The translations under genes were made by a program, and so were the position numbers. A stretch of 64,000 nt of DNA. It comes from a virus. Shown in pieces: positions 1 to 64,000 of this stretch (positions within the stretch are counted from its first letter, which is position 1; each line of letters opens with the position of its first letter). The stretch lies in IMG/VR virus record IMGVR_UViG_3300039191_000223, positions 38,700 to 102,699 of that record; one strand, given 5' to 3'. Under the pieces are notes generated by a model that was not told the DNA's origin, ran no database searches, and saw nothing but the letters and a program-made list of their open reading frames with translations.

Positions 1-113
1 TCTGCATTTTTAATAACACTAAACATGTCACGAGGTACTGATACAATTTCTTCATCATTCCAGTACAATGAAAGTTCACCTTTGAAATTTTCTGATTCGT
101 TGATAGTGAACAT
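1..113 (-). CDS. hypothetical protein, 5' part only
   Basis: The reading frame opens with ATG at 113 after AAGGAAG and runs off the window edge. The visible residues (MFTINESENFKG...) match no family I recognise. It lies directly downstream of tRNA-Ser. Confidence 0.6.
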   Translation of the reverse strand, partial: MFTINESENFKGELSLYWNDEEIVSVPRDMFSVIKNA

Positions 114-130
114 GCAAGCTTCCTTCAAAT

Positions 131-218
131 TGGCAGTAGGGGAGGGATTCGAACCCTCGTGCCGTTTCCGACCATCACATTTCCAATGTGAGGCAATAGG
201 CCGCTCTGCCACCCTACT
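131..218 (-). tRNA. tRNA-Ser (GGA)
   Basis: Class II tRNA with long variable arm, 7-bp acceptor AGTAGGG/CCCTACT, anticodon loop TTGGAAA, and encoded CCA. Confidence 0.93.
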
Positions 219-223
219 ATTGT

Positions 224-502
224 TTACGTATTATATGCTTCCATGTAATCTTCAATTGCGCATTTTACATCTTCGGCTACAGCGTTAATGACTTCCGCTT
301 CAGTGGAAATCATACGAAGACGTTCAAGCTCCACCGAACTCTCAAAACCAACTGCCTTAGATAGTTCTTGAGAAACGTCCGTACCATGAAGCATACTCAT
401 ATCATTATAATCTTTAGGACGAAATCCAACTGCTAATGGCGTGCCCTCATATACCACACATACAAATCCTTCGTGTTCAGAACTCTCAATTATCTCAATC
501 AT
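224..502 (-). CDS. hypothetical protein, 92 aa
   Basis: Acidic small protein starting MIEIIESSEHEG. I place the start at the ATG at 502 (AGGATG upstream) because an upstream in-frame extension would be translated from the tRNA-Met gene. No family recognised. Confidence 0.6.
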   Translation of the reverse strand: MIEIIESSEHEGFVCVVYEGTPLAVGFRPKDYNDMSMLHGTDVSQELSKAVGFESSVELERLRMISTEAEVINAVAEDVKCAIEDYMEAYNT

Positions 503-523
503 ATTTTTATGACATCCTATTGT

Positions 524-600
524 TGGTAGTGAGGGAGGGACTTGAACCCACAATCATTCGCTTATGAGGCGAACTGCTCGGCCAGTTTGCATTCCTCACC
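524..600 (-). tRNA. tRNA-Met (CAT), elongator type
   Basis: Acceptor GGTGAGG/CCTCACT, anticodon stem-loop TTCGC CTCATAA GCGAA, encoded CCA. It lacks the three G:C pairs of initiators. A CAT tRNA modified to read AUA as Ile cannot be excluded. Confidence 0.88.
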
Positions 601-601
601 A

Positions 602-895
602 TTAAGGATTATAATTATATATGTTTGTTAGGTCAATGTCAACCATTTCATTCTCTTGAACAATCCAATTTTCATGAGAGGTATCAAGCGTTACTCGACC
701 CAAACTAAAAACAAAATGATTAGACGACTTAAAGTCTATCGTAAATTTGTTTGCTCTCATGCCAATTTTCGGCTTTCCAAAAATTGGCCCAGATGCACTA
801 TCTATGGGGATGGAGACCCTAAAATTCACATCATCATCAGGCATAGCTGCTGAGCTTAATACTAAAAATACAAAGGCAATGATTATCTTTATCAT
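602..895 (-). CDS. exported small protein, 97 aa
   Basis: The N-terminus (residues 1-18) is a typical signal peptide: Lys, a hydrophobic core, then AA before the likely cleavage site. The mature part is beta-rich and unrecognised. A late-promoter core TATAAATA lies near 945-955 just upstream, so late expression is likely. Confidence 0.65.
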   Translation of the reverse strand: MIKIIIAFVFLVLSSAAMPDDDVNFRVSIPIDSASGPIFGKPKIGMRANKFTIDFKSSNHFVFSLGRVTLDTSHENWIVQENEMVDIDLTNIYNYNP

Positions 896-944
896 AAGCC
901 CTCCCCCATTGTGGTAATAGGAAGTACTATTAACCTAAGTATAT

Positions 945-1556
945 TTATACTTTCCACTGCTTACGGCGCTTCGAATGAGTCTTCCAACTTTTAATGCTTC
1001 GCTGGGCACTGTTGGACTTATCATCCCACGACGAGGGCAAGCTTCTTGCTGAGCGACTGCGGCGCACATACTGTGGACCAATGTCATGTTCATGTGCAGC
1101 GTTCTGACGAATCTCGTTCGTCGTTCTCACTGCACGGTAAACCCCACTCACCTTATAAGGCACTTCATACCAATCGTAAGGCTGGTGCCACCCGCTAACT
1201 CCATACCAAAATCTAGCCCACTCATAGTAGCCCCGCTTAATCTTATTGGGATTACCCTTTTTGTAGCGAACGTCGGGTGCCCTATCTCTACCACGACGGT
1301 GAGGTGCATATGGTTCACGGAATTCTTTCAGGAACGCATTAAAGTCACACAATTCGCCATACTGATTATAGATGATGAATCGCGGTTGAGGCTCATCATA
1401 GATGCTCTTTGCGTATGGGATATTCCAGTAGTCCTTACGATAGGTATCGTGAAGAACTTTACGGTCATCAGTTTCAAAGACAAAGGTCTTCTTCCAGTCA
1501 TCCCAAACGCGGTATACCACGCGATATGGCTTGATCTGATAGGTTTTCGGCTTCAT
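945..1556 (-). CDS. hypothetical basic, aromatic-rich protein, 203 aa
   Basis: Full-length frame rich in Tyr, Trp, Arg and Lys with a strongly basic C-terminal 50 residues, suggesting nucleic-acid binding or a virion-associated protein. ATAAATA at about 1606-1612 precedes it, consistent with late transcription. Family not recognised. Confidence 0.6.
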   Translation of the reverse strand: MKPKTYQIKPYRVVYRVWDDWKKTFVFETDDRKVLHDTYRKDYWNIPYAKSIYDEPQPRFIIYNQYGELCDFNAFLKEFREPYAPHRRGRDRAPDVRYKKGNPNKIKRGYYEWARFWYGVSGWHQPYDWYEVPYKVSGVYRAVRTTNEIRQNAAHEHDIGPQYVRRSRSARSLPSSWDDKSNSAQRSIKSWKTHSKRRKQWKV

Positions 1557-1614
1557 GTTTAATCCTCATAGTTAAATTCGATTAAACATAGCTGCCCCCC
1601 TTTACATACTATAT

Positions 1615-2211
1615 TTATGTCTCTTTTGAATATCCAAACTTCTCGAAATCTTCCCCAGCCCAAATATTTGCATGGTGTATGATTTCGTCAGTTTTCAACT
1701 CGTCCCAATTGGCATGTGGGCGGTGGAGGACTCTTGGAATTTCAACTTCTCGATCTACGAACGAAAGCGCATTAAATTCTTCATTTATATTTTCAAGATG
1801 CAATGGTAGCACGTTTGGTGGAAGTCGTCTATACCATCTATACTGGGGCATCATAAGAATGGGAAGCCTTAATGCTGGTAGAGTTTCTATGTTGTGTGTA
1901 TTTTCTGCTGCGAATTTACAGAACGTACCAAAATCATCCTTCTTTATAACACGGAGCCAAGTATCGCGATATGCGTGCTTGTCGTTCTTAGAAAACAACA
2001 GAGAATTCCATAATGCCACAAGCCGCTCATAAGGATTCCTACAGGTAGAAAATACCGTGTAACCATCAACGGCTTTCGGAAGTTCAGTTCTATGAAATTG
2101 AGGCCCTAATCTCTCACCATCAAACTCTTCAGTTAGCAGCTTAAAAAAAGAATGCGATCCAGTCTTCGGGGTTGAAATAAAGACGTACTTATTTTTTCTA
2201 GATAGTATCAC
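1615..2211 (-). CDS. sulfotransferase-family protein, 198 aa
   Basis: The N-terminal FISTPKTGSHSFF is the 5'-phosphosulfate-binding loop (PKTGS/T type), and STCRNPYERLVALW is the 3'-phosphate-binding motif, so a PAPS-dependent sulfotransferase is likely. The start is GTG at 2211, overlapping the TAG stop of the upstream gene, so translation is probably coupled. The acceptor is unknown; with the second sulfotransferase and FkbM genes it fits glycan modification. Confidence 0.75.
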   Translation of the reverse strand: MILSRKNKYVFISTPKTGSHSFFKLLTEEFDGERLGPQFHRTELPKAVDGYTVFSTCRNPYERLVALWNSLLFSKNDKHAYRDTWLRVIKKDDFGTFCKFAAENTHNIETLPALRLPILMMPQYRWYRRLPPNVLPLHLENINEEFNALSFVDREVEIPRVLHRPHANWDELKTDEIIHHANIWAGEDFEKFGYSKET

Positions 2212-2858
2212 TACCCATAATCCCTGTATAAGTCATAAGCTGGTTCGTGGATAAGTAAAATAGAGTTAGCATGCACCATAACTTCGTGTTGAGAAGCATG
2301 GGCTTCTTTAATACCCTGATCGATGACTAGACCTTTACAAAATTCCTCTCGATCAAAATCGTTATCGGTTTCTTTTTCTACGGCAACCATATCGCGATAT
2401 TTTTTATGCCACGTATAATGGTACTCTCCCATGGGTAGCGCCACATAAATGATACCATACCCACGAGCTTGAAGTCTATTTGAAGTAACAAATGCTGAAT
2501 TGTGCCTATTCGCTACAGCCTTACCATTGGAGCAATCATTGATATTTTTGATTAGAAACTGATGTAGCCTTTCATCACTTGGTTCATTACGTGACATATT
2601 GACACGTTGTGATACGACCGCATCTTTAGATGCCTGCTCCTTGGTCATACTGCCTATACCCCGATAGAACATTTCCTGCTTACCACCAATTTCATGTAGC
2701 CACGAACCACTGTATTTTTCAACAAGTTGAGCAATTTTTTTAGGGTAAGAACCATCTACATTATGATTATCCATCAAATCAAATGAAGTTACGTGGGGGG
2801 TCTCAAGTGGTTTCAGATAACTAAGTAAGACATTGCCTTTAAAATCTTCTAATAGCAT
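2211..2858 (-). CDS. hypothetical protein, possible mono-ADP-ribosyltransferase-like fold, 215 aa
   Basis: The spaced motifs FYRGIG (Arg), SAFVTSN and a late Glu-containing HEVMV resemble the R-S-E arrangement of ADP-ribosyltransferases, but this is only pattern similarity. It lies between the metallopeptidase-like gene and the sulfotransferase and overlaps the latter. Terminates in TAG. Confidence 0.4.
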   Translation of the reverse strand: MLLEDFKGNVLLSYLKPLETPHVTSFDLMDNHNVDGSYPKKIAQLVEKYSGSWLHEIGGKQEMFYRGIGSMTKEQASKDAVVSQRVNMSRNEPSDERLHQFLIKNINDCSNGKAVANRHNSAFVTSNRLQARGYGIIYVALPMGEYHYTWHKKYRDMVAVEKETDNDFDREEFCKGLVIDQGIKEAHASQHEVMVHANSILLIHEPAYDLYRDYG

Positions 2859-2859
2859 A

Positions 2860-3717
2860 TTACATCACCAATATATGTTGTTGGGCTTCAAAAAGCAGTT
2901 CTTGGAAATAATGATTCAAGGTATTTTCAAAACTACCCAAGTCTTTCAATTCTTCATACGCCTCTTTATCGCGGACGGATACATCTCCGAAATTGCCAGC
3001 TTTAAATCTCTCGGGAAGATCATTCATTGTAACCTTACCTGTTATCAAATACTGCGCAAACAACTCATTGTATAGTTCAAAGTATTCTCGCATGTTGTTA
3101 TCGCGAGCAGACTTGAACGTTCCAAGATTATGCGCCAAGTGCTTAAACAACAATTGGTCTCGACGGGCATATGGACCGAACTTACCCTTTGCATTAAAGC
3201 CCTTAATACCGTATACGTCTTGGAAGAATGTATTGAATTCATTGCCGATGTAATCGACAACTTCTTGATATGATCTGAATTGACGCCCACCACCATGCGT
3301 CATGCTGAATCGAGAAAGGGCATGGCCTATTCGATGTGCCATGATCCATGGGGTCATATTGATTCGTTCTGCGCCACTATTATTAGTGAAGATGACATTT
3401 ATTTCATCTTCGTCGCCAAAGTTAGGTTCAACCTTGTCAGCTACTTCGTCTCCAAGATTTTCACGAACCCAATCTAAATCAACGGCACCTACCTCAGTAT
3501 GATTTCTACCTTTGGGGGTGTTTACAAAATACAGATTGATATCGAATTCGGTCTTACCGAATTTCTTGGCAACAATTTCTTTAAACTTAGGATTGGTGAT
3601 CATCTTCCGATCACGGGGGTCTCTGAAAGATGATCCTTTTGAGAAATCTCCAATAGGTTCGAAGTCCTTCAGAGGAACTTCTGATATCACACTTTCAAGA
3701 ATAGATGTTATTTTCAC
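2860..3717 (-). CDS. metallopeptidase-like protein with capsid-targeting-like N-terminus, 285 aa
   Basis: It contains MAHRIGHAL (about residues 124-132), a degenerate HExxH zinc motif in which Arg replaces Glu, so catalysis is uncertain. The N-terminus MKITSILESVISE resembles the T4 capsid-targeting peptide MKTYQEFIAE that ends at a gp21 cleavage Glu. A TATAAATA late core lies at about 3742-3749. I infer an internal virion protein. Confidence 0.5.
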   Translation of the reverse strand: MKITSILESVISEVPLKDFEPIGDFSKGSSFRDPRDRKMITNPKFKEIVAKKFGKTEFDINLYFVNTPKGRNHTEVGAVDLDWVRENLGDEVADKVEPNFGDEDEINVIFTNNSGAERINMTPWIMAHRIGHALSRFSMTHGGGRQFRSYQEVVDYIGNEFNTFFQDVYGIKGFNAKGKFGPYARRDQLLFKHLAHNLGTFKSARDNNMREYFELYNELFAQYLITGKVTMNDLPERFKAGNFGDVSVRDKEAYEELKDLGSFENTLNHYFQELLFEAQQHILVM

Positions 3718-3753
3718 AATAATGTTCTCCAGTTTGAAAGTATTTATAAGAGT

Positions 3754-3830
3754 TGGTGGGTGTAGCAGGGTTTGAACCTGCGAACCTCCACGATGTCAAC
3801 GTGGCGCTCTCCCAACTGAGCTATACACCC
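3754..3830 (-). tRNA. tRNA-Val (GAC)
   Basis: Full cloverleaf: acceptor GGGTGTA/TACACCC, anticodon arm CCACG TTGACAT CGTGG, encoded CCA. Confidence 0.95.
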
Positions 3831-3842
3831 ATGGAAAGCGGC

Positions 3843-4385
3843 TTACGCCGCTTCCTTGGTTACTTCTTCGTTCGTCAGCAATAACATACGCGATGCGTAT
3901 AAATGGAGCGACGCTAGCGTTTCAATTGTAATACCAAAAGGTTCTATGAATTTTGATAACTTCATGCGATCCCTATTGATAAACCATAACTGGTGTTCAT
4001 TGACTTGCTTATTGCTAGTATCATGATCTACCAAAAACTTGGCTTCATTAATTCTCAAATACAACTTTTCCTTCGCACTCGTAAAGCCGTCCTTACGATT
4101 AGTGGGTGACGGTTTAAATGTCACAGACAAATCTTTACCAGCCAAGAGACAGAAGAGCAACTGCTGACTTGCGTCTAAGTGGCAGGTCTTTGCGGTGTGC
4201 TTCTGGGGGCGCATAGCCTTGTCGATAGGACACCATGTTCTAATCTCAGTCTCTTCGTAAGTTGGCCTGTGCTTACCACTGTTGATGTAGTCTGCCCAAG
4301 CTTTGCGAAATGCCTCCACCAAAACCCAAAATAGCACCAAAAAACTCACCCATAGTAATTCTCCTTTGTCAGTTGCTAAGAGCAT
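3843..4385 (-). CDS. membrane-anchored hypothetical protein, 180 aa
   Basis: A short hydrophobic segment at residues 11-24 (LWVSFLVLFWVLVEAF) suggests one N-terminal membrane helix. The remainder contains several Cys and is soluble-like. Function not recognised. Confidence 0.55.
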   Translation of the reverse strand: MLLATDKGELLWVSFLVLFWVLVEAFRKAWADYINSGKHRPTYEETEIRTWCPIDKAMRPQKHTAKTCHLDASQQLLFCLLAGKDLSVTFKPSPTNRKDGFTSAKEKLYLRINEAKFLVDHDTSNKQVNEHQLWFINRDRMKLSKFIEPFGITIETLASLHLYASRMLLLTNEEVTKEAA

Positions 4386-4530
4386 AGTAGCATACCATAA
4401 TGTATAAGTCTAGAGAGAATGAAAGATAAAATCATGAATATGGTCATAGAGCCAACTGCTAGTACGAAATGCCCCAGTTTAGTGGGAGTGTAATCGTCTT
4501 CATTAAAAACAGCTTAGTTGTTTTCATTGT

Positions 4531-4605
4531 TGGTGCTCCTACACAGACTTGAACTGAGAATGTGACCTTACCAAGGTCGTGTTTTACCCGTTAAACTATA
4601 GGAGC
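4531..4605 (-). tRNA. tRNA-Thr (GGT)
   Basis: Acceptor GCTCCTA with a matching 3' strand, loop TTGGTAA, encoded CCA. One mismatch in the anticodon stem. Confidence 0.85.
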
Positions 4606-4618
4606 AGACTAATGGCAT

Positions 4619-4921
4619 TTAGCCGCCGTGACTAAACACATCATCTGGGTATGTTCGTCCATGGTAATAGTTGACCGGTATATCGAACTCTACCGTATTT
4701 TCACTACCATCTCTAGAGACTACTTCAAAAGAAAAGCGTTCATTGACGAAATCAATACCTGTAAAGGTATGACTGTCTAGTCTACCAACTGACACCATAC
4801 TGTCAAGCTTAGATTTGACCTGTTTTACAAATTGTTTTTGCGTATCAGGATCATGGAGCGCTTCAGCATATGTACTCCGCAGATGCTTAATGTAACGTTG
4901 GTACTCTTCTTCTGGACTCAT
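4619..4921 (-). CDS. hypothetical protein, 100 aa
   Basis: Soluble acidic protein (MSPEEEYQRYIKHLRS...) with an AAGG ribosome site upstream. No family recognised. Confidence 0.6.
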   Translation of the reverse strand: MSPEEEYQRYIKHLRSTYAEALHDPDTQKQFVKQVKSKLDSMVSVGRLDSHTFTGIDFVNERFSFEVVSRDGSENTVEFDIPVNYYHGRTYPDDVFSHGG

Positions 4922-4929
4922 ATTAAACC

Positions 4930-5016
4930 TTACATTTTTATTTTTTTAGGCTTTGAGATTTGAAAAGTGCTAGGCCCTGAACAAGTTTCGTATTGTTCTT
5001 CTGTTCCACCAAACAT
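4930..5016 (-). CDS. small ORF, 28 aa
   Basis: ATG at 5016 is preceded by GGAAG at good spacing and ends at TAA (4930-4932) just before the next gene. The same frame stays open upstream through a protein-like stretch after TAA-TGA, so this may be the end of a decayed gene. Confidence 0.3.
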   Translation of the reverse strand: MFGGTEEQYETCSGPSTFQISKPKKIKM

Positions 5017-5044
5017 ATTTATTGCTTCCACAATAAAATAACCA

Positions 5045-5248
5045 TCATCCGTTTTTGCCCATCATTAACCAAAAATCTTCGCCTTCTCTAAACTTAACAG
5101 CATAATCAGTCTGGACTGATTCTGCCATTGCGTAATCGTAGATAGTACCATCATTCACAAGCCCTTGTAGGATCATGAGTCCTTTTTCTACTTCCTCAAA
5201 TATAATTGCGTCTCTCACTGCGTCAAATTTTTCAGGTATTATTTTCAT
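5045..5248 (-). CDS. hypothetical protein, 67 aa
   Basis: Starts with ATGA overlap on the stop of the release-factor gene, so the two are probably translationally coupled. Acidic, no recognised domain. Confidence 0.6.
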   Translation of the reverse strand: MKIIPEKFDAVRDAIIFEEVEKGLMILQGLVNDGTIYDYAMAESVQTDYAVKFREGEDFWLMMGKNG

Positions 5249-5922
5249 AATAGATTCATTCCACCTTTCATTATTTTTGTTGCTTTCGCAGTCTTACCTG
5301 TTTGATGGTCAATTACTTGATCATCCTGAAAGCGATATGTTCTTATTTTGTCACCACGCATACCAGAGCCCCGTTGTTCCCTAGTTATTTGTGATGTTTG
5401 TTTAGACTGGTCATTATATAACATTTCGCTAATCTGTGTCAATAGACTTTGCTTGGCCTCAGCATAATTGTTTTTACGGTTCCTACCTTGACGAGCTTCA
5501 CAAAGTCCAGTGGGCGTGTGGGTGAGGCGACAAGAGTTCTGCTTTTTATTTCTATGTTGCCCACCTTTACCGGTTCCTGAAAACCACTCAACGTGGAAGT
5601 CTTTATCATCGAGGGATAGATAAGCATCGTTTACTGATAACTGATTGGGGTCAACAACGGATACTGTAACCGTAGAAGTGTGGACTCTACCACGTTTCTC
5701 AGTTGGAGGGATTCGTTGTATTCTGTGCCCACCGGCTTCATTATCAAGGCCACGTAGGTCTTTACCAGTGATGTCGAGTTGTGTAAAGCTTGGATGAACT
5801 TTAACGTCACACTTTCAACCGTAGGTAGTTGATAGGCGGGAGTATGCTTCAGCTAGATCGTTGACAAATAGTTTGGAATCGTTACCACCCTCTGCCGGGT
5901 GAATTTCTAGAATGCGTTTCAT
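5245..5922 (-). CDS. RF1-type peptide chain release factor with in-frame UGA at codon 36
   Basis: From ATG 5922 (AGAGGAAAG upstream) one frame runs to TGA 5245-5247, broken only by TGA at 5815-5817. The product has the GGQ peptidyl-hydrolysis motif (GTGKGGQHRNK, about residue 121) and AGGHRIQRIPPTEKRGR, which aligns with RF1 AGGHRVQRVPATE. PPT occupies the RF1 PxT stop-recognition tripeptide, not RF2 SPF. Domain 1 is absent, giving about 225 aa against about 360. The UGA follows TTYG and precedes KCDV, where RF1 proteins commonly have Trp (GWKVE). Translation therefore needs UGA readthrough; a pseudogene is the alternative. Confidence 0.75.
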
Positions 5923-5945
5923 TTTACTTTCCTCTAGTATTAATG

Positions 5946-6193
5946 TTATTTATCCCATTGCCACGGTTTGCCGGGTTTACATAAAATAATATAATCACAT
6001 ACCTTAGTTATTTCGTTGAAGTAATAGTATGCAGGGTCGTATACCCAGCCCCCACGACTTACTGTTATGTGTGGTACCTCTTTGCTACTCCATGTGCCGT
6101 GTTCATATTTCCCGAGCCACCATTTAAGACTGCTTCGAGGGCATTCCAACAATACCAAACTATAAAACACAATATAAAGATTAGAAAATCCAT
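5946..6193 (-). CDS. small membrane protein split over two frames
   Basis: ATG at 6193 after GGAG starts a frame (MDFLIFILCFIVWYCW...) with a membrane helix that soon stops. A second frame, open to 5946, carries a convincing aromatic C-terminus (WWLGKYEHGTW... KPWQWDK). The second frame is -1 relative to the first around 6125-6115. I annotate one gene with a frame change; two overlapping genes are possible. Confidence 0.4.
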
Positions 6194-6246
6194 GGTGTTC
6201 TCCGATTAAAACGGATGCCTAGTCTACAAATTTGTATACATAGTGT

Positions 6247-6576
6247 ATGACATATCATATCACACAGAAAGAACTCAAGCAACTACTAAATCAGCTTAAA
6301 GAAAGTGCTAAAAAAAGAAATATAGAGTTCAATCTCACAACTGCGGATATAGACGAAATAGGAATCCCTATTACTTGTCCAGTGTTGGGGTTTCCTCTGA
6401 AGTTTCATCGAGGTCATCCACAGCACGATTCAATAAGCTTTGACAGACTGGATTCGTCACAAGGATATACGAAGGATAACCTTGTGATTGTATCGTTTCG
6501 TGCAAATCAGCTAAAATCAAATGCAACTCTAAGTGAAATGAAGTCATTGGTATCCTTTTACGAAAGTATATTATGA
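6247..6576 (+). CDS. HNH-like endonuclease, 109 aa
   Basis: The C-terminal half SISFDRLDSSQGYTKDNL followed by NQLKSNAT matches a phage family of small HNH-type nucleases (S-DRID-GY-xxN-NQLK-N). A ThrCysPro turn near residue 43 may bind metal. Its opposite orientation to its neighbours fits a mobile homing-type gene. Confidence 0.6.
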   Translation: MTYHITQKELKQLLNQLKESAKKRNIEFNLTTADIDEIGIPITCPVLGFPLKFHRGHPQHDSISFDRLDSSQGYTKDNLVIVSFRANQLKSNATLSEMKSLVSFYESIL

Positions 6577-6577
6577 A

Positions 6578-6841
6578 TTACTGGCGTAGAACCGTAACTT
6601 TGCGCTTTGAATATACACAGGATTCAACAGGATACCGATACCTCATGTCAGCAGCATAATCAAATGCTCGCCATACATTTTGATGCTCCCGAACAAAATC
6701 AAAGTCTCGGTCAACAACCACCGTTGGTTCTGCCCCAAAATAGCAAGTCAAATGGTATACAGTAGAGATTTTGTTACCTTCAGAACATCCGTTTAGCAAT
6801 ATACCAAACAGAATAATGATGATGGCTGTGATTGTTTTCAT
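6578..6841 (-). CDS. lipoprotein, 87 aa
   Basis: Signal peptide followed by a lipobox LNGC at about residues 16-19, so Cys19 would be lipidated after export. The short mature domain is not recognised. Convergent with the HNH gene. Confidence 0.65.
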   Translation of the reverse strand: MKTITAIIIILFGILLNGCSEGNKISTVYHLTCYFGAEPTVVVDRDFDFVREHQNVWRAFDYAADMRYRYPVESCVYSKRKVTVLRQ

Positions 6842-6877
6842 TTTTAAATTACCTAGTTAGTTTTTGTACAGCAAATG

Positions 6878-8065
6878 CTACTGGTACTCAGTAGCATCGC
6901 CCTTACGAGTCAAGTATGCAGCACTGACACTCTTGAGAATCACACGACCAATCTCATTGTCTCGACGCTCAATCGCGGTTCTGATCACAATACCCTCACG
7001 GATATGCGCCTCTTTTCCTGACAGCGTTTCCTTACCATCGGTGTATTCCTGCATCACCTCTACCGAAAACGGACCACTGTAAAGAACAGGCATGTACTCA
7101 ACCGCATAGCCACCGTATTTAATCTCGTCACCAATGCCATCGTCCGATTCATGGAGTCTATTCTCAAACCATTCTAGGGCATCAAGTACTTCATCGGAGT
7201 TAAGGTAACGGCCCGTCTCACCATTGCCATTAGGATTGCCCACGTAAATGTCAAACACCCTAAACACCGGTTCCGTAGAGCCATAGTGCAAATCCTGCAC
7301 ACCTTTACCGAAAATCTCACCAAGAACAAAGATGCTATCGGTATCCAGTAGGTGAGTAAGCTCATCGACAAGAGCTTGACCAACGTCATTGAACATCTTC
7401 ACATACAGGTTGGAAGCATTCATCGGGTTAAGCTTAAATGCTAGACCCTGCTTGCCAAGACCTTTCGAGTTCACAATGTAAGTCTGGTCATAGATGCCCA
7501 TGGACACAAAGGTCCCGTGCGCCTTCTCCGTGAAGATAACTTCCTCCCCATCCTGAATCACATCCGGGTTGTTTTTCCAATTCTCAATATCGAATCGGAG
7601 AGTCTTGCCACTAGCATTCCAAACCTGCCCTGCCATATGCACCGGAATCGGCGGCTCGTACTTTACGATGCGAAGGTAGTGAGTTACAACAGCACCTTCA
7701 GGCACATAAAGATCAGTAGGACCCTCATCAGGATCGATGAAATGCATGTCATACCATTCGGAGCCATCAGTCGTCTCGCACTTCTTCAAGGGGTAAATCA
7801 GACCTTGAGACAGCACACCGCGAAGCTTGATAGCCTTCACACGGTCACTGTTTTTACCAGCAAGCCTACCTTCCAGCCCAAGCTCTTTAACAAGCCACTG
7901 GGGCAACACAGCCTGTTCAGGAATATAAACGGCAAGGTCGCCCGTCTGGAACTGTCCCTTACGCACGATAGAACGATATCCACCAACGACAGCGAGTTCG
8001 AGAGCATCAGCATTCGGATGCTCTTCGATGGTTAGTCTAACTACTTTGACGTTAAATTCTGACAT
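6878..8065 (-). CDS. ATP-dependent RNA ligase, DraRnl/Rnl5-like, 395 aa
   Basis: An N-terminal OB-like domain (MSEFNVKVVRLTIEEHPNAD) precedes a nucleotidyltransferase domain whose motif I is FTEKAHGT at about residue 180, with Lys as the AMP attachment site. Further ligase motifs occur (LGEIFGKG, EGIVIRT). The order OB-then-ligase matches the Deinococcus RNA ligase family, which seals nicks with a 3'-OH RNA strand. It ends in TAG. Together with the Rnl2-like gene at 8779 it suggests repair of cleaved tRNAs. Confidence 0.8.
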   Translation of the reverse strand: MSEFNVKVVRLTIEEHPNADALELAVVGGYRSIVRKGQFQTGDLAVYIPEQAVLPQWLVKELGLEGRLAGKNSDRVKAIKLRGVLSQGLIYPLKKCETTDGSEWYDMHFIDPDEGPTDLYVPEGAVVTHYLRIVKYEPPIPVHMAGQVWNASGKTLRFDIENWKNNPDVIQDGEEVIFTEKAHGTFVSMGIYDQTYIVNSKGLGKQGLAFKLNPMNASNLYVKMFNDVGQALVDELTHLLDTDSIFVLGEIFGKGVQDLHYGSTEPVFRVFDIYVGNPNGNGETGRYLNSDEVLDALEWFENRLHESDDGIGDEIKYGGYAVEYMPVLYSGPFSVEVMQEYTDGKETLSGKEAHIREGIVIRTAIERRDNEIGRVILKSVSAAYLTRKGDATEYQ

Positions 8066-8116
8066 TGGTTAATCTCCTTCAATTTCGAGTGAGCTTACCG
8101 TGGCAGAAGCAAGCTG

Positions 8117-8752
8117 TCAAGCATTAATGGTGTCAAGAACTTCCAATACATCACTAAGGGCTTCTGTCTCATCACCATGCATAAACCGATTAAAATAAAG
8201 ATTATCCTCTAGCGTTCGTCCTTGCAAATATTGGTCAACCCAGCCACTTTCAACTTCAATAATGGTAGTCATGCGGCCTGCGTATTCTGTCATAAGATCA
8301 CAGTAATCATCCATGTCACCGTTACCCAAGAGCCGACGATAGTCTTCAGTGAACCTTTCAAGGAAACGCTGAGCCTGCAATTCGGTAGGGCAATCGATGA
8401 ACATATTGACGACCGTCCACCCCTTTTCCGTGGCATTGCGATTTATTTGAAACATACCATTAGGATCAACTACAATCACTGGCACCAAACCACTATCAAA
8501 CTTATCTTCAAATTCAGCGACACTGCCACCATACGAGTTTCCATTGAATGTAACCGTCTCCAACATTTCAATTTCGTCAAACTCGTTGGGAGTCACAAAA
8601 TGGTAGTTCTCCCCGTCAACTTCCCCTACACGCTTTATTCGAGTTGTGGTCGAGACAATTTCAGTAAACTTACCAGTGTCTACCATCAATTTGGTTAAGG
8701 TAGATTTTCCTGAACACGTTGGGCCGGTAATCGTAAAAATTATCTTATTCAT
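8117..8752 (-). CDS. guanylate-kinase-like P-loop nucleotide kinase, 211 aa
   Basis: Walker A GPTCSGKST at about residues 10-18, followed by STTTRIKRVGEVDGENYHFV, the guanylate kinase substrate region (TTR-R-GE-DG-Y-FV). The C-terminal part diverges from host enzymes, so specificity may differ. GGAG lies before ATG. Lies between two RNA ligases. Confidence 0.75.
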   Translation of the reverse strand: MNKIIFTITGPTCSGKSTLTKLMVDTGKFTEIVSTTTRIKRVGEVDGENYHFVTPNEFDEIEMLETVTFNGNSYGGSVAEFEDKFDSGLVPVIVVDPNGMFQINRNATEKGWTVVNMFIDCPTELQAQRFLERFTEDYRRLLGNGDMDDYCDLMTEYAGRMTTIIEVESGWVDQYLQGRTLEDNLYFNRFMHGDETEALSDVLEVLDTINA

Positions 8753-8778
8753 ATTATCTCCTTCCGTTTTATATTAGC

Positions 8779-9444
8779 TCAATTTCGTTGAAGGCGCAAC
8801 ATATTTCGCTCGCCCCCAGACCACATCCAATGCTGGTCAGTCTGTACATGGCCTTTACGCACAAACTTAGCTATACTTTGTTGGAAGTCCTTAAGTTGAA
8901 AGCTTCCAGCTGGACGAATAACGTAGCCCTCAACAGTCTTTTGCATATCATCAGTATACAAAGCCTTGATCGCTTCCTCATCATACACGCCACGATAAAG
9001 AACCGGCACATGATCCATATGATACTGCTCACCTGTTTTGATATGCCACTGTGTATTATTGCAGCGCTCAACGGTATCATCCCACGACAATGCAGTGTCA
9101 CCTTCCCACCACGAAAAGGCAAGAAAATAAGATGGTAATTGCGTGTAGATAATAGAATGCACAGCGAACATATTTTCACCACAGATTCGTTCATCATCTT
9201 TCAGTTTGAAGGAGACAGAACCCCACAGGTTTTTGACCCATTCACGAGACCAGTGGTATCCACTATTGACAGATCGAGCATGGATATGATCCCGATACAT
9301 GGTGGTGCACTCCCCATCCATTTTCTCGGTAACAACAACTTCCATGCCCGCAAAGGCTGTAGTCGTATCGAGAATGATATCGTCTTCATCTGCACCCGGA
9401 GACCAAGGCAAATGTGGGGTGCGGGGATATTTAACATACGTCAT
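8779..9444 (-). CDS. RNA ligase, Rnl2 family, 221 aa
   Basis: Motif I TEKMDGEC with nucleotidyl Lys at about residue 40, motif III-like ENMFAVHS, motif IV EGYVIR and motif V AKFVRKG are all present and in order. The length fits the catalytic domain of Rnl2-type ligases, which seal nicked RNA duplexes. Overlaps the 3' end of the upstream membrane-protein gene. Confidence 0.82.
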   Translation of the reverse strand: MTYVKYPRTPHLPWSPGADEDDIILDTTTAFAGMEVVVTEKMDGECTTMYRDHIHARSVNSGYHWSREWVKNLWGSVSFKLKDDERICGENMFAVHSIIYTQLPSYFLAFSWWEGDTALSWDDTVERCNNTQWHIKTGEQYHMDHVPVLYRGVYDEEAIKALYTDDMQKTVEGYVIRPAGSFQLKDFQQSIAKFVRKGHVQTDQHWMWSGGERNMLRLQRN

Positions 9445-9758
9445 AGCTTAGCTTGCTCCAAGCGAATGCCTTTCAATTTACCTTCCAAGAAAAGATTACG
9501 AATGGCTTTACGGGTTTCAAGATTAACATCCACCCCATCAGCGGACAACCATTCGATTAGCTCATCCGGCGTTCTAGGGTATTTAACATCAGAAGTTTCA
9601 TCGTCATCAATGATGGTTGGTTTCGATGGTACAGCGTTTACAGTGACGATGCCACTGTCGCCCCTATTCTTGAAGTATCTATAGATTACCCAAATAGGTG
9701 CAATAACTACAGATGCTGCTCCAAGAAGCATTCCCAACACAAGAATAATTTCCAACAT
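9441..9758 (-). CDS. single-pass membrane protein, 105 aa
   Basis: One N-terminal transmembrane segment (residues 2-27) and a cytoplasmic C-terminal part with YPRTPDELIEWL. It shares the short phrase KYPRTP with the start of the following ligase gene, which it overlaps. Its mRNA would begin with the 9775-9813 hairpin. Confidence 0.6.
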   Translation of the reverse strand: MLEIILVLGMLLGAASVVIAPIWVIYRYFKNRGDSGIVTVNAVPSKPTIIDDDETSDVKYPRTPDELIEWLSADGVDVNLETRKAIRNLFLEGKLKGIRLEQAKL

Positions 9759-9774
9759 TTTTTCTCCTAAATGA

Positions 9775-9813
9775 CCAAAGCCTTGAAGGATACTTTACCC
9801 TTCAAGGCTTTGG
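9775..9813 (-). other. 15-bp perfect inverted repeat in mRNA leader
   Basis: CCAAAGCCTTGAAGG and its complement are separated by 9 bases. The promoter -10 at 9816-9821 would place the transcript start on or next to this hairpin, so it would form a 5' mRNA stem before the ribosome site of the 9758 gene. No U-run follows, so a terminator is unlikely. Confidence 0.6.
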
Positions 9814-9815
9814 AC

Positions 9816-9843
9816 ATTCTACCAATTTTATAGAGTTTGTCAA
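9816..9843 (-). promoter_or_regulatory. sigma70-type promoter TTGACA-16-TAGAAT
   Basis: Perfect -35 at 9838-9843 and -10 at 9816-9821 with 16-bp spacing, directly downstream of the terminator at 9856-9879. It would drive the 9758-6878 block including both RNA ligases. Confidence 0.7.
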
Positions 9844-9855
9844 CCCCCTAAAAAG

Positions 9856-9879
9856 AAAAGCCCTCTTCGGAGGGCTTTT
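9856..9879 (-). terminator. intrinsic terminator
   Basis: 10-bp GC-rich stem with a stable tetraloop (CGAA on this strand) followed by TTTTCTTT; closes transcription of the 9885-11120 gene. The mirror orientation is also plausible. Confidence 0.85.
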
Positions 9880-9884
9880 CTTTA

Positions 9885-11120
9885 TTACGTACCAGACGTA
9901 TCGATGTCTCCCGGTGTTATCTGGAAACTGAAGCCGGGTATTTCGTCCCCCGTCTCCACTGTTGGCCCCGGTTCATGAGATTGTGTGTTATTTTCAATCT
10001 TGCCAATTTTATCAGTATACATGTAATCTGTACGCGGCTTAGATTTAAATCCAAAAGCCTCGGACTTGGCTTCAACAACACCCGCCTTCAGGTACATATC
10101 GGCTACACTCTCAATGAACTCTTTCGTCCGAAGAATAGATAGTTCGTCACCATTCTCACCAGTTTTAGCATCTGCAACAAATGCGCGAAGCTCTTTTTGT
10201 AGACGAGTAGGATTGACACCAATCTGTTCTAACAATCTTTGTTCACCTTTTGTGATAGTACCACCACCACGTACATCACGTAAAGACTGTGCAATAGCTT
10301 GACGAAGGTGTGCACGCGCATTATGGTCCTCGTAGTCAGCTTCACTAAACGTATTGATCTGTAGTTTAAGTTGATCATACAAATCTTCTAGAATCAAGAC
10401 TTCTTTCATAGCACCTTCAATGAATGACATACCATTAAGAATGCCTTCCTGCATTTCACTAATTTCAATCATCAGTTCGTGAAGATGAAGTTCATCAATT
10501 TTCGCGGGGCGGGCTTCACCAAGCTTCTCATCATAAACCATCATTTCAACACGGGTCTTATCGCCATCTGAAACCGAAACGTGGAACGGTACTGGCTTGT
10601 CCTTAATCTCTGCCGCCGAAATATATTCTTCGGTGACAGGTGCATTTTGCTCCTGCATGATTTCAAGATACCGATCTTTCTTTTTAAACAACCGACGAAG
10701 CTTAACTTCGTTTTTCATGTGTCGGTACTTGGACTCATTCAATGCAGACCGGCGGCTGGACATTTCGGCACTGATCTGTCGCATGTTGAACCAAGGATCA
10801 TAGTGATCTAGGTTGATCATGCGACGGGTCCACTCCGAGTGGTTACGGTTGTAAATATTAGACAATTCTTTGGTTTTGCTTATTGCAGAATCAACACGTT
10901 CCATGTTGTATGCAAGAGAATGGCCACCAAAACTCTTTAGCTCTGCTAGTTTGCCACGAGCAAAACTATCTTTCAGAGTCGGAAGGTGTTTAGGTGTAAT
11001 CTCCGGCAATGTTGTCAAGCTCATTGTATCTTCGAGAGCTTCCAATGCGGTTGTCTGTGCGTTGTTAGCTTCTAGTTCAGATGACTGTAGTACATCAAAT
11101 TCTTTGTTATCTTCGTCCAT
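9885..11120 (-). CDS. hypothetical large helical protein, 411 aa
   Basis: Mostly alpha-helical, charged protein with a long coiled-coil-like stretch between residues 90 and 270. No signal peptide, membrane segment or recognised domain. Ends with an intrinsic terminator. Confidence 0.6.
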   Translation of the reverse strand: MDEDNKEFDVLQSSELEANNAQTTALEALEDTMSLTTLPEITPKHLPTLKDSFARGKLAELKSFGGHSLAYNMERVDSAISKTKELSNIYNRNHSEWTRRMINLDHYDPWFNMRQISAEMSSRRSALNESKYRHMKNEVKLRRLFKKKDRYLEIMQEQNAPVTEEYISAAEIKDKPVPFHVSVSDGDKTRVEMMVYDEKLGEARPAKIDELHLHELMIEISEMQEGILNGMSFIEGAMKEVLILEDLYDQLKLQINTFSEADYEDHNARAHLRQAIAQSLRDVRGGGTITKGEQRLLEQIGVNPTRLQKELRAFVADAKTGENGDELSILRTKEFIESVADMYLKAGVVEAKSEAFGFKSKPRTDYMYTDKIGKIENNTQSHEPGPTVETGDEIPGFSFQITPGDIDTSGT

Positions 11121-11129
11121 TATAGCCTC

Positions 11130-12410
11130 TTATCTAAATCGTTTGGAACCATGGACCCAAATAACTAAGGCCCATCGTTCACCTTCTTGCATTGGTGTTA
11201 CTTTATGTAGACAATAACTTGGGAACAGTGCCAAAGCACCCCGATCCCGCGAAGCATTTAGCATTTCACCGTTGCTATTGACCATCAAATCACCACCAGT
11301 ATATTGATCAGGTGCGGTTAGTTGCACCGACACACTAATTTTCCGCGTAGAACTTGTCATGTTTCCCACGTCAACATGCCACTCATAGTGGCCGGGGTCT
11401 TCGCCAGAATCGTAATGTAGAAGCTGGAGTTCATGCGTAATCCCCATGATTTCATAATCAAAGTGTTCCGCGTTTACAATACTCACAATACGCGCTAGCT
11501 TATCAAATGCCCAACGTGTATCATCGTTCATTGGAATTTGATATAAGTCTACATTGCGAATATCTTTCTTAATTAGACCATCAGCACCAGCACCTATACT
11601 GCCTTCTTCCGCGTACATGGATGATGCAAACCCAATGATCCGTTCACACTCTTCTGGGGTAAACGCAAGGTTTGGATGTGTTGTAGACGTAATACTAGCT
11701 AAACCGGGAATCTGTAGGTCCCAACTTGGAATCATTACACCGTTATAAATCGGGAATACTCCTTGTCGCGATTGTTTTACGTTACCAGTGTCAGGACTTT
11801 GCTGCCCTACAGTTTGGTTTTGATTTTCTGCCTTAGTGTCGGCACCCAGCCCAAGCTCAGGTCTGCCGTCAAATTTATTATCTTTGTGTGGTCCGTTGGC
11901 GTCTACGAAATGAAAAAATACTTGGCACTGCCATTCACCTTTAAATTCTGGACGCCAATGTACAAGGTCTTCTCCACGGTATAGCAAAAAGTCACCAATC
12001 TTAAGATCAACACGTTTCCCGCGTTCATCGTTAGGGTCAGCCGCTAGATAAATTGGCCAGACATTCATGCCATCAAATCCCAGCGTTAGTGTACCGCTAA
12101 TCTCACATGATGGGCGATCAGTATGTCGCGATAGCACTTCACCCGTTCGATAGATACGCGCATAGGTATATGTTGGGGTCAACTCTTTTCCAATGTGCTG
12201 TCCAATTGGCTCAGCAAGTTTTTCTAACAATCCATCAAACACTGGATCACCATAAATCGCTTCCGACTTAGGACACTGGTCATCCTTCACCATTTTACCA
12301 TCTTCACACAATTGGAACATACGCTTTGTTAGATTTTCACATAAATCTTTGGATAGCACATCATGCAACAGAACATATGAATTATTCTCAAAATATTCTC
12401 TGGGCGTCAT
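11130..12410 (-). CDS. 2-oxoglutarate/Fe(II) oxygenase with two catalytic-like domains, 426 aa
   Basis: The C-terminal domain (about 240-426) is prolyl-4-hydroxylase-like: HVD iron ligands in YEWHVDVG, distal His in YCLHKVTP, and a double-stranded beta-helix with GGDL. The N-terminal half has a second set (SRHTDRP and LVHWR), so this looks like a tandem fusion. Such enzymes hydroxylate protein or small substrates in phages, but the target is unknown. Its start overlaps the stop of the upstream sulfotransferase gene. Confidence 0.78.
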   Translation of the reverse strand: MTPREYFENNSYVLLHDVLSKDLCENLTKRMFQLCEDGKMVKDDQCPKSEAIYGDPVFDGLLEKLAEPIGQHIGKELTPTYTYARIYRTGEVLSRHTDRPSCEISGTLTLGFDGMNVWPIYLAADPNDERGKRVDLKIGDFLLYRGEDLVHWRPEFKGEWQCQVFFHFVDANGPHKDNKFDGRPELGLGADTKAENQNQTVGQQSPDTGNVKQSRQGVFPIYNGVMIPSWDLQIPGLASITSTTHPNLAFTPEECERIIGFASSMYAEEGSIGAGADGLIKKDIRNVDLYQIPMNDDTRWAFDKLARIVSIVNAEHFDYEIMGITHELQLLHYDSGEDPGHYEWHVDVGNMTSSTRKISVSVQLTAPDQYTGGDLMVNSNGEMLNASRDRGALALFPSYCLHKVTPMQEGERWALVIWVHGSKRFR

Positions 12411-13237
12411 GTCAATACCTCTGGATAAAACATTTCATAATACGGTAGGTTGCGTTCTATAATTTGCTTGTGGAATGCAGGATCGCTTACGCGCTTTTCT
12501 TTCTTCTTTGTCAGCAGCGAGGGCGATACCTTATGGCTAGTCCGCTCTCGGAAATAGACGGCATCGTGTTCATAGATTTCAGATTGTTGAATATTGTCAA
12601 AATCGTGTTCGAATTTTTCTTCACCTAAGAACGAGTATACCCTATTTAACTCTTTGAACGGATCGACAATAAGGTCTTCATATCGAATGAAAATAACGTC
12701 ACGGGTCTGCTTGCGTGCAGCCTCTAGTACACGAGGAAGCTCATAGGTGAACGCCCCCGACAAAGGGTTTCCCGTTTCGAAATAATAGCGATATCGTTCT
12801 TGATCTGTCATACCCGGAAGTAACCCATGAGTTTTATCAAAGGTATGCATGATTTTTGTTTTTGCATTTACACGATCAAAGGATTCGACAATATCTCGTA
12901 GATCACGAATCATAGCAATGTATTTACCTTCGGGGAACAGGTGGTAATAGCCCGACCAATTTCTAGACTTAGAAATGACCACTGGCTTATCAGTAAGTGC
13001 ATCAAACCAACCATGGACCCCGGCAATCGCAAATCCGTGCAATGCTTCGTCAGCCCGCTCTATAGGCATAGCCATGAATTCTTCACGACCCCTAGTGTTA
13101 ATTGCGACTTGATTTAGGATGTTAGGAACAGGACACGTTCCGGTTGTAAAGATACGATGATTTTGCTGAAGGACGTTCATTAAAACTGTAGAGCCTGAAC
13201 GAGGGAGTCCCCCACAGAAGTGCAATTGTTTTGGCAT
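12407..13237 (-). CDS. sulfotransferase, 276 aa
   Basis: GGLPRSGSTVLMNVL (residues 9-23) is a clear PAPS 5'-phosphosulfate loop, and AMIRDLRDIVESF matches the 3'-phosphate site (R-x-x-D-x-x-S-F variant). Length is typical for the family. Overlaps the oxygenase gene by four bases, implying a two-gene unit. Confidence 0.8.
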   Translation of the reverse strand: MPKQLHFCGGLPRSGSTVLMNVLQQNHRIFTTGTCPVPNILNQVAINTRGREEFMAMPIERADEALHGFAIAGVHGWFDALTDKPVVISKSRNWSGYYHLFPEGKYIAMIRDLRDIVESFDRVNAKTKIMHTFDKTHGLLPGMTDQERYRYYFETGNPLSGAFTYELPRVLEAARKQTRDVIFIRYEDLIVDPFKELNRVYSFLGEEKFEHDFDNIQQSEIYEHDAVYFRERTSHKVSPSLLTKKKEKRVSDPAFHKQIIERNLPYYEMFYPEVLT

Positions 13238-13252
13238 ATAAAATCTTTATGT

Positions 13253-13330
13253 TGGTAGCGGGGGGAGGATTTGAACCTCCGACCTCCAGCGTATGAAACT
13301 GGCGAGCTAACCAAACTGCTCTACCCCGCA
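13253..13330 (-). tRNA. initiator-like tRNA (CAT), divergent
   Basis: The D-arm, T-arm and unpaired position 1:72 (T:T) resemble bacterial tRNA-fMet, with CCA encoded. The anticodon stem is CCAGT TTCATAC GCTGG and so lacks the three initiator G:C pairs. A second, more canonical initiator tRNA lies at 31422. Confidence 0.8.
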
Positions 13331-13343
13331 ATCGTTAATTATT

Positions 13344-13622
13344 TTATCCTACAGACTCTTTGAGTTCTTTTAGCTCACTAGTTAAGTCACTTATAGTCTT
13401 ATTGGTATCCTTAAGAGCGAGAGTATCTGTATGATAAAAACAATGAAATGGAATTTTGTTTGACTGCATTTCTATGTATAAATCAGAATTTTTAAATTTA
13501 TCAGCTACTTCCTCTATCTTTTCTTTAACAAGGTGGGATAGTATTGCACCAACATTAACCGTTATGTCGAATATATAACCTGTCTTATCGCCACCTAAAT
13601 CAATTGGTATTACGTTTATCAT
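13344..13622 (-). CDS. hypothetical protein, 92 aa
   Basis: Helical C-terminus with leucine-rich spacing. A TATAAATA late core at about 13637-13645 and AAGGATAA precede the ATG. Not recognised. Confidence 0.55.
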   Translation of the reverse strand: MINVIPIDLGGDKTGYIFDITVNVGAILSHLVKEKIEEVADKFKNSDLYIEMQSNKIPFHCFYHTDTLALKDTNKTISDLTSELKELKESVG

Positions 13623-13656
13623 TATTATTATCCTTTATTTATATACTGGAATTATA

Positions 13657-13863
13657 TCAGTGAGCATCAATGTTTATTTGACTTGCTAGTTTTGGAATGG
13701 AATATCCTATACCTTCAACAATGGCAAGAAAGATATTCCCATCATAGACCAGATCAGCTGTTTTAAGTTTACGCTCAATATCACTACCCTCTTCACGGGC
13801 CAGCCTTTCAAGCTGTTCCATCGTGGCAATAGTGTAGTCCACATCTTTTGATTCTTTGATCAT
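13657..13863 (-). CDS. hypothetical protein, 68 aa
   Basis: Short acidic protein (MIKESKDVDYTIATMEQLERL...), independent of its neighbours, no recognised domain. Confidence 0.55.
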   Translation of the reverse strand: MIKESKDVDYTIATMEQLERLAREEGSDIERKLKTADLVYDGNIFLAIVEGIGYSIPKLASQINIDAH

Positions 13864-13879
13864 TTTTTACTCGCTTTTT

Positions 13880-13956
13880 TGGTACGTCAGGTGGGACTTG
13901 CACCCACTGCCTTCCGCTTATAAGACGGACGCTTTTACTACTTCAGCTTCTGACGC
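13880..13956 (-). tRNA. tRNA-Ile (TAT)
   Basis: Reads the rare AUA codon: loop CTTATAA in stem TCCGT/GCGGA, acceptor GCGTCAG/CTGACGT, encoded CCA. Upstream bases form an 11-bp inverted repeat with its 5' end. Confidence 0.82.
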
Positions 13957-14028
13957 ATTGGATTTTTTAAACGTGCTCAATTCCAATGCGTCGTATTCGT
14001 TGTGTCATTTTCTTCATTTACGTTTTCC

Positions 14029-14526
14029 TTAAAAATCAATATTAAATACTACTGGAAAGCTCTCATAAGAACCATCCTCCGCTATGTTCAAAACAATTGC
14101 CTGAATCTCTACTTCACCCAATTCAGGGTAGTTCAGTAGTGTGTAATACATATCGATATCGTTATTTAGTGTACCGGCAAGACCTGTATATCCAAATCCC
14201 GTATAGCTACCTTCAAGTGCTGGAGAGAAAACATAGTTACCAGTCATAGCAGACTGAAATACTGATACCAAAACGGGAGATGCAATAATCACTTTCTTAT
14301 GTGCGTTAGTATCGACTAAAGCTAGTACTCCATCCGTTACCTGCTCCAACGCCTTAGCCAATGGAAAGTGACCTGATGGTGAGATATCACCCAAATCAAC
14401 AACGGGCGTATTCATGATTAGTTGCTTTTTAAATACCAAATCAATACAAAATACCACTTCGCTTTCGACTTCGACTTCGACTGTTTGCTCACGGATACTG
14501 TTATAATGTCCAGTAGCAATTACCAT
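14029..14526 (-). CDS. hypothetical protein, 165 aa
   Basis: Beta-rich soluble protein with a Gly/Tyr-rich middle. Upstream (14555-14585) is a short direct repeat GTTCAAATGAT. No family recognised; possibly structural. Confidence 0.5.
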   Translation of the reverse strand: MVIATGHYNSIREQTVEVEVESEVVFCIDLVFKKQLIMNTPVVDLGDISPSGHFPLAKALEQVTDGVLALVDTNAHKKVIIASPVLVSVFQSAMTGNYVFSPALEGSYTGFGYTGLAGTLNNDIDMYYTLLNYPELGEVEIQAIVLNIAEDGSYESFPVVFNIDF

Positions 14527-14612
14527 ATTCCCCGGCTTGATACTACCGAATAGTTGATGTTCAAATGATGTTCAAATGATGTTGATGTGATATCGATCAT
14601 GTAAATTTTCCA

Positions 14613-14978
14613 TTAAGTTCCGAACTTCTGCTTAAGGCGTTCGAATTCTGCCTTGTCTTTCTTATCCCGTTGTTCTTTTAATCTCTTTTCTTTTGCGATT
14701 TTATTATTGCGACGCTTGCGAGTAGCCTCTACTCGCTTTGTCATTTCTTTATCGCTTTCCCAACGCATATACATAATGTGATGAATATTAGTTGCAAAAT
14801 CCCAAGCTATTGCAATATTCTCTGAATCACATGCGCCTAGTTCATCAATCGCATATGATTCTATGTCTGCTAGACATTGACGCATTTCTGTAATACAACC
14901 GGTTGCCCTATATTCTGGCAGAGGATGGGATCGCCCAATCTTAATACGTGTGCTGTAATAGGGATCGTTGTCTCCCAT
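14613..14978 (-). CDS. hypothetical protein with basic coiled-coil tail, 121 aa
   Basis: Residues 75-121 are almost entirely Lys/Arg/Glu and helical, suggesting a coiled coil or nucleic-acid contact. Starts MGDNDPYYST four bases before the NADAR gene end. Confidence 0.6.
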   Translation of the reverse strand: MGDNDPYYSTRIKIGRSHPLPEYRATGCITEMRQCLADIESYAIDELGACDSENIAIAWDFATNIHHIMYMRWESDKEMTKRVEATRKRRNNKIAKEKRLKEQRDKKDKAEFERLKQKFGT

Positions 14979-14982
14979 TTTC

Positions 14983-15447
14983 TTAATCCTTTCTGATAGA
15001 ATCTCTAATCTTATGTAGTCTACTACAAAACTCCTGTCGAGTCAATACAGTTTCATTCTGTTTGGTTCGACCAATACTGTGCTTCAATACAGCATTACCG
15101 GTTGCCTTCAAAGCATTAAGAGCCTTCTCGTTTTGTGTGAACATTGTCGAGTACGCTTCATCGAGCAAGTCTTGATATTCTTGAGAATCACGTTCAAGCG
15201 GCTCACCATCCCACCACAAGATTTGCGTGCGCTGCCAGTTCTTCTTTGCCCCGGAACGCTTAGCTGCTAATCCAGTCAACGTGCAGATGTGTCGCTGCAT
15301 ATCGGGCTCTTTAAATTTAAGTGATTGTAGGAACCCTTCCATAGAAGAAACTGCCACACCACGAAATACAAAGGGGTGTGGGGCGAAGTTACTTAGTGCT
15401 CCGGCGGGGTATCCGCTACCGGATTTAATGTCCATCGTAATATTCAC
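14983..15447 (-). CDS. NADAR (YbiA-like) family protein, 154 aa
   Basis: LSNFAPHPF near residue 18, the SMEGFLQ segment, and WWDG match the NADAR/DUF1768 superfamily. Members are N-glycosidases acting on riboflavin intermediates or removing ADP-ribose from guanine. The start is GTG 15447 (AAGG upstream) or ATG 15435. In a phage it could counter DarT-type DNA ADP-ribosylation, which is inference. Confidence 0.75.
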   Translation of the reverse strand: MNITMDIKSGSGYPAGALSNFAPHPFVFRGVAVSSMEGFLQSLKFKEPDMQRHICTLTGLAAKRSGAKKNWQRTQILWWDGEPLERDSQEYQDLLDEAYSTMFTQNEKALNALKATGNAVLKHSIGRTKQNETVLTRQEFCSRLHKIRDSIRKD

Positions 15448-15688
15448 CGCGAGCCTTAAGATAAATTACATTCGCAACGTGTCTCGCCCTTGCACTCGGA
15501 AACCAATCCAGTAGGTTCAGAGTGTCATAGTATAGTGCGAAGTTTTCAGTGAATTCCTCTTTCGTGAGCCCATACTCAACAACATAATCAGCAAGATGAT
15601 TCACCATAAATTCAGCAGTACGAAGTCTAATATAAATTGTGGCAAACAAACACAATGTGGTTAGGAAAAAAGAAATCATATTCTGCAC
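15425..15688 (-). CDS. small membrane protein, 87 aa
   Basis: N-terminal hydrophobic helix (residues 3-20) then a soluble helical domain; its end overlaps the NADAR start. Function unknown. Confidence 0.5.
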   Translation of the reverse strand: MQNMISFFLTTLCLFATIYIRLRTAEFMVNHLADYVVEYGLTKEEFTENFALYYDTLNLLDWFPSARARHVANVIYLKARGEYYDGH

Positions 15689-15763
15689 CTTAAGCCATTT
15701 TAGATACGTTGTTTGTGTAAATGAAGGATTTTACTTTTAGGATACTGGTACTGATTCGAAAAC

Positions 15764-15839
15764 TGGTGCCGCCACGAGGATTTGAACCCCGGACATTCTG
15801 ATTACAAGTCAGACGCTCTACCAACTGAGCTATAGCGGC
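15764..15839 (-). tRNA. tRNA-Thr (TGT)
   Basis: Anticodon arm TCTGA CTTGTAA TCAGA, acceptor GCCGCTA/TGGCGGC, encoded CCA. Confidence 0.95.
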
Positions 15840-15851
15840 ATATTCGTTTAT

Positions 15852-16553
15852 TTATGCTGGCATGAGAACAGTATTCTCATACAGTTTCTGTCCTTTAACG
15901 TAATTCAATTCACCAAAGATGAAGTCCTTGAAGAACGGAGTATCAAGATAACTATCTTGCCACATTTCTAGAATCAAAATGGGACGATCCCTCCTAAGCA
16001 ATTCTGTCGCACCTTTCAAAGCTTCTTCTTCATATCCCTCAATGTCCAAATGAATTATACTAACCCGATGTCTGGGATGTATAGCCCAATCAAGTATAAA
16101 GATTAGAACCTCTTCTGAGTTATCTTCTGTAGCTACCCAGCGATCAGATTCTACCTTACTTGCGCATCCGATATCCTTGCCCTGTTCTTTAGTAATCATG
16201 CGAATGGTTTCACCATGGGTAGAGCCAAGGGCAGCATGAATAACTTTCGTTTGGTGCGTATGGTAGTTTAGATCAACGGTGATCTTTGCACAACGATAGT
16301 TTTCGAACACTGGTTCAAAAGCATACACTACTGCGTTATCAGATGCAAGTGCGGGGAGAAAATCACCAAAGTATGCACCTGCATGAACTACAGCACCATC
16401 GCCACGGTTTGCAAGAATGAAGTCAATTGTATCTTTTTCATACGTGTGCCCACCTAGTATCCTTCCAGCAACAGTTCGGTGACTCGAAGAGCGAGGGATA
16501 CAATAGTTCCCATATTTGTTTTTTGCAAAAATGCAATCAATCGCTTCTGACAT
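15852..16553 (-). CDS. FkbM-family methyltransferase, 233 aa
   Basis: SAM-binding region VVHAGAYFGDFLPA, VYAFEPVFEN, and the late IHLDIEGYEEEALKGA are FkbM hallmarks. FkbM enzymes O-methylate sugars or polyketides. Start taken as ATG 16553. One of three FkbM genes in the window. Confidence 0.8.
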   Translation of the reverse strand: MSEAIDCIFAKNKYGNYCIPRSSSHRTVAGRILGGHTYEKDTIDFILANRGDGAVVHAGAYFGDFLPALASDNAVVYAFEPVFENYRCAKITVDLNYHTHQTKVIHAALGSTHGETIRMITKEQGKDIGCASKVESDRWVATEDNSEEVLIFILDWAIHPRHRVSIIHLDIEGYEEEALKGATELLRRDRPILILEMWQDSYLDTPFFKDFIFGELNYVKGQKLYENTVLMPA

Positions 16554-16674
16554 CAATTTCTCCCAACGATGTACAACCTAGCACAGACTTCGTGCTTATT
16601 TTCGAAATCAAAAATAACCTCAACACCATCTATTGACTGCTTGGTGCTTGGTGCTTGGTGCCGTGTATCGCCAT
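16553..16674 (-). CDS. small ORF disrupted at a 7-bp tandem repeat
   Basis: ATG 16674 opens a frame that enters GCACCAA repeats and then stops at TAG. The protein-like tail (SIDGVEVIFDF... YIVGRN) lies in the frame that one extra repeat unit would connect. Either a phase-variable small gene or a decayed one. Confidence 0.35.
16638..16662. repeat. heptanucleotide tandem repeat, about 3.4 copies
   Basis: TTGGTGC (GCACCAA on minus) repeated in tandem. Seven is not a multiple of three, so copy changes shift the frame. Confidence 0.85.
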
Positions 16675-16700
16675 TTATGCTTAGGGGGGCGGTGTTATAG

Positions 16701-16859
16701 TTATTTATGTATCCAGTACCATTTGCCGCCGCTCTCAATGACTGTAGGCAGTACGCCGTGAACCTTGTTAAATATCGCGCTCCACTGACCAATGTCAATA
16801 CTACCATCCTCATTAACATATCTTTTATACGTGAAGCCACAACATGGCATACAGTGCAT
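16701..16859 (-). CDS. small zinc-finger-like protein, 52 aa
   Basis: Starts MHCMPCCGF and ends GGKWYWIHK. The frame is open upstream through ICDCECHGSESI, also Cys/His-rich, to an ATA codon with no ATG, so the true protein may start at ATA about 33 bases earlier. Likely a metal-binding structural peptide. Confidence 0.55.
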   Translation of the reverse strand: MHCMPCCGFTYKRYVNEDGSIDIGQWSAIFNKVHGVLPTVIESGGKWYWIHK

Positions 16860-16986
16860 TATACTTTCACTACCATGACACTCACAGTCGCATATTTGAC
16901 TTTTTTAAAATTATCTTCCACAATCAGTATCCTCAGACAGTTTTTGTAATACGCTCACCAGCATGCCTTAGCTATTGATTTCTGGG

Positions 16987-17058
16987 TGCTTCCTGCCTGA
17001 TTCGAACAGGCGATTTGAACTTACGAGGTTCGCGTTTTTCCAGCTAAACTAAGGAAGC
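16987..17058 (-). tRNA. tRNA-Thr (CGT)
   Basis: Acceptor GCTTCCT/AGGAAGC, loop CTCGTAA, T-arm present; 3' end is CCC, so CCA is not encoded. Confidence 0.82.
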
Positions 17059-17063
17059 AATTA

Positions 17064-17246
17064 CTACAACTGTTTAAATAATTCTATTCGCATATTTTCA
17101 CGTTTGAGCATTAGCTTGTCCATTTTGTCACGATCTTCGGGACTGGGTTGCTCTTTCGTGCTATACGCTTCACACCATAAGGATTGTATTTCATCCCAAT
17201 TTTCTTTCATGTCATCAAAAATTTCTTTATTTTTAGGGGGGTTCAT
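17064..17246 (-). CDS. hypothetical protein, 60 aa
   Basis: Charged helical protein starting MNPPKNKEIFDDMKENW, with an ATAAATA core just upstream at about 17250-17257. Not recognised. Confidence 0.6.
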   Translation of the reverse strand: MNPPKNKEIFDDMKENWDEIQSLWCEAYSTKEQPSPEDRDKMDKLMLKRENMRIELFKQL

Positions 17247-17266
17247 TATTATATTTATTCTTTCAA

Positions 17267-17673
17267 CTATGCGCTTATCAACAAATTTTGGGGACGAAGG
17301 TTGATGTGCTGTACCTCACAGCTAGTAATCAACGTCTTGTCATCCCAATCGGGGGTAACAAAAAAGACTGGGGTGAGCAAAAGCTCATCTGCCATATTCT
17401 CGGCCATTTTACCTGCGGGGTATCAAGAAAACGAATCGATGCACAGAGATAACCTTCAGAATCAATGTAAAGATTATCAACCCAATGGCTGACCTTAGAC
17501 GGATTAACATCGTATTTATCTACGTCAGATTCATCTTCAAGCATGCCAATGAAATTTTCACGAACCAGATATGTTTCGATAGCACCCTCCAACATGATCT
17601 TGGGAAAGATCAAACCCTTATTCGGAGTAGGCTCATCAACTTTCATGCGACTGCGGTAGATTCGATTAGTCAT
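17267..17673 (-). CDS. gp21/prohead-protease-like small protein with -1 frame shift
   Basis: Residues 1-85 (VSHWVDNLYIDSEGYL, RFLDTP) resemble the prohead-protease fold (SHV, LDTPAGK). The initial frame ends at 17329 with an unrelated tail. A -1 shift at the CCCCG near 17416 gives AGKMAENMADEL then TPVFFVTPDWDDK, which continues the family pattern to TAG 17267. The catalytic residues are not evident, so it may be a non-peptidase paralogue of the 47620 protease. Confidence 0.5.
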
Positions 17674-17697
17674 GGTATGTCTCCTGAATATGCACGC

Positions 17698-17726
17698 ACT
17701 TTAGACTTTCTTGGAGTCTTTGTCAA
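17698..17726 (-). promoter_or_regulatory. sigma70-type promoter TTGACA-17-TAAAGT
   Basis: -35 at 17721-17726, -10 at 17698-17703. Drives the 17673 gene; lies inside the end of the Nudix gene. Confidence 0.65.
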
Positions 17727-18316
17727 GCATAATCTGCGCGAGATACATCCTTGTGTAGAAGACCAGTCATCCATCGCGTGAACATAACATAAAGGAGTGG
17801 GTCCTGCCCGTCCACAAGCCACGGACAATCTTCCGCGTTAGTATCACTCATTGGCGCAGGGACAGTTACCCATTCATTATGGGCTTTACCTTCAAGCACG
17901 GAGCCATCAGTTTCAATTTCAATCTGATCCCACATATCTTCTTCTGTAAGATCGACTACGAACAAGTGATATAGCGTGTCACTACTCTTCGTGCCACGAC
18001 ACGTACCAAGACTCATAATACAACTTTCATCGTTTAGGACGATACCGGCTTCTTCGCGAAGCTCTTCAAGTACGGTATCAATTGGGGTGGGGTGTCTATC
18101 TTTCTCCCAACCACCAGTGATCGAACTGACGTTCAGCCCATCACCCCAACAGGGGGTGAATTCATGTCGCACTAGCATCCCACGGCTAAAACTTACAGGA
18201 AGGATAGCTACAATGTTGCCATCACACCGAGACTCGTGAACGAATTCATAACTGTACCCATCACCATCACGTTGCTTTAGTTGCACGAACTTTCCGGCAT
18301 GTAGGGTTGTATCCAT
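17723..18316 (-). CDS. Nudix hydrolase-like protein, 197 aa
   Basis: GGWEKDRHPTPIDTVLEELR followed by EEAGIVL is a Nudix box (G-x5-E-x7-REUxEExGU with small spacing variation), the Mg2+ and pyrophosphate site. Could hydrolyse nucleotides, caps or ADP-ribose. Its start overlaps the upstream 146-aa gene. Confidence 0.72.
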   Translation of the reverse strand: MDTTLHAGKFVQLKQRDGDGYSYEFVHESRCDGNIVAILPVSFSRGMLVRHEFTPCWGDGLNVSSITGGWEKDRHPTPIDTVLEELREEAGIVLNDESCIMSLGTCRGTKSSDTLYHLFVVDLTEEDMWDQIEIETDGSVLEGKAHNEWVTVPAPMSDTNAEDCPWLVDGQDPLLYVMFTRWMTGLLHKDVSRADYA

Positions 18317-18717
18317 TTAAAATCTCCAAATATTAAATTGTAGTCGAGTAAAGCTTCTTCATTCGTTGTAAACAAAAGACCAACATTGTAACCCAGTATA
18401 GCTTTTTCGAAATTAAGATAGCCTAAGTTCAAGGGGCGCATTGTATCATTACTGGATAATATAGTCAATCGTAGCGAGCAATCATATAAGTAATCTAATA
18501 GTACGCTATAATTTTTTACGCTTCGGAAAAAATCATCAGTTTTAAATTCAATGAGAATATTATACTTAAGGTCATAGTAATTGTGGCTTAATGTAATTTG
18601 AAAGTTAGATTCAATTAGCCAAGAGTGTTTCGTAGTAACAACATACATTTCATACCAGTGAGCATGCAATTGAATCAATTGCTCCAATTGATTCAATTGC
18701 GGTGTTATGATGCTCAT
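18277..18717 (-). CDS. hypothetical protein, 146 aa
   Basis: Begins MSIITPQLNQLEQLIQL; this N-terminus is encoded by a near-perfect 35-bp palindrome (18666-18700). Overlaps GroES stop (ATGA) and the Nudix start by 40 bases, so the three form one operon. Function unknown. Confidence 0.55.
   Translation of the reverse strand: MSIITPQLNQLEQLIQLHAHWYEMYVVTTKHSWLIESNFQITLSHNYYDLKYNILIEFKTDDFFRSVKNYSVLLDYLYDCSLRLTILSSNDTMRPLNLGYLNFEKAILGYNVGLLFTTNEEALLDYNLIFGDFKWIQPYMPESSCN
18666..18700. repeat. 16-bp inverted repeat with 3-bp spacer
   Basis: GCAATTGAATCAATTG and its complement around CTC, inside coding sequence. Would form a hairpin in mRNA 20-50 bases after the start codon. Confidence 0.85.
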
Positions 18718-19007
18718 ACTGGAAGTTTACCGAGAACCCCACTCGACAATACGCACACAAATTCTTCATGGTCAATTTCAAAAGTTTTTTCATGTGCGAG
18801 AGTATACACGATACGGTCCCCAACCTCAATACCAGTCTCACGAAACTCACCGTCATCAGTATATGTGCCCGGTCCTACCGCTAACACCTTACCGATACGT
18901 GGCTTATCTTTGTCGATCTTCGCCAAATGAATACCACCGGGGGAAGTTTTTTCGTCTTCTTCTTTCTCAATTACGAGGATGTTACGCAGGGGTCTAATTG
19001 TTGGCAT
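18714..19007 (-). CDS. GroES-like co-chaperonin, 97 aa
   Basis: IRPLRNILVIEKEEDEKTSPGG contains the GroES N-terminal strand, followed by a mobile-loop region (SPGGIHLA) and GKVLAVGPG and VGDRIVY. Full length for GroES. Known T4-like phages use gp31 in this role to fold the major capsid protein with host GroEL. Confidence 0.88.
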   Translation of the reverse strand: MPTIRPLRNILVIEKEEDEKTSPGGIHLAKIDKDKPRIGKVLAVGPGTYTDDGEFRETGIEVGDRIVYTLAHEKTFEIDHEEFVCVLSSGVLGKLPV

Positions 19008-19040
19008 ATCTGTCTCCTAATACCTAATTAAAAATAAAGT

Positions 19041-19133
19041 TGGCGGAAGGTGAGGGATTCGAACCCTCATACCACTTACGTAGCTTTCTGTTTAGCAAAC
19101 AGCCCCGGACAGGCCAATCCCGGCACACCTTCC
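19041..19133 (-). tRNA. tRNA-Ser (GCT)
   Basis: Class II, acceptor GGAAGGT/ACCTTCC, loop TTGCTAA, long variable arm, encoded CCA. Confidence 0.9.
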
Positions 19134-19231
19134 ATTTTTGTTCTATAAAGAGGGCATGAAACCCATGTATGATCTAATTATAGTACCACACGTGAACCAT
19201 TCATGCAACTCATTTATACATCCTTGTTTGT

Positions 19232-19311
19232 TGGCACCCCCGACAGGAGTCGAACCTGCATGAATCCAGTTACTCTTTCTACGGCTTAGAAGGCCAAGGA
19301 GATACGGGGGC
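19232..19311 (-). tRNA. tRNA-like, probable Arg (TCT), D-arm not formed
   Basis: Acceptor GCCCCCG/CGGGGGT with encoded CCA and a good T-arm. The best anticodon hairpin is TTGGC CTTCTAA GCCGT, placed only about seven bases after the acceptor, with no D-stem, and followed by a 20-base variable region. Identity is provisional. Confidence 0.5.
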
Positions 19312-19312
19312 A

Positions 19313-19489
19313 TTAAATCCAGAAGTCAGGTGCCATACGTTCGGCGTAACCTTCCCACTGTTCAAGTCGGTAGGCTTCGGCCTCTTCTGGTGTGCTGAAG
19401 TATGGGCCGATGATACCGGGAAACCCATCCGGCTCGTCTTCTATCAATTTAAGAAGATTGGCCCTAACAACTTTCGGATCATATACCAT
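19313..19489 (-). CDS. hypothetical protein, 58 aa
   Basis: MVYDPKVVRANLLKL ... YFSTPEEAEAYRLEQWE; well-formed soluble protein between a tRNA and a membrane-protein gene. Not recognised. Confidence 0.6.
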   Translation of the reverse strand: MVYDPKVVRANLLKLIEDEPDGFPGIIGPYFSTPEEAEAYRLEQWEGYAERMAPDFWI

Positions 19490-19491
19490 AT

Positions 19492-19677
19492 TTAGCCCTT
19501 CTGCACAGTGGGGTTTTCCTGCGTAATATCGTTGTTTCCTCGAAGCTCTTCATCGCGAGCATCGACTTCATCGATATATGACCGGTCACCGTCACTTGCT
19601 ATTATTTGCATTTTAACAGCAATCATAGCGATCAGGACAACCAGTAAAATCCCTGTAATAATTTCAGTAATGTCCAT
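19492..19677 (-). CDS. small membrane protein, 61 aa
   Basis: Single hydrophobic helix at residues 6-26 and an acidic tail. Follows tRNA-Gly. Confidence 0.55.
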   Translation of the reverse strand: MDITEIITGILLVVLIAMIAVKMQIIASDGDRSYIDEVDARDEELRGNNDITQENPTVQKG

Positions 19678-19693
19678 GTCGATATTATCCTAT

Positions 19694-19770
19694 TGGTAGG
19701 GATGGTGGGATTCGAACCCACGATTTTGACTTAGGAGGTCAACGTTTGTTCCTGACTAAACTACACCCCT
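19694..19770 (-). tRNA. tRNA-Gly (TCC)
   Basis: Anticodon arm TTGAC CTCCTAA GTCAA, acceptor AGGGGTG/CATCCCT, encoded CCA. Confidence 0.93.
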
Positions 19771-19780
19771 GTTATTGTTA

Positions 19781-20122
19781 TTACTCTTCGTCATCTTTTA
19801 TACCCGGTCCAGCTATACGAGTCACTCTACCTGTTGGGAACAGATGAATGTCATCTGAACGCCCATTCTGAACATCATCTAGTGTCAGAGTCCCATGTTT
19901 CCAAGGATTGGCAAGAGCCAAATACCAAGGGTGGCTGCAAATATTCTTGGTATCACTACCAGCAGTATAAATTCCGTCGAGTAATAGCTTACGCGCCCCG
20001 AATCCGTTTTCAAGAAAAACAACAGTAGCCGTAACATTATCCCACGAACTGGTACTGCGCCCTATATGGGTCAGCACTGCACTGTAAACGGGTTTATATT
20101 TCCACCAGAATATCATCGGCAT
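19781..20122 (-). CDS. hypothetical protein, 113 aa
   Basis: Soluble beta-rich protein; its start overlaps the end of the next upstream gene. Not recognised. Confidence 0.5.
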   Translation of the reverse strand: MPMIFWWKYKPVYSAVLTHIGRSTSSWDNVTATVVFLENGFGARKLLLDGIYTAGSDTKNICSHPWYLALANPWKHGTLTLDDVQNGRSDDIHLFPTGRVTRIAGPGIKDDEE

Positions 20123-20402
20123 CTCCTATTTGTTCTTCGAACGATATCACGTTACGACGCTCTTGTAAAGTCAAAGATTCCTGACTCTTGAGTCTTCGAG
20201 GATTGCCACAACATACCGGATTCGAACACAAACATGGTGTATGGAGCATGTGGTGTGCCGTCAAATAGCACCGACGTTCAAACGCATCCCATTCATCTTG
20301 GTGCGTAACTGTATACGGTCTATAGGATTTCGCTTGCAGATAACGCTTTGCAAGCATACGCTCACGGTGATGCCTACGAATGGCCCGCTTCTTGTTCTTC
20401 AT
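20094..20402 (-). CDS. basic Cys-rich hypothetical protein, 102 aa
   Basis: Starts MKNKKRAIRRHHRERML (GGGAG upstream at good spacing) and contains CLCSNPVCCGNPRR, a probable metal-binding knuckle. Similar small RHHRER proteins recur in large phages, function unknown. Confidence 0.6.
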   Translation of the reverse strand: MKNKKRAIRRHHRERMLAKRYLQAKSYRPYTVTHQDEWDAFERRCYLTAHHMLHTPCLCSNPVCCGNPRRLKSQESLTLQERRNVISFEEQIGDADDILVEI

Positions 20403-20504
20403 TTTCACTCTCCCAGTCAACGACCCTAACGGTTGGGAAATCATACGCTAGAGTCATTTAAGGTGAAGAATGTCAAATGTGCGAACCATCTTTTGCTCCT
20501 ATGT

Positions 20505-20593
20505 TGGCAGAGAGTAGAAGAATCGAACTCCGACCGCGTTAAGCAGCCCGCCAGCTTTCGAAACTGGTTGTCCTCCAGTGGACCGTACTCTCT
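20505..20593 (-). tRNA. tRNA-Ser (CGA)
   Basis: Class II, anticodon arm CCAGT TTCGAAA GCTGG, acceptor AGAGAGT/ACTCTCT, encoded CCA. Confidence 0.92.
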
Positions 20594-20595
20594 AT

Positions 20596-20690
20596 TGGCG
20601 GAAGAGGTGGGATTCGAACCCACACGCCGGTTACGACAAACGCTTTTCAAGAGCGTCTCCGCTACCCTGAATCTTTCGGATAACTCTTCC
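20596..20690 (-). tRNA. tRNA-Ser (TGA)
   Basis: Class II, anticodon arm ACGCT CTTGAAA AGCGT, acceptor GGAAGAG/CTCTTCC, encoded CCA. With GGA, GCT and CGA this completes the serine set. Confidence 0.94.
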
Positions 20691-20787
20691 GTGCATTTTT
20701 ACTACAATATGTATCAGTCTGAGTATGACAATTAGGACACACTATCCTTAAGCCAGACTCTGCCACCCCACCATATACTATTATTTA
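20662..20787 (-). pseudogene. HNH-endonuclease-like C-terminal remnant
   Basis: An open frame without a convincing start encodes LRIVCPNCHTQTDTYC, the zinc-binding end of HNH nucleases (LCPNCHSQT type), and runs into tRNA-Ser(TGA). Looks like the relic of a homing gene beside tRNAs. Confidence 0.5.
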
Positions 20788-21310
20788 TCCACGGTACAAT
20801 GTTTTAAATCCATACTTCTCGGCGTAGTCCAAGACTTTATCTGGAATAGCCATATCGCTATAAAACATATTCATACAATTTTGCTTCACGACAAAACCGT
20901 TACTACCATCCTTTTTGACCTTTGGTGAGCTTTCGAGCTTTCGTCAAAAAGTCATCGTTCTTAATCATACCGCATATCCAACATGTTTCCAAGTCTTTCA
21001 TGACTCTAGTGAAAACATAAATATCACAATCCTGTTTGAGGTTACAGGATGCCACGCTTCCCTCATAATCCAGAGAAGGCACAACGGTAGTTTCTTTGGT
21101 TTTTACTTCCATTCTACAATCGAATGCGAGAACATCGTAATCATATGTGTTATGTAGGTAGCCACTGAAAAGATAGGCAACCGCAATTTCACCCAAAAAC
21201 CCTACCTTATTTCCTTTACCTTTTCTGATAGAATTGTTTAGCTTTCCAAGTTCTTTCGCCTTGATAGTGGCTAGTGCCCGCATGTCATCGTTGAGTGGTA
21301 TTTCAATCAT
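20785..21310 (-). CDS. hypothetical nuclease-like protein with displaced C-terminus
   Basis: The initial frame (135 aa, to TAG-TAA at 20903) has FLGEIAVAYLF, then MEVKTKE and an acidic/Lys pattern reminiscent of PD-(D/E)XK proteins. In the +1 frame after AAAAAGG (about 20914) a convincing tail continues (NGFVVKQNCMNMFYSDMAIPDK) to 20785. Frame change, error or truncation are all possible. Confidence 0.45.
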
Positions 21311-21428
21311 GCAATTTATTCTTTTTCAAAAGTGGTGCCACATTAAGATTCCACCACGCCATAGTATACGGGACTATTGTCTGGATTACAGATAGAACCG
21401 CGACAATTTCAAGTGGACAAATATGCAT
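21303..21428 (-). CDS. small membrane protein, 41 aa
   Basis: MHICPLEIVAVLSVIQTIV...; one hydrophobic helix, stop overlaps the next start (ATGATTGA). CPLEIV-type small proteins are common in large phages. Confidence 0.55.
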   Translation of the reverse strand: MHICPLEIVAVLSVIQTIVPYTMAWWNLNVAPLLKKNKLHD

Positions 21429-21431
21429 TTA

Positions 21432-21731
21432 TTATTCCTCAAATAATTCAGTAATACCTTCACGCCGTTTCTTCTCTCTAAGAAGATCAACTAGCACATC
21501 ACCATGGCATGCCTCCGGTTTACAGTGACATCCTAACACCTTTCCATCAAGCTCGTCAAGAGACTCTAGAAGTTTAGGCTGCTTTTTAATCCATGATCGA
21601 TATTTATCGATAACTTGACTTCGCGTTCCGTGCATACTTATCATGAACGGATTACCCCATTTACTAGACCTACCAATATACACATCATATTCGGCTGTTT
21701 TGGAATTTACAACTTTTGTTTCTCTTACCAT
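21432..21731 (-). CDS. DUF4326-family protein, 99 aa
   Basis: DVYIGRSSKWGNPF and LGCHCKPEACHGDVL are the two signature blocks of DUF4326. The start chosen is ATG 21731 after AAGGAT; the upstream in-frame codons overlap a divergent gene. Biochemical role unknown; conserved Cys/His suggest metal or nucleotide binding. Confidence 0.72.
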   Translation of the reverse strand: MVRETKVVNSKTAEYDVYIGRSSKWGNPFMISMHGTRSQVIDKYRSWIKKQPKLLESLDELDGKVLGCHCKPEACHGDVLVDLLREKKRREGITELFEE

Positions 21732-21741
21732 AAATATCCTT

Positions 21742-22215
21742 ATGAAAATCTCAACTATATTAGAACGTTCCAGAGTACAGAATGCCACCGAATCTGAGGA
21801 ATTGCAATACCTTCAGAAAGCGGCTGACCTGTTATCAAATGAACTAGACTTAAATGATCGAGAGGTTACTATTACGTTCGATCCACCATACGACCTAGAC
21901 GCTTCTCAATATGGTGCCACAATAGGTCTAGGGCGCTCTCCTAAGAAGATATTCATCTTTGTTGATAAGGACATATCAACCGGAGAAAAACTCCGTGCGC
22001 TGGCGCATGAGATGGTTCACGCCCAACAACTTGCATCGGGCAAACTTGCCATTCTTAATTTTGAAAAAGGTCAGATATCTGGTGAATGGGATGGAGAGCC
22101 TTTCGAATTTCTGCGATACAGTAAATCTAATCCATGGGAAGTTGAAGCTTATACCAAGGAAAAAAGTTTACAAAAATTTGTAATCAATAAGCTTGGTAAT
22201 TTTCACCAAAAATGA
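21742..22215 (+). CDS. zinc metallopeptidase-like protein with capsid-targeting-like N-terminus, 157 aa
   Basis: Contains LAHEMVHAQQ (HExxH zinc motif, about residue 93). The N-terminus MKISTILERS closely resembles MKITSILESV of the 2860-3717 protein and the T4 capsid-targeting peptide. CATAAATA at 21729-21736 could be its late promoter. Divergent from the DUF4326 gene with only 10 bp between starts. I infer a packaged internal head protein. Confidence 0.6.
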   Translation: MKISTILERSRVQNATESEELQYLQKAADLLSNELDLNDREVTITFDPPYDLDASQYGATIGLGRSPKKIFIFVDKDISTGEKLRALAHEMVHAQQLASGKLAILNFEKGQISGEWDGEPFEFLRYSKSNPWEVEAYTKEKSLQKFVINKLGNFHQK

Positions 22216-22235
22216 TGTCGAATAATAATTGTGTT

Positions 22236-22311
22236 TGGTAGTCCGAGAGGGGTTCGAACCCCCGACCTAGTGCTTGTAAGGCACCCGCTCTCCCAACTGA
22301 GCTATCGGACT
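22236..22311 (-). tRNA. tRNA-Val (TAC)
   Basis: Acceptor AGTCCGA/TCGGACT, loop CTTACAA, encoded CCA; transcribed from the promoter at 22336-22364. Confidence 0.94.
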
Positions 22312-22335
22312 ATATTCTGGTGTCTCTTTGACGAT

Positions 22336-22364
22336 AAAGTATGTCATCAGCGACTGTTTGTCAA
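22336..22364 (-). promoter_or_regulatory. sigma70-type promoter TTGACA-17-TACTTT
   Basis: -35 at 22359-22364 and -10 at 22336-22341, ending about 25 bp before tRNA-Val. Confidence 0.7.
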
Positions 22365-23042
22365 CCCCTGATACCAAGAAGCAGATAGGGCCTCTGGAAA
22401 ATTAATAAGGTCTCGTTTAGCGCACCCCCTAATAGTAGATTCTCTAACCCAACACACTGCCTGTGGTGGTTCTGCCACGTATAGGGGGGGGAGTCCCGAT
22501 TTGCAATCCATCATGAGATACCGATCTACTTCCATCTTAACCCCATCGTTTATGGCATCATCGACAAGCCATTTAGCGGTCACTGGGCTAAGACCATATG
22601 CGTGCGTGCCAATAGCTCTTGGAATTTCAATCAAGTGGTCTACTTTATTTACAATCGGAGTATACGAATCGCGGTCAGGCACGCGATGCCCGAATGTCAC
22701 AACAGCCATATCAGGAATGTTAACGGTGTTGAGTTTACCTACTATCAATGCATCATGCTCCAAAATAACTCATGGTGCATCCAGTTCAACAATTCGTTTC
22801 CAACATTTAATCGAAGAGGCGTGGCACCCCGCATAACCCACATTACTATAGCTTGGATTAATTTTTGTCACCCCAACGCTCGCGAATGTTTGTATGGGTG
22901 TTTCAAAATACTGCTTATCTACCGCATCGATATATTCATATGACAGGCCATGCTCTTCACATGAGCTAGCACACTGCGCAGCATAGTCAACTGACAGTTT
23001 ATTCTTTGTCATTCTTATGATTAATGCTTTCTGAATTCTCAC
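22347..23042 (-). CDS. family-25-like glycosyltransferase interrupted by in-frame UGA
   Basis: A single frame from 23042 to 22347 broken only by TGA 22770-22772. Upstream: SSCEEHGLSYEYIDAVD and GYAGCHASSIKCWKRIV; downstream: VILEHDALI, the D/E-rich catalytic-like element of GT25 (LPS) enzymes (vILEDDa), then later blocks. The UGA sits between DAP and VILEHD, where Trp, Phe or Tyr is usual. Needs readthrough to make a complete enzyme; otherwise a pseudogene. The likely start is an internal ATG (MTKNKLSVDY). Confidence 0.6.
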
Positions 23043-23049
23043 CGTATAA

Positions 23050-23436
23050 TTAAGCTCCTACGCTAGTAGTTTTTGCAATACGAGTGTCCTGAAGTCCAGT
23101 TTCTCGAATCCAATCAGCAAGTGAATTGATATCCAGATGTGGATCAAACACTCGTGCCCCTTTGAATCTAAAGCTTTCTTGAAGCTCGTGAATTACAGCA
23201 GCTTCGGCAGCCTTGTATGCAGTTCGAACAACCTCGGTATCGCACATGGTGTACTGGAGCGTCCACTTACGGCAAGCCTGAGTTTCCAGTTTACAGGTTA
23301 CGGCATCGAGTGCTTCGAAGAAAATTTGCAAATATGGAGCACCGTTGTACTCACCCACGACGAATTCGAAATCGCCACAAGATACTTCACCAACCAATTC
23401 TTCGATACTTCCAAGAGTTTGAAGCTGAACATCCAT
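23050..23436 (-). CDS. hypothetical protein, 128 aa
   Basis: Start at ATG 23436 (MDVQLQTLGSIEELV) after GGAGGATAT. Soluble acidic protein, not recognised. Confidence 0.6.
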   Translation of the reverse strand: MDVQLQTLGSIEELVGEVSCGDFEFVVGEYNGAPYLQIFFEALDAVTCKLETQACRKWTLQYTMCDTEVVRTAYKAAEAAVIHELQESFRFKGARVFDPHLDINSLADWIRETGLQDTRIAKTTSVGA

Positions 23437-23460
23437 AACATATCCTCCATTTGAGGCCAT

Positions 23461-23487
23461 ACTATAACAAAAAAATAGAACCGTCAA
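23461..23487 (-). promoter_or_regulatory. sigma70-type promoter TTGACG-15-TATAGT
   Basis: Good hexamers with short (15-bp) spacing containing T7; upstream of the 23436 gene. Confidence 0.5.
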
Positions 23488-24125
23488 GCCTGTTTTGGAA
23501 GAAATACGGTATCGTTCTTTAACTCGATGACCGGATCATAACCTAGAGTTGCCATGTGTGCAACAGCGGCATCCTTATCAAAGCATGTTTCTAGTATGAT
23601 TAGGGGGTTAAACTTGTTAATAGTATTCTCAGCACCTTGTAACGCGGGTACCTCATACCCTTCAACGTCTAAATGTATCACATCACACGACGGTAAATCC
23701 AGACTGTCGAGAGTTATGATTTTATGCTTACCAACCTTCCCATCAACTATGTTATGCTTGCCAGTGTTGTCCCTACACGTATCATCTAAGAAGGCAGTAG
23801 TACTTTCTTCAGCACCAAGTCCGGTGTTAAATTTATGGTAAGCTGTCGCGTCATTATCGACACAGTTCTTATCAAGTAAATTAAAGCTACGCTTATTTGG
23901 CTCAAACGTATAGACGTTGGAAAAGTAATTGCCGTAGAATCTTGGATACATTCCACAATGCCCACCAGCCTGAACAATGGTATCAAACTTGGTCATATGC
24001 TCAAAGAAATATTCTTTGTGGTTTTTCCAGTCCTTTAGAACGTAATAAAACGACCAGTCATCACCAGTATACCACGCAAGCTTATCTACCCCTTCGATAC
24101 CGACTTCCCTATAACAAAATGCCAT
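23484..24125 (-). CDS. FkbM-family methyltransferase, 213 aa
   Basis: VQAGGHCGMYPR, VYTFEPNKRSF and VIHLDVEGYEVPALQGA are FkbM motifs I, II and the catalytic-region block. Start at ATG 24125 (MAFCYREVG) with AAGGAT upstream. Pairs head to head with another FkbM gene at 24198. Confidence 0.82.
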   Translation of the reverse strand: MAFCYREVGIEGVDKLAWYTGDDWSFYYVLKDWKNHKEYFFEHMTKFDTIVQAGGHCGMYPRFYGNYFSNVYTFEPNKRSFNLLDKNCVDNDATAYHKFNTGLGAEESTTAFLDDTCRDNTGKHNIVDGKVGKHKIITLDSLDLPSCDVIHLDVEGYEVPALQGAENTINKFNPLIILETCFDKDAAVAHMATLGYDPVIELKNDTVFLPKQA

Positions 24126-24197
24126 GATAATGTATCCTTTAAATATATTTAGTGTGTCGTTAGAGTGATGCATAAATAGTTAATATCGGAGAACAAC

Positions 24198-24827
24198 ATG
24201 CGAATACATCATGTGGAATTAGTAATCACAAACGATAAAGTTATCAATAACTATCATAAGAACGGTGCATTTGAACCCGAAAGTATGAAAGCATGGGAAG
24301 CCGCAGTGAGTAACGGTGGATGTGCCATTGATGTCGGGTCATATAACGGGTTATATTCTATTCGGGCAGCCCAGTTGGGTGCCGCCGCAGTAGCATTCGA
24401 ACCTCTACCCGATAACTATAATCGCATTCAAGAGAACGTTGGTATGAATAATATAGAAATTGAGACGCATGCGTGTGCAGTGGGAGATAAAGCTGCTAGG
24501 GCCTTTTTGTATTTTAGCAACGCTAGGAATACCAGCGGTGGTAGTCTTACAGGAAGTGGTGCCAATAATCGAAGAACCAACAAAGTAATGGTAGAAGTCA
24601 TCACATTGGACCAATTAAATCTAGAAAATGTTGTTGCCATTAAGGCCGACGTGGAAGGCTTCGAACCTAAAGTAATTCAAGGGGCCATCAACTTAATTAA
24701 CACTTACAAACCACTACTCATACTAGAAGCACTAACAGACGAAATGGAATACAGAATCAAAGCTGAACTTCCAGACTTTTATAAAATACGTCGGGCTGAC
24801 AAACGAAACCTGATCTGTGAAGCATAG
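24198..24827 (+). CDS. FkbM-family methyltransferase, 209 aa
   Basis: CAIDVGSYNGLYSIRAAQLG, AVAFEPLPDNYNR and AIKADVEGFEPKVIQGA identify the family. Preceded by CATAAATAG (about 24172-24180), a possible late promoter, and CGGAG. Ends in a 10-bp hairpin shared with the convergent gene. Confidence 0.83.
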   Translation: MRIHHVELVITNDKVINNYHKNGAFEPESMKAWEAAVSNGGCAIDVGSYNGLYSIRAAQLGAAAVAFEPLPDNYNRIQENVGMNNIEIETHACAVGDKAARAFLYFSNARNTSGGSLTGSGANNRRTNKVMVEVITLDQLNLENVVAIKADVEGFEPKVIQGAINLINTYKPLLILEALTDEMEYRIKAELPDFYKIRRADKRNLICEA

Positions 24828-24840
24828 CAGCACAGATCAG
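24810..24840. terminator. hairpin between convergent genes
   Basis: CTGATCTGTG ... CACAGATCAG, 10-bp stem with an 11-base loop, at the meeting point of two convergent genes; no U-run, so terminator function is uncertain. Confidence 0.45.
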
Positions 24841-25253
24841 GCGTACTGGTCCTTACCAACAGTCAAGTGAAGCCTCCAATTGCTCGGCTTATCCATTTCC
24901 GCACGAATGGCAAGTAGCTCAGGGGCATCAACCATAACCATCCAGAAACCGGGATCACGAGAAGAGCGTCCAATGTGGGGACGATGCTCATACATAATCT
25001 CAACCTTGTGACCATGGTACTTCTTCCACAAGCTCATGTACTCGGGAGCAGGCTTCTCACCACGAATGATGGAAACGTGAGCGTCCCAAGAAGGCTGGAT
25101 CAATCCCTTTACGTGATACTCTTGCATAATCCACCAGCGATAGTACCGGGTAATCTCACGATCAACCTCAAGCACACACCACCACTGAGTCTTACGCTTC
25201 ATTCCACCACGGAACGGATCGTAAACAATTTTACCTACTGTCTTGTGCCACAT
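24837..25253 (-). CDS. 2H phosphoesterase-like protein, 138 aa
   Basis: Two spaced HxS/T motifs, DAHVSIIRG (about residue 56) and RLHLTVGK (about residue 130), define the 2H superfamily. Start set at ATG 25253 (MWHKTVGKIVYD) because upstream codons overlap tRNA-Cys. Phage relatives cleave cyclic nucleotides (anti-CBASS Acb1) or 2',3'-cyclic RNA ends; which applies is unknown. Confidence 0.6.
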   Translation of the reverse strand: MWHKTVGKIVYDPFRGGMKRKTQWWCVLEVDREITRYYRWWIMQEYHVKGLIQPSWDAHVSIIRGEKPAPEYMSLWKKYHGHKVEIMYEHRPHIGRSSRDPGFWMVMVDAPELLAIRAEMDKPSNWRLHLTVGKDQYA

Positions 25254-25270
25254 GACACGACTTCCTTGTT

Positions 25271-25346
25271 TGGAGATAGCGACGGGATTTGAACCCGCAT
25301 AATCCTGATTTGCAGTCAGGTGCCTGACCATTCGAGCCACGCTATC
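25271..25346 (-). tRNA. tRNA-Cys (GCA)
   Basis: Anticodon arm CCTGA CTGCAAA TCAGG, acceptor GATAGCG/CGCTATC, encoded CCA. Confidence 0.94.
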
Positions 25347-25362
25347 TATTGATTAGTCGCAC

Positions 25363-25391
25363 ACTATACCAGAAGCGTTATGGGGTTGCAA
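25363..25391 (-). promoter_or_regulatory. sigma70-type promoter TTGCAA-17-TATAGT
   Basis: -35 at 25386-25391, -10 at 25363-25368; would drive tRNA-Cys and the 2H gene. Confidence 0.65.
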
Positions 25392-25423
25392 CAGAACACA
25401 TTTAACCTTTCCAGTAAAGTAAC

Positions 25424-25448
25424 AAAAAGGGGCTCTGAAGAGCCCCCT
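25424..25448 (-). terminator. intrinsic terminator
   Basis: GGGGCTCT-TC-AGAGCCCC stem followed by TTTTTG on the minus strand, ending the 25497 gene unit. Confidence 0.88.
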
Positions 25449-25496
25449 AAAACCATATTATGATCTAAGAGGCTGGGAACAGCCTCATTTTGTAAA

Positions 25497-25976
25497 TCAT
25501 GCCACGATCTGTAGCGATGTACCGCATTCGGCGCAGAATTTACTCGTTGCCTTATTTTTGGTACCACAAGTTTTACACGTTGGCTTAGCCTTGACCGTGA
25601 TCGGTTCGCGAATGGACTTGTTACCAGCAGTCTCACCCACAAGCTTCATAACCATTGCATATTCTGTGTCTTCCATGGTGAAGCTTGCTACGGTCTGAAA
25701 CTTCTGATCTGAAACTGACCCCTCAACCGTAATTCCCACATCACATGCGGCAGCACCATCATGTATTGACGATGAGTATGTTGCTGTGGTTGTGATTCCG
25801 CCTCGCATACCTTGTGGGTAATATGATGTCGGAATTATATCAGACGCATATGTCATAACCGCCGGTTTCGGCTTTGCAAACTTATAGGTGACACGAATAA
25901 GTCCATCCTCCGCACCAACTCCGCGGCACTTCCGGGAGGTTCGGCGCTGTCTCAGCGCCTTCGGCCTGTCGCGCAC
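25497..25976 (-). CDS. zinc-ribbon protein with N-terminus replaced by inserted DNA
   Basis: The C-terminus CKTCGTKNKATSKFCAECG is a two-knuckle zinc ribbon, and the middle is beta-rich. The first 20 codons (GTG 25976, MRDRPKALRQRRT) come from the G+C-rich insert, and no native start remains. The original 5' end was probably lost when the HigA segment arrived. Confidence 0.5.
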   Translation of the reverse strand: MRDRPKALRQRRTSRKCRGVGAEDGLIRVTYKFAKPKPAVMTYASDIIPTSYYPQGMRGGITTTATYSSSIHDGAAACDVGITVEGSVSDQKFQTVASFTMEDTEYAMVMKLVGETAGNKSIREPITVKAKPTCKTCGTKNKATSKFCAECGTSLQIVA

Positions 25977-26299
25977 CAGCGCTGCTGATCGCGTGCATGG
26001 AGGGGTTAGGCAGCGGTCAGCTCAATCTTGTGAACCCTGTCCAGTTTGACGCTTTTTCCTGCTTGCCACAGGTCATGAGCATCCTGCATCGAAAGCCAGC
26101 TCTGCGGCGTTCGACCGAGCGCTTTCGACAGACGCAAGGCCATCTCCGGGCTGATCCCGCTTTGCTGCTTCAGGATCCGACTCAAGGTGGATGGAGAAAC
26201 GTCGAGCTGCTCTGCCAAATACCGGCAACTGAGCCCGTAGGGCTCCATGTACGTTGCCCGGATGAACTCGCCGGGATGCGGAGGGTTGTGCATGGACAT
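25918..26299 (-). mobile_element. G+C-rich insert resembling an integron gene cassette
   Basis: Base composition changes sharply at about 25918 and at the HigA start. The HigA stop codon lies within GCCTAAC (about 26002-26008), matching the RYYYAAC core of attC sites, followed by CCCCTCCAT as in many cassettes and by a hairpin GGCGCT/AGCGCC. A matching second core was not found, so the attC is incomplete or degraded. Confidence 0.5.
26006..26299 (-). CDS. higA: HigA-family antitoxin, orphan, 97 aa
   Basis: MHNPPHPGEFIR is the HigA/VapI N-terminus. A helix-turn-helix follows (RYLAEQLDVSPSTLSRILK), then SPEMALRLSKALG. HigA neutralises the ribosome-dependent mRNase HigB and represses its operon. 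No HigB gene is visible on either side. ATG 26299 overlaps the stop of the upstream 44-aa gene; G+C-rich codon use differs from all neighbours. Confidence 0.88.
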   Translation of the reverse strand: MSMHNPPHPGEFIRATYMEPYGLSCRYLAEQLDVSPSTLSRILKQQSGISPEMALRLSKALGRTPQSWLSMQDAHDLWQAGKSVKLDRVHKIELTAA

Positions 26300-26433
26300 C
26301 AATGGTAGTCCTCGTAATCAAGCAGATATGCGTTAAAAGTTATGTCTTGCCCCGTATCTCTATCATTGAAGGTCAGATCAAACGTAGAGTTTTCAAATTG
26401 CCTATCAGTCATTTCACAGTTTGGACATTCCAT
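26299..26433 (-). CDS. small Cys-containing protein, 44 aa
   Basis: MECPNCEMTDRQFENSTFDL...; CPNC motif, ends exactly at the HigA start. Likely the native gene next to the cassette junction. Confidence 0.5.
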   Translation of the reverse strand: MECPNCEMTDRQFENSTFDLTFNDRDTGQDITFNAYLLDYEDYH

Positions 26434-26464
26434 AATAATTTCCCGCATTCTCTTCTAGTGTACT

Positions 26465-26539
26465 TGGCAGGGGTGCAGGGACTCGAACCCCGATTTGCAG
26501 TTTTGGAGACTGCTGCTCTGCCAATTGAACTACACCCCT
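26465..26539 (-). tRNA. tRNA-Trp (CCA)
   Basis: Anticodon arm GCAGT CTCCAAA ACTGC, acceptor AGGGGTG/CACCCCT, encoded CCA. Confidence 0.94.
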
Positions 26540-26639
26540 ATATGTTATCTGCGCCGATACGTGAAAAGCCTAGCATACGCTTCAATTCACGGTCACGTTC
26601 CTTTGGATGCGTGCATGTTGCTATATAAATCTTTCGCAT
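26538..26639 (-). CDS. small basic protein, 33 aa
   Basis: MRKIYIATCTHPKERDRELK..., ends in TAG at the first bases of tRNA-Trp. Clean short frame, function unknown. Confidence 0.5.
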   Translation of the reverse strand: MRKIYIATCTHPKERDRELKRMLGFSRIGADNI

Positions 26640-26656
26640 TTTGCTTCTCCGTTGAT

Positions 26657-26728
26657 TGGCATGCACACACGGAATCGAACCGCGCTACTGAAGTTTGGAA
26701 CCTCTGTTGCTCCCAGAGCCACACCCAT
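26657..26728 (-). tRNA. degenerate tRNA-like, Trp (CCA)-type loop
   Basis: Ends in CCA and has a T-arm, but the acceptor has a mismatch, the D-loop is only three bases and the anticodon stem around TTCCAAA is imperfect. Possibly a tRNA pseudogene next to a good tRNA-Trp. Confidence 0.5.
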
Positions 26729-26735
26729 TGAATTA

Positions 26736-27008
26736 TTAGCCTATCCAGTAGCTCATGACGTAGCCACTTTGAATCGTTACGTTAACTCTATTGCTATCAG
26801 AAGTCAACTCCAATACATGGCTAATACCATCCTCATTCTCTATACGCCACTTAATGCCAATGTCATTTAAACGCCAACGCACCAAGCCCCATTCCAGCCC
26901 GATCATTGCCCAGTCTTCCATTTTTTCAGCATCACTTAAATGCTCAGTGACTTCAATCTTTTCATCGGCGGTACGATTGTACATACTATGCATTGGTTTA
27001 TCTGACAT
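26736..27008 (-). CDS. hypothetical protein, 90 aa
   Basis: Soluble Trp-rich protein (WAMIGLEWGLVRWRLND). Start overlaps the upstream stop (TAATG). Not recognised. Confidence 0.55.
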   Translation of the reverse strand: MSDKPMHSMYNRTADEKIEVTEHLSDAEKMEDWAMIGLEWGLVRWRLNDIGIKWRIENEDGISHVLELTSDSNRVNVTIQSGYVMSYWIG

Positions 27009-27208
27009 TACTCGCCCAATCTTTCTCTTGCTTCATCCGTGATGACTTTATCGACAGTGAGACGAAAGATATCAGAAGTTTTTACAACATAAAAAGATTC
27101 GTCATCGTTGAATTCTGTTCTTAGGCGATCATATCCTTCTTCTCTCGTAAGTAAGTCTACCACACGTACATGGAACAAACTACCCTCTTTTTGTAAAATT
27201 GAATACAT
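27008..27208 (-). CDS. hypothetical protein, 66 aa
   Basis: Charged small protein in a three-gene string with 26736 and 27210; no recognised domain. Confidence 0.55.
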   Translation of the reverse strand: MYSILQKEGSLFHVRVVDLLTREEGYDRLRTEFNDDESFYVVKTSDIFRLTVDKVITDEARERLGE

Positions 27209-27209
27209 C

Positions 27210-27437
27210 TTATGTTTTCTCCTGTGAGTTTAGTGCGCTATCCATCAGTTCTTCGATAGGATCGCGTGATTTAACAATCTGTTGATTTTTGCGATGAACT
27301 ACAAAATCTGCTAACCGAATACAATCCTCAAACGAGGTTGTATCATCCTTCAGCGATTGCCAATATGTGAACGCATTGAAGTAAAAAATGTGTTCCCCTT
27401 TAATGACTTTTATATATGGTTTCATAACCATTCCCAT
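27210..27437 (-). CDS. hypothetical protein, 75 aa
   Basis: Likely starts at one of the clustered Met codons (MGMVMKPYIKV). No recognised domain; follows tRNA-Ile. Confidence 0.55.
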   Translation of the reverse strand: MGMVMKPYIKVIKGEHIFYFNAFTYWQSLKDDTTSFEDCIRLADFVVHRKNQQIVKSRDPIEELMDSALNSQEKT

Positions 27438-27441
27438 TAAT

Positions 27442-27518
27442 TGGTGGGTGAGGGTGGACTCGAACCACCGACCCCAGTCTTATCAGGACTATGCTCTAAC
27501 CAACTGAGCTACACACCC
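27442..27518 (-). tRNA. tRNA-Ile (GAT)
   Basis: Loop CTGATAA, acceptor GGGTGTG paired with GTGAGGGT-side strand, encoded CCA. Confidence 0.93.
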
Positions 27519-27523
27519 ATTGT

Positions 27524-27609
27524 TGGTGCCCAGAGCGGGATTCGAACCCGCACGCCATACGGCAGAGGTTTTTAAGACCTCCATGTCTACCAAATTTCAT
27601 CATCGGGGC
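27524..27609 (-). tRNA. tRNA-Leu (TAA)
   Basis: Class II, anticodon arm GAGGT CTTAAAA ACCTC, encoded CCA, one acceptor mismatch. Confidence 0.92.
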
Positions 27610-27621
27610 ATATTAGAATTA

Positions 27622-27835
27622 TTTATACTTCTTTCTGTATTCTCGAATATCACGAATTTCTTGTGGACCCGGAAGCCATTACTTCACCCTCAAACAGTTC
27701 TGGTGAGTACTTCTCTGAACACCACTGTGCGAAGTATATCTGAGCTTGTTCGTCACTGTCAAACTCATCTGACAGTGACCTATCTTCATCCCAACGCTCG
27801 TTCTGAAAGGTTAGTACCCTTACCTTGTATTTCAC
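27622..27835 (-). CDS. hypothetical protein with displaced C-terminus
   Basis: Initial frame ends MASGSTRNS at TGA 27650. The +1 frame after GAAGTA gives WLPGPQEIRDIREYRKKYK, a far more protein-like ending, to TAA near 27622. Overlaps the DNA ligase stop by four bases (ATGA). Confidence 0.45.
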
Positions 27836-28953
27836 CAGCGCTTATCCTCGTGGAGCACTTTGGCTACGGGGAATCGGAGAGCACCATCTGGGGTATATCC
27901 GAAAAATCTAACCGTTGCTTGCTTGCCGATATAGTTATCAGCAGTTGCGAGAACATGGCGACAGTAGTCCATTGAGCCCTGAACCGTAGCTTCACATTCA
28001 TGACCAGCAGCAGTGCGAATAACAATCTTCTTCGCACAACCAGACCAGTTGCCCTTACCTTCCTGAACATCAATAATCAGGAACTCGTCATCATCGAAGT
28101 CTTTGCGCTTGAGCAAGTTGTTAGAGCGTTTCTGCTCATAGGGCGCATCTACCCGAATAATGCCACCTTCATAACCTTCTAGAAGTGCAGCACCATAGTT
28201 ACTATCCACGGCTTCAATATCTTCACATGGATATGAATACACCACATGAATAATGGATTGGGGCATATTAATCTGGAGTGATCGCATCAATCCATACAAC
28301 GCATTATATCGTTCCATGAATGGTCGTCCATCCGCACTTGGCATATCATAAACATGATACTGGACCATGCTCACAGATTTCTCAAGATCGTCCTCAGAAA
28401 ACTTGGTCTTTCGAACCATCGAGACAATTTCGTTGAAGTCGTCTTTGAGGTAATGGTTGTAAAGCTCACCATCCAGAACCAAATCTGGATTCTCGTCAAA
28501 CAGCGATTTCAATTCATTAAATACATGGGGGCATGCCGTGATAGGCTTGCCGGTTCTGGACCATAGTCCATCACGGTTTGCGATACAGCGAATACCATCT
28601 AGCTTAGGTTGAAAGATACATGGAAACGTAATTTTATCTTTGCGGTCTTCCCATTTTTTAGCAAGCATAGGCTTGAACCATTTAGCAGTGTCGGTATCTG
28701 ATTCGCTCTCGTGATACTCACCTTCCAGCTTTTTCTTGTAGTGAGATTCAACTTCGGATAGCGCCTGTTCTGCGGGGCTGGTTTGATTTGCTCGCCCAAT
28801 ATTTTTGGATTCACAGAGCGTCCATTCAGACGTGACAAGTTGTCCGTCTTTCAGACCAGCGGTAGTTCGGAATCTGCTCTCGTCAAGTTCCATGAACCAT
28901 ACACGAATCTTGCCGTTGGTATCTCGCTTGTAAATGGTGGGGAAAGTTTGCAT
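27832..28953 (-). CDS. ATP-dependent DNA ligase, 373 aa
   Basis: N-terminal WGR-like domain (residues 1-85; SKNIGRANQTS). The ligase core has motif I FQPKLDGIRC (Lys at about 121), ELYNH motif III, EGGIIRVD motif IV and LLKRKDF motif V, followed by an OB domain. Seals nicks in phage DNA replication and recombination. A TTGACA-like element near 28995-29000 may be its promoter. Confidence 0.88.
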   Translation of the reverse strand: MQTFPTIYKRDTNGKIRVWFMELDESRFRTTAGLKDGQLVTSEWTLCESKNIGRANQTSPAEQALSEVESHYKKKLEGEYHESESDTDTAKWFKPMLAKKWEDRKDKITFPCIFQPKLDGIRCIANRDGLWSRTGKPITACPHVFNELKSLFDENPDLVLDGELYNHYLKDDFNEIVSMVRKTKFSEDDLEKSVSMVQYHVYDMPSADGRPFMERYNALYGLMRSLQINMPQSIIHVVYSYPCEDIEAVDSNYGAALLEGYEGGIIRVDAPYEQKRSNNLLKRKDFDDDEFLIIDVQEGKGNWSGCAKKIVIRTAAGHECEATVQGSMDYCRHVLATADNYIGKQATVRFFGYTPDGALRFPVAKVLHEDKRW

Positions 28954-29072
28954 AAATGAATATCCTTGTTGATTTTAAAGAATGCATATACTGTGTCAAG
29001 TAGAGTTTTGTCTAAGTGATGCCAGTATAAGCAATGGGAAGGAGTATGTCAATAACGAAAGGAACATTTCTT

Positions 29073-29151
29073 TGGTCGCTGCCCTCGGATTCGAACCGAG
29101 ATTCCGTGAGTGACGCCCCACGAGGCTTTGCCATTTTTCCATCAGACAGCT
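29073..29151 (-). tRNA. tRNA-like element, anticodon undetermined
   Basis: Good T-arm CTCGG/CCGAG, acceptor with one end mismatch, and encoded CCA. The anticodon region (CCTCGTGGGGCGTCACTCACGG) has no clean 7-base loop. Confidence 0.45.
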
Positions 29152-29207
29152 AATGTGGCAGTTTCTAAAGGATGCCAGCCTTATCAAGTTACCCAACGAC
29201 AGGTTCT

Positions 29208-29387
29208 TTACTTATCCTCAGCGGTAATCCACGAAACTTTAGAACAGTCTTCACATCTATAGCAATCTACAACATCGGCAACTTCAGTATCATAACCAAA
29301 GCACTCATCAACAACATATCCATTACTGGAATTGTTTTCAGAAAGTTCCTGAGACAAGTTTACACTACCACAATTGTAACACTACAT
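29208..29387 (-). CDS. zinc-ribbon protein with amber codon 2, 59 codons
   Basis: GGAGAG and correct spacing point to ATG 29387, immediately followed by TAG, then CYNCGSVNLSQ ... CYRCEDCSKVSW to TAA 29208. The two CxxC pairs form a zinc ribbon. Starting anywhere later loses the first CxxC. A sense reading of UAG (perhaps by the CTA tRNA at 46143) would give M-x-CYNCG. Confidence 0.55.
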
Positions 29388-29411
29388 AATGACTCTCCAA
29401 TTAGTTGTGTT

Positions 29412-29486
29412 TGGCTCTCCGGGCTGGACTCGAACCAGCAACCCTCCACTTAACAGGCGGACGCTCTGCCATTGAGCTACCAGAGA
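29412..29486 (-). tRNA. tRNA-Asn (GTT)
   Basis: Loop CTGTTAA in TCCGC/GTGGA, acceptor TCTCTGG/CCGGAGA, encoded CCA. Confidence 0.93.
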
Positions 29487-29519
29487 ATAGATGGTGGGAT
29501 TATCCTATAAGAATCGTGG

Positions 29520-29710
29520 CAACACCCACCGGGAGAGCGACGACCTCTACCATTATCGTAACTTTGTAGAGTTTTCCAACTTTAGTATAGTATATATTAC
29601 AACTTTGTCCTTGGATTAAAGGCGAAAGTCCCCAACGCTCCCCGGTTAAGATTTGGTCAATCGGTGGCTGGGTATGTACCGTTGTCCGTCCGGGTCAACT
29701 TAGCGTTACC
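29520..29710 (-). ncRNA. structured non-coding RNA, 3' module
   Basis: No protein-like frame. Helices on this strand include AACGCT/AGCGTT, CCGGG-GAGCG/CGCTC-CCCGG, CTCTAC/GTAGAG and CGGT/ACCG, nested or alternative. Lies just downstream of a promoter and upstream of tRNA-Asn. Confidence 0.45.
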
Positions 29711-29714
29711 TAAG

Positions 29715-29753
29715 TCTCTTGCTAAAACATCATAAATAAAATATCATAAATAA
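29715..29753. repeat. 14-bp A/T-rich tandem repeat
   Basis: ATCATAAATAAAAT repeated about 2.3 times; contains ATAAATA. Confidence 0.7.
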
Positions 29754-29785
29754 AATATCATATATTCAATTAATTATAGAAAACT

Positions 29786-29809
29786 CACCTCCTTATTGGG
29801 ATATCCCAA
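29786..29809 (-). promoter_or_regulatory. GGGATATCCC palindrome plus strong Shine-Dalgarno-like AAGGAGGTG
   Basis: TTGGGATATCCCAA (29796-29809) is a perfect 14-bp palindrome 18-31 bp downstream of the -10 at 29827, an operator-like position. It is followed by AAGGAGGTGAG without a start codon at usable distance. Confidence 0.5.
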
Positions 29810-29826
29810 CCGCTTTAGAAGTCGCT

Positions 29827-29855
29827 ACATTACTTGAAACTTTCTACATTGTCAA
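29827..29855 (-). promoter_or_regulatory. sigma70-type promoter TTGACA-17-TAATGT
   Basis: -35 at 29850-29855, -10 at 29827-29832. Would start a transcript through the structured region into tRNA-Asn. Confidence 0.65.
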
Positions 29856-29868
29856 CTACTTTAATAAT

Positions 29869-29990
29869 TAAAGAAGCCCTGACGGCTGGAATCGAACCAG
29901 CATACCAGAGCCTAAGCCCTGTGCCTTTCCATATTAAGCTACGCCTACTAGATAAAACGAATGGTCAGCCCATTGATCTTATCCGGCTTC
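29869..29990 (-). ncRNA. tRNA-like RNA with extended 5' helix
   Basis: Contains a T-arm (GCTGG TTCGATT CCAGC) and a Leu(TAG)-like loop. The outer helix is AAAGAAGCC/GGCTTCTTT with CTGAC/GTCAG, and a 5' hairpin (GATAA AATGG / CCATT TTATC) sits where a D-arm would be. No CCA. Confidence 0.4.
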
Positions 29991-30002
29991 TTTGATAAAA
30001 AG

Positions 30003-30134
30003 TGTGCGCTGAAGGAATCGAACCTTCTGGCGGGCTATCGCCCCTTTTGCTGCCGTATGATTAATGTGGATTCGAACCACTATCTCTATCAAGAGTTAAC
30101 CGGAATTAAACCGGACTACCTACCATAAGCGCAC
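30003..30134 (-). ncRNA. oversized tRNA-like RNA, 132 nt
   Basis: Closed by a perfect 7-bp acceptor-like helix GTGCGCT/AGCGCAC and ending with T-arm GAAGG TTCGATT CCTTC. An inner unit with its own T-arm (GTGG TTCGAAT CCAC) and helix TATGGT/ATCATA is inserted where the D-domain should be. Looks like one tRNA nested in another. Confidence 0.45.
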
Positions 30135-30142
30135 TTAGAATT

Positions 30143-30244
30143 TGGTTGTGAGTGGTGATTGCGAGGCACCGATTTCCACCTTCGATCGGTGGCGCACTTT
30201 TTACAGCAGGTCCTTCCCACTGACCGTCTCTTTGCTAACTCACG
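30143..30244 (-). ncRNA. oversized tRNA-like RNA, 102 nt
   Basis: Acceptor CGTGAGT/ACTCACA (C1-A72 mismatch as in initiators), A, encoded CCA. Anticodon-like arm CCACC GATCGAA GGTGG and a T-arm-like GGTGC/TCACC. About 45 bases with their own helices (AGCA/TGCT, GGTC/GACC) replace the D-arm. Confidence 0.5.
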
Positions 30245-30270
30245 TTGTAGGATGGCTATGATGCCATGCT

Positions 30271-30368
30271 ACCACATAGATAGGTGCGAAACTATCCTTT
30301 CCAGATTCAGAGTCTGGCGACTACCTGAGTAGAACCCATGGGATTGTACCCGCCTAGTCCTTATGTGT
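30271..30368 (-). ncRNA. oversized tRNA-like RNA, Gln (CTG)-type loop, 98 nt
   Basis: Acceptor ACACATA/TATGTGG, anticodon arm CCAGA CTCTGAA TCTGG, T-arm GATAG/CTATC with an 8-base loop. The D-domain is expanded to about 44 bases closed by GACTA/TAGTC. No CCA. Abuts tRNA-Arg(TCG). Confidence 0.5.
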
Positions 30369-30446
30369 TGGCACACCCGGTAGGATTTGAACCCACGACC
30401 AATCGCTTCGAAGGCGAGTGCTCTGTCCAGACTGAGCTACGAGTGC
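30369..30446 (-). tRNA. tRNA-Arg (TCG)
   Basis: Loop CTTCGAA, acceptor GCACTCG/CGGGTGT, encoded CCA. Confidence 0.9.
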
Positions 30447-30453
30447 ATTAATT

Positions 30454-30804
30454 TTATACTTCAAGTGTCCTAATTTGTGGTACCTTTATCTCAAGCAGTT
30501 CACACGAAACAATATCACTTAGAATATCATTCCACGTCTCAAGTGAAAGATCGCCATCCGCTATGTCACTTCCTCTAGTATGAGTTTCTCCAACATTAGG
30601 CATCCGACGTGACATAGTAGCCCCAAGATATTTACCATCATCTGTCTGATATGCATTAATGTGGTAGACATTGTTTGTAGTATAAAGTGAAATTCTCAGT
30701 TCCGTTGCACTTTCTTCTTTAACATGAATAGTCAAAGCTGATCCAAACTTACCAATCCCATACTTCAAGTGTTCTTTAAATTCTGCGATAGTATTCATTT
30801 TCAC
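30454..30804 (-). CDS. hypothetical protein, 116 aa
   Basis: Soluble alpha/beta protein (MKMNTIAEFKEHLKYGIGKF...), full ribosome site AGGGAG upstream. Sits between two structured non-coding stretches. Not recognised. Confidence 0.6.
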   Translation of the reverse strand: MKMNTIAEFKEHLKYGIGKFGSALTIHVKEESATELRISLYTTNNVYHINAYQTDDGKYLGATMSRRMPNVGETHTRGSDIADGDLSLETWNDILSDIVSCELLEIKVPQIRTLEV

Positions 30805-30951
30805 TCCCTATAATATGCACGGCGTCTTGCTTGCGAGGCAAGATATTCTGGATAAAGCCAGAGGACTTTTCATGACTACGTGGAGCCGCATGTAGAATTC
30901 CTAGAATTGTACACTTTACGCTTTTAGTCTAACGACGTATTCTTAGCTGAA

Positions 30952-30965
30952 GTGGGATATCCCAC
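30952..30965. promoter_or_regulatory. palindrome GTGGGATATCCCAC
   Basis: Perfect 14-bp palindrome sharing the 10-bp core GGGATATCCC with 29796-29809; a candidate operator about 45 bp downstream of the 31007 -10 element. Confidence 0.5.
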
Positions 30966-30998
30966 GACGCATTAAATTTTGTATGCCCCTAAACAAGA

Positions 30999-31035
30999 CA
31001 GGGTGAACTATACCTAAGTGCACCCTGTTCGTCAA
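30999..31035 (-). promoter_or_regulatory. sigma70-type promoter TTGACG-17-TATAGT flanked by 7-bp inverted repeat
   Basis: -35 31030-31035, -10 31007-31012. CAGGGTG and CACCCTG (31021-31027 in the spacer and 30999-31005 downstream) bracket the -10 symmetrically, as an operator would. Confidence 0.6.
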
Positions 31036-31065
31036 GCCTCATTTTGGGGAATCTTACCTCTTAAT

Positions 31066-31251
31066 TCAGACGGTAGGTAACGCTGCCCCCCCGTATGCCT
31101 TTGCGTCACCGGCAGTCATTCCGACGTTCATGTATAGGTTTTCTTTAACCCTGCCACCTATCATGAAGCTGACAGCGGTCTCACTCTGGTAATGACCTAG
31201 ACCAACGCTTACCTGTAGACCATCGACGCTAACATCCTGATAGTATTTATC
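31066..31251 (-). pseudogene. remnant of YadA-like trimeric adhesin / fibre C-terminus
   Basis: After TAA 31252-31254 an uninterrupted frame without a start encodes GLQVSVGLGHYQSETAVSFM then NLYMNVGMTAGD, matching the YadA-type membrane-anchor/C-terminal domain (vGvG-y-g-sAvavG-s...N--v---vs---G). Only the last 60 or so codons survive. Confidence 0.65.
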
Positions 31252-31322
31252 TTATTTACAATTAAGTAAAATAACTGAGATTCAAAAACATTTATTGTCG
31301 ATAATTATCACTGAACTGTTCA

Positions 31323-31418
31323 TATGAGGGACGGGAGTCGAACCCGCAGGGTCATTATTTCAGACCGCGATCACCCATTACGAGCGCCGCGCCTTACCTT
31401 GTTTCGGCGCACCCCCAA
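31323..31418 (-). ncRNA. tRNA-like element, class II shape, identity unclear
   Basis: D-stem CGCC/GGCG, variable-arm hairpin GGTC/GACC and T-arm GCGGG/CCCGT are clear. The acceptor is six of seven pairs. No clean anticodon loop and no CCA. Confidence 0.4.
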
Positions 31419-31421
31419 ATT

Positions 31422-31500
31422 TGGTAGCAGAGGGAGGATTTGAACCTCCGACCTCCGGGTTATGAACCCGACGAGCTGACCAACCTGCTCTACTCTGCAA
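31422..31500 (-). tRNA. initiator tRNA-fMet (CAT)
   Basis: GTCGGG TTCATAA CCCGGA gives the three consecutive G:C pairs of initiators, and position 1:72 is unpaired (T:T). D- and T-arms match bacterial fMet closely; encoded CCA. Confidence 0.92.
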
Positions 31501-31789
31501 TTAATTTAGATAGTCTATTCCACAATCATCGTCGTCGTCGTCAAACTCATCGTCGCATCCCACATCAAAATCTAATCGTCTAAGATCGTCAGTATTTTCG
31601 GGAGACTGTGTAGTCTTCGAGAGCGAGACAATATCGTTTTTGGATGTAGACTGCTTGATCATATGCTGTCTTGATATTATCCCACAAACTTTGAGGAATA
31701 GTTTCAGACCTCTCGATAAATTTGTCTTTCTCATCGAGCAGTACATGTAGTTTGGCTTTCGCCTCTTTTACGTCTGATTTGTTGTACAT
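31501..31789 (-). CDS. hypothetical protein with displaced acidic C-terminus
   Basis: Starts MYNKSDVKEAKAKLHV (ATG 31789) and the initial frame stops at TGA 31589. The +1 frame after CCCGAAAA continues as ENTDDLRRLDFDVG with an Asp-rich tail to TAA 31501, a typical acidic end. Frame change near 31597. Confidence 0.45.
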
Positions 31790-31790
31790 T

Positions 31791-31875
31791 TGGTGGGCCG
31801 GGGGGGACTCGAACCCCCACACCTTTCGGTACTGGTACCTAAAACCAGCGCGTCTACCAGTTCCGCCACCAGCCC
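31791..31875 (-). tRNA. tRNA-Leu (TAG)
   Basis: Class II, anticodon arm CTGGT TTTAGGT ACCAG, acceptor GGGCTGG/CCGGCCC, encoded CCA. Confidence 0.95.
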
Positions 31876-31910
31876 ATAAAACTATTTATTCTTTCTGCAA
31901 TACGTAGTCG

Positions 31911-32030
31911 TTAATGCATGACAATTACAACATGGACACTCTTATCTTTAGCCACACAGTCCGTAATTTCGTCAAGTACATCAGCCGCGTTGTCAACTGC
32001 GTTCGTTTCATCCAAAGTAAGGTTAATCAT
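31911..32030 (-). CDS. small acidic protein, 39 aa
   Basis: MINLTLDETNAVDNAADVLD...; ATG 32030 overlaps the upstream stop (ATGA). Confidence 0.5.
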   Translation of the reverse strand: MINLTLDETNAVDNAADVLDEITDCVAKDKSVHVVIVMH

Positions 32031-32110
32031 TTCGAATTCTTCTTTAAGTACGATTTAGCCTTTGATGGCTTACAAGTCTTTGTTTTACTATTGCCCGGAG
32101 CGCATACCAT
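32027..32110 (-). CDS. small basic protein, 27 aa
   Basis: MVCAPGNSKTKTCKPSKAKS..., overlaps the next gene by four bases, so coupling is likely. Confidence 0.4.
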   Translation of the reverse strand: MVCAPGNSKTKTCKPSKAKSYLKKNSK

Positions 32111-32127
32111 CTTCACTGTTGCTTATA

Positions 32128-32214
32128 TGGTGCTCATGGAGGGGGTCGAACCCACAAGGTCTTATGACCACAACGCTCTCAACGTTGCTCCTTTACCAGT
32201 TTGGACACATGAGC
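32128..32214 (-). tRNA. tRNA-Leu (GAG)
   Basis: Class II, anticodon arm CAACG TTGAGAG CGTTG, acceptor GCTCATG/CATGAGC, encoded CCA. Confidence 0.94.
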
Positions 32215-32221
32215 AGTGTCT

Positions 32222-32425
32222 TTACGCAGACAACCCGCGCCGATCCATCAATCGCTTGATCATAGCACGGTCGCGCCCACGAGTGTTGCTTGCCGCGTAT
32301 GCTTCAAGAAGCTGGTCATCGTTCATAGCAAACATGGATTTAGTCATCTTGCGACTGCCAATTTTGCCCTTGGTACGAATAACCGGGTTCTTAGCATTTT
32401 TTACTGCGATTCTTGCCTGTGGCAT
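32222..32425 (-). CDS. small basic protein, 67 aa
   Basis: MPQARIAVKNAKNPVIRTK...; basic N-terminus and helical C-terminus ending RLMDRRGLSA; AGGAGAAG upstream, preceded by the TTTAG microsatellite. Possibly nucleic-acid binding. Confidence 0.55.
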   Translation of the reverse strand: MPQARIAVKNAKNPVIRTKGKIGSRKMTKSMFAMNDDQLLEAYAASNTRGRDRAMIKRLMDRRGLSA

Positions 32426-32443
32426 TGTACTTCTCCTGTTTAA

Positions 32444-32474
32444 TTTAGTTTAGTTTAGTTTAGTTTAGTTTAGT
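32444..32474. repeat. pentanucleotide microsatellite (TTTAG)n
   Basis: About six tandem TTTAG units between the promoter at 32553 and the 32425 start codon; leader spacer of that gene. Confidence 0.85.
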
Positions 32475-32552
32475 AAAGAAAATGCGCTGGGGCCTGCCCC
32501 CTTTTGCAATTTAATGCGGGACGCACTACTCCGTCAGAACCAGTACTAAGGA

Positions 32553-32581
32553 ATTATACGGAAATACAATTTCGCTGTCAA
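32553..32581 (-). promoter_or_regulatory. consensus sigma70 promoter TTGACA-17-TATAAT
   Basis: Perfect hexamers and spacing (-35 32576-32581, -10 32553-32558). Drives the 32425 gene, tRNA-Leu and the following string. Confidence 0.8.
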
Positions 32582-33342
32582 CCCCTAATGTTCACAACAA
32601 TGGGATAATGGTCCGATATCTGATCAGTTAGGTCATTCTTACAAACACCATAGTAACTTATCAATGGCTCAAGTTTCTTAGATGCTAGCATGTAGTCTAA
32701 CCGAAAAGGATAAGTATGGTTTACGTCTGCATTAGCTTCCGTTGGAACCGTTGCTGCTTGAGCTTCTAAACAAACTGCCGCATCGTGGTAACCATGGTTC
32801 TCAAAATAGCGTAGAACTCCATCGTATTGGTATGACTCTGAAAATTTGTGAATACCGATATCTTTTAGATTTTCTATCAAATTATCTGGATATCCATCGT
32901 GCGAGCTAAGGCTGTTCAAGTCTCCCACAACGAGAGCATACTCAGCATCACATATTTCATAGATTATCTTCGCAGCTTCTTTTAGTCGATCAGATTCACT
33001 ATATGGATTTAAGTGAGTGTTCCAAATATCAATTAATCTAGGTCCCCACAAAATACCAGTATTGACAGCACTATGATGAAAAGAATCTTCAAATGTTCGA
33101 GTATAATGCAAAGGCATTTGCGAAAGCGTAACTACTTTAAATGGAGAATCGCCGTTCCCAAAAGCTACGTGCGGCATAGATACCGCTTCTGAAAATTCTC
33201 GAAGTATGGCCGCATCATTGTCAAGCCAACCATTTGCTTCTTGCACACACAACACGGTTGGTTGCTCAGATCGAACAAACTCAATCAGTTTAGAACGGGT
33301 GGCATATGCGCCATGGTATATGTTGTAGCTAATTAGCTTCAT
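32578..33342 (-). CDS. endonuclease/exonuclease/phosphatase (EEP) family protein, 254 aa
   Basis: LISYNIYHG (N-terminal Asn), VLCVQEANGW (catalytic Glu), VVGDLNSLSS (Asp/Asn) and QISDHYPIVV (catalytic His) are the ordered EEP motifs of DNase I/AP-endonuclease folds. Substrate may be DNA, RNA or a phosphodiester. Confidence 0.8.
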   Translation of the reverse strand: MKLISYNIYHGAYATRSKLIEFVRSEQPTVLCVQEANGWLDNDAAILREFSEAVSMPHVAFGNGDSPFKVVTLSQMPLHYTRTFEDSFHHSAVNTGILWGPRLIDIWNTHLNPYSESDRLKEAAKIIYEICDAEYALVVGDLNSLSSHDGYPDNLIENLKDIGIHKFSESYQYDGVLRYFENHGYHDAAVCLEAQAATVPTEANADVNHTYPFRLDYMLASKKLEPLISYYGVCKNDLTDQISDHYPIVVNIRG

Positions 33343-33348
33343 GTCCTA

Positions 33349-33465
33349 TCAACCAATACAATAGTGTTCACGATCATCATAATCGTTAATGCCTCTAGAT
33401 TCCAACCTACGGGCGATTTTTGCTTTATCTCGGCCACGAATGTTGCTGGATTTGATTTGGTACAC
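33349..33465 (-). CDS. small basic protein, 38 aa, start uncertain
   Basis: SSNIRGRDKAKIARRLESRG ... YCIG to TGA. No ATG; GTG 33465 lies in the 3' end of tRNA-Arg. Coding potential is convincing, start is not. Confidence 0.35.
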   Translation of the reverse strand: MYQIKSSNIRGRDKAKIARRLESRGINDYDDREHYCIG

Positions 33466-33534
33466 CCGGCAGGATTCGAACCTGCATAGTTTCGCTTCGT
33501 AAGCGAATGCCTAATCCGTTCGCGCCACGGGTGC
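33458..33534 (-). tRNA. tRNA-Arg (ACG)
   Basis: Anticodon arm TTCGC TTACGAA GCGAA, acceptor GCACCCG/CGGGTGT, encoded CCA. A34 would need deamination to inosine by host TadA. Confidence 0.93.
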
Positions 33535-33542
33535 ATTGTATT

Positions 33543-33633
33543 TGGTGAGGGATGGTGGAATTGAACCACTCGTCGGCCACCATACTTATTTCATAGACTC
33601 CGGGTTTACAATCCGGTTGTAGGAACATCCCTC
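33543..33633 (-). tRNA. tRNA-Tyr (GTA), atypical
   Basis: Acceptor GAGGGAT/ATCCCTC, T-arm and CCA are good, and the anticodon loop TTGTAAA sits in CCGG/CCGG. The space before the anticodon stem is too short for a D-arm and the variable region is about 30 bases. Confidence 0.65.
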
Positions 33634-33638
33634 AATAA

Positions 33639-33893
33639 TTAAAGTTCGTCGTCGGGAACATTTTCAAAATTCTCAGTATGGAACCCTGAGATAATCCGCC
33701 CTTTGTTCCCGTGCTGCGCCACTACACAGTGGCCTCTCAGATTTGGGATTTCTCCCAAGTAGATAAAGAACGGCGTATCCAAAAGTACGTGACGGTTTCC
33801 GCAGGTTTCTCGCAAATACTCCCGATACCAATCCGCCAGCCTAATAAGAGAATACTGCTCAAATTCTTCATCAACATCAAGTTTGTCTGTCAT
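33639..33893 (-). CDS. hypothetical protein, 84 aa
   Basis: MTDKLDVDEEFEQYSLIRLAD...; soluble, no recognised family; four-gene string with 33905-34649. Confidence 0.55.
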   Translation of the reverse strand: MTDKLDVDEEFEQYSLIRLADWYREYLRETCGNRHVLLDTPFFIYLGEIPNLRGHCVVAQHGNKGRIISGFHTENFENVPDDEL

Positions 33894-33904
33894 CGGATAT
33901 AGCC

Positions 33905-34099
33905 TCAGTTTAGTTTATGCTGCAATTCTACAACGTCAATCAGTCGTAGTTTCATTTTAGTTGTGAAACAGGGCCGACACATTTCATAGAGATTTCCCTG
34001 TGAACACAACCCATCGTCTGCAATAGACGTGCAATCACAACCATAGACGTATAGCTTGTCTGCTAATTCTTCAATAATGTCACTTAGCTCTTCACGCAT
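33905..34099 (-). CDS. Cys-rich hypothetical protein, 64 aa
   Basis: Six Cys in the middle third (GCDC, LCSQ, CRPC) suggest a zinc-binding module. Overlaps the upstream stop by 8 bases. Confidence 0.55.
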   Translation of the reverse strand: MREELSDIIEELADKLYVYGCDCTSIADDGLCSQGNLYEMCRPCFTTKMKLRLIDVVELQHKLN

Positions 34100-34352
34100 C
34101 GGGGGTATCCTCTAATGGTTCACGATAAGGAGTCTTTCTAGAGAAAACGACCTTCATCAACTCTTTCCTCACTTGAACCTTGGTCTTAGTATATGTGTAA
34201 CATTTGCTAATGTCAACCGATCTTGTACCATCAGGCAAAGGTTCTTTAATATGCACGTACTTGCTATGGTCATAACCAATGATTACGATTTCTCGCATAG
34301 TACCGTCCACATCAGTAAATGCCGGATAACCTCTATGCATAATTTCCCCCAT
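34092..34352 (-). CDS. hypothetical protein, 86 aa
   Basis: SH3-like beta pattern (VIIGYDHSKYVHIKEP), not assigned. Start may be the internal MHRGYP. Confidence 0.5.
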   Translation of the reverse strand: MGEIMHRGYPAFTDVDGTMREIVIIGYDHSKYVHIKEPLPDGTRSVDISKCYTYTKTKVQVRKELMKVVFSRKTPYREPLEDTPDA

Positions 34353-34354
34353 CT

Positions 34355-34540
34355 TCAGATAAATGATTTAACCACGACTGGATTTCTAAACACAACCTTA
34401 AATGAAAAGTCATTATTTTCACCGTCATCTATGGTATCGTCTACTAGCCACACTTCATCGAGCTTGCTCAAAAACCCGTGCTCATTTGCCACACACCAGT
34501 CACTCTTAGCCGCCGGTTGAACTTTTCTCTTTTCTTTCAT
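34355..34540 (-). CDS. hypothetical protein, 61 aa
   Basis: Start at ATG 34540 (MKEKRKVQPAAKSDW) inside the upstream gene; the earlier in-frame region is antisense-like. Not recognised. Confidence 0.5.
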   Translation of the reverse strand: MKEKRKVQPAAKSDWCVANEHGFLSKLDEVWLVDDTIDDGENNDFSFKVVFRNPVVVKSFI

Positions 34541-34649
34541 TATTATTCTTTCCGAAAATCCTATCCCAATTATCGTCAAATTGATTTTTGGGTACTTGTC
34601 GAGGTCGTTGCTTACTACCCTTTCCACCATGCCACTTATTCATCTTCAT
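34506..34649 (-). CDS. small basic phage protein, 47 aa
   Basis: MKMNKWHGGKGSKQRP ... FDDNWDRIFGK is a pattern seen in many large-phage small proteins. Start ATG 34649. Confidence 0.55.
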   Translation of the reverse strand: MKMNKWHGGKGSKQRPRQVPKNQFDDNWDRIFGKNNNERKEKSSTGG

Positions 34650-34694
34650 TATCCTGGTGTCGTGCTGAGCGGACGTTTTCATATCCGATTGACG

Positions 34695-34726
34695 AGACGC
34701 TTCGATATCCGGATATCGAGGCGTCT
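34695..34726 (-). terminator. long hairpin after methyltransferase gene
   Basis: AGACGC-TT-CGATATCC/GGATATCG-AG-GCGTCT: 14 paired positions with only two mismatches, 28 bases after the methyltransferase stop. No U-run on this strand, so it may be a processing or protein-binding site. Confidence 0.5.
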
Positions 34727-34754
34727 GTACAATATCTGTTAGCACTCCCTATAC

Positions 34755-35900
34755 TCAAAACATCTCAGCAACAGTTTCTCCAATAGCGGTTCCAAGCAAG
34801 GGAGGCACTGCGTTGCCTATTTGCTTTGTAATTTGGGTCCTGGTTCCAAAAAATTGGAAAGTATCGTCAAAAGATTGAAGCCGAGCTCCTTCTCTTGGTG
34901 TGAGTGCTCTATCTAGCACAGGGTGGATGCAACGGTTTGATGCAGGATGAACAAAGTTAACGGTGATGGTTACTGCCGGATGGTCAGCATCAAGTCGGCT
35001 ATAACAGCTACTAAATCCGCTAGTTATGAGATGCTTAGGAATACAGTTTATATTCTTTCCTGAATGCTTAACAATCTCAAGCATCTTATTGGAGTGAGCG
35101 GTGGCTATATGTAGCTCTAAAATTTCTGAACTTTCCCTTCTATCCTTTTGGTATTGATTCTGTGGCGGCATGGAGTATTCACTGGCAATTTCACCTGATG
35201 AAATAGGAGGAAGGTCACTTATTGCATCCATAGCAGACAATGCATCTGGTAGGATTTGCTCCTCAAATAAATCAGGTTCTCGCGGTGCAAGGATTCTAAC
35301 CTTGTCCCGATAGCCAATTGTCGAGCCTTTGTAAAAATGAGTAGGAGTTGGAAATAATATCTTCCCTCCCTTTTGAACCCCAATCATGACTAACCTTTCG
35401 CGCTTTTGAGGTACACCGAAATGTGCTGCATTAAGTAGTTTCCAATCGGTTTCATACCCGATTTTTTTAAAGCAATCTTGCATTTTTTCTAGCGTTGTTC
35501 CGCCTTTGTGTGTGGCAAGCCCAACAACATTCTCTAGAATGAAAACTTTCGGCCTGAAATAATTAACGAAAGAAGCGTATTCCTCAAAAAGCGAGTTCCT
35601 GGGATCATCTTCTTTAGACGACCTAAAGGGCCTGATGGATGAAAAGCCTTGGCAGGGAGGCCCTCCAACGAGAACATCTAACTGATCCCTTTTAACTCCC
35701 GTTATTTCCTCTACTTCGTGCCGTCTTAATTGCCGTATATCTTTACATATGCCGATTCCGGCTCGGTGGTTCAGCTTAAATGTTTCGACAGAGGCTGGAA
35801 GCACGTCAATACCGAGTTTAACATCAAAATTTGCTTGCTTGGAGTTTTCCATGCCCTTGGAAAATCCCCCGGTACCGCAAAAAAGATCAAATACTTTCAT
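34755..35900 (-). CDS. C5-cytosine DNA methyltransferase, 381 aa
   Basis: Motif I DLFCGTGGFSKG, motif IV VGGPPCQGFS with catalytic Cys, motif VI ENV, QKRERL motif VIII and IGNAVPP motif X are all present. It methylates cytosine in duplex DNA; target not predictable. Divergently arranged with the XRE gene at 35999 and without a restriction nuclease, as in orphan protective methyltransferases. Confidence 0.9.
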   Translation of the reverse strand: MKVFDLFCGTGGFSKGMENSKQANFDVKLGIDVLPASVETFKLNHRAGIGICKDIRQLRRHEVEEITGVKRDQLDVLVGGPPCQGFSSIRPFRSSKEDDPRNSLFEEYASFVNYFRPKVFILENVVGLATHKGGTTLEKMQDCFKKIGYETDWKLLNAAHFGVPQKRERLVMIGVQKGGKILFPTPTHFYKGSTIGYRDKVRILAPREPDLFEEQILPDALSAMDAISDLPPISSGEIASEYSMPPQNQYQKDRRESSEILELHIATAHSNKMLEIVKHSGKNINCIPKHLITSGFSSCYSRLDADHPAVTITVNFVHPASNRCIHPVLDRALTPREGARLQSFDDTFQFFGTRTQITKQIGNAVPPLLGTAIGETVAEMF

Positions 35901-35998
35901 AAGGTTATCTCGTTTCTCAGCTCCGGTGGAGACTATAGTCTCCTAGTCATGATTAGTCAAGTCCAATAAACTTGTTGATTTTCGGCAAGAGATGAAGT
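35901..35998. promoter_or_regulatory. divergent intergenic region with inverted repeat
   Basis: Contains GGAGACTATAGTCTCC (35927-35942), a perfect 16-bp palindrome between the methyltransferase and XRE starts: a strong operator candidate for the XRE protein. Confidence 0.6.
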
Positions 35999-36433
35999 AT
36001 GGCGAAGGATACAGCAGTTACGGCAGCGTTCGTGGAGTTGGCGAAGAAAATTCGGGAGCAAAAAGCTCTTACCATCGAACAGCTAGCCGATATGGCCGGA
36101 GTTCATAGGACCACAATATGTTTATTAGAGCGCCATGAGCGCACCCCAACGCTACAAGTAGCAAGTCAGATTGCAAAAGCCTTGAACCTCCTTTTCCGGT
36201 TTGTATATGTTAAATGGATCTTCCCAATCGGGATAGAACTCATGTGTCTCGATATCGTACTTAACGCAGACGCCTATGCACTTAAACGTATGCCCAACTT
36301 TCGGCATGAAGTATCCAACAAGTCTACCGTATGTAATTTTAGCAGCTTGACTAAAATCTTCGCCCCACGTTATATCCATCACGTCTGGACTGGTCAAAAA
36401 CATATCAGTGTCGGGACGATAGAGCACCATTAA
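35999..36433 (+). CDS. XRE-family regulator with foreign 3' end
   Basis: Residues 1-62 are a complete XRE helix-turn-helix (ALTIEQLADMAGVHRTTICL). From about residue 63 the frame reads antisense through the neighbouring minus-strand gene, so the native C-terminus was lost at a junction near 36190. Likely controller of the adjacent methyltransferase. Confidence 0.65.
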   Translation: MAKDTAVTAAFVELAKKIREQKALTIEQLADMAGVHRTTICLLERHERTPTLQVASQIAKALNLLFRFVYVKWIFPIGIELMCLDIVLNADAYALKRMPNFRHEVSNKSTVCNFSSLTKIFAPRYIHHVWTGQKHISVGTIEHH

Positions 36434-36490
36434 TTCGTAGTCTTCGTGAAAACAATCAGTTGATGTTATATCCTCGTAGCTCTTTGCCAT
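36152..36490 (-). CDS. hypothetical protein truncated at the module junction, 112 aa
   Basis: MAKSYEDITSTDCFHEDYEL...; coherent until about 36190, after which its last codons are antisense to the XRE gene. Probably the phage gene cut by insertion of the methyltransferase module. Confidence 0.5.
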   Translation of the reverse strand: MAKSYEDITSTDCFHEDYELMVLYRPDTDMFLTSPDVMDITWGEDFSQAAKITYGRLVGYFMPKVGHTFKCIGVCVKYDIETHEFYPDWEDPFNIYKPEKEVQGFCNLTCYL

Positions 36491-36547
36491 ATTAATTACT
36501 CCGGTAAAATGAAATACCGAGGCGCTTCCAAGCGTGATCTTGATAAA

Positions 36548-36736
36548 TCATTGTAGTTTCTCAATTGCTATAATACGTGACGGTGGAATATGGTACACCA
36601 TCTTGTCTGCACTATTCGTAACCGTAAGGTCATTAGTAATCCAAAACCCATGCTGGATCATATGCCCTATGGCACCAAGTTCAATATCATCGGATATGTT
36701 TCGACCGAAGTATTCAAAATGTACGCGGAATTTCAT
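36548..36736 (-). CDS. hypothetical protein, 62 aa
   Basis: MKFRVHFEYFGRNISDD...; overlaps upstream gene by ATGA. Beta-rich, unassigned. Confidence 0.55.
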   Translation of the reverse strand: MKFRVHFEYFGRNISDDIELGAIGHMIQHGFWITNDLTVTNSADKMVYHIPPSRIIAIEKLQ

Positions 36737-37008
36737 AGTAACTGGTCTGTCTGGTCTGTCTGGTCTTCTAAAACAAGAGCGTTGGCCAGTTTGTCTACGG
36801 TATCATCCAACTTGTCATCGGAAACTTCTAAGATGTTGTTACACACTACCGTAACATTACCCCTCGTACCTTCAAGATTTCGCTTACCTGCTGGATTATC
36901 TAATACCTCTTGAATGATATACGCCATATCGGCAATTACATCACGATCATACTCGGCATCAGCATCTTCTGCAATAACTACAGTGTAGCTGTGAACTTTC
37001 TTTGTCAT
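36733..37008 (-). CDS. hypothetical protein, 91 aa
   Basis: Acidic; C-terminus contains three QTD repeats encoded by a short tandem repeat near 36747-36770. Unassigned. Confidence 0.55.
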   Translation of the reverse strand: MTKKVHSYTVVIAEDADAEYDRDVIADMAYIIQEVLDNPAGKRNLEGTRGNVTVVCNNILEVSDDKLDDTVDKLANALVLEDQTDQTDQLL

Positions 37009-37025
37009 ATTACTATCCTATTGTT

Positions 37026-37101
37026 TGGTGGAGGTAGAGGGATTCGAACCCACGACCTACTGCGTGCAAGGCAGTTGCTCTCCCAACTGAGCTATACCCC
37101 C
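37026..37101 (-). tRNA. tRNA-Ala (TGC)
   Basis: Anticodon arm ACTGC CTTGCAC GCAGT, acceptor GGGGGTA with a matching 3' strand, encoded CCA. Confidence 0.93.
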
Positions 37102-37122
37102 AAAAAACATCGTCCTACATAT

Positions 37123-37200
37123 TGGCTGGGGTGGTAGGACTTGAACCTACAAATCTCTGAGTCAGAGTCAGATGCCTTACCAATTAGGCGCTACACCCCA
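37123..37200 (-). tRNA. tRNA-Gln (CTG)
   Basis: Anticodon arm TCTGA CTCTGAC TCAGA, acceptor TGGGGTG/CACCCCA, encoded CCA. Confidence 0.93.
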
Positions 37201-37433
37201 TCTAATCGTTTAAATTCTTCGAGTATTGCTTCTTCCCGAATTCCAAAGCGTCGCATGTTTGGCCATGAACCGAACTGTGATAGATCAAAGCCATGCTTGT
37301 TTGCAATTACACGCATCTCATGCACCATTGCATTTAATTCTTCATCTGACCGGTCGAGAGCGGTTTCATCTGAAAACCGAACACAATAATCTTCTTGTGG
37401 ATTCCAGTGCTTAGCCATTATTAATTTCTCCAT
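37191..37433 (-). CDS. hypothetical protein, 80 aa
   Basis: MEKLIMAKHWNPQEDYCVRF...; start may be the internal MAKHW. Its end overlaps the tRNA-Gln 5' end by 10 bases. ATAAATA lies near 37448. Confidence 0.5.
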   Translation of the reverse strand: MEKLIMAKHWNPQEDYCVRFSDETALDRSDEELNAMVHEMRVIANKHGFDLSQFGSWPNMRRFGIREEAILEEFKRLDGV

Positions 37434-37735
37434 TATGGCAGCACATCATATTTATACATATCCAATATGTGTGCAGCGGGGATGTCACCAATCGCATACT
37501 CGTACTCGGAATAGTCATAGTCGGTTGAAAACTCTTCTACAGTTTTGCCTATCCAACAGGAACCAAGCACATACCGCACTGCAACCCACTTCATGTGATT
37601 TATGGGCATGCCAGAGTATGTTGCACGCTCAAGCACCGCAGATGAATGTGATGATTCATAGGTCACCCCAAGTGGCCGACAAAATGTTTCGACAGTTATC
37701 ACATCATCTTTATCAAGTATCTTGATCGTTCTCAT
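37433..37735 (-). CDS. hypothetical protein, 100 aa
   Basis: MRTIKILDKDDVITVETF...; soluble, unassigned, one-base overlap with the next gene. Confidence 0.55.
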   Translation of the reverse strand: MRTIKILDKDDVITVETFCRPLGVTYESSHSSAVLERATYSGMPINHMKWVAVRYVLGSCWIGKTVEEFSTDYDYSEYEYAIGDIPAAHILDMYKYDVLP

Positions 37736-37752
37736 AATCTGTACCTATGTTT

Positions 37753-37897
37753 AGTCAAGTGGGTGGGATTCGAACCCCGACACTAGATGCCAATTGTATC
37801 ATCAAGGATTCCTATGATCGGTAGGATTCCAATTCATGTCGCTTTACCATCTGTTGCCTTCTAGGGGAACCGCTCTTCCGTTTGAGCTACACTCGTT
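37753..37897 (-). ncRNA. tRNA-like RNA with 80-base insertion, about 145 nt
   Basis: Normal D-arm (GCTC/GAGC) at the 5' end and T-loop TTCGAAT at the 3' end, with acceptor-like CGAGTG/CACTTG. Between them, after an anticodon-like arm, lies a long nested hairpin: AGATG/CATCT, AATTG/CAATT and TCCTA CCGATCA TAGGA. Confidence 0.45.
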
Positions 37898-37900
37898 TGA

Positions 37901-38131
37901 TCAGTCATCATCATGATGACGAATATCATATATGTTCAATTCAAAAAGTTTCTTGGAACAAACCAACCAACATGTGAAAAAACCGGGATGGTCACCTTTT
38001 GTTCGAATACTGATATCGATACTCAGGGGAGTATCCCACCCCTCACCCCAAATAGCAAGTTCGTATACCCAGTTTTCACTAATCTTTCCACAAAAAAACA
38101 TAACACATTTATCCTTATTTGGTAGAAGCAC
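37901..38131 (-). CDS. hypothetical protein, 76 aa
   Basis: MLLPNKDKCVMFFCGKISENW...; Trp-rich, overlaps tRNA-Ile 3' end by 12 bases, so the start may be internal. Confidence 0.45.
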   Translation of the reverse strand: MLLPNKDKCVMFFCGKISENWVYELAIWGEGWDTPLSIDISIRTKGDHPGFFTCWLVCSKKLFELNIYDIRHHDDD

Positions 38132-38193
38132 GCGGAGTTGAACCGCGCCATCCCATTTATCAGACGGAAGTCCTCAAACCACTAGGTGCTTCT
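38120..38193 (-). tRNA. tRNA-Ile (GAT), second copy
   Basis: Loop CTGATAA, acceptor AGAAGCA/TGCTTCT, encoded CCA; sequence differs from the 27442 copy. Confidence 0.85.
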
Positions 38194-38521
38194 ATTGTTC
38201 GTCGTAATTTCTAAAGGTCGCAGAGAATGTAGTGAACTGACATAGATCACAATCAACTGCCCATTCATAACCACCATTCTGCTTCCGTACTTCAACTTGA
38301 CCGTTGATGCCAGAGTATATCGTATTTCCACACTCAACGCAATCAGGAACACCGGGATCGTTTTCTTCAAGTTCAGATTCGTACTCTAGTTCAGCAATTT
38401 GTTTTTTGAGTTTATCTATTTCGCACTCTAACTCGATAAATGTATCAAATGAATCAAGCCGCATTTCCTCAATACATGTCTGTATCATAGAAGCGTCTTC
38501 CGCTGGCATATCACTTTTCAT
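38192..38521 (-). CDS. zinc-ribbon protein with coiled coil, 109 aa
   Basis: Helical heptads at residues 20-50 followed by CVECGN and CDLCQ, a zinc ribbon near residues 60-95. Possibly DNA- or RNA-binding. Confidence 0.6.
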   Translation of the reverse strand: MKSDMPAEDASMIQTCIEEMRLDSFDTFIELECEIDKLKKQIAELEYESELEENDPGVPDCVECGNTIYSGINGQVEVRKQNGGYEWAVDCDLCQFTTFSATFRNYDEQ

Positions 38522-38617
38522 ATCTACCCCTTGTACGGAAATCTAACATGTCTAGACCACATTGACAGCGTAGCGATTGTCGCCTTAGCACATGAGAGAA
38601 AATTAATTTGTCAGTTG

Positions 38618-38690
38618 AGCCGTCCGGGTTCGAACCGTCTCTCTCTCTGTTTGGAGAGCCCATCACCACCGATGTGTTCGTAGCTCAATT
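38618..38690 (-). tRNA. degenerate tRNA-like, CCA-type loop
   Basis: Perfect acceptor TTGAGCT/GGCTCAA, but the T-stem has only three pairs, the anticodon hairpin CTC-(8 nt)-GAG is irregular and CCA is absent. Confidence 0.4.
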
Positions 38691-38691
38691 G

Positions 38692-38752
38692 GTCGGGGAA
38701 GCTGGAATCGAACCAGCGGTGTCAGTTTTACAGAGTTGTTACTTCTCTCTAT
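38692..38752 (-). tRNA. tRNA-like fragment
   Basis: T-arm GCTGG TTCGATT CCAGC, TTCCCCG, A, CCA: a complete 3' half. I cannot find a 5' acceptor partner or anticodon arm. A consensus promoter (38754-38782) lies directly upstream, so the element is probably transcribed. Confidence 0.4.
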
Positions 38753-38753
38753 A

Positions 38754-38782
38754 ACTATATCTTCACCGTGCATTTTTGTCAA
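38754..38782 (-). promoter_or_regulatory. sigma70-type promoter TTGACA-17-TATAGT
   Basis: -35 38777-38782, -10 38754-38759; next to the tRNA-like pair. Confidence 0.75.
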
Positions 38783-38802
38783 GAATACTTTTCGTTATCC
38801 TT

Positions 38803-38994
38803 CTAGTCTTCGCGGATAATTTCAAACACATCGATTTTTGTCAAATCAGGAATAAGGTCCTCATTGTGGATTAATCTCCACGTACCATCATTAAGTTCAT
38901 CCAAGTATAGCAAACGCTTCTTGTTATGCTTGATGACGGTATATTTGGATATCTCCAATACTTCCTCACCGATTTTAATTGCCCGTCGTGTCAT
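38803..38994 (-). CDS. hypothetical protein, 63 aa
   Basis: Start ATG 38994 (MTRRAIKIGEEVLEISK); earlier in-frame codons belong to the tRNA region. Beta-rich, unassigned. Confidence 0.55.
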   Translation of the reverse strand: MTRRAIKIGEEVLEISKYTVIKHNKKRLLYLDELNDGTWRLIHNEDLIPDLTKIDVFEIIRED

Positions 38995-39013
38995 TATTGA
39001 ACTCCAAAAATTA

Positions 39014-39105
39014 GTCTCCCCAAGTCGGGCTCGAACCGACCGTCTTGTCCGTGGCACCCGCCCATCGCGGGGCACGGTTGTTTTCCCATCTTTAAACTAT
39101 GGAGA
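39014..39105 (-). ncRNA. tRNA-like RNA with insertion in anticodon arm
   Basis: Acceptor TCTCCAT/GGGGAGA (one mismatch) and T-arm GTCGG/CCGAC. The anticodon position holds CCGTG/CACGG enclosing a second stem CCCGC GATGG GCGGG. No CCA. Confidence 0.45.
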
Positions 39106-39108
39106 GAT

Positions 39109-39184
39109 TGGAAGCCGAGGTCGGAATCAAACCGACGTTTTTCTGAGTTTGCAGCCCAGCGCATAGTCTCTCTGCCACCCGGCC
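39109..39184 (-). tRNA. tRNA-Cys (GCA), second copy
   Basis: Anticodon arm CTGGG CTGCAAA CTCAG, acceptor GGCCGGG/CTCGGCT, encoded CCA; short D-loop. Confidence 0.8.
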
Positions 39185-39196
39185 ATTATGTAATTT

Positions 39197-39271
39197 TGGT
39201 ACTCCTGCGGGGAATCGAACCCCGTACTCTCGGGTGAAAACCGAGCAACTCAACCATTTGTCTTCAGGAGC
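39197..39271 (-). tRNA. tRNA-Glu (TTC)
   Basis: Anticodon arm CTCGG TTTTCAC CCGAG, encoded CCA. Confidence 0.93.
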
Positions 39272-39384
39272 AAAGAGGGAGTCTGATAACTCCCAAATAC
39301 CCATAATCTCTTAATTGGTTCACACTAACTATCAGGTAAGTGTTTCCCTCAGATGGAATTGGGTAATACCATAAACTATATTGT

Positions 39385-39461
39385 TGGAGCCGTAGACGGA
39401 ATTCGAACCCGTATCGACAGGGGTGAAAACCCTGCATTCTAAACCATTAAACTACTACGGC
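39385..39461 (-). tRNA. tRNA-Glu (TTC), second copy
   Basis: Anticodon arm CAGGG TTTTCAC CCCTG, acceptor GCCGTAG/CTACGGC, encoded CCA; unlike the 39197 copy outside the loop. Confidence 0.92.
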
Positions 39462-39470
39462 ATTATATGT

Positions 39471-39546
39471 TGGTGGAACTGGTCGGAGTCGAACCGACAA
39501 CCCTCTGCTTGCAACACAGACGCTCTCCCAATTGAGCTACAGCCCC
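39471..39546 (-). tRNA. tRNA-Ala (TGC), second copy
   Basis: Anticodon arm TCTGT GTTGCAA GCAGA, acceptor GGGGCTG with a 3' strand allowing two G-T pairs, encoded CCA. Confidence 0.9.
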
Positions 39547-39547
39547 A

Positions 39548-39709
39548 TTATGTTAGTTTAACATATTCCCACGTGATCCCCAGCGTTGCTGCCCATTTTG
39601 TTACCTTGGACATGATTTTAGGATCGTGGAAAGTATCTTTCTTTGGATCATCGGCTACGATTGGACCGTAGTGCTGATCGCCAGCTACTAGATAATATCC
39701 CGGTTTCAT
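39548..39709 (-). CDS. hypothetical protein, 53 aa
   Basis: MKPGYYLVAGDQHYGPIVADD...; GGAGAGATAT upstream. Clean small gene inside the tRNA array. Confidence 0.6.
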   Translation of the reverse strand: MKPGYYLVAGDQHYGPIVADDPKKDTFHDPKIMSKVTKWAATLGITWEYVKLT

Positions 39710-39727
39710 ATATCTCTCCGTAATTAG

Positions 39728-39800
39728 CTGGCACGGCAGGGATCGAACCCGCTTTTTCCTGATTAACAGTCAGGCGCATTACCATTAATGCTACATGCCA
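39728..39800 (-). tRNA. tRNA-Asn (GTT), second copy
   Basis: Anticodon arm CCTGA CTGTTAA TCAGG, acceptor TGGCATG/CGTGCCA; CCA not encoded (CTA). Confidence 0.9.
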
Positions 39801-39811
39801 ATTGTTATGTT

Positions 39812-39886
39812 TGGTGGGAGCAGAGGGACTCGAACCCTCGCGCGTTTGGTTAAAAGCCAACTGCTCTGCCGCTGAGCTACGCTCCC
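39812..39886 (-). tRNA. tRNA-Lys (TTT)
   Basis: Anticodon arm TTGG CTTTTAA CCAA, acceptor GGGAGCG/TGCTCCC, encoded CCA. Confidence 0.94.
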
Positions 39887-39909
39887 ATTGTTCATTGTTA
39901 CTTCTTTAG

Positions 39910-39980
39910 CTGCCCCAGAAGGAATTGAACCTTCATCCCCGGAGTCAAAGGCCGGTGTGATACCATTACACAATAGGGCA
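39910..39980 (-). tRNA. tRNA-Gln (TTG)
   Basis: Loop CTTTGAC, acceptor TGCCCTA/TGGGGCA; CCA not encoded. Confidence 0.9.
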
Positions 39981-40010
39981 ATTGTTAGGGGGTTCCCTTA
40001 TACCAACAAC

Positions 40011-40070
40011 CGTCTTGCAACACGGTAACGCTACTTATGCAATTTCACGTTTACGGAATCGAACCGCTTA
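40011..40070 (-). other. tRNA-derived fragments
   Basis: A T-arm-like GCGG TTCGATT CCGT (about 40046-40062) is followed by hairpin ACCGT-GTTGCAAG-ACGGT with an 8-base Ala-like loop. No complete cloverleaf. Confidence 0.35.
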
Positions 40071-40090
40071 GGCAACCAATTTTTGATGTT

Positions 40091-40166
40091 TGGTGGGAGC
40101 ACTCGGGTATGATCCGAGACCGCCCGGATTAAGAGTCCGGTGTACTGCCAATTATACGATACTCCC
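40091..40166 (-). tRNA. tRNA-Lys (CTT)
   Basis: Anticodon arm CCGGA CTCTTAA TCCGG, acceptor GGGAGTA with GTGCTCCC, encoded CCA. The T-loop is ATCATAC instead of TTCGAAT, which is unusual. Confidence 0.88.
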
Positions 40167-40171
40167 GTTGT

Positions 40172-40233
40172 TGGTTGTAGGTGGCCGGGTATCACCTCGA
40201 CTCTTCTAGCTGATGAGGCCAGTATCACCTACG
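40172..40233 (-). ncRNA. 62-nt tRNA-like RNA, CAT loop, no D-arm
   Basis: Acceptor CGTAGGT/ACCTACA with C1-A72 mismatch, A and encoded CCA. The hairpin CTGGC CTCATCA GCTAG lies four bases after the acceptor. The T-arm is not convincing. Same C1-A72 feature as 30143-30244. Confidence 0.4.
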
Positions 40234-40297
40234 GACACCGATCCGCGAATCGGTTGCCCAGCCTATACCCCATGCATGAGGTATTTTGCATTCTATT

Positions 40298-40371
40298 TGG
40301 GGTGCCTAGATGGATTTGAACCATCGACCTCCCTCGCGCAAGGGTGCTCTGCCAGACTGAGCTATAGTCAC
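40298..40371 (-). tRNA. tRNA, probable Arg (GCG)
   Basis: Good D- and T-arms, acceptor with one mismatch, encoded CCA. The anticodon hairpin CCC-TTGCGCGA-GGG allows a 7- or 8-base loop; the 7-base reading gives GCG. Confidence 0.65.
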
Positions 40372-40377
40372 CATTGT

Positions 40378-40455
40378 TGGTCTCCCCAGCAGGAATCGAA
40401 CCTGCGGCCTTCCGCATCCGAGGCGGAAGCTCTACCAGACTGAGCTACAGAGAGA
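40378..40455 (-). tRNA. tRNA-Pro (CGG)
   Basis: Anticodon arm TCCGC CTCGGAT GCGGA, encoded CCA. Confidence 0.92.
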
Positions 40456-40580
40456 TTGTACACTAAAAATTAGTGGGAAAGGGTAGTATCTTTCAACTAC
40501 ATCTGCTCATTTTGGCTGCTTTAACGGGACATACCTTACCATGGCGATACCTCCCTATTTGGCGACCTTTCCACTGCATT
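40456..40580 (-). other. spacer between tRNA-Pro and tRNA-His
   Basis: No gene-sized frame. Holds a strong ribosome site GGGAGGT before an 11-codon frame (MVRYVPLKQPK), possibly a leader peptide. Confidence 0.3.
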
Positions 40581-40655
40581 TGGGGTGAAGACGGGAATCG
40601 AACCCTACCTAACTGTTTCACAGACAGTTGTGCTAACCTCTACACTATCAACACC
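40581..40655 (-). tRNA. tRNA-His (GTG)
   Basis: Anticodon arm ACTGT CTGTGAA ACAGT, encoded CCA, discriminator C as in His tRNAs; two acceptor mismatches. Confidence 0.88.
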
Positions 40656-40666
40656 ATCGAGACCTA

Positions 40667-40843
40667 CTAATCTTCATCTTCATCCCTAATACGAGGAAGG
40701 ATAAAGTCATCAATAAGTTCGTTCCAATCCCCTTCCGCATCTCGATCATCAGATAAATCAATTCCAAACTCCGATGATAGTCTGCTTTTCAAAATTTCGT
40801 AAATCTCATCACCAATGTTATTTTCTTTTTTAAGAGTATCCAT
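40667..40843 (-). CDS. acidic hypothetical protein, 58 aa
   Basis: MDTLKKENNIGDEIYEILK ... RIRDEDED, terminated by tandem TAG-TAG. Good coding character. Confidence 0.6.
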   Translation of the reverse strand: MDTLKKENNIGDEIYEILKSRLSSEFGIDLSDDRDAEGDWNELIDDFILPRIRDEDED

Positions 40844-40867
40844 AACATTCTATCTCCATTTATTTAT

Positions 40868-40945
40868 TGGTCTGAGCGGCAGGGCTCGAACCTGCAACCC
40901 CTCGATTCCAAACCGAAGTATCTACCAATTGAATTCTACGCTCAG
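40868..40945 (-). tRNA. tRNA-Pro (TGG)
   Basis: Loop TTTGGAA in TTCGG/TCGAG, acceptor CTGAGCG/CGCTCAG, encoded CCA. Confidence 0.92.
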
Positions 40946-40963
40946 ATTGCTATAGCGACAATA

Positions 40964-41062
40964 TTACCTTGTCTGCAATTCAGTGTCAATGTATTTCAGT
41001 ATTTCAAGTGCTCTTTCCAATAATAGATGAGCCCTTTCGTATTTTTGCTCTTTAGTTTCTAT
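40964..41062 (-). CDS. small helical protein, 33 codons, ATA at the start position
   Basis: GAGG lies seven bases before ATA 41062, then ETKEQKYERAHLLLERALEI ... to TAA. No ATG/GTG/TTG gives a comparable product. Confidence 0.35.
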   Translation of the reverse strand: METKEQKYERAHLLLERALEILKYIDTELQTR

Positions 41063-41077
41063 TGTAATTCCTCAAAT

Positions 41078-41154
41078 TGGCGGAACTGACGGGAGTCGAA
41101 CCCGCAACTTCTTCCGTGACAGGGAAGCGCTCTAACCAGTTAAGCTACAGTTCC
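41078..41154 (-). tRNA. tRNA-Asp (GTC)
   Basis: Anticodon arm CTTCC CTGTCAC GGAAG, acceptor GGAACTG/CAGTTCC, encoded CCA. Confidence 0.95.
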
Positions 41155-41156
41155 AT

Positions 41157-41231
41157 TGGTCCTCTCAACAGGATTCGAACCTGTGTCTTCTGGGCTTCAA
41201 CCAGACGCTACGCCAACTCAGCTACAAGAGG
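41157..41231 (-). tRNA. tRNA-Phe (GAA)
   Basis: Anticodon arm TCTGG TTGAAGC CCAGA, acceptor CCTCTTG with TGAGAGG, encoded CCA. Confidence 0.93.
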
Positions 41232-41236
41232 AAAAC

Positions 41237-41500
41237 GCATGTTTTTGACGGTATACATCTAGAAACATGCAAAACTACCTTGCCTTTAACGACTACTATA
41301 ATCCCCGGTCGTTGACGGATATCCATTGGTGTGGATTAGTATCTTTCGGCGGCGCGAGCGCAATGCTCATGTGATCCGCGTGGCTGGCAACCTAAGATAC
41401 CACTCTTAGGTTGAGTTCCGTAACAATGGATAGGGGCGTTTCAGCACATGCTCCGACTTTTTGGCTTAGTCGGGGGACTCGGAGTCCCATCCAATGTTAC
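41237..41500 (-). ncRNA. structured non-coding RNA candidate
   Basis: Helices: GCATGTTT/AAACATGC (41237-41270), AACGAC/GTCGTT (41288-41313), ATCCATTG/CAATGGAT (41321-41431) enclosing AACCTAAGA/TCTTAGGTT (41389-41412), GGGACT/AGTCCC (41474-41488) and CCGACT/AGTCGG. No convincing protein frame. Strand assigned from the tRNA operon direction. Confidence 0.5.
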
Positions 41501-41514
41501 CCGTTTTATGGGCA

Positions 41515-41544
41515 TAAAAAAAGGCGAATCTTACGATCCGCCTT
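41515..41544 (-). terminator. intrinsic terminator
   Basis: AAGGCG ... CGCCTT stem followed by seven T on the minus strand. Confidence 0.85.
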
Positions 41545-41720
41545 CTCAGTACTCCCTTGTAGGGTTGCCGGTTAGAGTTCTTTACTCCTTGGGCTTACTG
41601 AGAAGGCATGCTTACGATCATAATTATCGCAGGCGAGCGCTTTCACAAACAGGTTCGCAGGGCGTTCCTGTAGGGAATGTTGTTCGCATTTAATAAACGT
41701 AATCGAAGTCATCATCTTTT
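41541..41720 (-). ncRNA. leader-like structured RNA before terminator
   Basis: An 11-bp perfect helix CCTTCTCAGTA/TACTGAGAAGG (41541-41606) encloses a 44-base domain with CCGGCAACCC. Its 3' strand overlaps the 5' arm of the terminator hairpin, an arrangement seen in riboswitches and attenuators. No known class assigned. Confidence 0.4.
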
Positions 41721-41784
41721 CCTATTAACTTAGTTAGGGCTTTCGCCCACAGGGGTAAACCTGTATATGTCTATTTAGTGTTCT

Positions 41785-42069
41785 TCACAAAAAATCTGAA
41801 TCATCAGACTTGATGGGATGCATTGTACTGCTTGTATTTAGTTCTGTCAACACCTTTTTATATTTTCTTTCTTCTTCATCACCAAGAATGCTTGTTACTT
41901 GATGATGAAGAATAGGGTCACTCTTACTCAGGCGTTTCATTCGCAGTTTACTATCTAGTCTAGATTTCCAATCATCATACGGGAGCCTGACATAATAGTA
42001 GTACAATAGAAAGGTGTTTGTTACAGGTAACATAACTAGCCAAAAAAGCAGGCTTCTATTACCGTCCAA
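41785..42069 (-). CDS. membrane protein, 94 aa
   Basis: One hydrophobic segment at residues 6-27 then a basic cytoplasmic tail. Follows the AAA ATPase gene. Confidence 0.6.
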   Translation of the reverse strand: MDGNRSLLFWLVMLPVTNTFLLYYYYVRLPYDDWKSRLDSKLRMKRLSKSDPILHHQVTSILGDEEERKYKKVLTELNTSSTMHPIKSDDSDFL

Positions 42070-42082
42070 AGCGAATCACGTA

Positions 42083-43084
42083 TCATCGTCTTCTGACTCT
42101 TACACAATCATTCTGGGTGGGATACGACGGTACGTTTTCAAATTCAGGGACATCATCCTCATCATCCTCATCATCCTCATCATCCTCATCATCCTCATCA
42201 TCCTCATCATCCTCATCGTAATTATCAGAAAGAAGTTCCCCGTTGATCATGTGGTGCATTCTAGCAACAGAGTCCTCCAATGTCAACCCGAATACTTGAG
42301 TGGAAATAACCACATCTTTGATATGCGCTACACCCATGCCCTTGGTTTTCAATACCCACTCATCTAGGTTTCCAATAACGTCATTTGCGCGGGCAAACAC
42401 AGCTTCGATATAAACCCTACGGGCAGCAGCACTCGGCATACCAATTTGCTCAACAACATCAAAGCGGCTTGGCCGGTTGATAAGACGTGCGGGCATTCTC
42501 TCTGGATGATTCGTCGTTGCAATGAACATCACATTGTCAATCTGACACTCCCCATCGAGTAGAGCAAGTAGAGCACCTTCATTTCGAAGCATGCTATCTA
42601 TATCTTCAAGAATAACAACAATCGGACGCACCTGTTCGATCCTACGAAATGCTTGTAGTCCAGCAATCGCATTTCCGGGATCATTAACATAAAACACTAC
42701 ACCACCCATATCGACAATATGGTTGGATACCAAATTGATCGTTGAAGTCTTACCACTGCCCGGAGGGCCATAAAGCATGATTCCGCGCTTCCACAAGTAC
42801 CCATATTGTCGGAACTTGTCTTCGTTCTTCCAAAACTCCTTTACAAGTTGCAGGATGTTGTCTGACTGTGTATCTGGGAGATGGATGAGTTCATCGGTCT
42901 CATTACTATGGGCCTCAAAGTATACTCCACGCATACTGTCGAAAATGTTGTATTGTCCAGCAGGCACGGTCTTTATGACCCGACCTGTTGGAAAAAATAC
43001 TGTGCCATCTGCTTCGATTGCCCATTGGCAGGCATCGTCAGAATTTAGTTCGTCGGGATCGTAATCTGCATTATCGGACATTTT
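42083..43084 (-). CDS. AAA+ ATPase with acidic repeat tail, 333 aa
   Basis: Walker A YGPPGSGKTST, Walker B VVILEDIDS and sensor-1 ATTNHPERM identify a BCS1/FtsH-like AAA module with PSRFD second-region homology. Residues about 295-315 are DED repeats encoded by CATCCT repeats on the plus strand. Start at MSDNADYD. Likely an unfoldase or assembly factor. Confidence 0.8.
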   Translation of the reverse strand, partial: KMSDNADYDPDELNSDDACQWAIEADGTVFFPTGRVIKTVPAGQYNIFDSMRGVYFEAHSNETDELIHLPDTQSDNILQLVKEFWKNEDKFRQYGYLWKRGIMLYGPPGSGKTSTINLVSNHIVDMGGVVFYVNDPGNAIAGLQAFRRIEQVRPIVVILEDIDSMLRNEGALLALLDGECQIDNVMFIATTNHPERMPARLINRPSRFDVVEQIGMPSAAARRVYIEAVFARANDVIGNLDEWVLKTKGMGVAHIKDVVISTQVFGLTLEDSVARMHHMINGELLSDNYDEDDEDDEDDEDDEDDEDDEDDVPEFENVPSYPTQNDCVRVRRR

Positions 43085-43119
43085 TGAACCTCTCTCCATT
43101 GTATGTTGTAAAGGAAAGG

Positions 43120-43148
43120 ATTATACGATAAATAGTCATAAGCGTCAA
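43120..43148 (-). promoter_or_regulatory. sigma70-type promoter TTGACG-17-TATAAT
   Basis: -35 43143-43148, -10 43120-43125 for the AAA gene. GATAAATAG inside the spacer on the plus strand may be a late promoter for the divergent gene. Confidence 0.65.
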
Positions 43149-43564
43149 TGGAGAATTACATGAATCTGCTCAATGAAATGACAAACAAAATGGAGATTGA
43201 TCTATTGGAATCAGAGATAGATGATGTCCTAACACAATATCGCAATATTATCAGCTTCGCACAATTGTATGAAGGATCAGCTATTCTGGCTAGCTTGCCT
43301 GACGACTTGATTGAAAAGATAACTGAAATTGAGCGACGTATGGAAGTTATCGAAAAGGCCAAGAATCTGCTCAAGAAATTAGAAGACAGTGGCTGGGATA
43401 AAAAGAAAGTGAAATATCATAGACAGCGCCTGTATGATAACCGGGAAAGAATTCGCAAATCAATGTATTCTGCAAAGAAGAAAATGGTTGCTCTCGAAAA
43501 AGCAGTTCAAGGCATGGTTGACGGAATTAAGCCTCAAGATGGCTTATCTTACAGCGAATCATAA
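43148..43564 (+). CDS. coiled-coil hypothetical protein, 138 aa
   Basis: Almost entirely heptad-like helices, charged. GGAG before ATG is part of the -35 region of the divergent promoter. 3' end overlaps the convergent gene by 38 bases. Confidence 0.55.
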   Translation: MENYMNLLNEMTNKMEIDLLESEIDDVLTQYRNIISFAQLYEGSAILASLPDDLIEKITEIERRMEVIEKAKNLLKKLEDSGWDKKKVKYHRQRLYDNRERIRKSMYSAKKKMVALEKAVQGMVDGIKPQDGLSYSES

Positions 43565-44009
43565 TTAGCTGAGCCAATTCCTTAACTGATTTTACTACAG
43601 GCAAACCGAATCGGCGGGATACATACTTGATATATCCCGCTTTCTCGTAACCATCCGATAAGTGTATAATCGATTCCTTCGTTTTATACATACCCATTTC
43701 AAATAAAGTGATTGGTGCCACTGAAGTATCATCGTAAAAAAAGACTTCTATGTCGGCCATGATTATACCTAAGTGTTCCCAATCTGTTTGTTTAGTGAAA
43801 GCTGGATTATCTGCATCTTCATCACCAATACGTTCCTCCCAATCTTTGACGGTTGGGTCAAGGATAATAATATCCATGCCCTGTGCCGAAAGTAGCTCGA
43901 TTACTTCTTCTCTCCAAGGACTCATCGTCCCTCCGAGAAAAATCGAACACTTAGTGCGGTCCATCTTTTCTAGATCATCATCAGGGGTTAGTATCTGCAT
44001 AAAGTTCAT
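43527..44009 (-). CDS. nucleoside 2-deoxyribosyltransferase-like protein, 160 aa
   Basis: SIFLGGTMSPWREEVIELL, a WxxxD-like middle, ADIEVFFYDD and TLFEMGMYK match the NDT-like superfamily (Asp and Glu active-site positions). Could exchange bases on deoxynucleosides or hydrolyse nucleotides. Confidence 0.65.
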   Translation of the reverse strand: MNFMQILTPDDDLEKMDRTKCSIFLGGTMSPWREEVIELLSAQGMDIIILDPTVKDWEERIGDEDADNPAFTKQTDWEHLGIIMADIEVFFYDDTSVAPITLFEMGMYKTKESIIHLSDGYEKAGYIKYVSRRFGLPVVKSVKELAQLIMIRCKISHLEA

Positions 44010-44148
44010 TTTCCAATTTTATTATGTAGCGTTTCTGCTCAACGACGGCTCGATTAACACTTGAAATGTTTGCGGGTCTATACCGCAGCCTATTCAAGTA
44101 CCACTTATTGAATGCAATCTGCATTCGCAAGCCGAAATATCTGTTCAT
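43981..44148 (-). CDS. small basic protein, 55 aa
   Basis: MNRYFGLRMQIAFNKWYLN...; overlaps the start of the next gene. Confidence 0.55.
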   Translation of the reverse strand: MNRYFGLRMQIAFNKWYLNRLRYRPANISSVNRAVVEQKRYIIKLENELYADTNP

Positions 44149-44187
44149 TTTTTCTTTCTGTTTCCTCTCATATTATTTAGTGTTTAA

Positions 44188-44215
44188 ACAAAAAAGGGAC
44201 GCACACGCATCCCCT
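44188..44215 (-). terminator. intrinsic terminator
   Basis: GGGATGC/GCGTCCC stem followed by TTTTTTG after the phosphoesterase gene. Confidence 0.75.
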
Positions 44216-44235
44216 CTACTTACAACATAGCACCT

Positions 44236-44790
44236 TTAGTGCCTGTCGGCATTTGCTATGTCTCGGGCATCCATAAAAGCCTTTACCTCTTCAAATGAGT
44301 ACGGACGGTATTCGTCAGTTATGACTTTACTATCCACACCCATATCAGCAGACTTGCCGTAAGGTGGTAGCGTTCCATGTGAATGCCCGTAGAGCATCCA
44401 AGACCCATGGTGGGATCGATTCCACACCCGGTGCCCGTAATGAGCAAGAACGATGTGCTGTTTCTCCCACGTAATTTCGCGGTAATCGAAAATACCATTG
44501 AGCAATTTCTCACCCAGAAGTTCTTTTCGATAATTCCTCAGAGTCTTATCGTGGTTTCCCAGAATAAGATTCTTCTGACCATTGAGTCGTAGTAATAGTT
44601 CCTTGATTCTTCCAATGTTCGCAAACGCGAAATCACCAAGGAACCACACTTGATCGTTTTTACCCACAGCTGAGTTGTGGGTTTTGATCAATAACTCATC
44701 CATTTCCTCAACGGAACTGAAAGGTCTTCCTGCATACTGGCAGATGTTTCTGTGACCATAATGCTGGTCGCTCGTAAAAAACATACTCAT
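44236..44790 (-). CDS. calcineurin-like metallophosphoesterase, 184 aa
   Basis: FTSDQHYGH (DxH), FLGDFAF (GDxx), ILGNHDK (GNHD), AHYGHR and YGHSHG are the complete phosphoesterase motif series. Substrate unknown; could remove phosphates from nucleotides or RNA ends. Confidence 0.85.
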   Translation of the reverse strand: MSMFFTSDQHYGHRNICQYAGRPFSSVEEMDELLIKTHNSAVGKNDQVWFLGDFAFANIGRIKELLLRLNGQKNLILGNHDKTLRNYRKELLGEKLLNGIFDYREITWEKQHIVLAHYGHRVWNRSHHGSWMLYGHSHGTLPPYGKSADMGVDSKVITDEYRPYSFEEVKAFMDARDIANADRH

Positions 44791-44832
44791 ATTATTTCTC
44801 CTATATTGAGTTGCTTTTTTACCCCTGTGAGC

Positions 44833-45268
44833 TTAACTCTTTAGTGCAGACAATAGGTGCTGGCGCATTGCCTCTAGCTGATTACTATATACATTCTTGG
44901 GGTTCACTCTTGAACAGTGGCATAAGCCCCATATAATCCGACATGTTGGACTTAGGAATGGCAAGCTCCCCGAATGCTTTGTAATAAGTCCCCACATTGC
45001 CGTTGTCGTTGACAACTTTTGTATTAATATTCAATTCAATTTTGAATTTTTCTTTCGTATATCCACCATTAGTATATCCACCATTAGTAGTACCAATATC
45101 AAAAGTGTACGACTCAATGCTAGCGATGACTTGAACATTTTTGTTTTGACTAAGAAATATTACAGTATTTGTTGGAAATGATCCGCCAGCGATAACCCGT
45201 ACATCATCTATCATCAGGTCATCAAAAATTTCTTCTATTAGCGAAGCCGTATCCTTATCGCTAAGCAT
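44833..45268 (-). CDS. hypothetical protein, end displaced, about 127-145 aa
   Basis: Initial frame (MLSDKDTASLIEEIFDD...) ends at TAG-TAA (44885). The +1 frame after AAGAGT continues NPKNVYSNQLEAMRQHLL to 44833. The ATG is preceded directly by the TTAAG microsatellite with no Shine-Dalgarno. Confidence 0.45.
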
Positions 45269-45271
45269 ATG

Positions 45272-45329
45272 GTTAAGTTAAGTTAAGTTAAGTTAAGTTA
45301 AGTTAAGTTAAGTTAAGTTAAGTTAAGTT
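45272..45329. repeat. pentanucleotide microsatellite (TTAAG)n
   Basis: About 11 tandem units filling the gap between the BI-1-like gene stop and the next start codon. Confidence 0.92.
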
Positions 45330-45330
45330 T

Positions 45331-45993
45331 TTAATCGTCTCCGAGCGCAAACCCAAATAGGTGCAAGAGGCTCGTGAACAAGTTAATAATATCCAGATAC
45401 AGTGAGATGGTTGCTGAGATATAATTCGTCTCACCCCCATTTACAATGCGGCTGGTGTCGTAAAGGATGTAACCACACATCAATAGAGCTACAATAGAAG
45501 ACAATGCTAGTGACAAAGCAGGAATTGCCAAAAAGATGTTTGCAATCATTGCAACTACTGCAACAAGCAAACCTACAAATAGGAATCCGCCCATGAAGGA
45601 AAAATCCTTTTTAGTTGTCAGTACATAGCCAGACAATCCAAAGAACGCAATAGCAGTCGTACCAAACGCCAGAGTCACAATCTCTGCACCGTTTGGGAGC
45701 CCAGCATACATGGCGACCAATGGACCGGTAAAGTACCCCATCATACCAGTGAACAAGAAGGTCATTGGCAACCCAAGCCAACTATTTTTAGTGAATTGTA
45801 CGCCAAACAAGGCGGCAATTATAAAGACGAATCCCATAATACCAATCGGTCCAGCGCCCGTCATGATCGCAATGGCCCCAGTAAATGCACTGAATACCAA
45901 CGTCATTGACAATAGAGCGTAAGTGTTTCGCAAGACACTGGTCGTCTGGACATCCATTACATTTCCAATATTACTCTGAACCTGCATCGTCAT
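45331..45993 (-). CDS. BI-1/YccA-family membrane protein, 220 aa
   Basis: Seven hydrophobic segments and the closing DIINLFTSLLHLFG block typical of Bax-inhibitor-1/YccA. Bacterial YccA binds and inhibits the FtsH protease; a phage copy could protect phage proteins or tune lysis. Full length. Confidence 0.8.
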   Translation of the reverse strand: MTMQVQSNIGNVMDVQTTSVLRNTYALLSMTLVFSAFTGAIAIMTGAGPIGIMGFVFIIAALFGVQFTKNSWLGLPMTFLFTGMMGYFTGPLVAMYAGLPNGAEIVTLAFGTTAIAFFGLSGYVLTTKKDFSFMGGFLFVGLLVAVVAMIANIFLAIPALSLALSSIVALLMCGYILYDTSRIVNGGETNYISATISLYLDIINLFTSLLHLFGFALGDD

Positions 45994-46136
45994 TCTCCTT
46001 TAGGGCATCTGTGAGTAAGTCTTTAAATTTCTGCATTTCTTCAACGGTGAGCCCGAAATAAACCCCGGCTTTTACGAACACGTATACGTCCGTTTCCCCG
46101 CTTATCTATAACTCTTTCAAGTTTGATTTCTCTCAT
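45971..46136 (-). CDS. small protein split over two frames
   Basis: ATG 46136 opens MREIKLERVIDKRGNG; that frame ends at TGA 46041. The +1 frame near 46085 gives VYVFVKAGVYFGLTVEEM and a good helical tail to TAA 45971, overlapping the BI-1 start. Confidence 0.45.
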
Positions 46137-46142
46137 AATAAT

Positions 46143-46218
46143 TGGTGACTCGGGTGGGACTCGAACCCACAACCAGCGATATTAGAAGTCGCGGCTCTGC
46201 CCCTTGAGCTACCGAGTC
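46143..46218 (-). tRNA. amber-suppressor-type tRNA (anticodon CTA)
   Basis: Counting from a regular cloverleaf: acceptor GACTCGG/CCGAGTC, D-stem GCTC/GAGC, anticodon arm GCGAC TTCTAAT ATCGC, 5-base variable loop, T-stem GTGGG/CCCAC, A, encoded CCA. Positions 34-36 are CTA, which reads UAG. Positions 31/39 are a C-A mismatch. The alternative TCT (Arg) reading needs a badly mispaired stem. Amino-acid identity unknown. Confidence 0.75.
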
Positions 46219-46722
46219 TTATCTCCTTTTACGTTTTAGGTTTTTCTTGACCTTTGATCTTGCCAGCTTGAGTTTTACTTCACCAGCATAGCACGTAAAG
46301 ACGATTCCGTCAAGATGATCCAGTTCATGCTGATAACAGCGAGCAACCAGCCCATTCATTTCCGCCGTGATATGATTTCCGTCTAAATCGTAATATTCAG
46401 CAACAATGTATTCGGGTCGATTCAGCATTAGCTCCAGACCCGGAAATGAAAGACACCCTTCTTTGTAAGAGGATATGGTCTCGGACTTTTGCACAACAGA
46501 CGGGTTTATACATACGTATTTCTTACCTGCAATCTGCATAATGAACATTCTAACATTATCACCGATTTGAGGACAAGCCAAACCAATACCATTACTGGAT
46601 CGCATGGTCTTAAACATTTCCTCAGAAAAGTTGATAAACTCATGGTTACCGAATATTTCTTCAGGAACCGGAGTACTGACGACAGTCAGTTCATCAGCAG
46701 TTTCAGGTAGAAGTTTGATCAT
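46219..46722 (-). CDS. def: peptide deformylase, 167 aa
   Basis: GIGLACPQIG, EGCLSFPG and QHELDHLDG are motifs 1-3, with Cys and the two His of HExxH as metal ligands. Length is normal and there is a basic C-terminal tail. Removes formyl from nascent proteins; phage copies are known in marine T4-like phages. Confidence 0.93.
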   Translation of the reverse strand: MIKLLPETADELTVVSTPVPEEIFGNHEFINFSEEMFKTMRSSNGIGLACPQIGDNVRMFIMQIAGKKYVCINPSVVQKSETISSYKEGCLSFPGLELMLNRPEYIVAEYYDLDGNHITAEMNGLVARCYQHELDHLDGIVFTCYAGEVKLKLARSKVKKNLKRKRR

Positions 46723-47071
46723 TTTTCAATGCCTTTTCTTGTACCTTATTTACCCACTTGGCTCGCTTGCGATCTAGTCCATAAAGAACACACACATAGA
46801 TTTCGGATGCGGGCTTCTCAGGGTAAAGACGGGCGAGAGCATCCATCATACAGATGATAACATCAGCAGCTTCGTGAAACGGTGCATCCAATTCACGTGG
46901 CTTGTTGGTAATCTTGCCACGTTCAATCTGTACAGCTTCAGAAAACTCACCAAGTTCCTCGGTGGCCTTTGCCAACACATCACTAATTTCCCAACCATCA
47001 GCCTCTGCTAGAGGTTGCAACTTTCGTGAATCTCTGATAGTTTCGTACATGGCTTCTCGTTCAAACAGCAT
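46703..47071 (-). CDS. MazG-like nucleotide pyrophosphohydrolase, 122 aa
   Basis: ATEELGEFSEAV and HEAADVIICMMDAL supply the ExxE and ExxD metal-binding helices of the MazG superfamily. Start at MLFEREAMYETI. Overlaps the deformylase start by 20 bases. Confidence 0.78.
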   Translation of the reverse strand: MLFEREAMYETIRDSRKLQPLAEADGWEISDVLAKATEELGEFSEAVQIERGKITNKPRELDAPFHEAADVIICMMDALARLYPEKPASEIYVCVLYGLDRKRAKWVNKVQEKALKNDQTST

Positions 47072-47115
47072 TATTAGCCCCCCATATCTCGTTTGAGCGG
47101 CAAGTATAGTCCATC

Positions 47116-47144
47116 TTGACAATGATGTAAAGAGCAAATAGAAT
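47116..47144 (+). promoter_or_regulatory. sigma70-type promoter TTGACA-17-TAGAAT
   Basis: -35 47116-47121, -10 47139-47144, 30 bases before the plus-strand gene. Confidence 0.7.
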
Positions 47145-47173
47145 GGATTTCGCTTAATCAAGGAGAGCGCCCT

Positions 47174-47596
47174 ATGCAAGTGAAACATGTTATCACTGAA
47201 AGTGGTTCAAACATTACCGAAGTGCAGTTAGATTTTAACGAGTTAACCTCGATCCAGATTGGAGCGCTCCGGGCAATTTCTGCTGGTCGTCTCGACTTTG
47301 ATAATGCATCTGACCGAATGATGGATGTTATTTACGAGCTTCAACATTACAACCTATTGGATAGGTCTATGGAACTTACCGTCACAGGTAATAAAGCTGT
47401 TGGACTCGCAGATCGGCTAGGTGGTAGTGCAGAACGTCGTAGAGCAGCATCAAAGGAAACCACACCTGATCCAGAAGAGGTTGATAACAGTGATGCAGAT
47501 TATGATACCGATTACGAAAGTGATTTTACATATGACAAAGGCGATCTGCCAGAATTCAATACTAATCGGTTAGAGTTATCGGATTATGCCATATAA
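47174..47596 (+). CDS. hypothetical protein, 140 aa
   Basis: Helical N-terminal half and Asp/Glu-rich C-terminal half. Own promoter and terminator, so an independent unit. GGAG before ATG. Confidence 0.6.
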   Translation: MQVKHVITESGSNITEVQLDFNELTSIQIGALRAISAGRLDFDNASDRMMDVIYELQHYNLLDRSMELTVTGNKAVGLADRLGGSAERRRAASKETTPDPEEVDNSDADYDTDYESDFTYDKGDLPEFNTNRLELSDYAI

Positions 47597-47622
47597 AAAA
47601 GGGGGCTAACCCCCCTTTTTCA
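47594..47622. terminator. bidirectional intrinsic terminator
   Basis: AAAAAGGGGG-CTAA-CCCCCTTTTT between convergent genes. Confidence 0.9.
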
Positions 47623-48261
47623 TTTAGCGGTAATACTCCTAATGAACTTGAGTAAGTTCTCTTTGAGATATTTTTGTGCTGCTGGGTCGTGTTGAACTGC
47701 TTCAGCAAGTGTGAGCACTTCACGCCCCTTTGCGTCCTGCTGTAGTGATTCATAGATGGGGTTCAGCATAGCGCCATGTGCTGATGGTGTGACAACAAGA
47801 TCACATGTAACAAGCATGAATCCTTTAACCATACCATCGTCACCAACATCACCAGTTCCGCGACTAGAAATCCCGTAGCGTGCGCCACTCTCTGCCATGA
47901 CCTTAGCAATCTGACCCATTGGGGTTTCTAGTAGTTCGGCCTTACCCACAGCGTTTGCGCCATTCATGCGCAATTCTTTGATGACATGAGATACACGGTC
48001 CATGTTAATCGTTAGAGTTTGTGGGTGGTCAAGCTCACCAAAAATACCACCATGTGTCTTGATCTGGTTCGCAGCGTTGTTTACTGCACTGCTGATTTCA
48101 GCCAATGGGTATACTCGCCCATTGCGATTCTGAATATCAGCCTGCATAAAGATACCAGACATTAGTACCTTATTTTTACCGGTCGTAGCATCCTTCTTGA
48201 CTTCGGTAATAATATTACCTTCGTCTGGCTGGAGTGCCTCTCTTAGAAAATCGGTGCTCAT
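47620..48261 (-). CDS. 21: prohead core protein protease (gp21-like), 213 aa
   Basis: FGELDHPQTLTINMDRVSHV carries the catalytic His region, and SSRGTGDV the Ser nucleophile block of U9/S78-type prohead proteases; ETPMGQIAK corresponds to the conserved T-P-G turn. Cleaves scaffold and capsid proteins during head maturation. Lies between scaffold-like and terminator sequences. Confidence 0.85.
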   Translation of the reverse strand: MSTDFLREALQPDEGNIITEVKKDATTGKNKVLMSGIFMQADIQNRNGRVYPLAEISSAVNNAANQIKTHGGIFGELDHPQTLTINMDRVSHVIKELRMNGANAVGKAELLETPMGQIAKVMAESGARYGISSRGTGDVGDDGMVKGFMLVTCDLVVTPSAHGAMLNPIYESLQQDAKGREVLTLAEAVQHDPAAQKYLKENLLKFIRSITAK

Positions 48262-48271
48262 AACAACCCCC

Positions 48272-48964
48272 TTAGTTGTGCTGCTTTCTCACATCGTGAG
48301 AGTCATACGACGCATCAGTTTCTATGTCAGATGCTCCACCCGGATGTGCTGCTTCAGAGCCCCCACGTACAGTGTCCTTGTGCTTCTTACGAACATCTGT
48401 GCTATCATAGTATCCCTTTAGATGGCGCTTATCTTTCATGCCATCACCTTCTTCGGAACCATGCTTATCCATGTTAGGGTCTTTGTACTTACCTTCATTT
48501 CCACCCTCATAGTCACCCATGCTCCCGTCTTTGTTCTGGCCCTTACGGACTGATGCCCAACGCTTTGCACGATCTGACTTCATTGCAGGCTGCTTTAGAA
48601 CAGCATCCTCAACTCGGCCTTCGGACAAGTCTAGTGTGCCTTCCTTGACGTTGAAGCGAGTTGCGATAAACGAATACAAGGATTCCATGTCATCAAATTC
48701 TTTTGAGAACTTACCGTCCACCGAAATAAAATCGATACCACTCGCCATATCATCATGGTCGATTTTTACACGACCAACTTTCTTGCCACTGACCATAACA
48801 TCGTCACCATCGAGTTTGATTTGGCTATCGCCAGTGAACTCTAGAACGTGCTTAGACTTCTCGCCAATAACGGATTTCATGATCGCTTGATCAGCATCAT
48901 CCTCTGTAGCGACAAGATCGATAAACTGCCCCAAGGCTTCATAAATTTTTGTTTTATCAGTCAT
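48272..48964 (-). CDS. hypothetical head-region protein, 230 aa
   Basis: N-terminal half has a beta-rich SGDxxK pattern; the C-terminal half is very hydrophilic, Asp/Lys/Gly-rich. Position next to gp21 suggests a prohead core component. Confidence 0.55.
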   Translation of the reverse strand: MTDKTKIYEALGQFIDLVATEDDADQAIMKSVIGEKSKHVLEFTGDSQIKLDGDDVMVSGKKVGRVKIDHDDMASGIDFISVDGKFSKEFDDMESLYSFIATRFNVKEGTLDLSEGRVEDAVLKQPAMKSDRAKRWASVRKGQNKDGSMGDYEGGNEGKYKDPNMDKHGSEEGDGMKDKRHLKGYYDSTDVRKKHKDTVRGGSEAAHPGGASDIETDASYDSHDVRKQHN

Positions 48965-48978
48965 GCTGATTTCTCCTG

Positions 48979-49221
48979 TTAACTATCGCCTGCGATTGAG
49001 ATTTCCATCCACTGACGAAATTTACAAGGATTGTAATCCTCTTCACCGTCACCTTTTTCAATCTTGTCGCACTTGCGCTGTTGTTTTTCTGCTGCTCTGC
49101 CCTCACGGGAAGAGCTATCAATTTTTTCAAGCTCATCTTCCTCTTTGTCAACGACTTCCGAGAAAGAGTTAAAATACTTGTAGTATTCTTTCAAATACGT
49201 TTTGTAGCGAGGCCGACTCAT
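48979..49221 (-). CDS. small charged head-region protein, 80 aa
   Basis: Strongly Glu/Lys-rich helical protein; could be a gp67-like prohead core protein by position. Overlaps the next gene by four bases. Confidence 0.5.
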   Translation of the reverse strand: MSRPRYKTYLKEYYKYFNSFSEVVDKEEDELEKIDSSSREGRAAEKQQRKCDKIEKGDGEEDYNPCKFRQWMEISIAGDS

Positions 49222-49607
49222 GCTCCACCTCCGCCACCGCCACCAGCACCACCGCCACCGCCACCGCCGCCGGAGCCGCCACCAGCACCACCGCCACCGC
49301 CACCGCCGCCGGAGCCGCCAGTACCACCAGAGCCGCCAGCAGAACCCCCGGCGCTTCCGCCAGAGGTTCCGCCCGCTGATGTACCACCCGAATCGCCACC
49401 ACTAGACATATCACCGGCTGACGAATCGTTGTTGCCCTGTGAATTAATACCTAGTCCAACACCAGTCCCATATACGTCTTTCTTCTTCTCACGCGGCTTC
49501 TTAGAAGCTTTGGAAGCATCATCTGTATAGGCATTGGGTAAATCGCCTCCTGAAAGGTTGGTTTTATTACCCTTTGATGTTACATTGACAAGTTCGTTGA
49601 GTTTCAC
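49218..49607 (-). CDS. glycine-rich low-complexity protein, 129 aa
   Basis: Residues 60-129 are almost only Gly/Ala/Ser, encoded by GCC-rich repeats (49220-49390). N-terminus is ordinary. Probably a flexible structural or core protein. Confidence 0.55.
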   Translation of the reverse strand: MKLNELVNVTSKGNKTNLSGGDLPNAYTDDASKASKKPREKKKDVYGTGVGLGINSQGNNDSSAGDMSSGGDSGGTSAGGTSGGSAGGSAGGSGGTGGSGGGGGGGGAGGGSGGGGGGGGAGGGGGGGA

Positions 49608-49609
49608 TA

Positions 49610-50092
49610 TTACTTACCGTCGGATTTTTTGTTTTCAGTTACTGGTTTACCGTCAACCGCATCTTTTTTCTTGTATAAGTTTGGTTTTTCACCTTTGTAA
49701 TCTTTATGATCGATCTTTCCAGACTTACTCACAGAGCCCTTCTTAGCAGTTACGTCGTCCAGACTTGCGTCATGAGAACCTTTCACAACTGGGCTGTCGG
49801 AGCCAGTGTCGTTAATTTCTTCAACAGGAGCCTTGCCTTTGACCTTACCGGCCTTTTGCTTAGCTTTCATATCTTTAGCACCAGCTTTGTGGTGACGACG
49901 AGCCGCTCGTGCTTGTTGCTTGCCAGCGGTCATCATGCTTTCATCTACTTCATCTTCAGGATCAAGCATTTCACTTACAATTGCCTTGGACTTATAACCC
50001 ATGACTTCTTTCTTAAGAGCGTCCGCCTCTTCGTGGTCGTCTCGTGATAGTGCCATAACCATGTCACGGATTTTACCTTTCATTTCACTCAT
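49610..50092 (-). CDS. scaffold-like hydrophilic protein, 160 aa
   Basis: Start ATG 50092 (MSEMKGKIRDMVMALSRDD). Lys/Asp-rich with RAARRHHKAGAK. By position a prohead core protein. Confidence 0.55.
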   Translation of the reverse strand: MSEMKGKIRDMVMALSRDDHEEADALKKEVMGYKSKAIVSEMLDPEDEVDESMMTAGKQQARAARRHHKAGAKDMKAKQKAGKVKGKAPVEEINDTGSDSPVVKGSHDASLDDVTAKKGSVSKSGKIDHKDYKGEKPNLYKKKDAVDGKPVTENKKSDGK

Positions 50093-50525
50093 TAAAGAGT
50101 TCCTCCATATTAACTTTACCTCGTTCGAGGTCCGTGTAGAAGTTACGTTCAAATTCCTCAACAATAGATTGACGCACGTCTATGGGGAACATTGTTTCCC
50201 ATAGACGTGGATCGCGACCGTGCTCTGTAGCGTATTGCTTAGCTGCTTCAGAAACCACACGCATCCAAGCACGTTCAGCAAGCTCAGTGTTATACTCAGC
50301 CTTTTTATAATGCTTTACTAGTGTACGCTTAACGGCAGGAACCTGTTCGTTAACAGTATTATTACCCTCAATAAAGAGGGCAAGTTCTTTTCCTAGAGAC
50401 TCTTCGCTGAGAGTCTCGTGTAGTGATTTTGCCTTTTGAGAACCCTGAAGAAAATTAGAAAAACCTTCGCTAACCTTTCTGTCAGAATTCTCGGAAATAA
50501 TTTCGTTCAAAAATGATTTTTTCAT
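50085..50525 (-). CDS. hypothetical head-region protein, 146 aa
   Basis: Start ATG 50525 (MKKSFLNEIISE). The N-terminus again resembles a capsid-targeting peptide (MKxxxxxEIxxE). Helical; ATAAATA core at about 50556-50562 upstream. Confidence 0.6.
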   Translation of the reverse strand: MKKSFLNEIISENSDRKVSEGFSNFLQGSQKAKSLHETLSEESLGKELALFIEGNNTVNEQVPAVKRTLVKHYKKAEYNTELAERAWMRVVSEAAKQYATEHGRDPRLWETMFPIDVRQSIVEEFERNFYTDLERGKVNMEELFNE

Positions 50526-50599
50526 TTTCAACCTCATAAAATCATGTAGTTATGATTATTTATGGGTTCGGAGTTAAATAGTGTCAAAATTAAGCCTCG

Positions 50600-52306
50600 T
50601 TAGGGGGCTGGCTCTTCACCACCCTGATCCAGTGGTTGATCTTTATCTTGTTCTTCACCCTCTTCCCCGGTGTCGGTTTCTGGATCTTCCTCGCCCCCCT
50701 CGGGAGCTTCCCCACCTAAACCGCCGCTGCCGCCGCCGCTGCCGCCGCCGCTACCGCCGCCAAGTCCACCATCGAATCCGCCAGCCTCAGCATCTTCTGG
50801 CCGGTACAATAGTGCCAAATCGCGGTCGTCACCTGTACCATCAATTCCCTTCTCCTTACGAAGCATGTCTTCGTTGAGGCGAATTTCATCTTTGGATAGA
50901 CCGGCGTAACGCTCAAGGATGAATCTCTTCGAGAAGTACTCAACACCGTCAACACTGCTGAAGTTGTTAAGCATATCGGCATCAATAGCTTGCTGCCTCG
51001 ACTTGAAGTAGTCAGATGGTTCTGGGAGAACCAAACGATAAATGGTTGGATCAATCTTAAATCCCGAATCATGAATCCAACGCTTAAACTCTCTGTCAAG
51101 AACTTCCTCAACATATCGCTGTAGACGCTGAATGTACAACATGAATTTGATTTCTTGGATGTAAGCCAAACCTACACGGGAACTATTATCGATCTGCTCA
51201 CCATCCTGTGTGGTCGTACCCATATAAGAACCGGGGATTCTCAAAGCTCTCCACATCTTACGGTAGAAGTAGTCTAACTCTGTAAGCTCACCAAGACCTT
51301 GACCACCCGGCAAAGTCTCCACGCGTGAGCTATTACCGTTGGGTCGGACTGCGAAATAGAAATCTTCGTTCATGCTTTGTGGGTTGTATACTGATTCAGA
51401 CTGCCACTTTCCACCGTATTTGGCAGGAATCTTCTTCTGCTTGATTTGGTTTCTAAACTTCTCAAGTACTCCCGGAACCAAATGGTCAGGACGATTGCCC
51501 ACGTCAATGTAGAACACCCTCTTTTCGGGTGCTCTAGAAATACGATAGATTAGAATGGAGTCTTCAAGAAGTTCTTTCTGTTTGAATACTTTATATGCTG
51601 GCCTTAGAACAGACGTTCCAAATGGTGCCTCTTCGGACATATCATCCGATATACTGAATCTAATAATCTGGTCTCGGTCCATAACCTTGACGTTTTGATC
51701 ACCAATATCACCGTGTGCCGAAAAACCAGAGCCTGACTGCCAATGCTGATTAGGCTTCAGGTAGTCCTGTTGTATGTGCCACCCACGGATATCGGTAATA
51801 TCGTCCTCGGTGACGATAGCGCCCACTACGTGCTTTGGATGAACATACTTAAACGGCTTGTTTAATTTATCTGACCTCTCAAAAAAACAATCACCATATT
51901 TTATCAGGTTTCGTGCCAGACTGAAAAGGCGTCCCCCTTGCCAATTGTGAATTTTACACCACGTCTTCATCGCTGTACGTAATGTGGTAAACACATGTGA
52001 TGGGGCGTTTTCTTCAGAGCCCGCCTCAATCATAAGCTCCAAAGGCATACGAGACTTGGGGTTGTTGCCCGTCATTTCCTCTGCCATAATATCAAGCGCA
52101 CGCGCAACATCAATATCGTTATCCATTACATCGTACTCACGGTATCGTACCAGTCGTGTGGTAGAACCTTGAATGATGCGTTGATACCAAGTGTGATTGC
52201 CGTACAGACCCCGGCTACCAGAGGTATCCTGACTATCGTTGACTGATACGTTGGGAGCCTGCGGCGATACAACCTTAAAGTATGTGTTAATGCTATTTGA
52301 TGCCAC
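50600..52306 (-). CDS. 20: portal protein (gp20-like), 568 aa
   Basis: Characteristic gp20 blocks: YREYDVMDNDIDVARALDIM, the long central portal region with RAPEKRVFYIDVGN, and YFYRKMWRALRIPGSY. Gly/Asp-rich C-terminal tail. Forms the dodecameric DNA gate at the head vertex. CATAAATATACC at about 52324-52335 is a likely late promoter. Confidence 0.9.
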   Translation of the reverse strand: MASNSINTYFKVVSPQAPNVSVNDSQDTSGSRGLYGNHTWYQRIIQGSTTRLVRYREYDVMDNDIDVARALDIMAEEMTGNNPKSRMPLELMIEAGSEENAPSHVFTTLRTAMKTWCKIHNWQGGRLFSLARNLIKYGDCFFERSDKLNKPFKYVHPKHVVGAIVTEDDITDIRGWHIQQDYLKPNQHWQSGSGFSAHGDIGDQNVKVMDRDQIIRFSISDDMSEEAPFGTSVLRPAYKVFKQKELLEDSILIYRISRAPEKRVFYIDVGNRPDHLVPGVLEKFRNQIKQKKIPAKYGGKWQSESVYNPQSMNEDFYFAVRPNGNSSRVETLPGGQGLGELTELDYFYRKMWRALRIPGSYMGTTTQDGEQIDNSSRVGLAYIQEIKFMLYIQRLQRYVEEVLDREFKRWIHDSGFKIDPTIYRLVLPEPSDYFKSRQQAIDADMLNNFSSVDGVEYFSKRFILERYAGLSKDEIRLNEDMLRKEKGIDGTGDDRDLALLYRPEDAEAGGFDGGLGGGSGGGSGGGSGGLGGEAPEGGEEDPETDTGEEGEEQDKDQPLDQGGEEPAP

Positions 52307-52358
52307 GGTATAATCCTATTCTTTGGTATATTTATGTCAACGAACTACATATGATCTC

Positions 52359-54215
52359 TTATACAAGATCGTCCGTTCGACGCAGATACAATTTCTGGTA
52401 AAAAGATCGCTGACCTTTGATTACACCAAACATATTCACAACACGTACCAGATGGTAAAAACCATCATAATAGAATTTTTCAGGAATATTGGATTCGTCA
52501 TTTAGTGCTTGAGACTTCTGAAAAATGGTTAGACGAACATACGCTGGTTCAAACTCAGGACGCGGGTAGTTGAATACATTACCCGCATCACCGTTAACTA
52601 TATCCACTGGATTTCGGTTAAAATCTGAAAGTATGGTGGGGTTGCCTCTAATCACAAGCTCGTACTCGCTGGTCTGGATATAAGTGTAAGGGTCCACCAT
52701 GTTCTTTATGTTACCTGCACTTTTTGCATTCTCTAGACCATTGATGCTGTACGGTTCAATCATTGGTCGGATACCACTGTAAAGTGTAGTGAAGAAGGAT
52801 AAATCCGGGCGACGCTCAGCCATAGGCTGTTCGCGATCAGCATATATTATCTTGGCCTGTGAATTTTCAGCGTTTGGACTTTCAAGCATGCTATCACCAA
52901 CTTCATATGATAGTATTGATTTAAATGAAATTATGTCCGTATCACGTTCCTCTGGATCATTAATATAAAAGTGTATAGGGTCACCAGCACCCGGCCCAGT
53001 ATCTAGGTCGGATGAATTGGAAGGTAAGGTGTACCTTCTAATTTTGATAACTATTCGGTATCGATTACTGCTAGTTAATATAGCAGAAATGCATATCTTA
53101 TATGCTTTACGAGGAACTAACGCAGCATCATCGCCAACCCGCGTGGACAACATCATAATCCGTTCTATCATCTCAACTATAGTAGCGCCCGGTTTAACCG
53201 GAAAGGAACGTATTCCCACAAGTTCTTGGCGAATATCTGGCTGTTCAAATGGCATGTTGCGATTATCTACAGCGTACCCGTCATAGCTAGAATCCAAGTC
53301 TATCTCGAAATCTATTGGCAATTCCTTTGGTGTGGGGGGTTTGTTTTGCTGTGGGGCCACGGCAATTTTATCAGTGTTTCCCTCACTACGTAATTCTCGA
53401 ACCCATTGTTGCAATTGTGCCTGATGTACAAACTTTTGATTATTCAAGTCCGTTTGAAACGCTTCGAATATATCCTTCAAGGTTCGCATGGGCTTGGATT
53501 TGTCCAAGCGTTGTTTCCGAGCGTCTATAAATTTGCGGTTTTCTTCTTTCCGCGATAATATTCCACCACTGCCAGTGCCAGACGGTATCTCGTTATGTAG
53601 ATTACCATCCTTATGTGTAATATTCATTTGATATAAAGAAGAAAACGATTTAAGCTGGCCCAAGGTGTTGGACACCGAAATAGCGTTCAGTATGTGATGA
53701 GTAGGTGTCACTCCACCATTGGAAGGAACAGATTCAATAGTATCCAGATAGAAAAAGAAAGGGTTTGTCCGTACTACAACCTCTACAGGCTCAGTCCCAT
53801 CATCAGTGTCTTTAAAGAAAAATGTTGTAAGAACAAATGTTAGATGAGATAAAGACCATGGTTCGTCAGTGATTTTGTTGAGAACATCATTCCGCAGATG
53901 GTTCAAAAAACCGTACCCCACAACCCTGTCGGCAACAACAATCTTACCCGTACTTGCCGTAGTGGAAACTCCTATGTTTGGGATGAAATCGAAATCCCAC
54001 ATAGCCTCCGATATTGAAAAACGGGTATCAACAAATTCGTTCACAACAACAACGTTATTACCAGCATTTGGTATACTCTGCCCGAGACCTATACTCGTAG
54101 GATCGAATTTGGCAAAATTAAACGTTGCCGCTTCCTGTGAGTTACGGAACGCAACAAGAACATGGGTGTGAGTGGATGATCCAGAAGAATCAAGTATATT
54201 TGAAGGTACCGACAT
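52359..54215 (-). CDS. large structural protein, probable baseplate or tail component, 618 aa
   Basis: Beta-rich N-terminal domain, charged linker around 230-320 and a C-terminal domain with no recognised enzyme motif. Located between portal and gp53-like genes in the late cluster, so a virion role is likely. Confidence 0.6.
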   Translation of the reverse strand: MSVPSNILDSSGSSTHTHVLVAFRNSQEAATFNFAKFDPTSIGLGQSIPNAGNNVVVVNEFVDTRFSISEAMWDFDFIPNIGVSTTASTGKIVVADRVVGYGFLNHLRNDVLNKITDEPWSLSHLTFVLTTFFFKDTDDGTEPVEVVVRTNPFFFYLDTIESVPSNGGVTPTHHILNAISVSNTLGQLKSFSSLYQMNITHKDGNLHNEIPSGTGSGGILSRKEENRKFIDARKQRLDKSKPMRTLKDIFEAFQTDLNNQKFVHQAQLQQWVRELRSEGNTDKIAVAPQQNKPPTPKELPIDFEIDLDSSYDGYAVDNRNMPFEQPDIRQELVGIRSFPVKPGATIVEMIERIMMLSTRVGDDAALVPRKAYKICISAILTSSNRYRIVIKIRRYTLPSNSSDLDTGPGAGDPIHFYINDPEERDTDIISFKSILSYEVGDSMLESPNAENSQAKIIYADREQPMAERRPDLSFFTTLYSGIRPMIEPYSINGLENAKSAGNIKNMVDPYTYIQTSEYELVIRGNPTILSDFNRNPVDIVNGDAGNVFNYPRPEFEPAYVRLTIFQKSQALNDESNIPEKFYYDGFYHLVRVVNMFGVIKGQRSFYQKLYLRRTDDLV

Positions 54216-54221
54216 GTGTTA

Positions 54222-54575
54222 TTACCTGAACCGTCTAGCTTTAGGTTTTGAAAGAAATTCTAAGAATACTCGACTTTTTGAAGGCAACGATATATTCGAA
54301 CCTGTAGTGAACTCAGTATTGACATCGATTATGTTATTGTATTGAAGAATAACCCACCCTAGATCATTTCTACCGTAAAAGTCATAAGAAACCAAATCAG
54401 GCTTACCACTGTATGTTGTAGTGAGAGTGAATGGTGTATCCGAGCTATCCTCAGAAAATACTTCCCGCTCCCACCAACCTATACGGGATTCGGTAGATTC
54501 CGCCGTGCCACCTTGCAAAATTCTGCTCCTTTCTTTTTGAAGTGAGCTTTTATCCAAATATTCTTTAAATGCCAT
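54222..54575 (-). CDS. 53: baseplate wedge protein gp53-like, 117 aa
   Basis: SYDFYGRNDLGWVILQYNNI and GSNISLPSKSRV match the gp53/LysM-like pattern (YGxxxLwWvIlxxNxIxd...G...iP). Start ATG 54575 (MAFKEYLDKSS). Confidence 0.72.
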   Translation of the reverse strand: MAFKEYLDKSSLQKERSRILQGGTAESTESRIGWWEREVFSEDSSDTPFTLTTTYSGKPDLVSYDFYGRNDLGWVILQYNNIIDVNTEFTTGSNISLPSKSRVFLEFLSKPKARRFR

Positions 54576-54576
54576 G

Positions 54577-55311
54577 TTAATATCCCGGTAGGCGTCCTGC
54601 TCTAAATAGTCCCAAGTTGAATTCATCCACTGGTGGATCAGATACTCCACTATATTGAATAATATTGAGGCTAGTGTGTGATTCAATTAATTCAAGAGTA
54701 ACCGATTGTATAATGGGTACCATTGCAACGTCGGTTTCAATGTAGTCAACATCTTCAGGAAAACTAAAACTAAGACTACTTATAACAGTAGGTATATTGT
54801 AAAACTGATTCCCGTACCCATTCAGCCGCAAGATTGGGGGCCTGCCGGAAAGACTACCCAAAGATTGAGGCACCGTCCAGCTTCTCAATAAATTAGTACT
54901 TAGATAATTCAAAGTGGCTTCGGTGTAATTTCTAGAAACAAATCTCGAAGTAATGGAAAAACTCCGGTTGCCTGTTTTTCGATAGACAACTATACCATTT
55001 GGGCTTTGAAGTCCTTGGTTGTCATAGTCGATTGTTCGACTTTCAGATACTTCTGGCGTTACGTTAAATATTACCTCATTTAGAAAATTACCCGAGTTTG
55101 TTTCTCCGGGCACACTTTCATTTGCTATTGTCTGTTGAGATTCTACAGAAACGCCTGTACGTAAATACTGCACGGCGGCATCATCAAGCTGTGATGAGTT
55201 ACGTCCCCCTTTAGTAGCGGCCAACACTCTATTTGATGGCGTACTACCAACATCATCTCTAAATTGTCGAAGCCTGACCTCATAGTAACTGCTTTTCAAC
55301 GCCTGTGTCAT
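54577..55311 (-). CDS. baseplate tail-tube-cap-like protein, 244 aa
   Basis: LNYLSTNLLRSWTVPQSLG, PPILRLNGYG and FSFPEDVDYIET resemble the tube-cap/initiator proteins (gp48/gp54 group) of T4-like phages. GATAAATATAGGAG immediately upstream gives a late promoter and ribosome site. Confidence 0.6.
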   Translation of the reverse strand: MTQALKSSYYEVRLRQFRDDVGSTPSNRVLAATKGGRNSSQLDDAAVQYLRTGVSVESQQTIANESVPGETNSGNFLNEVIFNVTPEVSESRTIDYDNQGLQSPNGIVVYRKTGNRSFSITSRFVSRNYTEATLNYLSTNLLRSWTVPQSLGSLSGRPPILRLNGYGNQFYNIPTVISSLSFSFPEDVDYIETDVAMVPIIQSVTLELIESHTSLNIIQYSGVSDPPVDEFNLGLFRAGRLPGY

Positions 55312-55376
55312 TTAGATTCACCTGTAGTATCTCCTATATTTATCAATACATACAAGTACTGGGAAAGCTCGCTAAT

Positions 55377-55406
55377 TTGCCAATCATACTTGTAGTATGA
55401 TATAAT
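55377..55406 (+). promoter_or_regulatory. sigma70-type promoter TTGCCA-18-TATAAT
   Basis: -35 55377-55382, perfect -10 55401-55406; starts the 55-47-46 operon. Confidence 0.75.
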
Positions 55407-55457
55407 GTGCAAGCATCCTTATAACAAATAACAATAATAATACTATAGGAGCACTTA

Positions 55458-55958
55458 ATGGCTGCAAATGATAAGAACGATAAGAATGAAGTAAAAGTAA
55501 AAAAGCCGAAGAAGAAAAAGAACTACCTGAACAACAAGGATATGATGGCGGAGTTAAGGAAATGTCATGAGCAGGGGCAAATGACCGCTGAGTTTGCCAA
55601 GATGATTATGCTTTTAGCTGAACGCTATGGTAGTCGATTTGAATACTCCGACTATTCGGGACATATCGAAGATATGAAATCATCCGCTGTTCTTAATGTA
55701 GTTCGCGCGTGGAAAAGCTTCGACTTGGAGAAATACGATAACCCATTCGCATACTTTACACAAGCTATAAAACACAACTTCTGGCAATACGCCTCACAAG
55801 AAAAGAAGCACCGTCTTAATCGTGATTCCCTGTTGATCGATATGGGTGAATTGCCGTCAGATGCCTACATGGAAGATCATGAAAAGGAGAGGGCGGCGCA
55901 GCGTGCAGAGGCCAACGGAGATAAAAGTGAAAAAAATAAAGAGGGCACAAATGAATAA
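55458..55958 (+). CDS. 55: late-transcription sigma factor gp55-like, 166 aa
   Basis: FAYFTQAIKHNFWQYASQEK is the conserved gp55 region-2 block (FAYxTxxxxNxF). A Lys-rich N-terminal extension precedes it. Directs host RNA polymerase to TATAAATA late promoters. AGGAG before ATG. Confidence 0.88.
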   Translation: MAANDKNDKNEVKVKKPKKKKNYLNNKDMMAELRKCHEQGQMTAEFAKMIMLLAERYGSRFEYSDYSGHIEDMKSSAVLNVVRAWKSFDLEKYDNPFAYFTQAIKHNFWQYASQEKKHRLNRDSLLIDMGELPSDAYMEDHEKERAAQRAEANGDKSEKNKEGTNE

Positions 55959-56985
55959 AGCCGCCTGTTTCACAGACATTCATTGGGGTAGGAAGAACAA
56001 CTCCGAATTACATAACCAAGACTGTTTGCGATTCATTGATTGGTTCTGCGAACAAGTCCGTGCAGACGACAACATAGACCACATCGTCTTTATGGGCGAC
56101 TGGTTTGAGCATCGAAACGCTCTCAACGGTCTAACACTAGATTATGCATATCGTGGTGCCAAGAAGCTACAGGCTTTAAACCTGCCAGTATATTTCATTG
56201 TAGGTAACCATGATCTGTACTATCGGACAACAAGGGAGGTATTCTCAACAAACTTCTTCGATGCTCTCGGATTCAACATGATCCAAGAACCAACCGTCAT
56301 AGAAGAGCTTGGGGAAACGGGGGCACTCATGTGTCCCTTCCTCTTTGAAAGCGAGTATGCTAGTCTGGTATCTTACCTCAAAGTGCCGGTTTGGTTCGGC
56401 CACTTTGAATTCAAAGGGTTCGTCATCACTGGCGATACGAAGAAGATGGAACATGGTCCAGATGCTAAAGAGTTTAAAAGTGCTCGACGTATATTCTCTG
56501 GCCATTTCCATAAGAGGCAAGCAGAAGGAAACGTGACCTATATTGGCAATGCATTCCCCGCAGATTTTAGCGATGCGAACGACAATAAACGGGGTATGAT
56601 GATCTACCAATACGATAGGGATGGGGTTGAGTTCATAGATTGGCCGGATTGTCCTAGTTATATCAAGACAACATTGACCAAACTTGCTGCTGATCCCAAA
56701 GGTATTCTGCGCAAAGATGCAGTTGTAAACTGCGTGGTCGATAAAGACATTACACTAGAACAGAGTGTGAAGCTGCGAGAACAGCTTACCAAGAAATTCA
56801 GCCTACGAGAATTGAACCTGCAAGAGAATCCTGAACGGCTCGCATCACTTGAAGACACTGCGATTGATGAAGCAGAACTTGAAGAACTCGATACAACCGA
56901 CGCTCTCGTAGAAAACATGCTCAGCAAGATAGAAGCTGACAGCATCAACAATGACAAACTTATCAAACTATACAAGGAGCTTTGA
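55951..56985 (+). CDS. 47: recombination endonuclease subunit gp47 (SbcD/Mre11-like), 344 aa
   Basis: FTDIHWG, FMGDWFEHR, VGNHDLY and SGHFHKRQ are the metallophosphoesterase motifs of SbcD. Start ATG 55951 overlaps the gp55 stop. Works with gp46 to resect DNA ends. Confidence 0.92.
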   Translation: MNKAACFTDIHWGRKNNSELHNQDCLRFIDWFCEQVRADDNIDHIVFMGDWFEHRNALNGLTLDYAYRGAKKLQALNLPVYFIVGNHDLYYRTTREVFSTNFFDALGFNMIQEPTVIEELGETGALMCPFLFESEYASLVSYLKVPVWFGHFEFKGFVITGDTKKMEHGPDAKEFKSARRIFSGHFHKRQAEGNVTYIGNAFPADFSDANDNKRGMMIYQYDRDGVEFIDWPDCPSYIKTTLTKLAADPKGILRKDAVVNCVVDKDITLEQSVKLREQLTKKFSLRELNLQENPERLASLEDTAIDEAELEELDTTDALVENMLSKIEADSINNDKLIKLYKEL

Positions 56986-59159
56986 TGTCAACGCCAGTCA
57001 AGTTCAAAGAGCTAACCCTACGAAATTTTATGTCGTATGGTAACAACGATACTACAATCAATCTAGATTTCAACGAGCCAATCCTTATTATAGGGAAGAA
57101 CCACGATGCTATCGTAAACGGTCAGATTGATAGTAACGGTGCAGGTAAATCCGCCATACTAGATGCACTGGCATATGCACTGTACGATAAGACTATCTCC
57201 AATAAAGAGAAGTCTAATCTCATCAACAACATCAACAAAAAGAACTTGGAAGTAACATTGACCTTTGAAAAGGACGGTGTTACATACAAGATCATTCGCA
57301 TGCGTAAAAGCAAAACAAAAGCTGATGTTCAATTTCTTGTCTCCAACAAAGATCAAGAGTTTGTAGATAAGACACCTGACAGTATCGCAAATACCAACAA
57401 AGAAGTGGAACGTATCATTGGCCTACCGTTTGATGTATTCTCTCGCATCATCGTATTCAGTGCGAGCTTTCAACCATTCCTTGATCTACCCAGCCGCCAT
57501 GCCAATAAGGCAAGTCAAACTAGCATCATGGAAGAGTTATTCGGCTATACCGAGCTTACCGATAAGGCTGAAGCCCTCAAAGAAAAGATCAAAGGTGTGA
57601 AAGGTGAATTTTCCCATCTACAGGACTTACAGGAACAAGTAAACCAAGAGAAAGAGCGTCACGCGAAGCAACTCAGTGACGTTTCTGAGCGGCTACAATC
57701 GTGGGATGTTGAACACCGCGATAAGATTTTTGATAAGAGCGCTAAACTCGAAGAGCTACGTAAAATTGATCTTGATAGCGAACGCACTATACAGGAGAAA
57801 TTAAAGAAGATACGTGAAGATATTGGTACACTGGAGTCAGACAACAGAGTAGTAGAATCGGAAAAGAAGTCTCTCGAACATCAACGTGATACACAGACAG
57901 CCCAGATCGCACGCCTGAAAAAAGCACGCGAAACGGTAGAGCTTATCGAAAGCAAGATTGATTTTGATAAGCAATTGAAAATCATAGAATCCATTGTTGA
58001 AAAAGAGAGTGACGTGAAGGAGCAGTACGATTTCGTAAAATATTACACTTCACAGGTTGAAGAGAATAAAGCTACAGACATTGAACTGCAAAGGGAACTT
58101 GAGACCCTAAAGTCTAATAAATGCCCTTACTGTAGCCAAGCAATGCACGACGCTGAAGAAAGGATCAAGAATCTACATCCCACTCTTGTTGAGCTTGGCA
58201 ATGTTATTACCGAGAACGAAGCCAAACGAGATGAGGCGGCATCTAAGCTAGCAGCTGCCGAAGATAACGTAGAGAAGCTTACGAAGAAATCTATTTTCAA
58301 AGGCTCTATGGGAGAATACAACAAAGTACGCGACCAGTATAGAGACAATAAAGCTTTGCTGGAATCTAGCGAAGAGAGTAATGGTGTTGATTTAGATTTG
58401 GCAATTGAAAGCAAAGAAAGCGACATCATAAGCATTCGGGAAAAAATCAGTATCAAGCGAACAGAGCTTAAAACTATGCAAGACTCCACGGATTTTGATA
58501 GCGCATCTGCAATTGAACGTATTGTTGTGAATATTGAGAACTTAGAAAATACACTAGAAGGGCTCAAGAAAGAAAGCAATCCACACAAAGCAACGTTTGA
58601 TGACTTGAATAATGTTGAGTTCAAAAATGATCATGCCGAAAAGCTAAATGATCTTGACGTAGAACTCCGGCATCAGGAATTTTTACTCAAGCTACTTACC
58701 AAAAAGGATTCGTTCGTAAGAAAGAATTTGTTGGACCGTAGCCTTCCATTCTTGAACAAAAGATTGATGATATACTTGGAGAAGTTAGGACTGCCACACC
58801 GCGTTGAATTCCAGCCGGATATGTCTGCAAAAATTTCACAGTTTGGTACTGAGTTAGACTTCAGCAGCCTTTCATCCGGTCAAAGGGCACGGGTTAACCT
58901 AGCACTGGCTTTCGCCTTCCGCGATGTGCTACAAGCTAGACATGGTAAGATTTCGTTCTGTATGCTTGACGAATGTCTAGATACTGGATTGGGTAACGTT
59001 GGTGTTCAACTAGCTTCCAAGATGATCAAGGAAATCGCCACGGAGGATGGTATGTCTATGTTTATTATATCGCACCGTGACGAGATTGCCAGTATGTTCA
59101 AGAACCAGATGGTTGTTGAATTGGAGAATGGCTTCTCACGTATCGATCAAGCTGCCTGA
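56985..59159 (+). CDS. 46: recombination endonuclease subunit gp46 (SbcC/Rad50-like), 724 aa
   Basis: Walker A NGAGKSAILDA, coiled coils with the zinc hook KCPYC at about residue 378, ABC signature FSSLSSGQRAR and Walker B CMLDECLD. Full length; ATPase partner of gp47. Confidence 0.95.
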   Translation: MSTPVKFKELTLRNFMSYGNNDTTINLDFNEPILIIGKNHDAIVNGQIDSNGAGKSAILDALAYALYDKTISNKEKSNLINNINKKNLEVTLTFEKDGVTYKIIRMRKSKTKADVQFLVSNKDQEFVDKTPDSIANTNKEVERIIGLPFDVFSRIIVFSASFQPFLDLPSRHANKASQTSIMEELFGYTELTDKAEALKEKIKGVKGEFSHLQDLQEQVNQEKERHAKQLSDVSERLQSWDVEHRDKIFDKSAKLEELRKIDLDSERTIQEKLKKIREDIGTLESDNRVVESEKKSLEHQRDTQTAQIARLKKARETVELIESKIDFDKQLKIIESIVEKESDVKEQYDFVKYYTSQVEENKATDIELQRELETLKSNKCPYCSQAMHDAEERIKNLHPTLVELGNVITENEAKRDEAASKLAAAEDNVEKLTKKSIFKGSMGEYNKVRDQYRDNKALLESSEESNGVDLDLAIESKESDIISIREKISIKRTELKTMQDSTDFDSASAIERIVVNIENLENTLEGLKKESNPHKATFDDLNNVEFKNDHAEKLNDLDVELRHQEFLLKLLTKKDSFVRKNLLDRSLPFLNKRLMIYLEKLGLPHRVEFQPDMSAKISQFGTELDFSSLSSGQRARVNLALAFAFRDVLQARHGKISFCMLDECLDTGLGNVGVQLASKMIKEIATEDGMSMFIISHRDEIASMFKNQMVVELENGFSRIDQAA

Positions 59160-59644
59160 GAAGCTATCCACACGATAGTCTCATATATTTCAAGGTCGTA
59201 CATCGGTAGAGTTTTGAATTCTCCAATGATGACGACCTTGAAATCTCCACTATCAACATATCCATCAAATTTAGCCCGCATGTAAGGCCCCACGTAGTTA
59301 CTGTCAAAACATACCTCATCGGTACATACGATGGCATGGCGATAATCTATAACGCCGTCCACAATTCTATCATATGTGATTGCTCGGGGCTCATAACCTC
59401 GCTTCCATAGTTCGTAATAAATTGCACTTGCAAAATCATCACAATCACCAACCACGGTATGTAAGCTAGAATAGTAATTGAATCTTTCAGGGATACCAAA
59501 CTCACCGGAATATTCTTGGGGTTGGAATCTCTTAACTACGGATTCATGAATTGAAATAAAATCATTGGCCTCATCGCGGGTAAGCGCAAAGCAGGGCACC
59601 ATCAATATTGTAGATAACACCAAAACCGTTAACCACCTGTACAT
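59147..59644 (-). CDS. exported transglutaminase-like cysteine peptidase, 165 aa
   Basis: Signal peptide (residues 1-20), then VVGDCDDFA with the catalytic Cys, a later His in YRHAIV, and Asp in CFDSN: the BTLCP-type triad. Convergent with gp46 and overlapping it by 13 bases. Export suggests an envelope or superinfection role. Confidence 0.65.
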   Translation of the reverse strand: MYRWLTVLVLSTILMVPCFALTRDEANDFISIHESVVKRFQPQEYSGEFGIPERFNYYSSLHTVVGDCDDFASAIYYELWKRGYEPRAITYDRIVDGVIDYRHAIVCTDEVCFDSNYVGPYMRAKFDGYVDSGDFKVVIIGEFKTLPMYDLEIYETIVWIASQAA

Positions 59645-59725
59645 CGCAATATTCTCCTTGTGTTACGAATCTACACAAGTATATATTGCACTGCACAAAT
59701 TGTCTATAAATATATGGTTACAGTT

Positions 59726-61411
59726 TTATGACACTACAGTGAATGCATCTTTCCACCACTGTGGTGCGTTCTTTTTATACTTGTTCCATAGGAATCCGAA
59801 GGACTCGTCGAGGATGTAAGTGTTACCCCAATCCTCTGGAGAACGCACTACCCTACCGCCGCCTTGAATGATAGAAATCATGGCCTGCCGCATGTACCAT
59901 TCTTCGGACAAGTCTTTACGCCGCTTCACCCATTCGTCGCCCAGAAAGGGGAATGGTACTTTAACAAAGATAGCAAAACGAGCAGTGTCGTCCATTAGGT
60001 CCAGACCTTCGGTGCATGAAGGTGATACCAGAACCATGGGCTCATTACCTTCATTCTCCGTAAACTCTTCAATGCACTCGTCTCTGCTAGAATTCTCATC
60101 CTGATTGTGTGTGATAACCCGCTGTTTGATCTTGCTCTCAAGTTGGTCTACAAGCCATGAAGAAACTTGAAAACTTCCGGTATGAACGATGCCAGATTCT
60201 CCTTCATGAGCATTACACAGATCGACAACGCGCTTAAGCATCTTGTCACGGTCCTTCGTGCGCTCCGGCTTGTGCCACCCATACGACATTTTAGCGGTCG
60301 GCATGAAGTATACTGGGCGATTGGATGGTGCAAACTCTGATGGCATATCAACCACTGCAATCTGATCCTCTGGAATACCAAGATCACGAGCATAACTGTT
60401 GAAGTCCAGAATCGTGGACGACATGAACAGGAATCTATCAGCCTTCGGCTTTAGGATTTGATTGAACAGATTTGCACCATAAATTTCCTTGAACTCAAAC
60501 GCGGTCTTATCGACCATAAGCACATAGTACTTCTCCAGAACGTCGAAGGATATTTCAGCCAATCGCTTAGTTATAGCACGGTAACGTTTGAACTCTTTGT
60601 ATTCCTTCTTGGTTCTAATCTCAGAAGGTAGTAGAGATGCTTTTGTCTGAAATTCATACTTACTATCAATACCTTTCACGCTCTTTTCTAGCTCGAAATA
60701 CTTACTGTCCACGGCAGGAAAATATTGATCCACAATGAACTGGTGTGCCTCCTTCAAGTTACGTGGCTTGAAGAAACTAGCACCCACTTTCTCACATCGA
60801 CCTTTACTGACAGATACCGCACGATGACTGACTAGATTGTTCTCTAGCGTATGGCACTCATCGAAGACCATGAGGTCTCTTACAGGGAAGTCAGTAGTAT
60901 TCCCCGGAAAAAGTTCAGAATACAGCAGAGCGAGCTTGTAGTTAAGCACAACGTGTGGTGTGGTGCGTATCGACGCAAATGCTTGTTTGGCGGGGCATGA
61001 AACGCACTTAGGCTTGATATCGTCACCAATATCACAGTTCAATCCAAGCTTGGTTGTGCAGAAGTAGTTAGCCTTACCGTAGACCGAAACCAATTCACCG
61101 TTAGTAAAGCTTTCTTCGTACTGTCGTTGAAGGATTCGTTGTGGAGTCAGAATGTAGGAAGTGCCCAATGGGCCATGTCCAAGAAAGCTGGAATACGTAA
61201 CCGCAATTGGCGACTTACCACCACCGACAGGGATTTGACAAAAGATGTATTTTGCATCAGCTGGTAGATTAGCCATCCAATCAAGAACAAACTTCTGGCT
61301 TTCACGCGGCTGATAATCCGGCATTGCCCAGTGGTCCCAAATATTCCTCTTGGACAAGATGGGCCTATTACCTGTCGGTTCTTCAAAATCTACCATATTG
61401 CTCTCTGTCAT
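59726..61411 (-). CDS. DinG/XPD-like superfamily 2 helicase with Fe-S cysteines, 561 aa
   Basis: Walker A PVGGGKSPIA, an insertion with four Cys (FCTTKLGLNC, PKCVSCPAK) that would hold an Fe-S cluster, DEAH-type VFDECHTLENN, and motif VI GGGRVVRSPEDWG. Start MTESNMVDFEE. Unwinds DNA or R-loops; takes the place of a replication or repair helicase. Confidence 0.85.
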   Translation of the reverse strand: MTESNMVDFEEPTGNRPILSKRNIWDHWAMPDYQPRESQKFVLDWMANLPADAKYIFCQIPVGGGKSPIAVTYSSFLGHGPLGTSYILTPQRILQRQYEESFTNGELVSVYGKANYFCTTKLGLNCDIGDDIKPKCVSCPAKQAFASIRTTPHVVLNYKLALLYSELFPGNTTDFPVRDLMVFDECHTLENNLVSHRAVSVSKGRCEKVGASFFKPRNLKEAHQFIVDQYFPAVDSKYFELEKSVKGIDSKYEFQTKASLLPSEIRTKKEYKEFKRYRAITKRLAEISFDVLEKYYVLMVDKTAFEFKEIYGANLFNQILKPKADRFLFMSSTILDFNSYARDLGIPEDQIAVVDMPSEFAPSNRPVYFMPTAKMSYGWHKPERTKDRDKMLKRVVDLCNAHEGESGIVHTGSFQVSSWLVDQLESKIKQRVITHNQDENSSRDECIEEFTENEGNEPMVLVSPSCTEGLDLMDDTARFAIFVKVPFPFLGDEWVKRRKDLSEEWYMRQAMISIIQGGGRVVRSPEDWGNTYILDESFGFLWNKYKKNAPQWWKDAFTVVS

Positions 61412-61469
61412 TATTATTTTTCTCCAAAGTCCCCAGAGTATACCAAACAACCACTGTGAATTCAATCTT

Positions 61470-62123
61470 GTAACATTTTGTTCACATTTGAGGTACTTTT
61501 CTTCTTTTAAACATGAATTTAAGACAATCGGGGACTCGTCACACTCGGGTACTAACCTTTACAATTGATAGCTTTGGTAGTTTGCAGCTTTACCATAACA
61601 ACAATCTCATATGATTAAGATAGTTGCGCTTTTTTACAAAAGTAGGTTATACTCGTTTGACGACTTAGTGATTTCTTGGCAAGTATTGCGTTCAGCTTAT
61701 CAGGTAGATTTGGATATTCAATATCTCGAAGTGTAATCTAATCCAGAGCGGGTTAGACTCTGGTGCTACACAAGCTCCCATGACTTAAAAAGGCGTATTT
61801 CAGCCCACCATCTGTGTGATTAACCTGTTTGTCCGTTCTTTTCGATGATTGTCACAGAAATCAAACAACCATCGCTATTTGTGCTGATACCGCTACGTGT
61901 TCTTTGCAGAACTCCATGTGCGCAGCCACGCCACACCTCGATGTTGAATTGGTGGGACTTTACCCGCTAACACTAATGTCAAACGTACAATACCGAACCC
62001 ACAGTGATAGACGGAAAGTGCGAGTCCCCATGATGCTTTTTACGGCATCGGTACACTTGAACTCTAAGCCCCACATCCATGTTGAGGCTCCGACATACTT
62101 GCTTTGTATTGGAATCGAATTGT
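61470..62123 (-). other. 650-base stretch without recognisable genes
   Basis: No convincing frame on either strand. Contains tRNA T-arm-like pieces (AATTCGATTCC near 62110; GAGTTCAAGT near 62055; GGGTTCGG near 62000) and a hairpin CCAGAG/CTCTGG (61744-61764), but no complete cloverleaf. Possibly a degenerate tRNA island or a structured leader for the helicase. Confidence 0.4.
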
Positions 62124-62867
62124 CTACGCTTTTTTAAGTTCTCTTATGGTCTGGTTATAATCTTGTTTACAGTCTCTATATGTTCTCTCGGCAATGTAGT
62201 ACATAACCACACTGTCGTTGATATCTTCTATGGGTTTTGGGACATTCTTGAGTGCAATTACGTTTTTTTGAATATCCCTTAGAAAATTAACCCAGTCAGA
62301 ATCTATCTCATCATTCTCTGTAAGTACCTTATATATGTCTGGCTTCTTGAAACTACCACCAGCGATACCTTCATTATTTCGGTACTCAACTTTTTTACCC
62401 TTTTGAATAGCTGGATAAGTTAATTTCGCTGCGAGTCTCTTGACCGTGGATGGTGCAAGAACAACCATTTCCGTATTAGTTCTAGTGAAGAACTGTCTAC
62501 GAAGCATTGTGCCAAACGTCACCAAGTCAATTAATGGACCCTCAGCAGACGAATAACTATAGCCTTCTATTAGGCAAAGCGTATTGTACGCAGGGTTGCA
62601 GTTGTTGTCAACGGTCTTGCGGATTAAATTTGAAGTTTTCTGGAAGGTCACTAGCTTGTTCATTTCAAGCTGTGAATAAGATTTTTCATTATTGTAACTT
62701 GTATCAATTGGCTCGATTGTAGCATAATCCGAGCACATATCAAACCATAATCTAAGCTTACCGCTCTTTAAAACTGCTGAGCTTTCGGATGGAAACGAGT
62801 ACGGCACACCATTGACGGTGACGGCAGTTCCAATTGGTGAAGGGTCGATGGTAACTATGTTAATCAT
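62124..62867 (-). CDS. RuvC/RNase-H-like nuclease, 247 aa
   Basis: VTIDPSPIGTAV (first Asp), CLIEGYSYSS with an acidic residue after a long insertion, VVLAPSTVKRLA, and a terminal EDINDSVVMYYIA helix follow the RuvC layout. ATG 62867 overlaps the end of the ATPase gene. Could act as the nuclease of the packaging motor or as a junction resolvase. Confidence 0.65.
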   Translation of the reverse strand: MINIVTIDPSPIGTAVTVNGVPYSFPSESSAVLKSGKLRLWFDMCSDYATIEPIDTSYNNEKSYSQLEMNKLVTFQKTSNLIRKTVDNNCNPAYNTLCLIEGYSYSSAEGPLIDLVTFGTMLRRQFFTRTNTEMVVLAPSTVKRLAAKLTYPAIQKGKKVEYRNNEGIAGGSFKKPDIYKVLTENDEIDSDWVNFLRDIQKNVIALKNVPKPIEDINDSVVMYYIAERTYRDCKQDYNQTIRELKKA

Positions 62868-63624
62868 CAATTGTCACCAACTTACCTTCGTACTCTGTAA
62901 GCCAATTTTCTATCCCCAAATTGGCAATCATACTTTCTTTAAAAAGATTATTACGATTAGGTGGGGCATCCCACGGAATTACAACATGGGACATAACATT
63001 CATTGGTACAGCATATTGGTTTTGGGGACTAGCCGCATCATGCAACATTTGAACAAACAAATTATCTTCTGATGTGGTAATACCAAAACATGATGTGATT
63101 ATAACTTTGGAAGATATACCCAACGCGGGAGTAACATTATCCCAAAATTCATTTTGTTTATTATAAAAAGCAAAATCATCACACCACAATAAAGAAATGG
63201 TTTCCCCTCTAACTGCATTAGCAGTAGCGGCTACAATAGAAATAGAAGACCCGTTAGAAAATGCTACTTTATCTCTATTGAACGTTGTTATTTTTGGCGT
63301 TAACTCATCAGACATAGATTCCAAAGCATTTCTTATGTTTACCATGATTGAACGCGCGGAATCAACAGTTGTCGATGTTATTACTATATTTTTGTCAGAA
63401 TTGTAGATGCTGTACCATAAAACATAAGCCCACGTAGCCGTGGTTACACCCGATTGCCGAGTATTATGCACAATAGTACGCTTGTTGCTTTGGTATTTTG
63501 CGATGAGTTGGTCTTGATAACCGTAGAGTTTTCTAAACGAACGATTAGGTTGCCTATATGGTGTTTTAATTGCAACTTCGTTGTTTATAAAATCGGAAGG
63601 TGTTGATGAATAATTTGTAGCCAT
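62860..63624 (-). CDS. 17: terminase large-subunit ATPase domain only (gp17-like), 254 aa
   Basis: HNTRQSGVTTATW is the TerL Walker A variant (about residue 55), ISLLWCDDFAF Walker B, and VIITSCFG the coupling motif. The end, IANLGIENWLTEYEG, matches the point where TerL ATPase domains join the nuclease domain, and the gene stops there. GAATAAATAAAG precedes it. Confidence 0.8.
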   Translation of the reverse strand: MATNYSSTPSDFINNEVAIKTPYRQPNRSFRKLYGYQDQLIAKYQSNKRTIVHNTRQSGVTTATWAYVLWYSIYNSDKNIVITSTTVDSARSIMVNIRNALESMSDELTPKITTFNRDKVAFSNGSSISIVAATANAVRGETISLLWCDDFAFYNKQNEFWDNVTPALGISSKVIITSCFGITTSEDNLFVQMLHDAASPQNQYAVPMNVMSHVVIPWDAPPNRNNLFKESMIANLGIENWLTEYEGKLVTIDD

Positions 63625-63660
63625 GATGATATCTCCATGGCTTTATTTATTCAATAATTT

Positions 63661-64000
63661 TTAGGATGTAACTATTGCTACCTGTAGGTCATTCTTGTAT
63701 GCAATATCAATCATGTGTTTTGTACCTCTTGAATTATTTACATGAAATGCGAGAAGCGCGTCAGAGAATTCAGCCATTTCTACATTTCGCAAATAACCGG
63801 CACGCTTTCCGTACTTGTCCCAGTTAGCGGGAAACTCATGAACAGTGAAATCGTTCTTATGTGCCCATTCTTTTCCAAACATATCAGGTCCCTTAGCGAG
63901 ACCCGACACAATTTCAATGAGACATCCTTTCTTGGATTGATCTTCAGCGATCTTGTCCAAGAGTTCAAAAACTCTTGCTTTGTTGGTGTACGTGCGGCTG
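63661..64000 (-). CDS. DUF2493 / SLOG-family protein, 5' end outside window
   Basis: SRTYTN continues in frame to the window edge, followed by VSGLAKGPDMFGKEWA and NVEMAEFSDALLAFH, the signature of DUF2493 Rossmann-like nucleotide-binding proteins. Role unknown. Confidence 0.7.
   Translation of the reverse strand, partial: SRTYTNKARVFELLDKIAEDQSKKGCLIEIVSGLAKGPDMFGKEWAHKNDFTVHEFPANWDKYGKRAGYLRNVEMAEFSDALLAFHVNNSRGTKHMIDIAYKNDLQVAIVTS

What the first reader, a model, noticed from the sequence alone, without database searches (positions are those of the whole stretch)
5245..5922. Phage RF1-type release factor gene with an in-frame UGA at a tryptophan position
Seen: one frame of 226 codons encoding GGQ and RF1 PxT motifs, interrupted only by TGA at codon 36. 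The context TTYG-stop-KCDV aligns with the GW(K/R)VE segment of RF1, so the stop replaces Trp. Known: host RF2 genes autoregulate by frameshifting at an in-frame UGA. Inferred: the phage factor could be made only when UGA termination is weak (RF2 limiting or Trp-tRNA abundant), a readthrough switch not described in this form.
Basis: partly seen in the sequence, partly recalled or inferred. Interest (0 to 1): 0.88.

Follow-up and report, generated by a model that had tools for sequence, protein, structure and literature searches.

The report
Release-factor genes gated by a stop
Many large phages and some bacteria carry a short release-factor gene interrupted early by a conserved stop codon, so the full protein can be made only when ribosomes get past a stop; this looks like a built-in switch tied to how well translation termination works.

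Summary
The gene lies on the minus strand (5922 to 5245, true end probably 5239) and encodes an RF1-like protein without domain 1, interrupted by TGA at codon 36, where RF1 has Trp. It is not an error or a pseudogene. All 80 best IMG/VR relatives (49-100% identity) have TGA at the same codon. It is the only conserved coding-across-stop site found in six compared phage contigs, so those genomes are not recoded. The downstream frame is under purifying selection (median dN/dS 0.11), and the bases around the TGA are constrained.

Homologues in bacteria and other phages keep a stop in the same roughly 17-codon stretch but use different recoding: in-frame TGA, or a +1 frameshift at an RF2-type CTT-TGA or CTT-TAG site, most with an upstream SD-like sequence. 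On a tree that excludes the site, 104 of 109 family rows are gated, with about 20 changes of gate type. A review and a 2025 survey state that in-frame readthrough in bacterial RF genes, and gated RF1 genes, were unknown.

Best reading: a termination-sensing gate on an accessory RF1-like factor. The sensing step is inferred, not shown.

The parts
5239..5922 (-). short RF1-like release factor gene (domains 2-4, no domain 1), read through UGA; probable true stop TAA at 5241-5239
5815..5817 (-). in-frame TGA, codon 36, at the conserved RF1 Trp position: the gate
5812..5820 (-). recoding context GGT-TGA-AAG; in relatives Gly (mostly GGC/GGT) before, ACT/AAG/GCT after, never U at +4
5927..5935 (-). 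Shine-Dalgarno-like AGAGGAAAG ahead of the ATG
   Evidence: sequence
5701..5709 (-). PPT codon-recognition motif (RF1 PxT type), codons 72-74
5557..5565 (-). GGQ peptide-release motif, codons 120-122
5245..5247 (-). second TGA (codon 226), aligned with a C-terminal Trp that is TGG in all other relatives
26465..26539 (-). tRNA-Trp(CCA), ordinary form, candidate near-cognate reader of UGA
26657..26728 (-). second tRNA-Trp(CCA)-like gene with A-A mismatch closing the anticodon stem (4-bp stem); possible UGA suppressor, uncertain

Best explanation
The gene encodes an accessory class-I release factor of RF1 type that lacks domain 1. Its synthesis is gated by a programmed stop near the start of the gene. 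In this phage and its nearest relatives the gate is UGA codon 36. Most ribosomes should stop there and release a useless 35-residue peptide. Only ribosomes that wait at UGA because termination is slow, i.e. free RF2 is short or a UGA-reading tRNA is abundant, insert a residue (most likely Trp) and finish the factor. The factor, with an RF1-like codon head, would then take over UAA/UAG termination and free RF2 for UGA, closing the gate again: negative feedback through the shared codon UAA. Shown here: the gene's anatomy; conservation of the gate across the family by two recoding mechanisms; purifying selection beyond the stop; nucleotide constraint at the stop. Inferred: that readthrough occurs and inserts Trp; codon specificity UAA/UAG; that gate opening follows RF availability; the benefit to phage or host.
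For: TGA at codon 36 in 80/80 best relatives and in 206 of 293 parsed loci. The search patterns lay in the C-terminal half, so they did not select for TGA. It is the only conserved cross-TGA coding site in each of six phage contigs; no TAG sites were found; the TAA hits were gene ends or tRNA genes. Ordinary genes end in TGA often. Median dN/dS downstream is 0.11 over 78 pairs. No conserved internal start: 65 of 79 have no ATG between UGA and GGQ, and the window has no ATG/GTG/TTG before codon 160. +4 U occurs in 0 of 51 divergent representatives against 192 of 580 ordinary TGA stops in the same kind of phage (p=4e-9); Lys after the stop is AAG 23/23. All 46 +1-frameshift homologues have CTT before TGA (36) or TAG (10), most with an SD-like sequence 3 nt upstream, as in prfB. 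The gate persists through about 20 type changes on a tree built without the site. Bacteria with the gene also have full-length RF1 and RF2.
Against: No expression, footprint or peptide data. No conserved RNA structure downstream to stimulate readthrough. RF1-type heads should not read UGA, so feedback is indirect in UGA-gated members, while in UAG-gated members it could be direct: one mechanism may not fit all. A phage suppressor tRNA is not universal: two UCA tRNAs in G009 only, and tRNA-Trp missing in some contigs. Three viral members (L334, L340, L343) and two actinobacterial ones have no stop. Codon statistics use related sequences, so their p-values are optimistic.
Confidence: 0.6

Rival explanations
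1. Dose limiter: the stop is not a sensor but a constant brake. A domain-1-less release factor would be toxic if abundant, so a low fixed level of readthrough or frameshifting keeps it scarce.
For: RF2 overexpression is toxic in B. subtilis and RF1 less so (PMC12421855). Several stop codons and recoding types serve equally, as expected if only low output matters.
Against: A weak start or ribosome-binding site would do the same more simply, yet the gate is kept in 104 of 109 rows and the RF2 cassette, which responds to RF2 level, evolved or was acquired. Only stops read by a single host factor serve at the frameshift sites; UAA is never used there.
Confidence: 0.2
2. Direct autoregulation as in prfB: the factor itself recognises the gating codon (UGA or UAG), so its own abundance closes the gate.
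For: Same logic and, in frameshift members, the same cassette as prfB. UAG-gated members with an RF1-type head fit directly. The family has consistent changes near the decoding site (AEGGxD instead of GxGGxE).
Against: The Q, PxT and HTS decoding residues are RF1-like, which predicts no UGA recognition; most members are UGA-gated.
Confidence: 0.25
3. Infection-stage or tRNA switch: phage-encoded UGA-reading tRNAs (tRNA-Trp variants, UCA tRNAs) accumulate and open the gate late in infection.
For: Two tRNA-Trp genes in this phage, one with a 4-bp anticodon stem, a feature linked to UGA reading (PMC13092985). Two UCA tRNAs in G009.
Against: Not universal among gated phages; bacterial and frameshift members need no such tRNA; no other gene in six contigs uses UGA as sense.
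Confidence: 0.15
4. Sequencing error, pseudogene or genome-wide UGA recoding.
For: A single in-frame stop is the usual sign of these.
Against: The same TGA in all 80 best relatives, purifying selection downstream, standard code elsewhere.
Confidence: 0.02

Closest known systems
prfB (RF2) autoregulatory +1 frameshift
   Same: Early in-frame stop in a class-I RF gene. The frameshift homologues found here use the same CTT-TGA cassette, mostly with an SD-like sequence 3 nt upstream.
   Different: RF1-type head, no domain 1, gate inside domain 2. The window's subgroup uses in-frame readthrough. UAG gates occur, whereas none was found in 8,164 prfB genes (PMC12421855).
Mimivirus/Megavirus class-I release factor (R726/mg280)
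   Same: Viral RF gene with an early UGA that is read through, Trp proposed (PMC3521657).
   Different: That factor is of the eukaryotic/archaeal eRF1 type, with a second frameshift stop, in a virus of amoebae; not homologous.
RFH / PrfH (RtcB-linked release factor homologue)
   Same: Class-I RF of bacterial fold without domain 1 (PMC1586002).
   Different: Weak match only (36 bits against a cut-off of 167). RtcB in only 2 of 17 phage contigs. No recoding gate described.
RF1 (prfA)
   Same: Fold, GGQ, PxT, Q and HTS decoding residues.
   Different: No domain 1; family signature AEGGxD[SA]K; separate clade. prfA is not autoregulated.
Stop-codon-recoded phages
   Same: Phage genes with in-frame stops, plus phage RF and suppressor tRNA genes.
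   Different: Here one gene only; the rest of the genome uses the standard code.

Membership tests
RF1 (prfA equivalog) | score above NCBIfam cut-off over full length, incl. domain 1 | tested here: not met
   167 bits against 423; domain 1 absent
RF1 (prfA equivalog) | GGQ, PxT and RF1-type decoding residues | tested here: met
RFH/PrfH | prfH model score above cut-off | tested here: not met
   36 bits against 167
RFH/PrfH | operon with rtcB | tested here: not met
   no RtcB in the window's contig; 2 of 17 contigs overall
prfB-type autoregulated RF gene | +1 frameshift at SD-CTT-TGA | tested here: not met
   window gene continues in the same frame; met in 36 homologues, with TAG in 10 more
prfB-type autoregulated RF gene | output falls as the cognate RF rises | not testable with these tools
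   needs reporter or biochemistry
UGA-recoded (code 4) phage | UGA used as sense in many genes | tested here: not met
   only the RF gene in six contigs
Selenoprotein | Cys homologues and SECIS hairpin | tested here: not met
   outgroup RF1s and L343 have Trp at the site; no conserved downstream hairpin

The most novel reading that the evidence does not exclude
A previously unrecognised family of accessory release factors, shared by large phages and bacteria, in which an early stop codon is conserved as a termination-capacity sensor. The sensor is implemented interchangeably by UGA readthrough, CUU-UGA frameshift or CUU-UAG frameshift, so cells and phages switch on a backup release factor when their normal ones fail.
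Probability: 0.5. Interest if true: 0.92.

Novelty: new variant of a known kind. Interest (0 to 1): 0.86.

Why it matters
Before RF genes were sequenced, people considered that an RF gene might have an early in-frame UGA opened by readthrough when the factor is scarce. The 2016 review says none was known in bacteria, nor the UAG counterpart for RF1 (PMC5009743). This family appears to supply both. It gives a natural series in which one regulatory gate was rebuilt with different stops and recoding mechanisms, and it suggests that large phages monitor or manage the host's termination capacity. Gene finders using the standard code will miss or split such genes. Cultured bacteria carry members (e.g. 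Nannocystis exedens DSM 71, Gemmobacter caeni DSM 21823), so it can be tested.

Tried and rejected
Sequencing error: rejected (identical in three assemblies; TGA kept at about 50% identity). Genome-wide UGA or UAG recoding: rejected by stop usage and the six-contig comparison. An unfiltered version of that comparison was swamped by antisense matches and was replaced by a best-frame filter. Internal restart: no conserved start codon. Selenocysteine: no Cys relatives, no hairpin. Hirsh-type tRNA-Trp: G24 and A9 are wild type in the first tRNA-Trp. PrfH membership: rejected. Conserved operon partners: none found beyond near-identical contigs; RNA ligases are common in these phages (14 of 17 contigs) but not consistently adjacent. 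A nucleotide search of phage records found nothing; a protein search found only matches under 60% identity. A first motif-based parser missed many loci and was replaced by an HMM-based one.

Full report
THE OBSERVATION. The gene is on the minus strand. From ATG at 5922 to 5245 there are 226 codons with TGA at codon 36 and as the last codon. An SD-like AGAGGAAAG precedes the ATG. Read with TGA=W, the protein matches RF1 models and structures over domains 2-4 and lacks domain 1. An AlphaFold model from 51 family sequences has mean pLDDT 93.4, and its best matches are ribosome-bound RF1/mtRF1a. Codon 36 is the Trp that RF1 has before a strand of domain 2. Stopping there leaves 35 residues and no functional motif. 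The last TGA (codon 226) also sits at a Trp position, followed by AAA TAA.

NOT AN ERROR, NOT A RECODED GENOME. Two other assemblies are identical. The contig at 56% identity (G003) and the one at 53% (G004) have TGA at the same codon. An alignment search of IMG/VR found 367 relatives; all 80 kept have TGA there and no other in-frame stop. The patterns used for searching lay in the C-terminal half. Six phage contigs (84-364 kb, about 1.3 Mb together) were compared across frames. With only best-frame matches kept, coding across TGA was conserved in each of the six at the RF gene and nowhere else; a seventh hit is a gene end. TAG gave none; TAA hits were gene ends or tRNA genes. These genomes use TGA freely as a stop.

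SELECTION. Downstream of the TGA median dN/dS is 0.11 (78 pairs). In 51 representatives at 75% identity the base after the stop is A 45, G 3, C 3, U 0, while ordinary TGA stops in six phage contigs have U in 192 of 580 (Fisher p=4e-9). Lys after the stop is AAG 23/23 (family usage 43%), Thr is ACT 12/15 (28%), and Gly before it is GGC 31/48 (36%). Relatedness makes these p-values optimistic. No conserved RNA structure was found. There is no conserved internal start.

A WIDER FAMILY WITH TWO GATES. A scan of bacterial genomes gave 71 loci, many of them members. Some, such as Thalassospira, Jiella, Gemmobacter and Rhodovibrio, have the in-frame stop at the phage position. Others, such as Nannocystis, Minicystis, Achromobacter anxifer and Novimethylophilus, change frame by +1 at CTT TGA. 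HMM-based parsing of 293 loci gave single in-frame TGA 220 (206 at codon 36), +1 frameshift at TGA 36, +1 at TAG 10, in-frame TGA+TGA 8, TGA+TAG 3, TAG 1, two indel cases and 13 with no stop. Of the 13, seven are ordinary RF1s, one is an RF1-like gene of a huge phage (L093), two are a distant actinobacterial group, and three are true exceptions. Every frameshift case has CTT before the stop, most with GGGAG/GGAGG three bases upstream, as in prfB. At these frameshift sites TAA is never used. Loci reached by more than one scan are counted more than once; clustering leaves 181 at 95% and 114 at 75% identity.

TREE. A quick maximum-likelihood tree of the C-terminal half (site excluded) puts the family in one clade of 109 rows (support 94), of which 104 are gated. 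About 20 changes of gate type are needed. UAG frameshift gates are scattered; one (Hahella, L251) lies inside the UGA-readthrough clade. The gate therefore outlives its mechanism. Many forks are weakly supported, so the number of changes is approximate.

MECHANISM. Bacteria holding the gene also hold full-length RF1 and RF2, so the factor is accessory. Its decoding residues (Q, PPT, HTS) are RF1-like, with a consistent Asp for Glu in the AEGGxD loop. I infer that UGA gates report RF2 shortage and UAG gates RF1 shortage, and that the product relieves termination, in UGA-gated members through UAA, which RF1 and RF2 share. Apidaecin work shows that RF depletion does cause stop bypass by misincorporation and frameshifting (PMC7544508). 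The rivals (dose limiter, direct autoregulation, tRNA switch) remain open.

KNOWN AND NEW. prfB frameshifting is classic. The mimivirus RF is the only viral RF with readthrough that I found. Atkins et al. 2016 state that in-frame readthrough in bacterial RF2 genes, and the UAG/RF1 counterpart, were unknown. The 2025 census of 12,753 genomes found no TAG in prfB gates and no regulated prfA. Huge-phage work mentions RF1/RF2 genes without this feature. The library holds open-access papers only, so an unheld description is possible.

Noticed in passing
window 46143-46218 (-): Well-formed amber (CUA) tRNA; similar CUA tRNAs in G004, G007 and G014, although no gene coding across TAG was found.
   Followed up: partly
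window 26657-26728 (-): Second tRNA-Trp-like gene with 4-bp anticodon stem and GU-rich acceptor; possible UGA suppressor or decayed gene.
   Followed up: partly
G009 contig 199793-200005 (L120-L121): Two adjacent UCA-anticodon (UGA-reading) tRNAs with A73, next to a tmRNA.
   Followed up: partly
window 6878-8065 and 8779-9444 (-): Two RNA ligases (PF09414) and a guanylate-kinase-like gene just upstream of the RF gene; RNA ligases in 14 of 17 gated phage contigs.
   Followed up: partly
L293 3720-5933 (+): Novimethylophilus member lies next to a kinase-phosphatase-RNA ligase (Pnkp-like) gene; an ochre (UUA) tRNA lies nearby at 12256-12331.
   Followed up: no
L248: Gemmobacter member lies in an array of 20 tRNA genes with an integrase, probably a mobile element.
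   Followed up: no
L089-L092 (huge phages LR745206, LR756504, LR756501, LR756502): Related RF genes have one or two in-frame TGAs between codons ~39 and 52; I did not test whether those whole genomes are recoded.
   Followed up: partly
G003, G004, G007, G009, G014 contigs: ARAGORN predicts tmRNA genes in these large phages, with ...LAA-type tag ends.
   Followed up: no

What the first reader, a model, noticed from the sequence alone, without database searches (positions are those of the whole stretch)
46143..46218. Amber-decoding tRNA (anticodon CUA) encoded by the phage
Position counting from a regular cloverleaf gives anticodon CTA. Suppressor tRNAs occur in phages that recode stops, and this one lies beside a deformylase gene in a phage that also carries its own RF1-type factor.
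Basis: seen in the sequence. Interest (0 to 1): 0.82.

Follow-up and report, generated by a model that had tools for sequence, protein, structure and literature searches.

The report
Phage amber tRNA, UGA-interrupted release factor

Summary
A tRNA gene lies at 46143-46218 (- strand), with anticodon CUA by ARAGORN, a 57-bit Rfam match and an encoded CCA. It abuts a peptide deformylase gene. The window is part of a 102.7-kb fragment of a jumbo myovirus related to XacN1.

The recoding interpretation fails. Aligned against XacN1, RAS14 and a ~60%-identical relative, no conserved gene contains an in-frame UAG. UAG ends 3 of 57 homology-supported genes. Amber tRNAs without detectable targets were already published for XacN1 (PMC5852040), so the tRNA is a known kind.

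The RF1-type factor is real but lies 40 kb away (5239-5922, -). Codon 36, a conserved RF1 tryptophan, is UGA with the frame unchanged. All 80 close members of the family have this UGA, against 172 UGG and 2 UGA at every other Trp codon. They form one clade (99/99). A sister class uses a prfB-like CUU-UGA +1 frameshift. An early in-frame UGA was once proposed for RF2, but a 2016 review knew of none in bacterial release-factor genes (PMC5009743). Readthrough, and control by host RF2, are inferred, not shown.

The parts
46143..46218 (-). tRNA gene, anticodon CUA, encoded CCA
   Evidence: ARAGORN CTA; Rfam RF00005 57 bits; identical copy in L010 and L011
46183..46185 (-). anticodon CUA (positions 34-36) in loop TTCTAAT
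   Evidence: ARAGORN, anticodon at position 34 of the tRNA; direct reading of the sequence
46219..46722 (-). peptide deformylase gene, immediately upstream of the tRNA
   Evidence: Pfam PF01327 E=4.9e-41; PHROG 2890
5239..5922 (-). RF1-type class-I release factor gene, 227 codons if the two in-frame UGAs are read through; lacks RF1 domain 1
   Evidence: PF00472 and PF03462; NCBIfam prfA 1.4e-49 vs prfB 2.4e-29; best solved structures RF1
5815..5817 (-). in-frame UGA, codon 36, at the conserved Trp of RF1 domain 2; context GGU UGA A
   Evidence: UGA in 80/80 family members; same codon in G005 and G006
5245..5247 (-). second in-frame UGA, codon 226, two codons before the UAA stop; UGG in other members
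   Evidence: 78 UGG vs 2 UGA at this position, the 2 being this phage and its near-identical copy
5701..5709 (-). PPT codon-recognition motif (RF1-type PxT)
   Evidence: alignment A4, invariant
5557..5565 (-). GGQ catalytic motif
   Evidence: alignment A4, invariant
26465..26539 (-). tRNA-Trp(CCA), possible near-cognate reader of the UGA codon
   Evidence: ARAGORN; role inferred
26657..26728 (-). second tRNA-Trp(CCA)-like gene, with a mismatch in the acceptor and anticodon stems; perhaps degenerate
   Evidence: ARAGORN; no Rfam match at the gathering score

Best explanation
The gene at 46143-46218 encodes a genuine amber-decoding tRNA of an XacN1-type jumbo myovirus that uses the standard code. 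SHOWN: the fold, anticodon CUA, recurrence of CUA tRNAs in relatives, and absence of in-frame UAG in the conserved genes that could be compared. INFERRED: charged by a host synthetase, it reads through some UAG stops, mainly in host mRNAs. Phage genes are little affected because few end in UAG and two of the three found have a backup stop within 6 codons. The same phage carries an RF1-type release factor whose gene keeps a UGA at codon 36. SHOWN: the UGA is invariant in 80/80 family members, the reading frame is the same on both sides, the position is a conserved Trp, and the other Trp codons are UGG. INFERRED: full-length factor is made only when UGA is misread as Trp by a tRNA-Trp. Because UGA is read by RF2, and the PxT motif predicts that this factor reads UAA/UAG, the UGA would act as a gate sensing RF2 activity: when RF2 is short, the phage makes its own UAA/UAG terminator. 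That factor would also limit the amber tRNA. The gate and the interplay are a model, not a result.
For: tRNA. Known amber tRNAs in relatives: XacN1 and RAS14 (PMC5852040), G006, six of 19 release-factor-carrying contigs by a strict pattern, all confirmed by ARAGORN. No UAG recoding: 48 aligned segments vs G005; 8,344 and 8,018 codons vs XacN1 and RAS14; UAG ends 3/57 supported genes. Release factor: family assignment; UGA 80/80; other Trp codons 172 UGG vs 2 UGA, base after UGA A in 67, G 8, C 5, U 0; third bases of neighbouring codons vary freely; one clade 99/99; flanking genes use UGA as a stop, so the genomes are not generally UGA-recoded; no ATG between UGA and GGQ in 66/80; copies in two cultured-isolate assemblies.
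Against: No expression, charging or readthrough data exist here. The record is a 102.7-kb fragment, so UAG-containing genes elsewhere in the genome are not excluded. Many early genes have no homologue in the comparison and were not tested. If the factor is strictly RF1-type, the UGA cannot give direct self-regulation, which makes the purpose of the gate uncertain. No tRNA-Trp(UCA) was found in the fragment. 17 of 80 genes lack any ATG/GTG/TTG between UGA and GGQ, but 63 have at least one GTG, TTG or ATG, so internal initiation is not excluded for all.
Confidence: 0.72

Rival explanations
1. The phage has reassigned UAG to an amino acid in some late or lysis genes (code-15-like), and the CUA tRNA is the decoder.
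For: CUA tRNAs serve this role in crAss-like phages (PMC7886860). UAG is rare as a stop here, 3/57. The record is incomplete.
Against: Portal, protease, phosphoesterase, helicase, SbcC-like and other genes align to XacN1, RAS14 and G005 without interior UAG. XacN1 authors read through 18 amber stops and found no target. The phage's own factor is RF1-type, which would terminate at UAG.
Confidence: 0.1
2. The amber tRNA is aimed at the host: readthrough of host UAG stops lengthens or disables host (including defence) proteins, while the phage is protected by rare UAG use, backup stops and its own RF1-type factor.
For: Low UAG use with backup stops in two of three cases. The same idea has been suggested for crAss-like phages (PMC7886860). 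The amber tRNA occurs without any phage target in several phages.
Against: No host is known and no host protein was examined. Host UAG stops are usually few. The phage RF1-type factor would also rescue host UAG termination.
Confidence: 0.3
3. The tRNA is a decayed or shifted tRNA-Arg(UCU) that still reads AGA, or is non-functional.
For: The string CTTCTAA and much of the sequence resemble tRNA-Arg(UCU) of phage DSS3_MAL1 (82.8% over 63 bases). The C31.A39 mismatch could be explained by a one-base shift. No other UCU tRNA was found in the record.
Against: The loop centre is CUA whether the loop is taken as 7 or 9 nt. A20, an Arg identity base from general knowledge and present in the MAL1 tRNA, is absent. 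CUA tRNAs with the same C31.A39 mismatch occur in XacN1 and RAS14. All other stems are perfect.
Confidence: 0.07
4. The UGA in the release-factor gene is explained otherwise: a pseudogene or sequencing error, genome-wide UGA=Trp coding, or selenocysteine.
For: Relatives in some huge phages do lie in apparently UGA-recoded genomes. UGA can encode selenocysteine in bacteria.
Against: 80/80 family members have UGA at one codon with an otherwise intact protein. 228 of 645 flanking ORFs end in UGA. The downstream RNA shows no shared hairpin. The position is Trp in bacterial RF1.
Confidence: 0.08

Closest known systems
CUA suppressor tRNAs of Xanthomonas phage XacN1 (PMC5852040) and Stenotrophomonas phage RAS14
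   Same: CUA anticodon, same phage group, within or near a large tRNA set, no detectable UAG targets, C31.A39 mismatch in the anticodon stem.
   Different: Loop TTCTAAT instead of CTCTAAA, different acceptor stem, single copy instead of two in XacN1, placed beside deformylase, and a release-factor gene in the same genome.
CUA suppressor tRNAs of UAG-recoded crAss-like phages (PMC7886860)
   Same: Phage-encoded CUA tRNA.
   Different: No UAG inside conserved genes here.
Bacterial prfB (RF2) autoregulatory +1 frameshift at CUU UGA (PMC12421855)
   Same: An early UGA in a class-I release-factor gene must be bypassed to make the protein.
   Different: RF1-type factor; in-frame readthrough at a Trp codon, no frameshift. 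The frameshift version occurs in a sister class of the same phage family.
Mimivirus and Megavirus class-I release factor (PMC3521657)
   Same: Virus-encoded class-I release factor whose gene needs stop-codon readthrough.
   Different: Eukaryotic/archaeal-type factor with both a readthrough and a frameshift; here a bacterial RF1-type factor of phages with one main UGA.
Bacterial prfA (RF1)
   Same: PxT and GGQ motifs, domains 2-4, fold.
   Different: No domain 1, below the curated cut-off (169 vs 400 bits), in-frame UGA; bacterial prfA is reported to lack programmed recoding (PMC12421855).

Membership tests
Amber (CUA) suppressor tRNA | tRNA cloverleaf | tested here: met
Amber (CUA) suppressor tRNA | anticodon CUA at 34-36 | tested here: met
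Amber (CUA) suppressor tRNA | charged with an amino acid and inserts it at UAG | not testable with these tools
   needs tRNA-seq or acylation and a reporter; discriminator A73 and U35 do not decide the amino acid
UAG-recoded phage (code 15 type) | UAG inside conserved genes | tested here: not met
   fragment only
UAG-recoded phage (code 15 type) | UAG no longer used as a stop | tested here: not met
   3 of 57 supported genes end in UAG
RF1 (prfA) equivalog | GGQ and PxT motifs | tested here: met
RF1 (prfA) equivalog | closer to RF1 than RF2 | tested here: met
   1.4e-49 vs 2.4e-29
RF1 (prfA) equivalog | full length with domain 1, above curated cut-off | tested here: not met
   match starts at profile position 107; 169 bits vs cut-off 400
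prfB-type UGA-controlled release factor gene | early UGA interrupting the gene, conserved | tested here: met
   80/80
prfB-type UGA-controlled release factor gene | CUU-UGA +1 frameshift site | tested here: not met
   frame unchanged across the UGA in the window and its clade; met in the sister class
prfB-type UGA-controlled release factor gene | encoded factor itself reads UGA | not testable with these tools
   PxT motif predicts UAA/UAG; no biochemistry

The most novel reading that the evidence does not exclude
A widespread family of phage RF1-type release factors is under UGA gating: one clade by in-frame UGA-to-Trp readthrough, a sister class by a prfB-like +1 frameshift. Infection thereby senses RF2 activity, or the factor itself reads UGA despite its RF1 signature, and the phage tunes termination against its own amber tRNA.
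Probability: 0.45. Interest if true: 0.85.

Novelty: new variant of a known kind. Interest (0 to 1): 0.66.

Why it matters
The amber tRNA adds one more case of a suppressor tRNA in a phage with no visible target and so sharpens that open question. The release factor matters more. Before release-factor genes were sequenced, readthrough of an early in-frame UGA was proposed as a way to regulate RF2; a 2016 review states that no bacterial RF2 gene has this arrangement and that no RF1 counterpart is known (PMC5009743). The phage family described here has the arrangement, in an RF1-type gene, in about 80 contigs. It can be tested directly with reporters, and genomes that carry it are likely mis-annotated today as a truncated or split gene.

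Tried and rejected
Shifted Arg(UCU) loop: rejected on loop symmetry and missing A20. Genome-wide UAG or UGA recoding: rejected by stop-through comparison with G005, G006, XacN1 and RAS14 and by UGA use as a stop in flanks. Selenocysteine: no shared hairpin after the UGA; a consensus fold on ungapped windows gave nothing, though indels further downstream weaken that test. A cognate tRNA-Trp(UCA): none found. ARAGORN missed a tRNA at 13883-13956, which reads as Ile(UAU), not UCA. Dependence of the amber tRNA on the release factor: rejected, XacN1 and RAS14 lack the factor. An enrichment test of amber tRNAs in phages with versus without the factor was not done; the 6/19 figure is a lower bound without a background rate.

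Full report
OBSERVATION. ARAGORN reports 40 tRNA genes in the window, all on the minus strand; the last is at 46143-46218 with anticodon CTA ('Pyl' is only the program's name for that anticodon). Rfam agrees at 57 bits. Acceptor, D and T stems are complete, CCA is encoded, and the anticodon stem has four pairs plus a C31.A39 mismatch. Random sequence of the same dinucleotide make-up gave no tRNA in 20 x 64 kb. The tRNA is identical in two further contigs. It directly abuts a deformylase gene.

CONTEXT. The window is bases 38700-102699 of a 102,699-base IMG/VR record. The portal protein is closest to Xanthomonas phage XacN1 (53%) and Stenotrophomonas phages CM1 and RAS14 (48%), all jumbo phages. 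The tRNA-rich stretch (about 0.1-41 kb of the window) recalls the tRNA-rich terminal repeats of XacN1 (PMC5852040). No tRNA was found in the 38.7 kb before the window.

WHAT THE tRNA IS. XacN1 has two CUA tRNAs and RAS14 one, G006, another relative in IMG/VR, has two, and Aeromonas Shenzhenvirus phages have one. The XacN1 authors tested read-through of amber stops (N = 18) and found no target. Several of these tRNAs share an unpaired 31-39 or 27-43 position. The window tRNA resembles tRNA-Arg(UCU) of phage DSS3_MAL1 over the shared string CTTCTAA and may descend from such a tRNA by a one-base shift; this is inference. It lacks the A20 typical of Arg tRNAs. The amino acid cannot be assigned from sequence; Lys would be a weak guess.

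IS UAG RECODED? I translated all frames with UAG and UGA read through and compared them with relatives. Against G005 (IMG/VR contig, about 60% identical, colinear with the first 44 kb), 48 segments were kept; the only gene with stops facing each other inside a homologous protein was the release factor, and those stops were UGA. Other marked stops lie at alignment ends or in overlapping frames, by my inspection. Against XacN1 and RAS14, 8,344 and 8,018 codons were aligned without UAG inside a gene. Among 57 homology-supported genes, UAA ends 36, UGA 18 and UAG 3; in two of the three UAG cases another stop follows within 6 codons. The phage is therefore not UAG-recoded in the parts that could be tested. 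Suppressor tRNAs without recoding have been noted in crAss-like phages too (PMC7886860).

THE RELEASE FACTOR. Pfam RF-1 and PCRF domains map to 5239-5922 (-), about 40 kb from the tRNA. The protein has GGQ and PPT motifs, lacks domain 1, and fits RF1 better than RF2 by profile, by solved sequences and by predicted structure (pLDDT 88, best matches ribosome-bound RF1). Codon 36 is UGA, followed in the same frame by the rest of the protein. The position is Trp in the bacterial RF1 sequences looked at.

CONSERVATION OF THE UGA. A profile search of IMG/VR returned 423 candidate stretches, 367 relatives, 80 kept. Of these I analysed 79 plus the window gene; L045, a near-identical copy of the window gene, was left out. 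All 80 have UGA at this codon. At all other Trp codons there are 172 UGG and 2 UGA; the base after the UGA is A in 67, G in 8, C in 5 and never U; the codon before is Gly in 79. Third bases of other invariant residues vary freely, and median pairwise identity is 63%. Flanking ORFs end in UGA in 228 of 645 cases, so these genomes use UGA as a stop. In 66 of 80 there is no ATG between the UGA and GGQ. In the window the first in-frame start codon after the UGA that opens an ORF of 60 codons or more (a TTG at 5442) lies beyond GGQ, so re-initiation is unlikely to make a working factor here. No shared RNA hairpin follows the UGA.

A SECOND CLASS. An independent DNA pattern for PPTEKRGR, which does not depend on the UGA, found 69 genes: 24 have a prfB-like CUU-UGA +1 frameshift site, mostly with a CGGAGG-like element before it; 22 have one in-frame UGA; 6 more have two in-frame stops (3 with two UGA, 3 with a UGA and a UAG) and 1 has a single UAG; 5 are uninterrupted; 11 are unclear. 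Two of the 22 (L133, L178) and L193 group with, or duplicate, rows of the apparently UGA-recoded phages. In a tree of 82 factors, the 39 in-frame-UGA rows form one clade (99/99), separate from the frameshift class. The frameshift class also occurs in Myxococcota chromosomes, and the in-frame-UGA class in assemblies of Thalassospira and Rhodovibrio.

LITERATURE. Bacterial prfA is reported to lack programmed recoding (PMC12421855). Atkins and colleagues (2016) state that an early in-frame UGA with the frame unchanged was once proposed for RF2, that no bacterial RF2 gene has it, and that the RF1 counterpart is unknown, with a giant virus of amoeba as the exception (PMC5009743; PMC3521657). Phages with UGA=Trp coding do encode RF1 (PMC10746230), but those genomes are recoded. 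I found no paper on the phage family described here; bioRxiv and most subscription journals are not in the library.

MECHANISM. Shown: the UGA and its conservation. Inferred: readthrough by tRNA-Trp(CCA), of which the window has one good gene and one doubtful one. UGA followed by A is, from general knowledge, a leaky context for this. Because RF2 competes at UGA and the factor itself is predicted to read UAA/UAG, the simplest model is a gate that opens when RF2 is short. If the factor reads UGA after all, it would be self-regulation as in prfB. The amber tRNA and the factor are separable, though they co-occur in G000, G006 and at least 6 of 19 further contigs. Whether this is more than chance was not tested.

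VERDICT. The tRNA alone is a new member of a known kind, of modest interest (about 0.3). The release-factor arrangement raises the overall interest.

Noticed in passing
L130-L209 (24 loci), L224, L225, L228, L234, L240: RF1-type factors with a prfB-like CUU-UGA +1 frameshift site at the place where the window clade has its in-frame UGA; also on Myxococcota chromosomes (Minicystis, Nannocystis).
   Followed up: partly
L027 (LR745208.1 62874-64710): Huge-phage release-factor gene with GGAGGGGTCTTTGACC, a classic frameshift signal.
   Followed up: partly
L018 17134-17208 (RAS14): ARAGORN finds a tRNA with anticodon TTA (ochre), not annotated as such in the record.
   Followed up: no
L005 594-667 (Aeromonas phage AhP_Mru1): tRNA with anticodon TCA (UGA reading) in a phage that also has a CUA tRNA.
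   Followed up: no
window 46143-46218, L017 25352-25510, L018 13233-13308, L129: Phage CUA tRNAs often have an unpaired 31-39 (C.A) and/or 27-43 position, giving a shortened anticodon stem.
   Followed up: partly
window 13883-13956: tRNA with loop CTTATAA (Ile UAU) found by Rfam (58 bits) but missed by ARAGORN.
   Followed up: partly
window 40298-40371: tRNA-like gene for which ARAGORN gives a two-base anticodon (cg), i.e. a 6-base loop; possibly degenerate.
   Followed up: no
window 45331-45993: Bax1-I (BI-1-like) membrane protein gene (Pfam 9.6e-51) next to the tRNA; unusual in a phage.
   Followed up: no
L221 (Hahella MAG): Release-factor relative at 58% identity with UGG at the Trp position but stops shortly after; possibly another recoding site or an assembly error.
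   Followed up: no
L033, L038, L128, L129: tmRNA genes in these jumbo phages, alongside amber tRNAs in G006 (L038/L039), L128 and L129.
   Followed up: no
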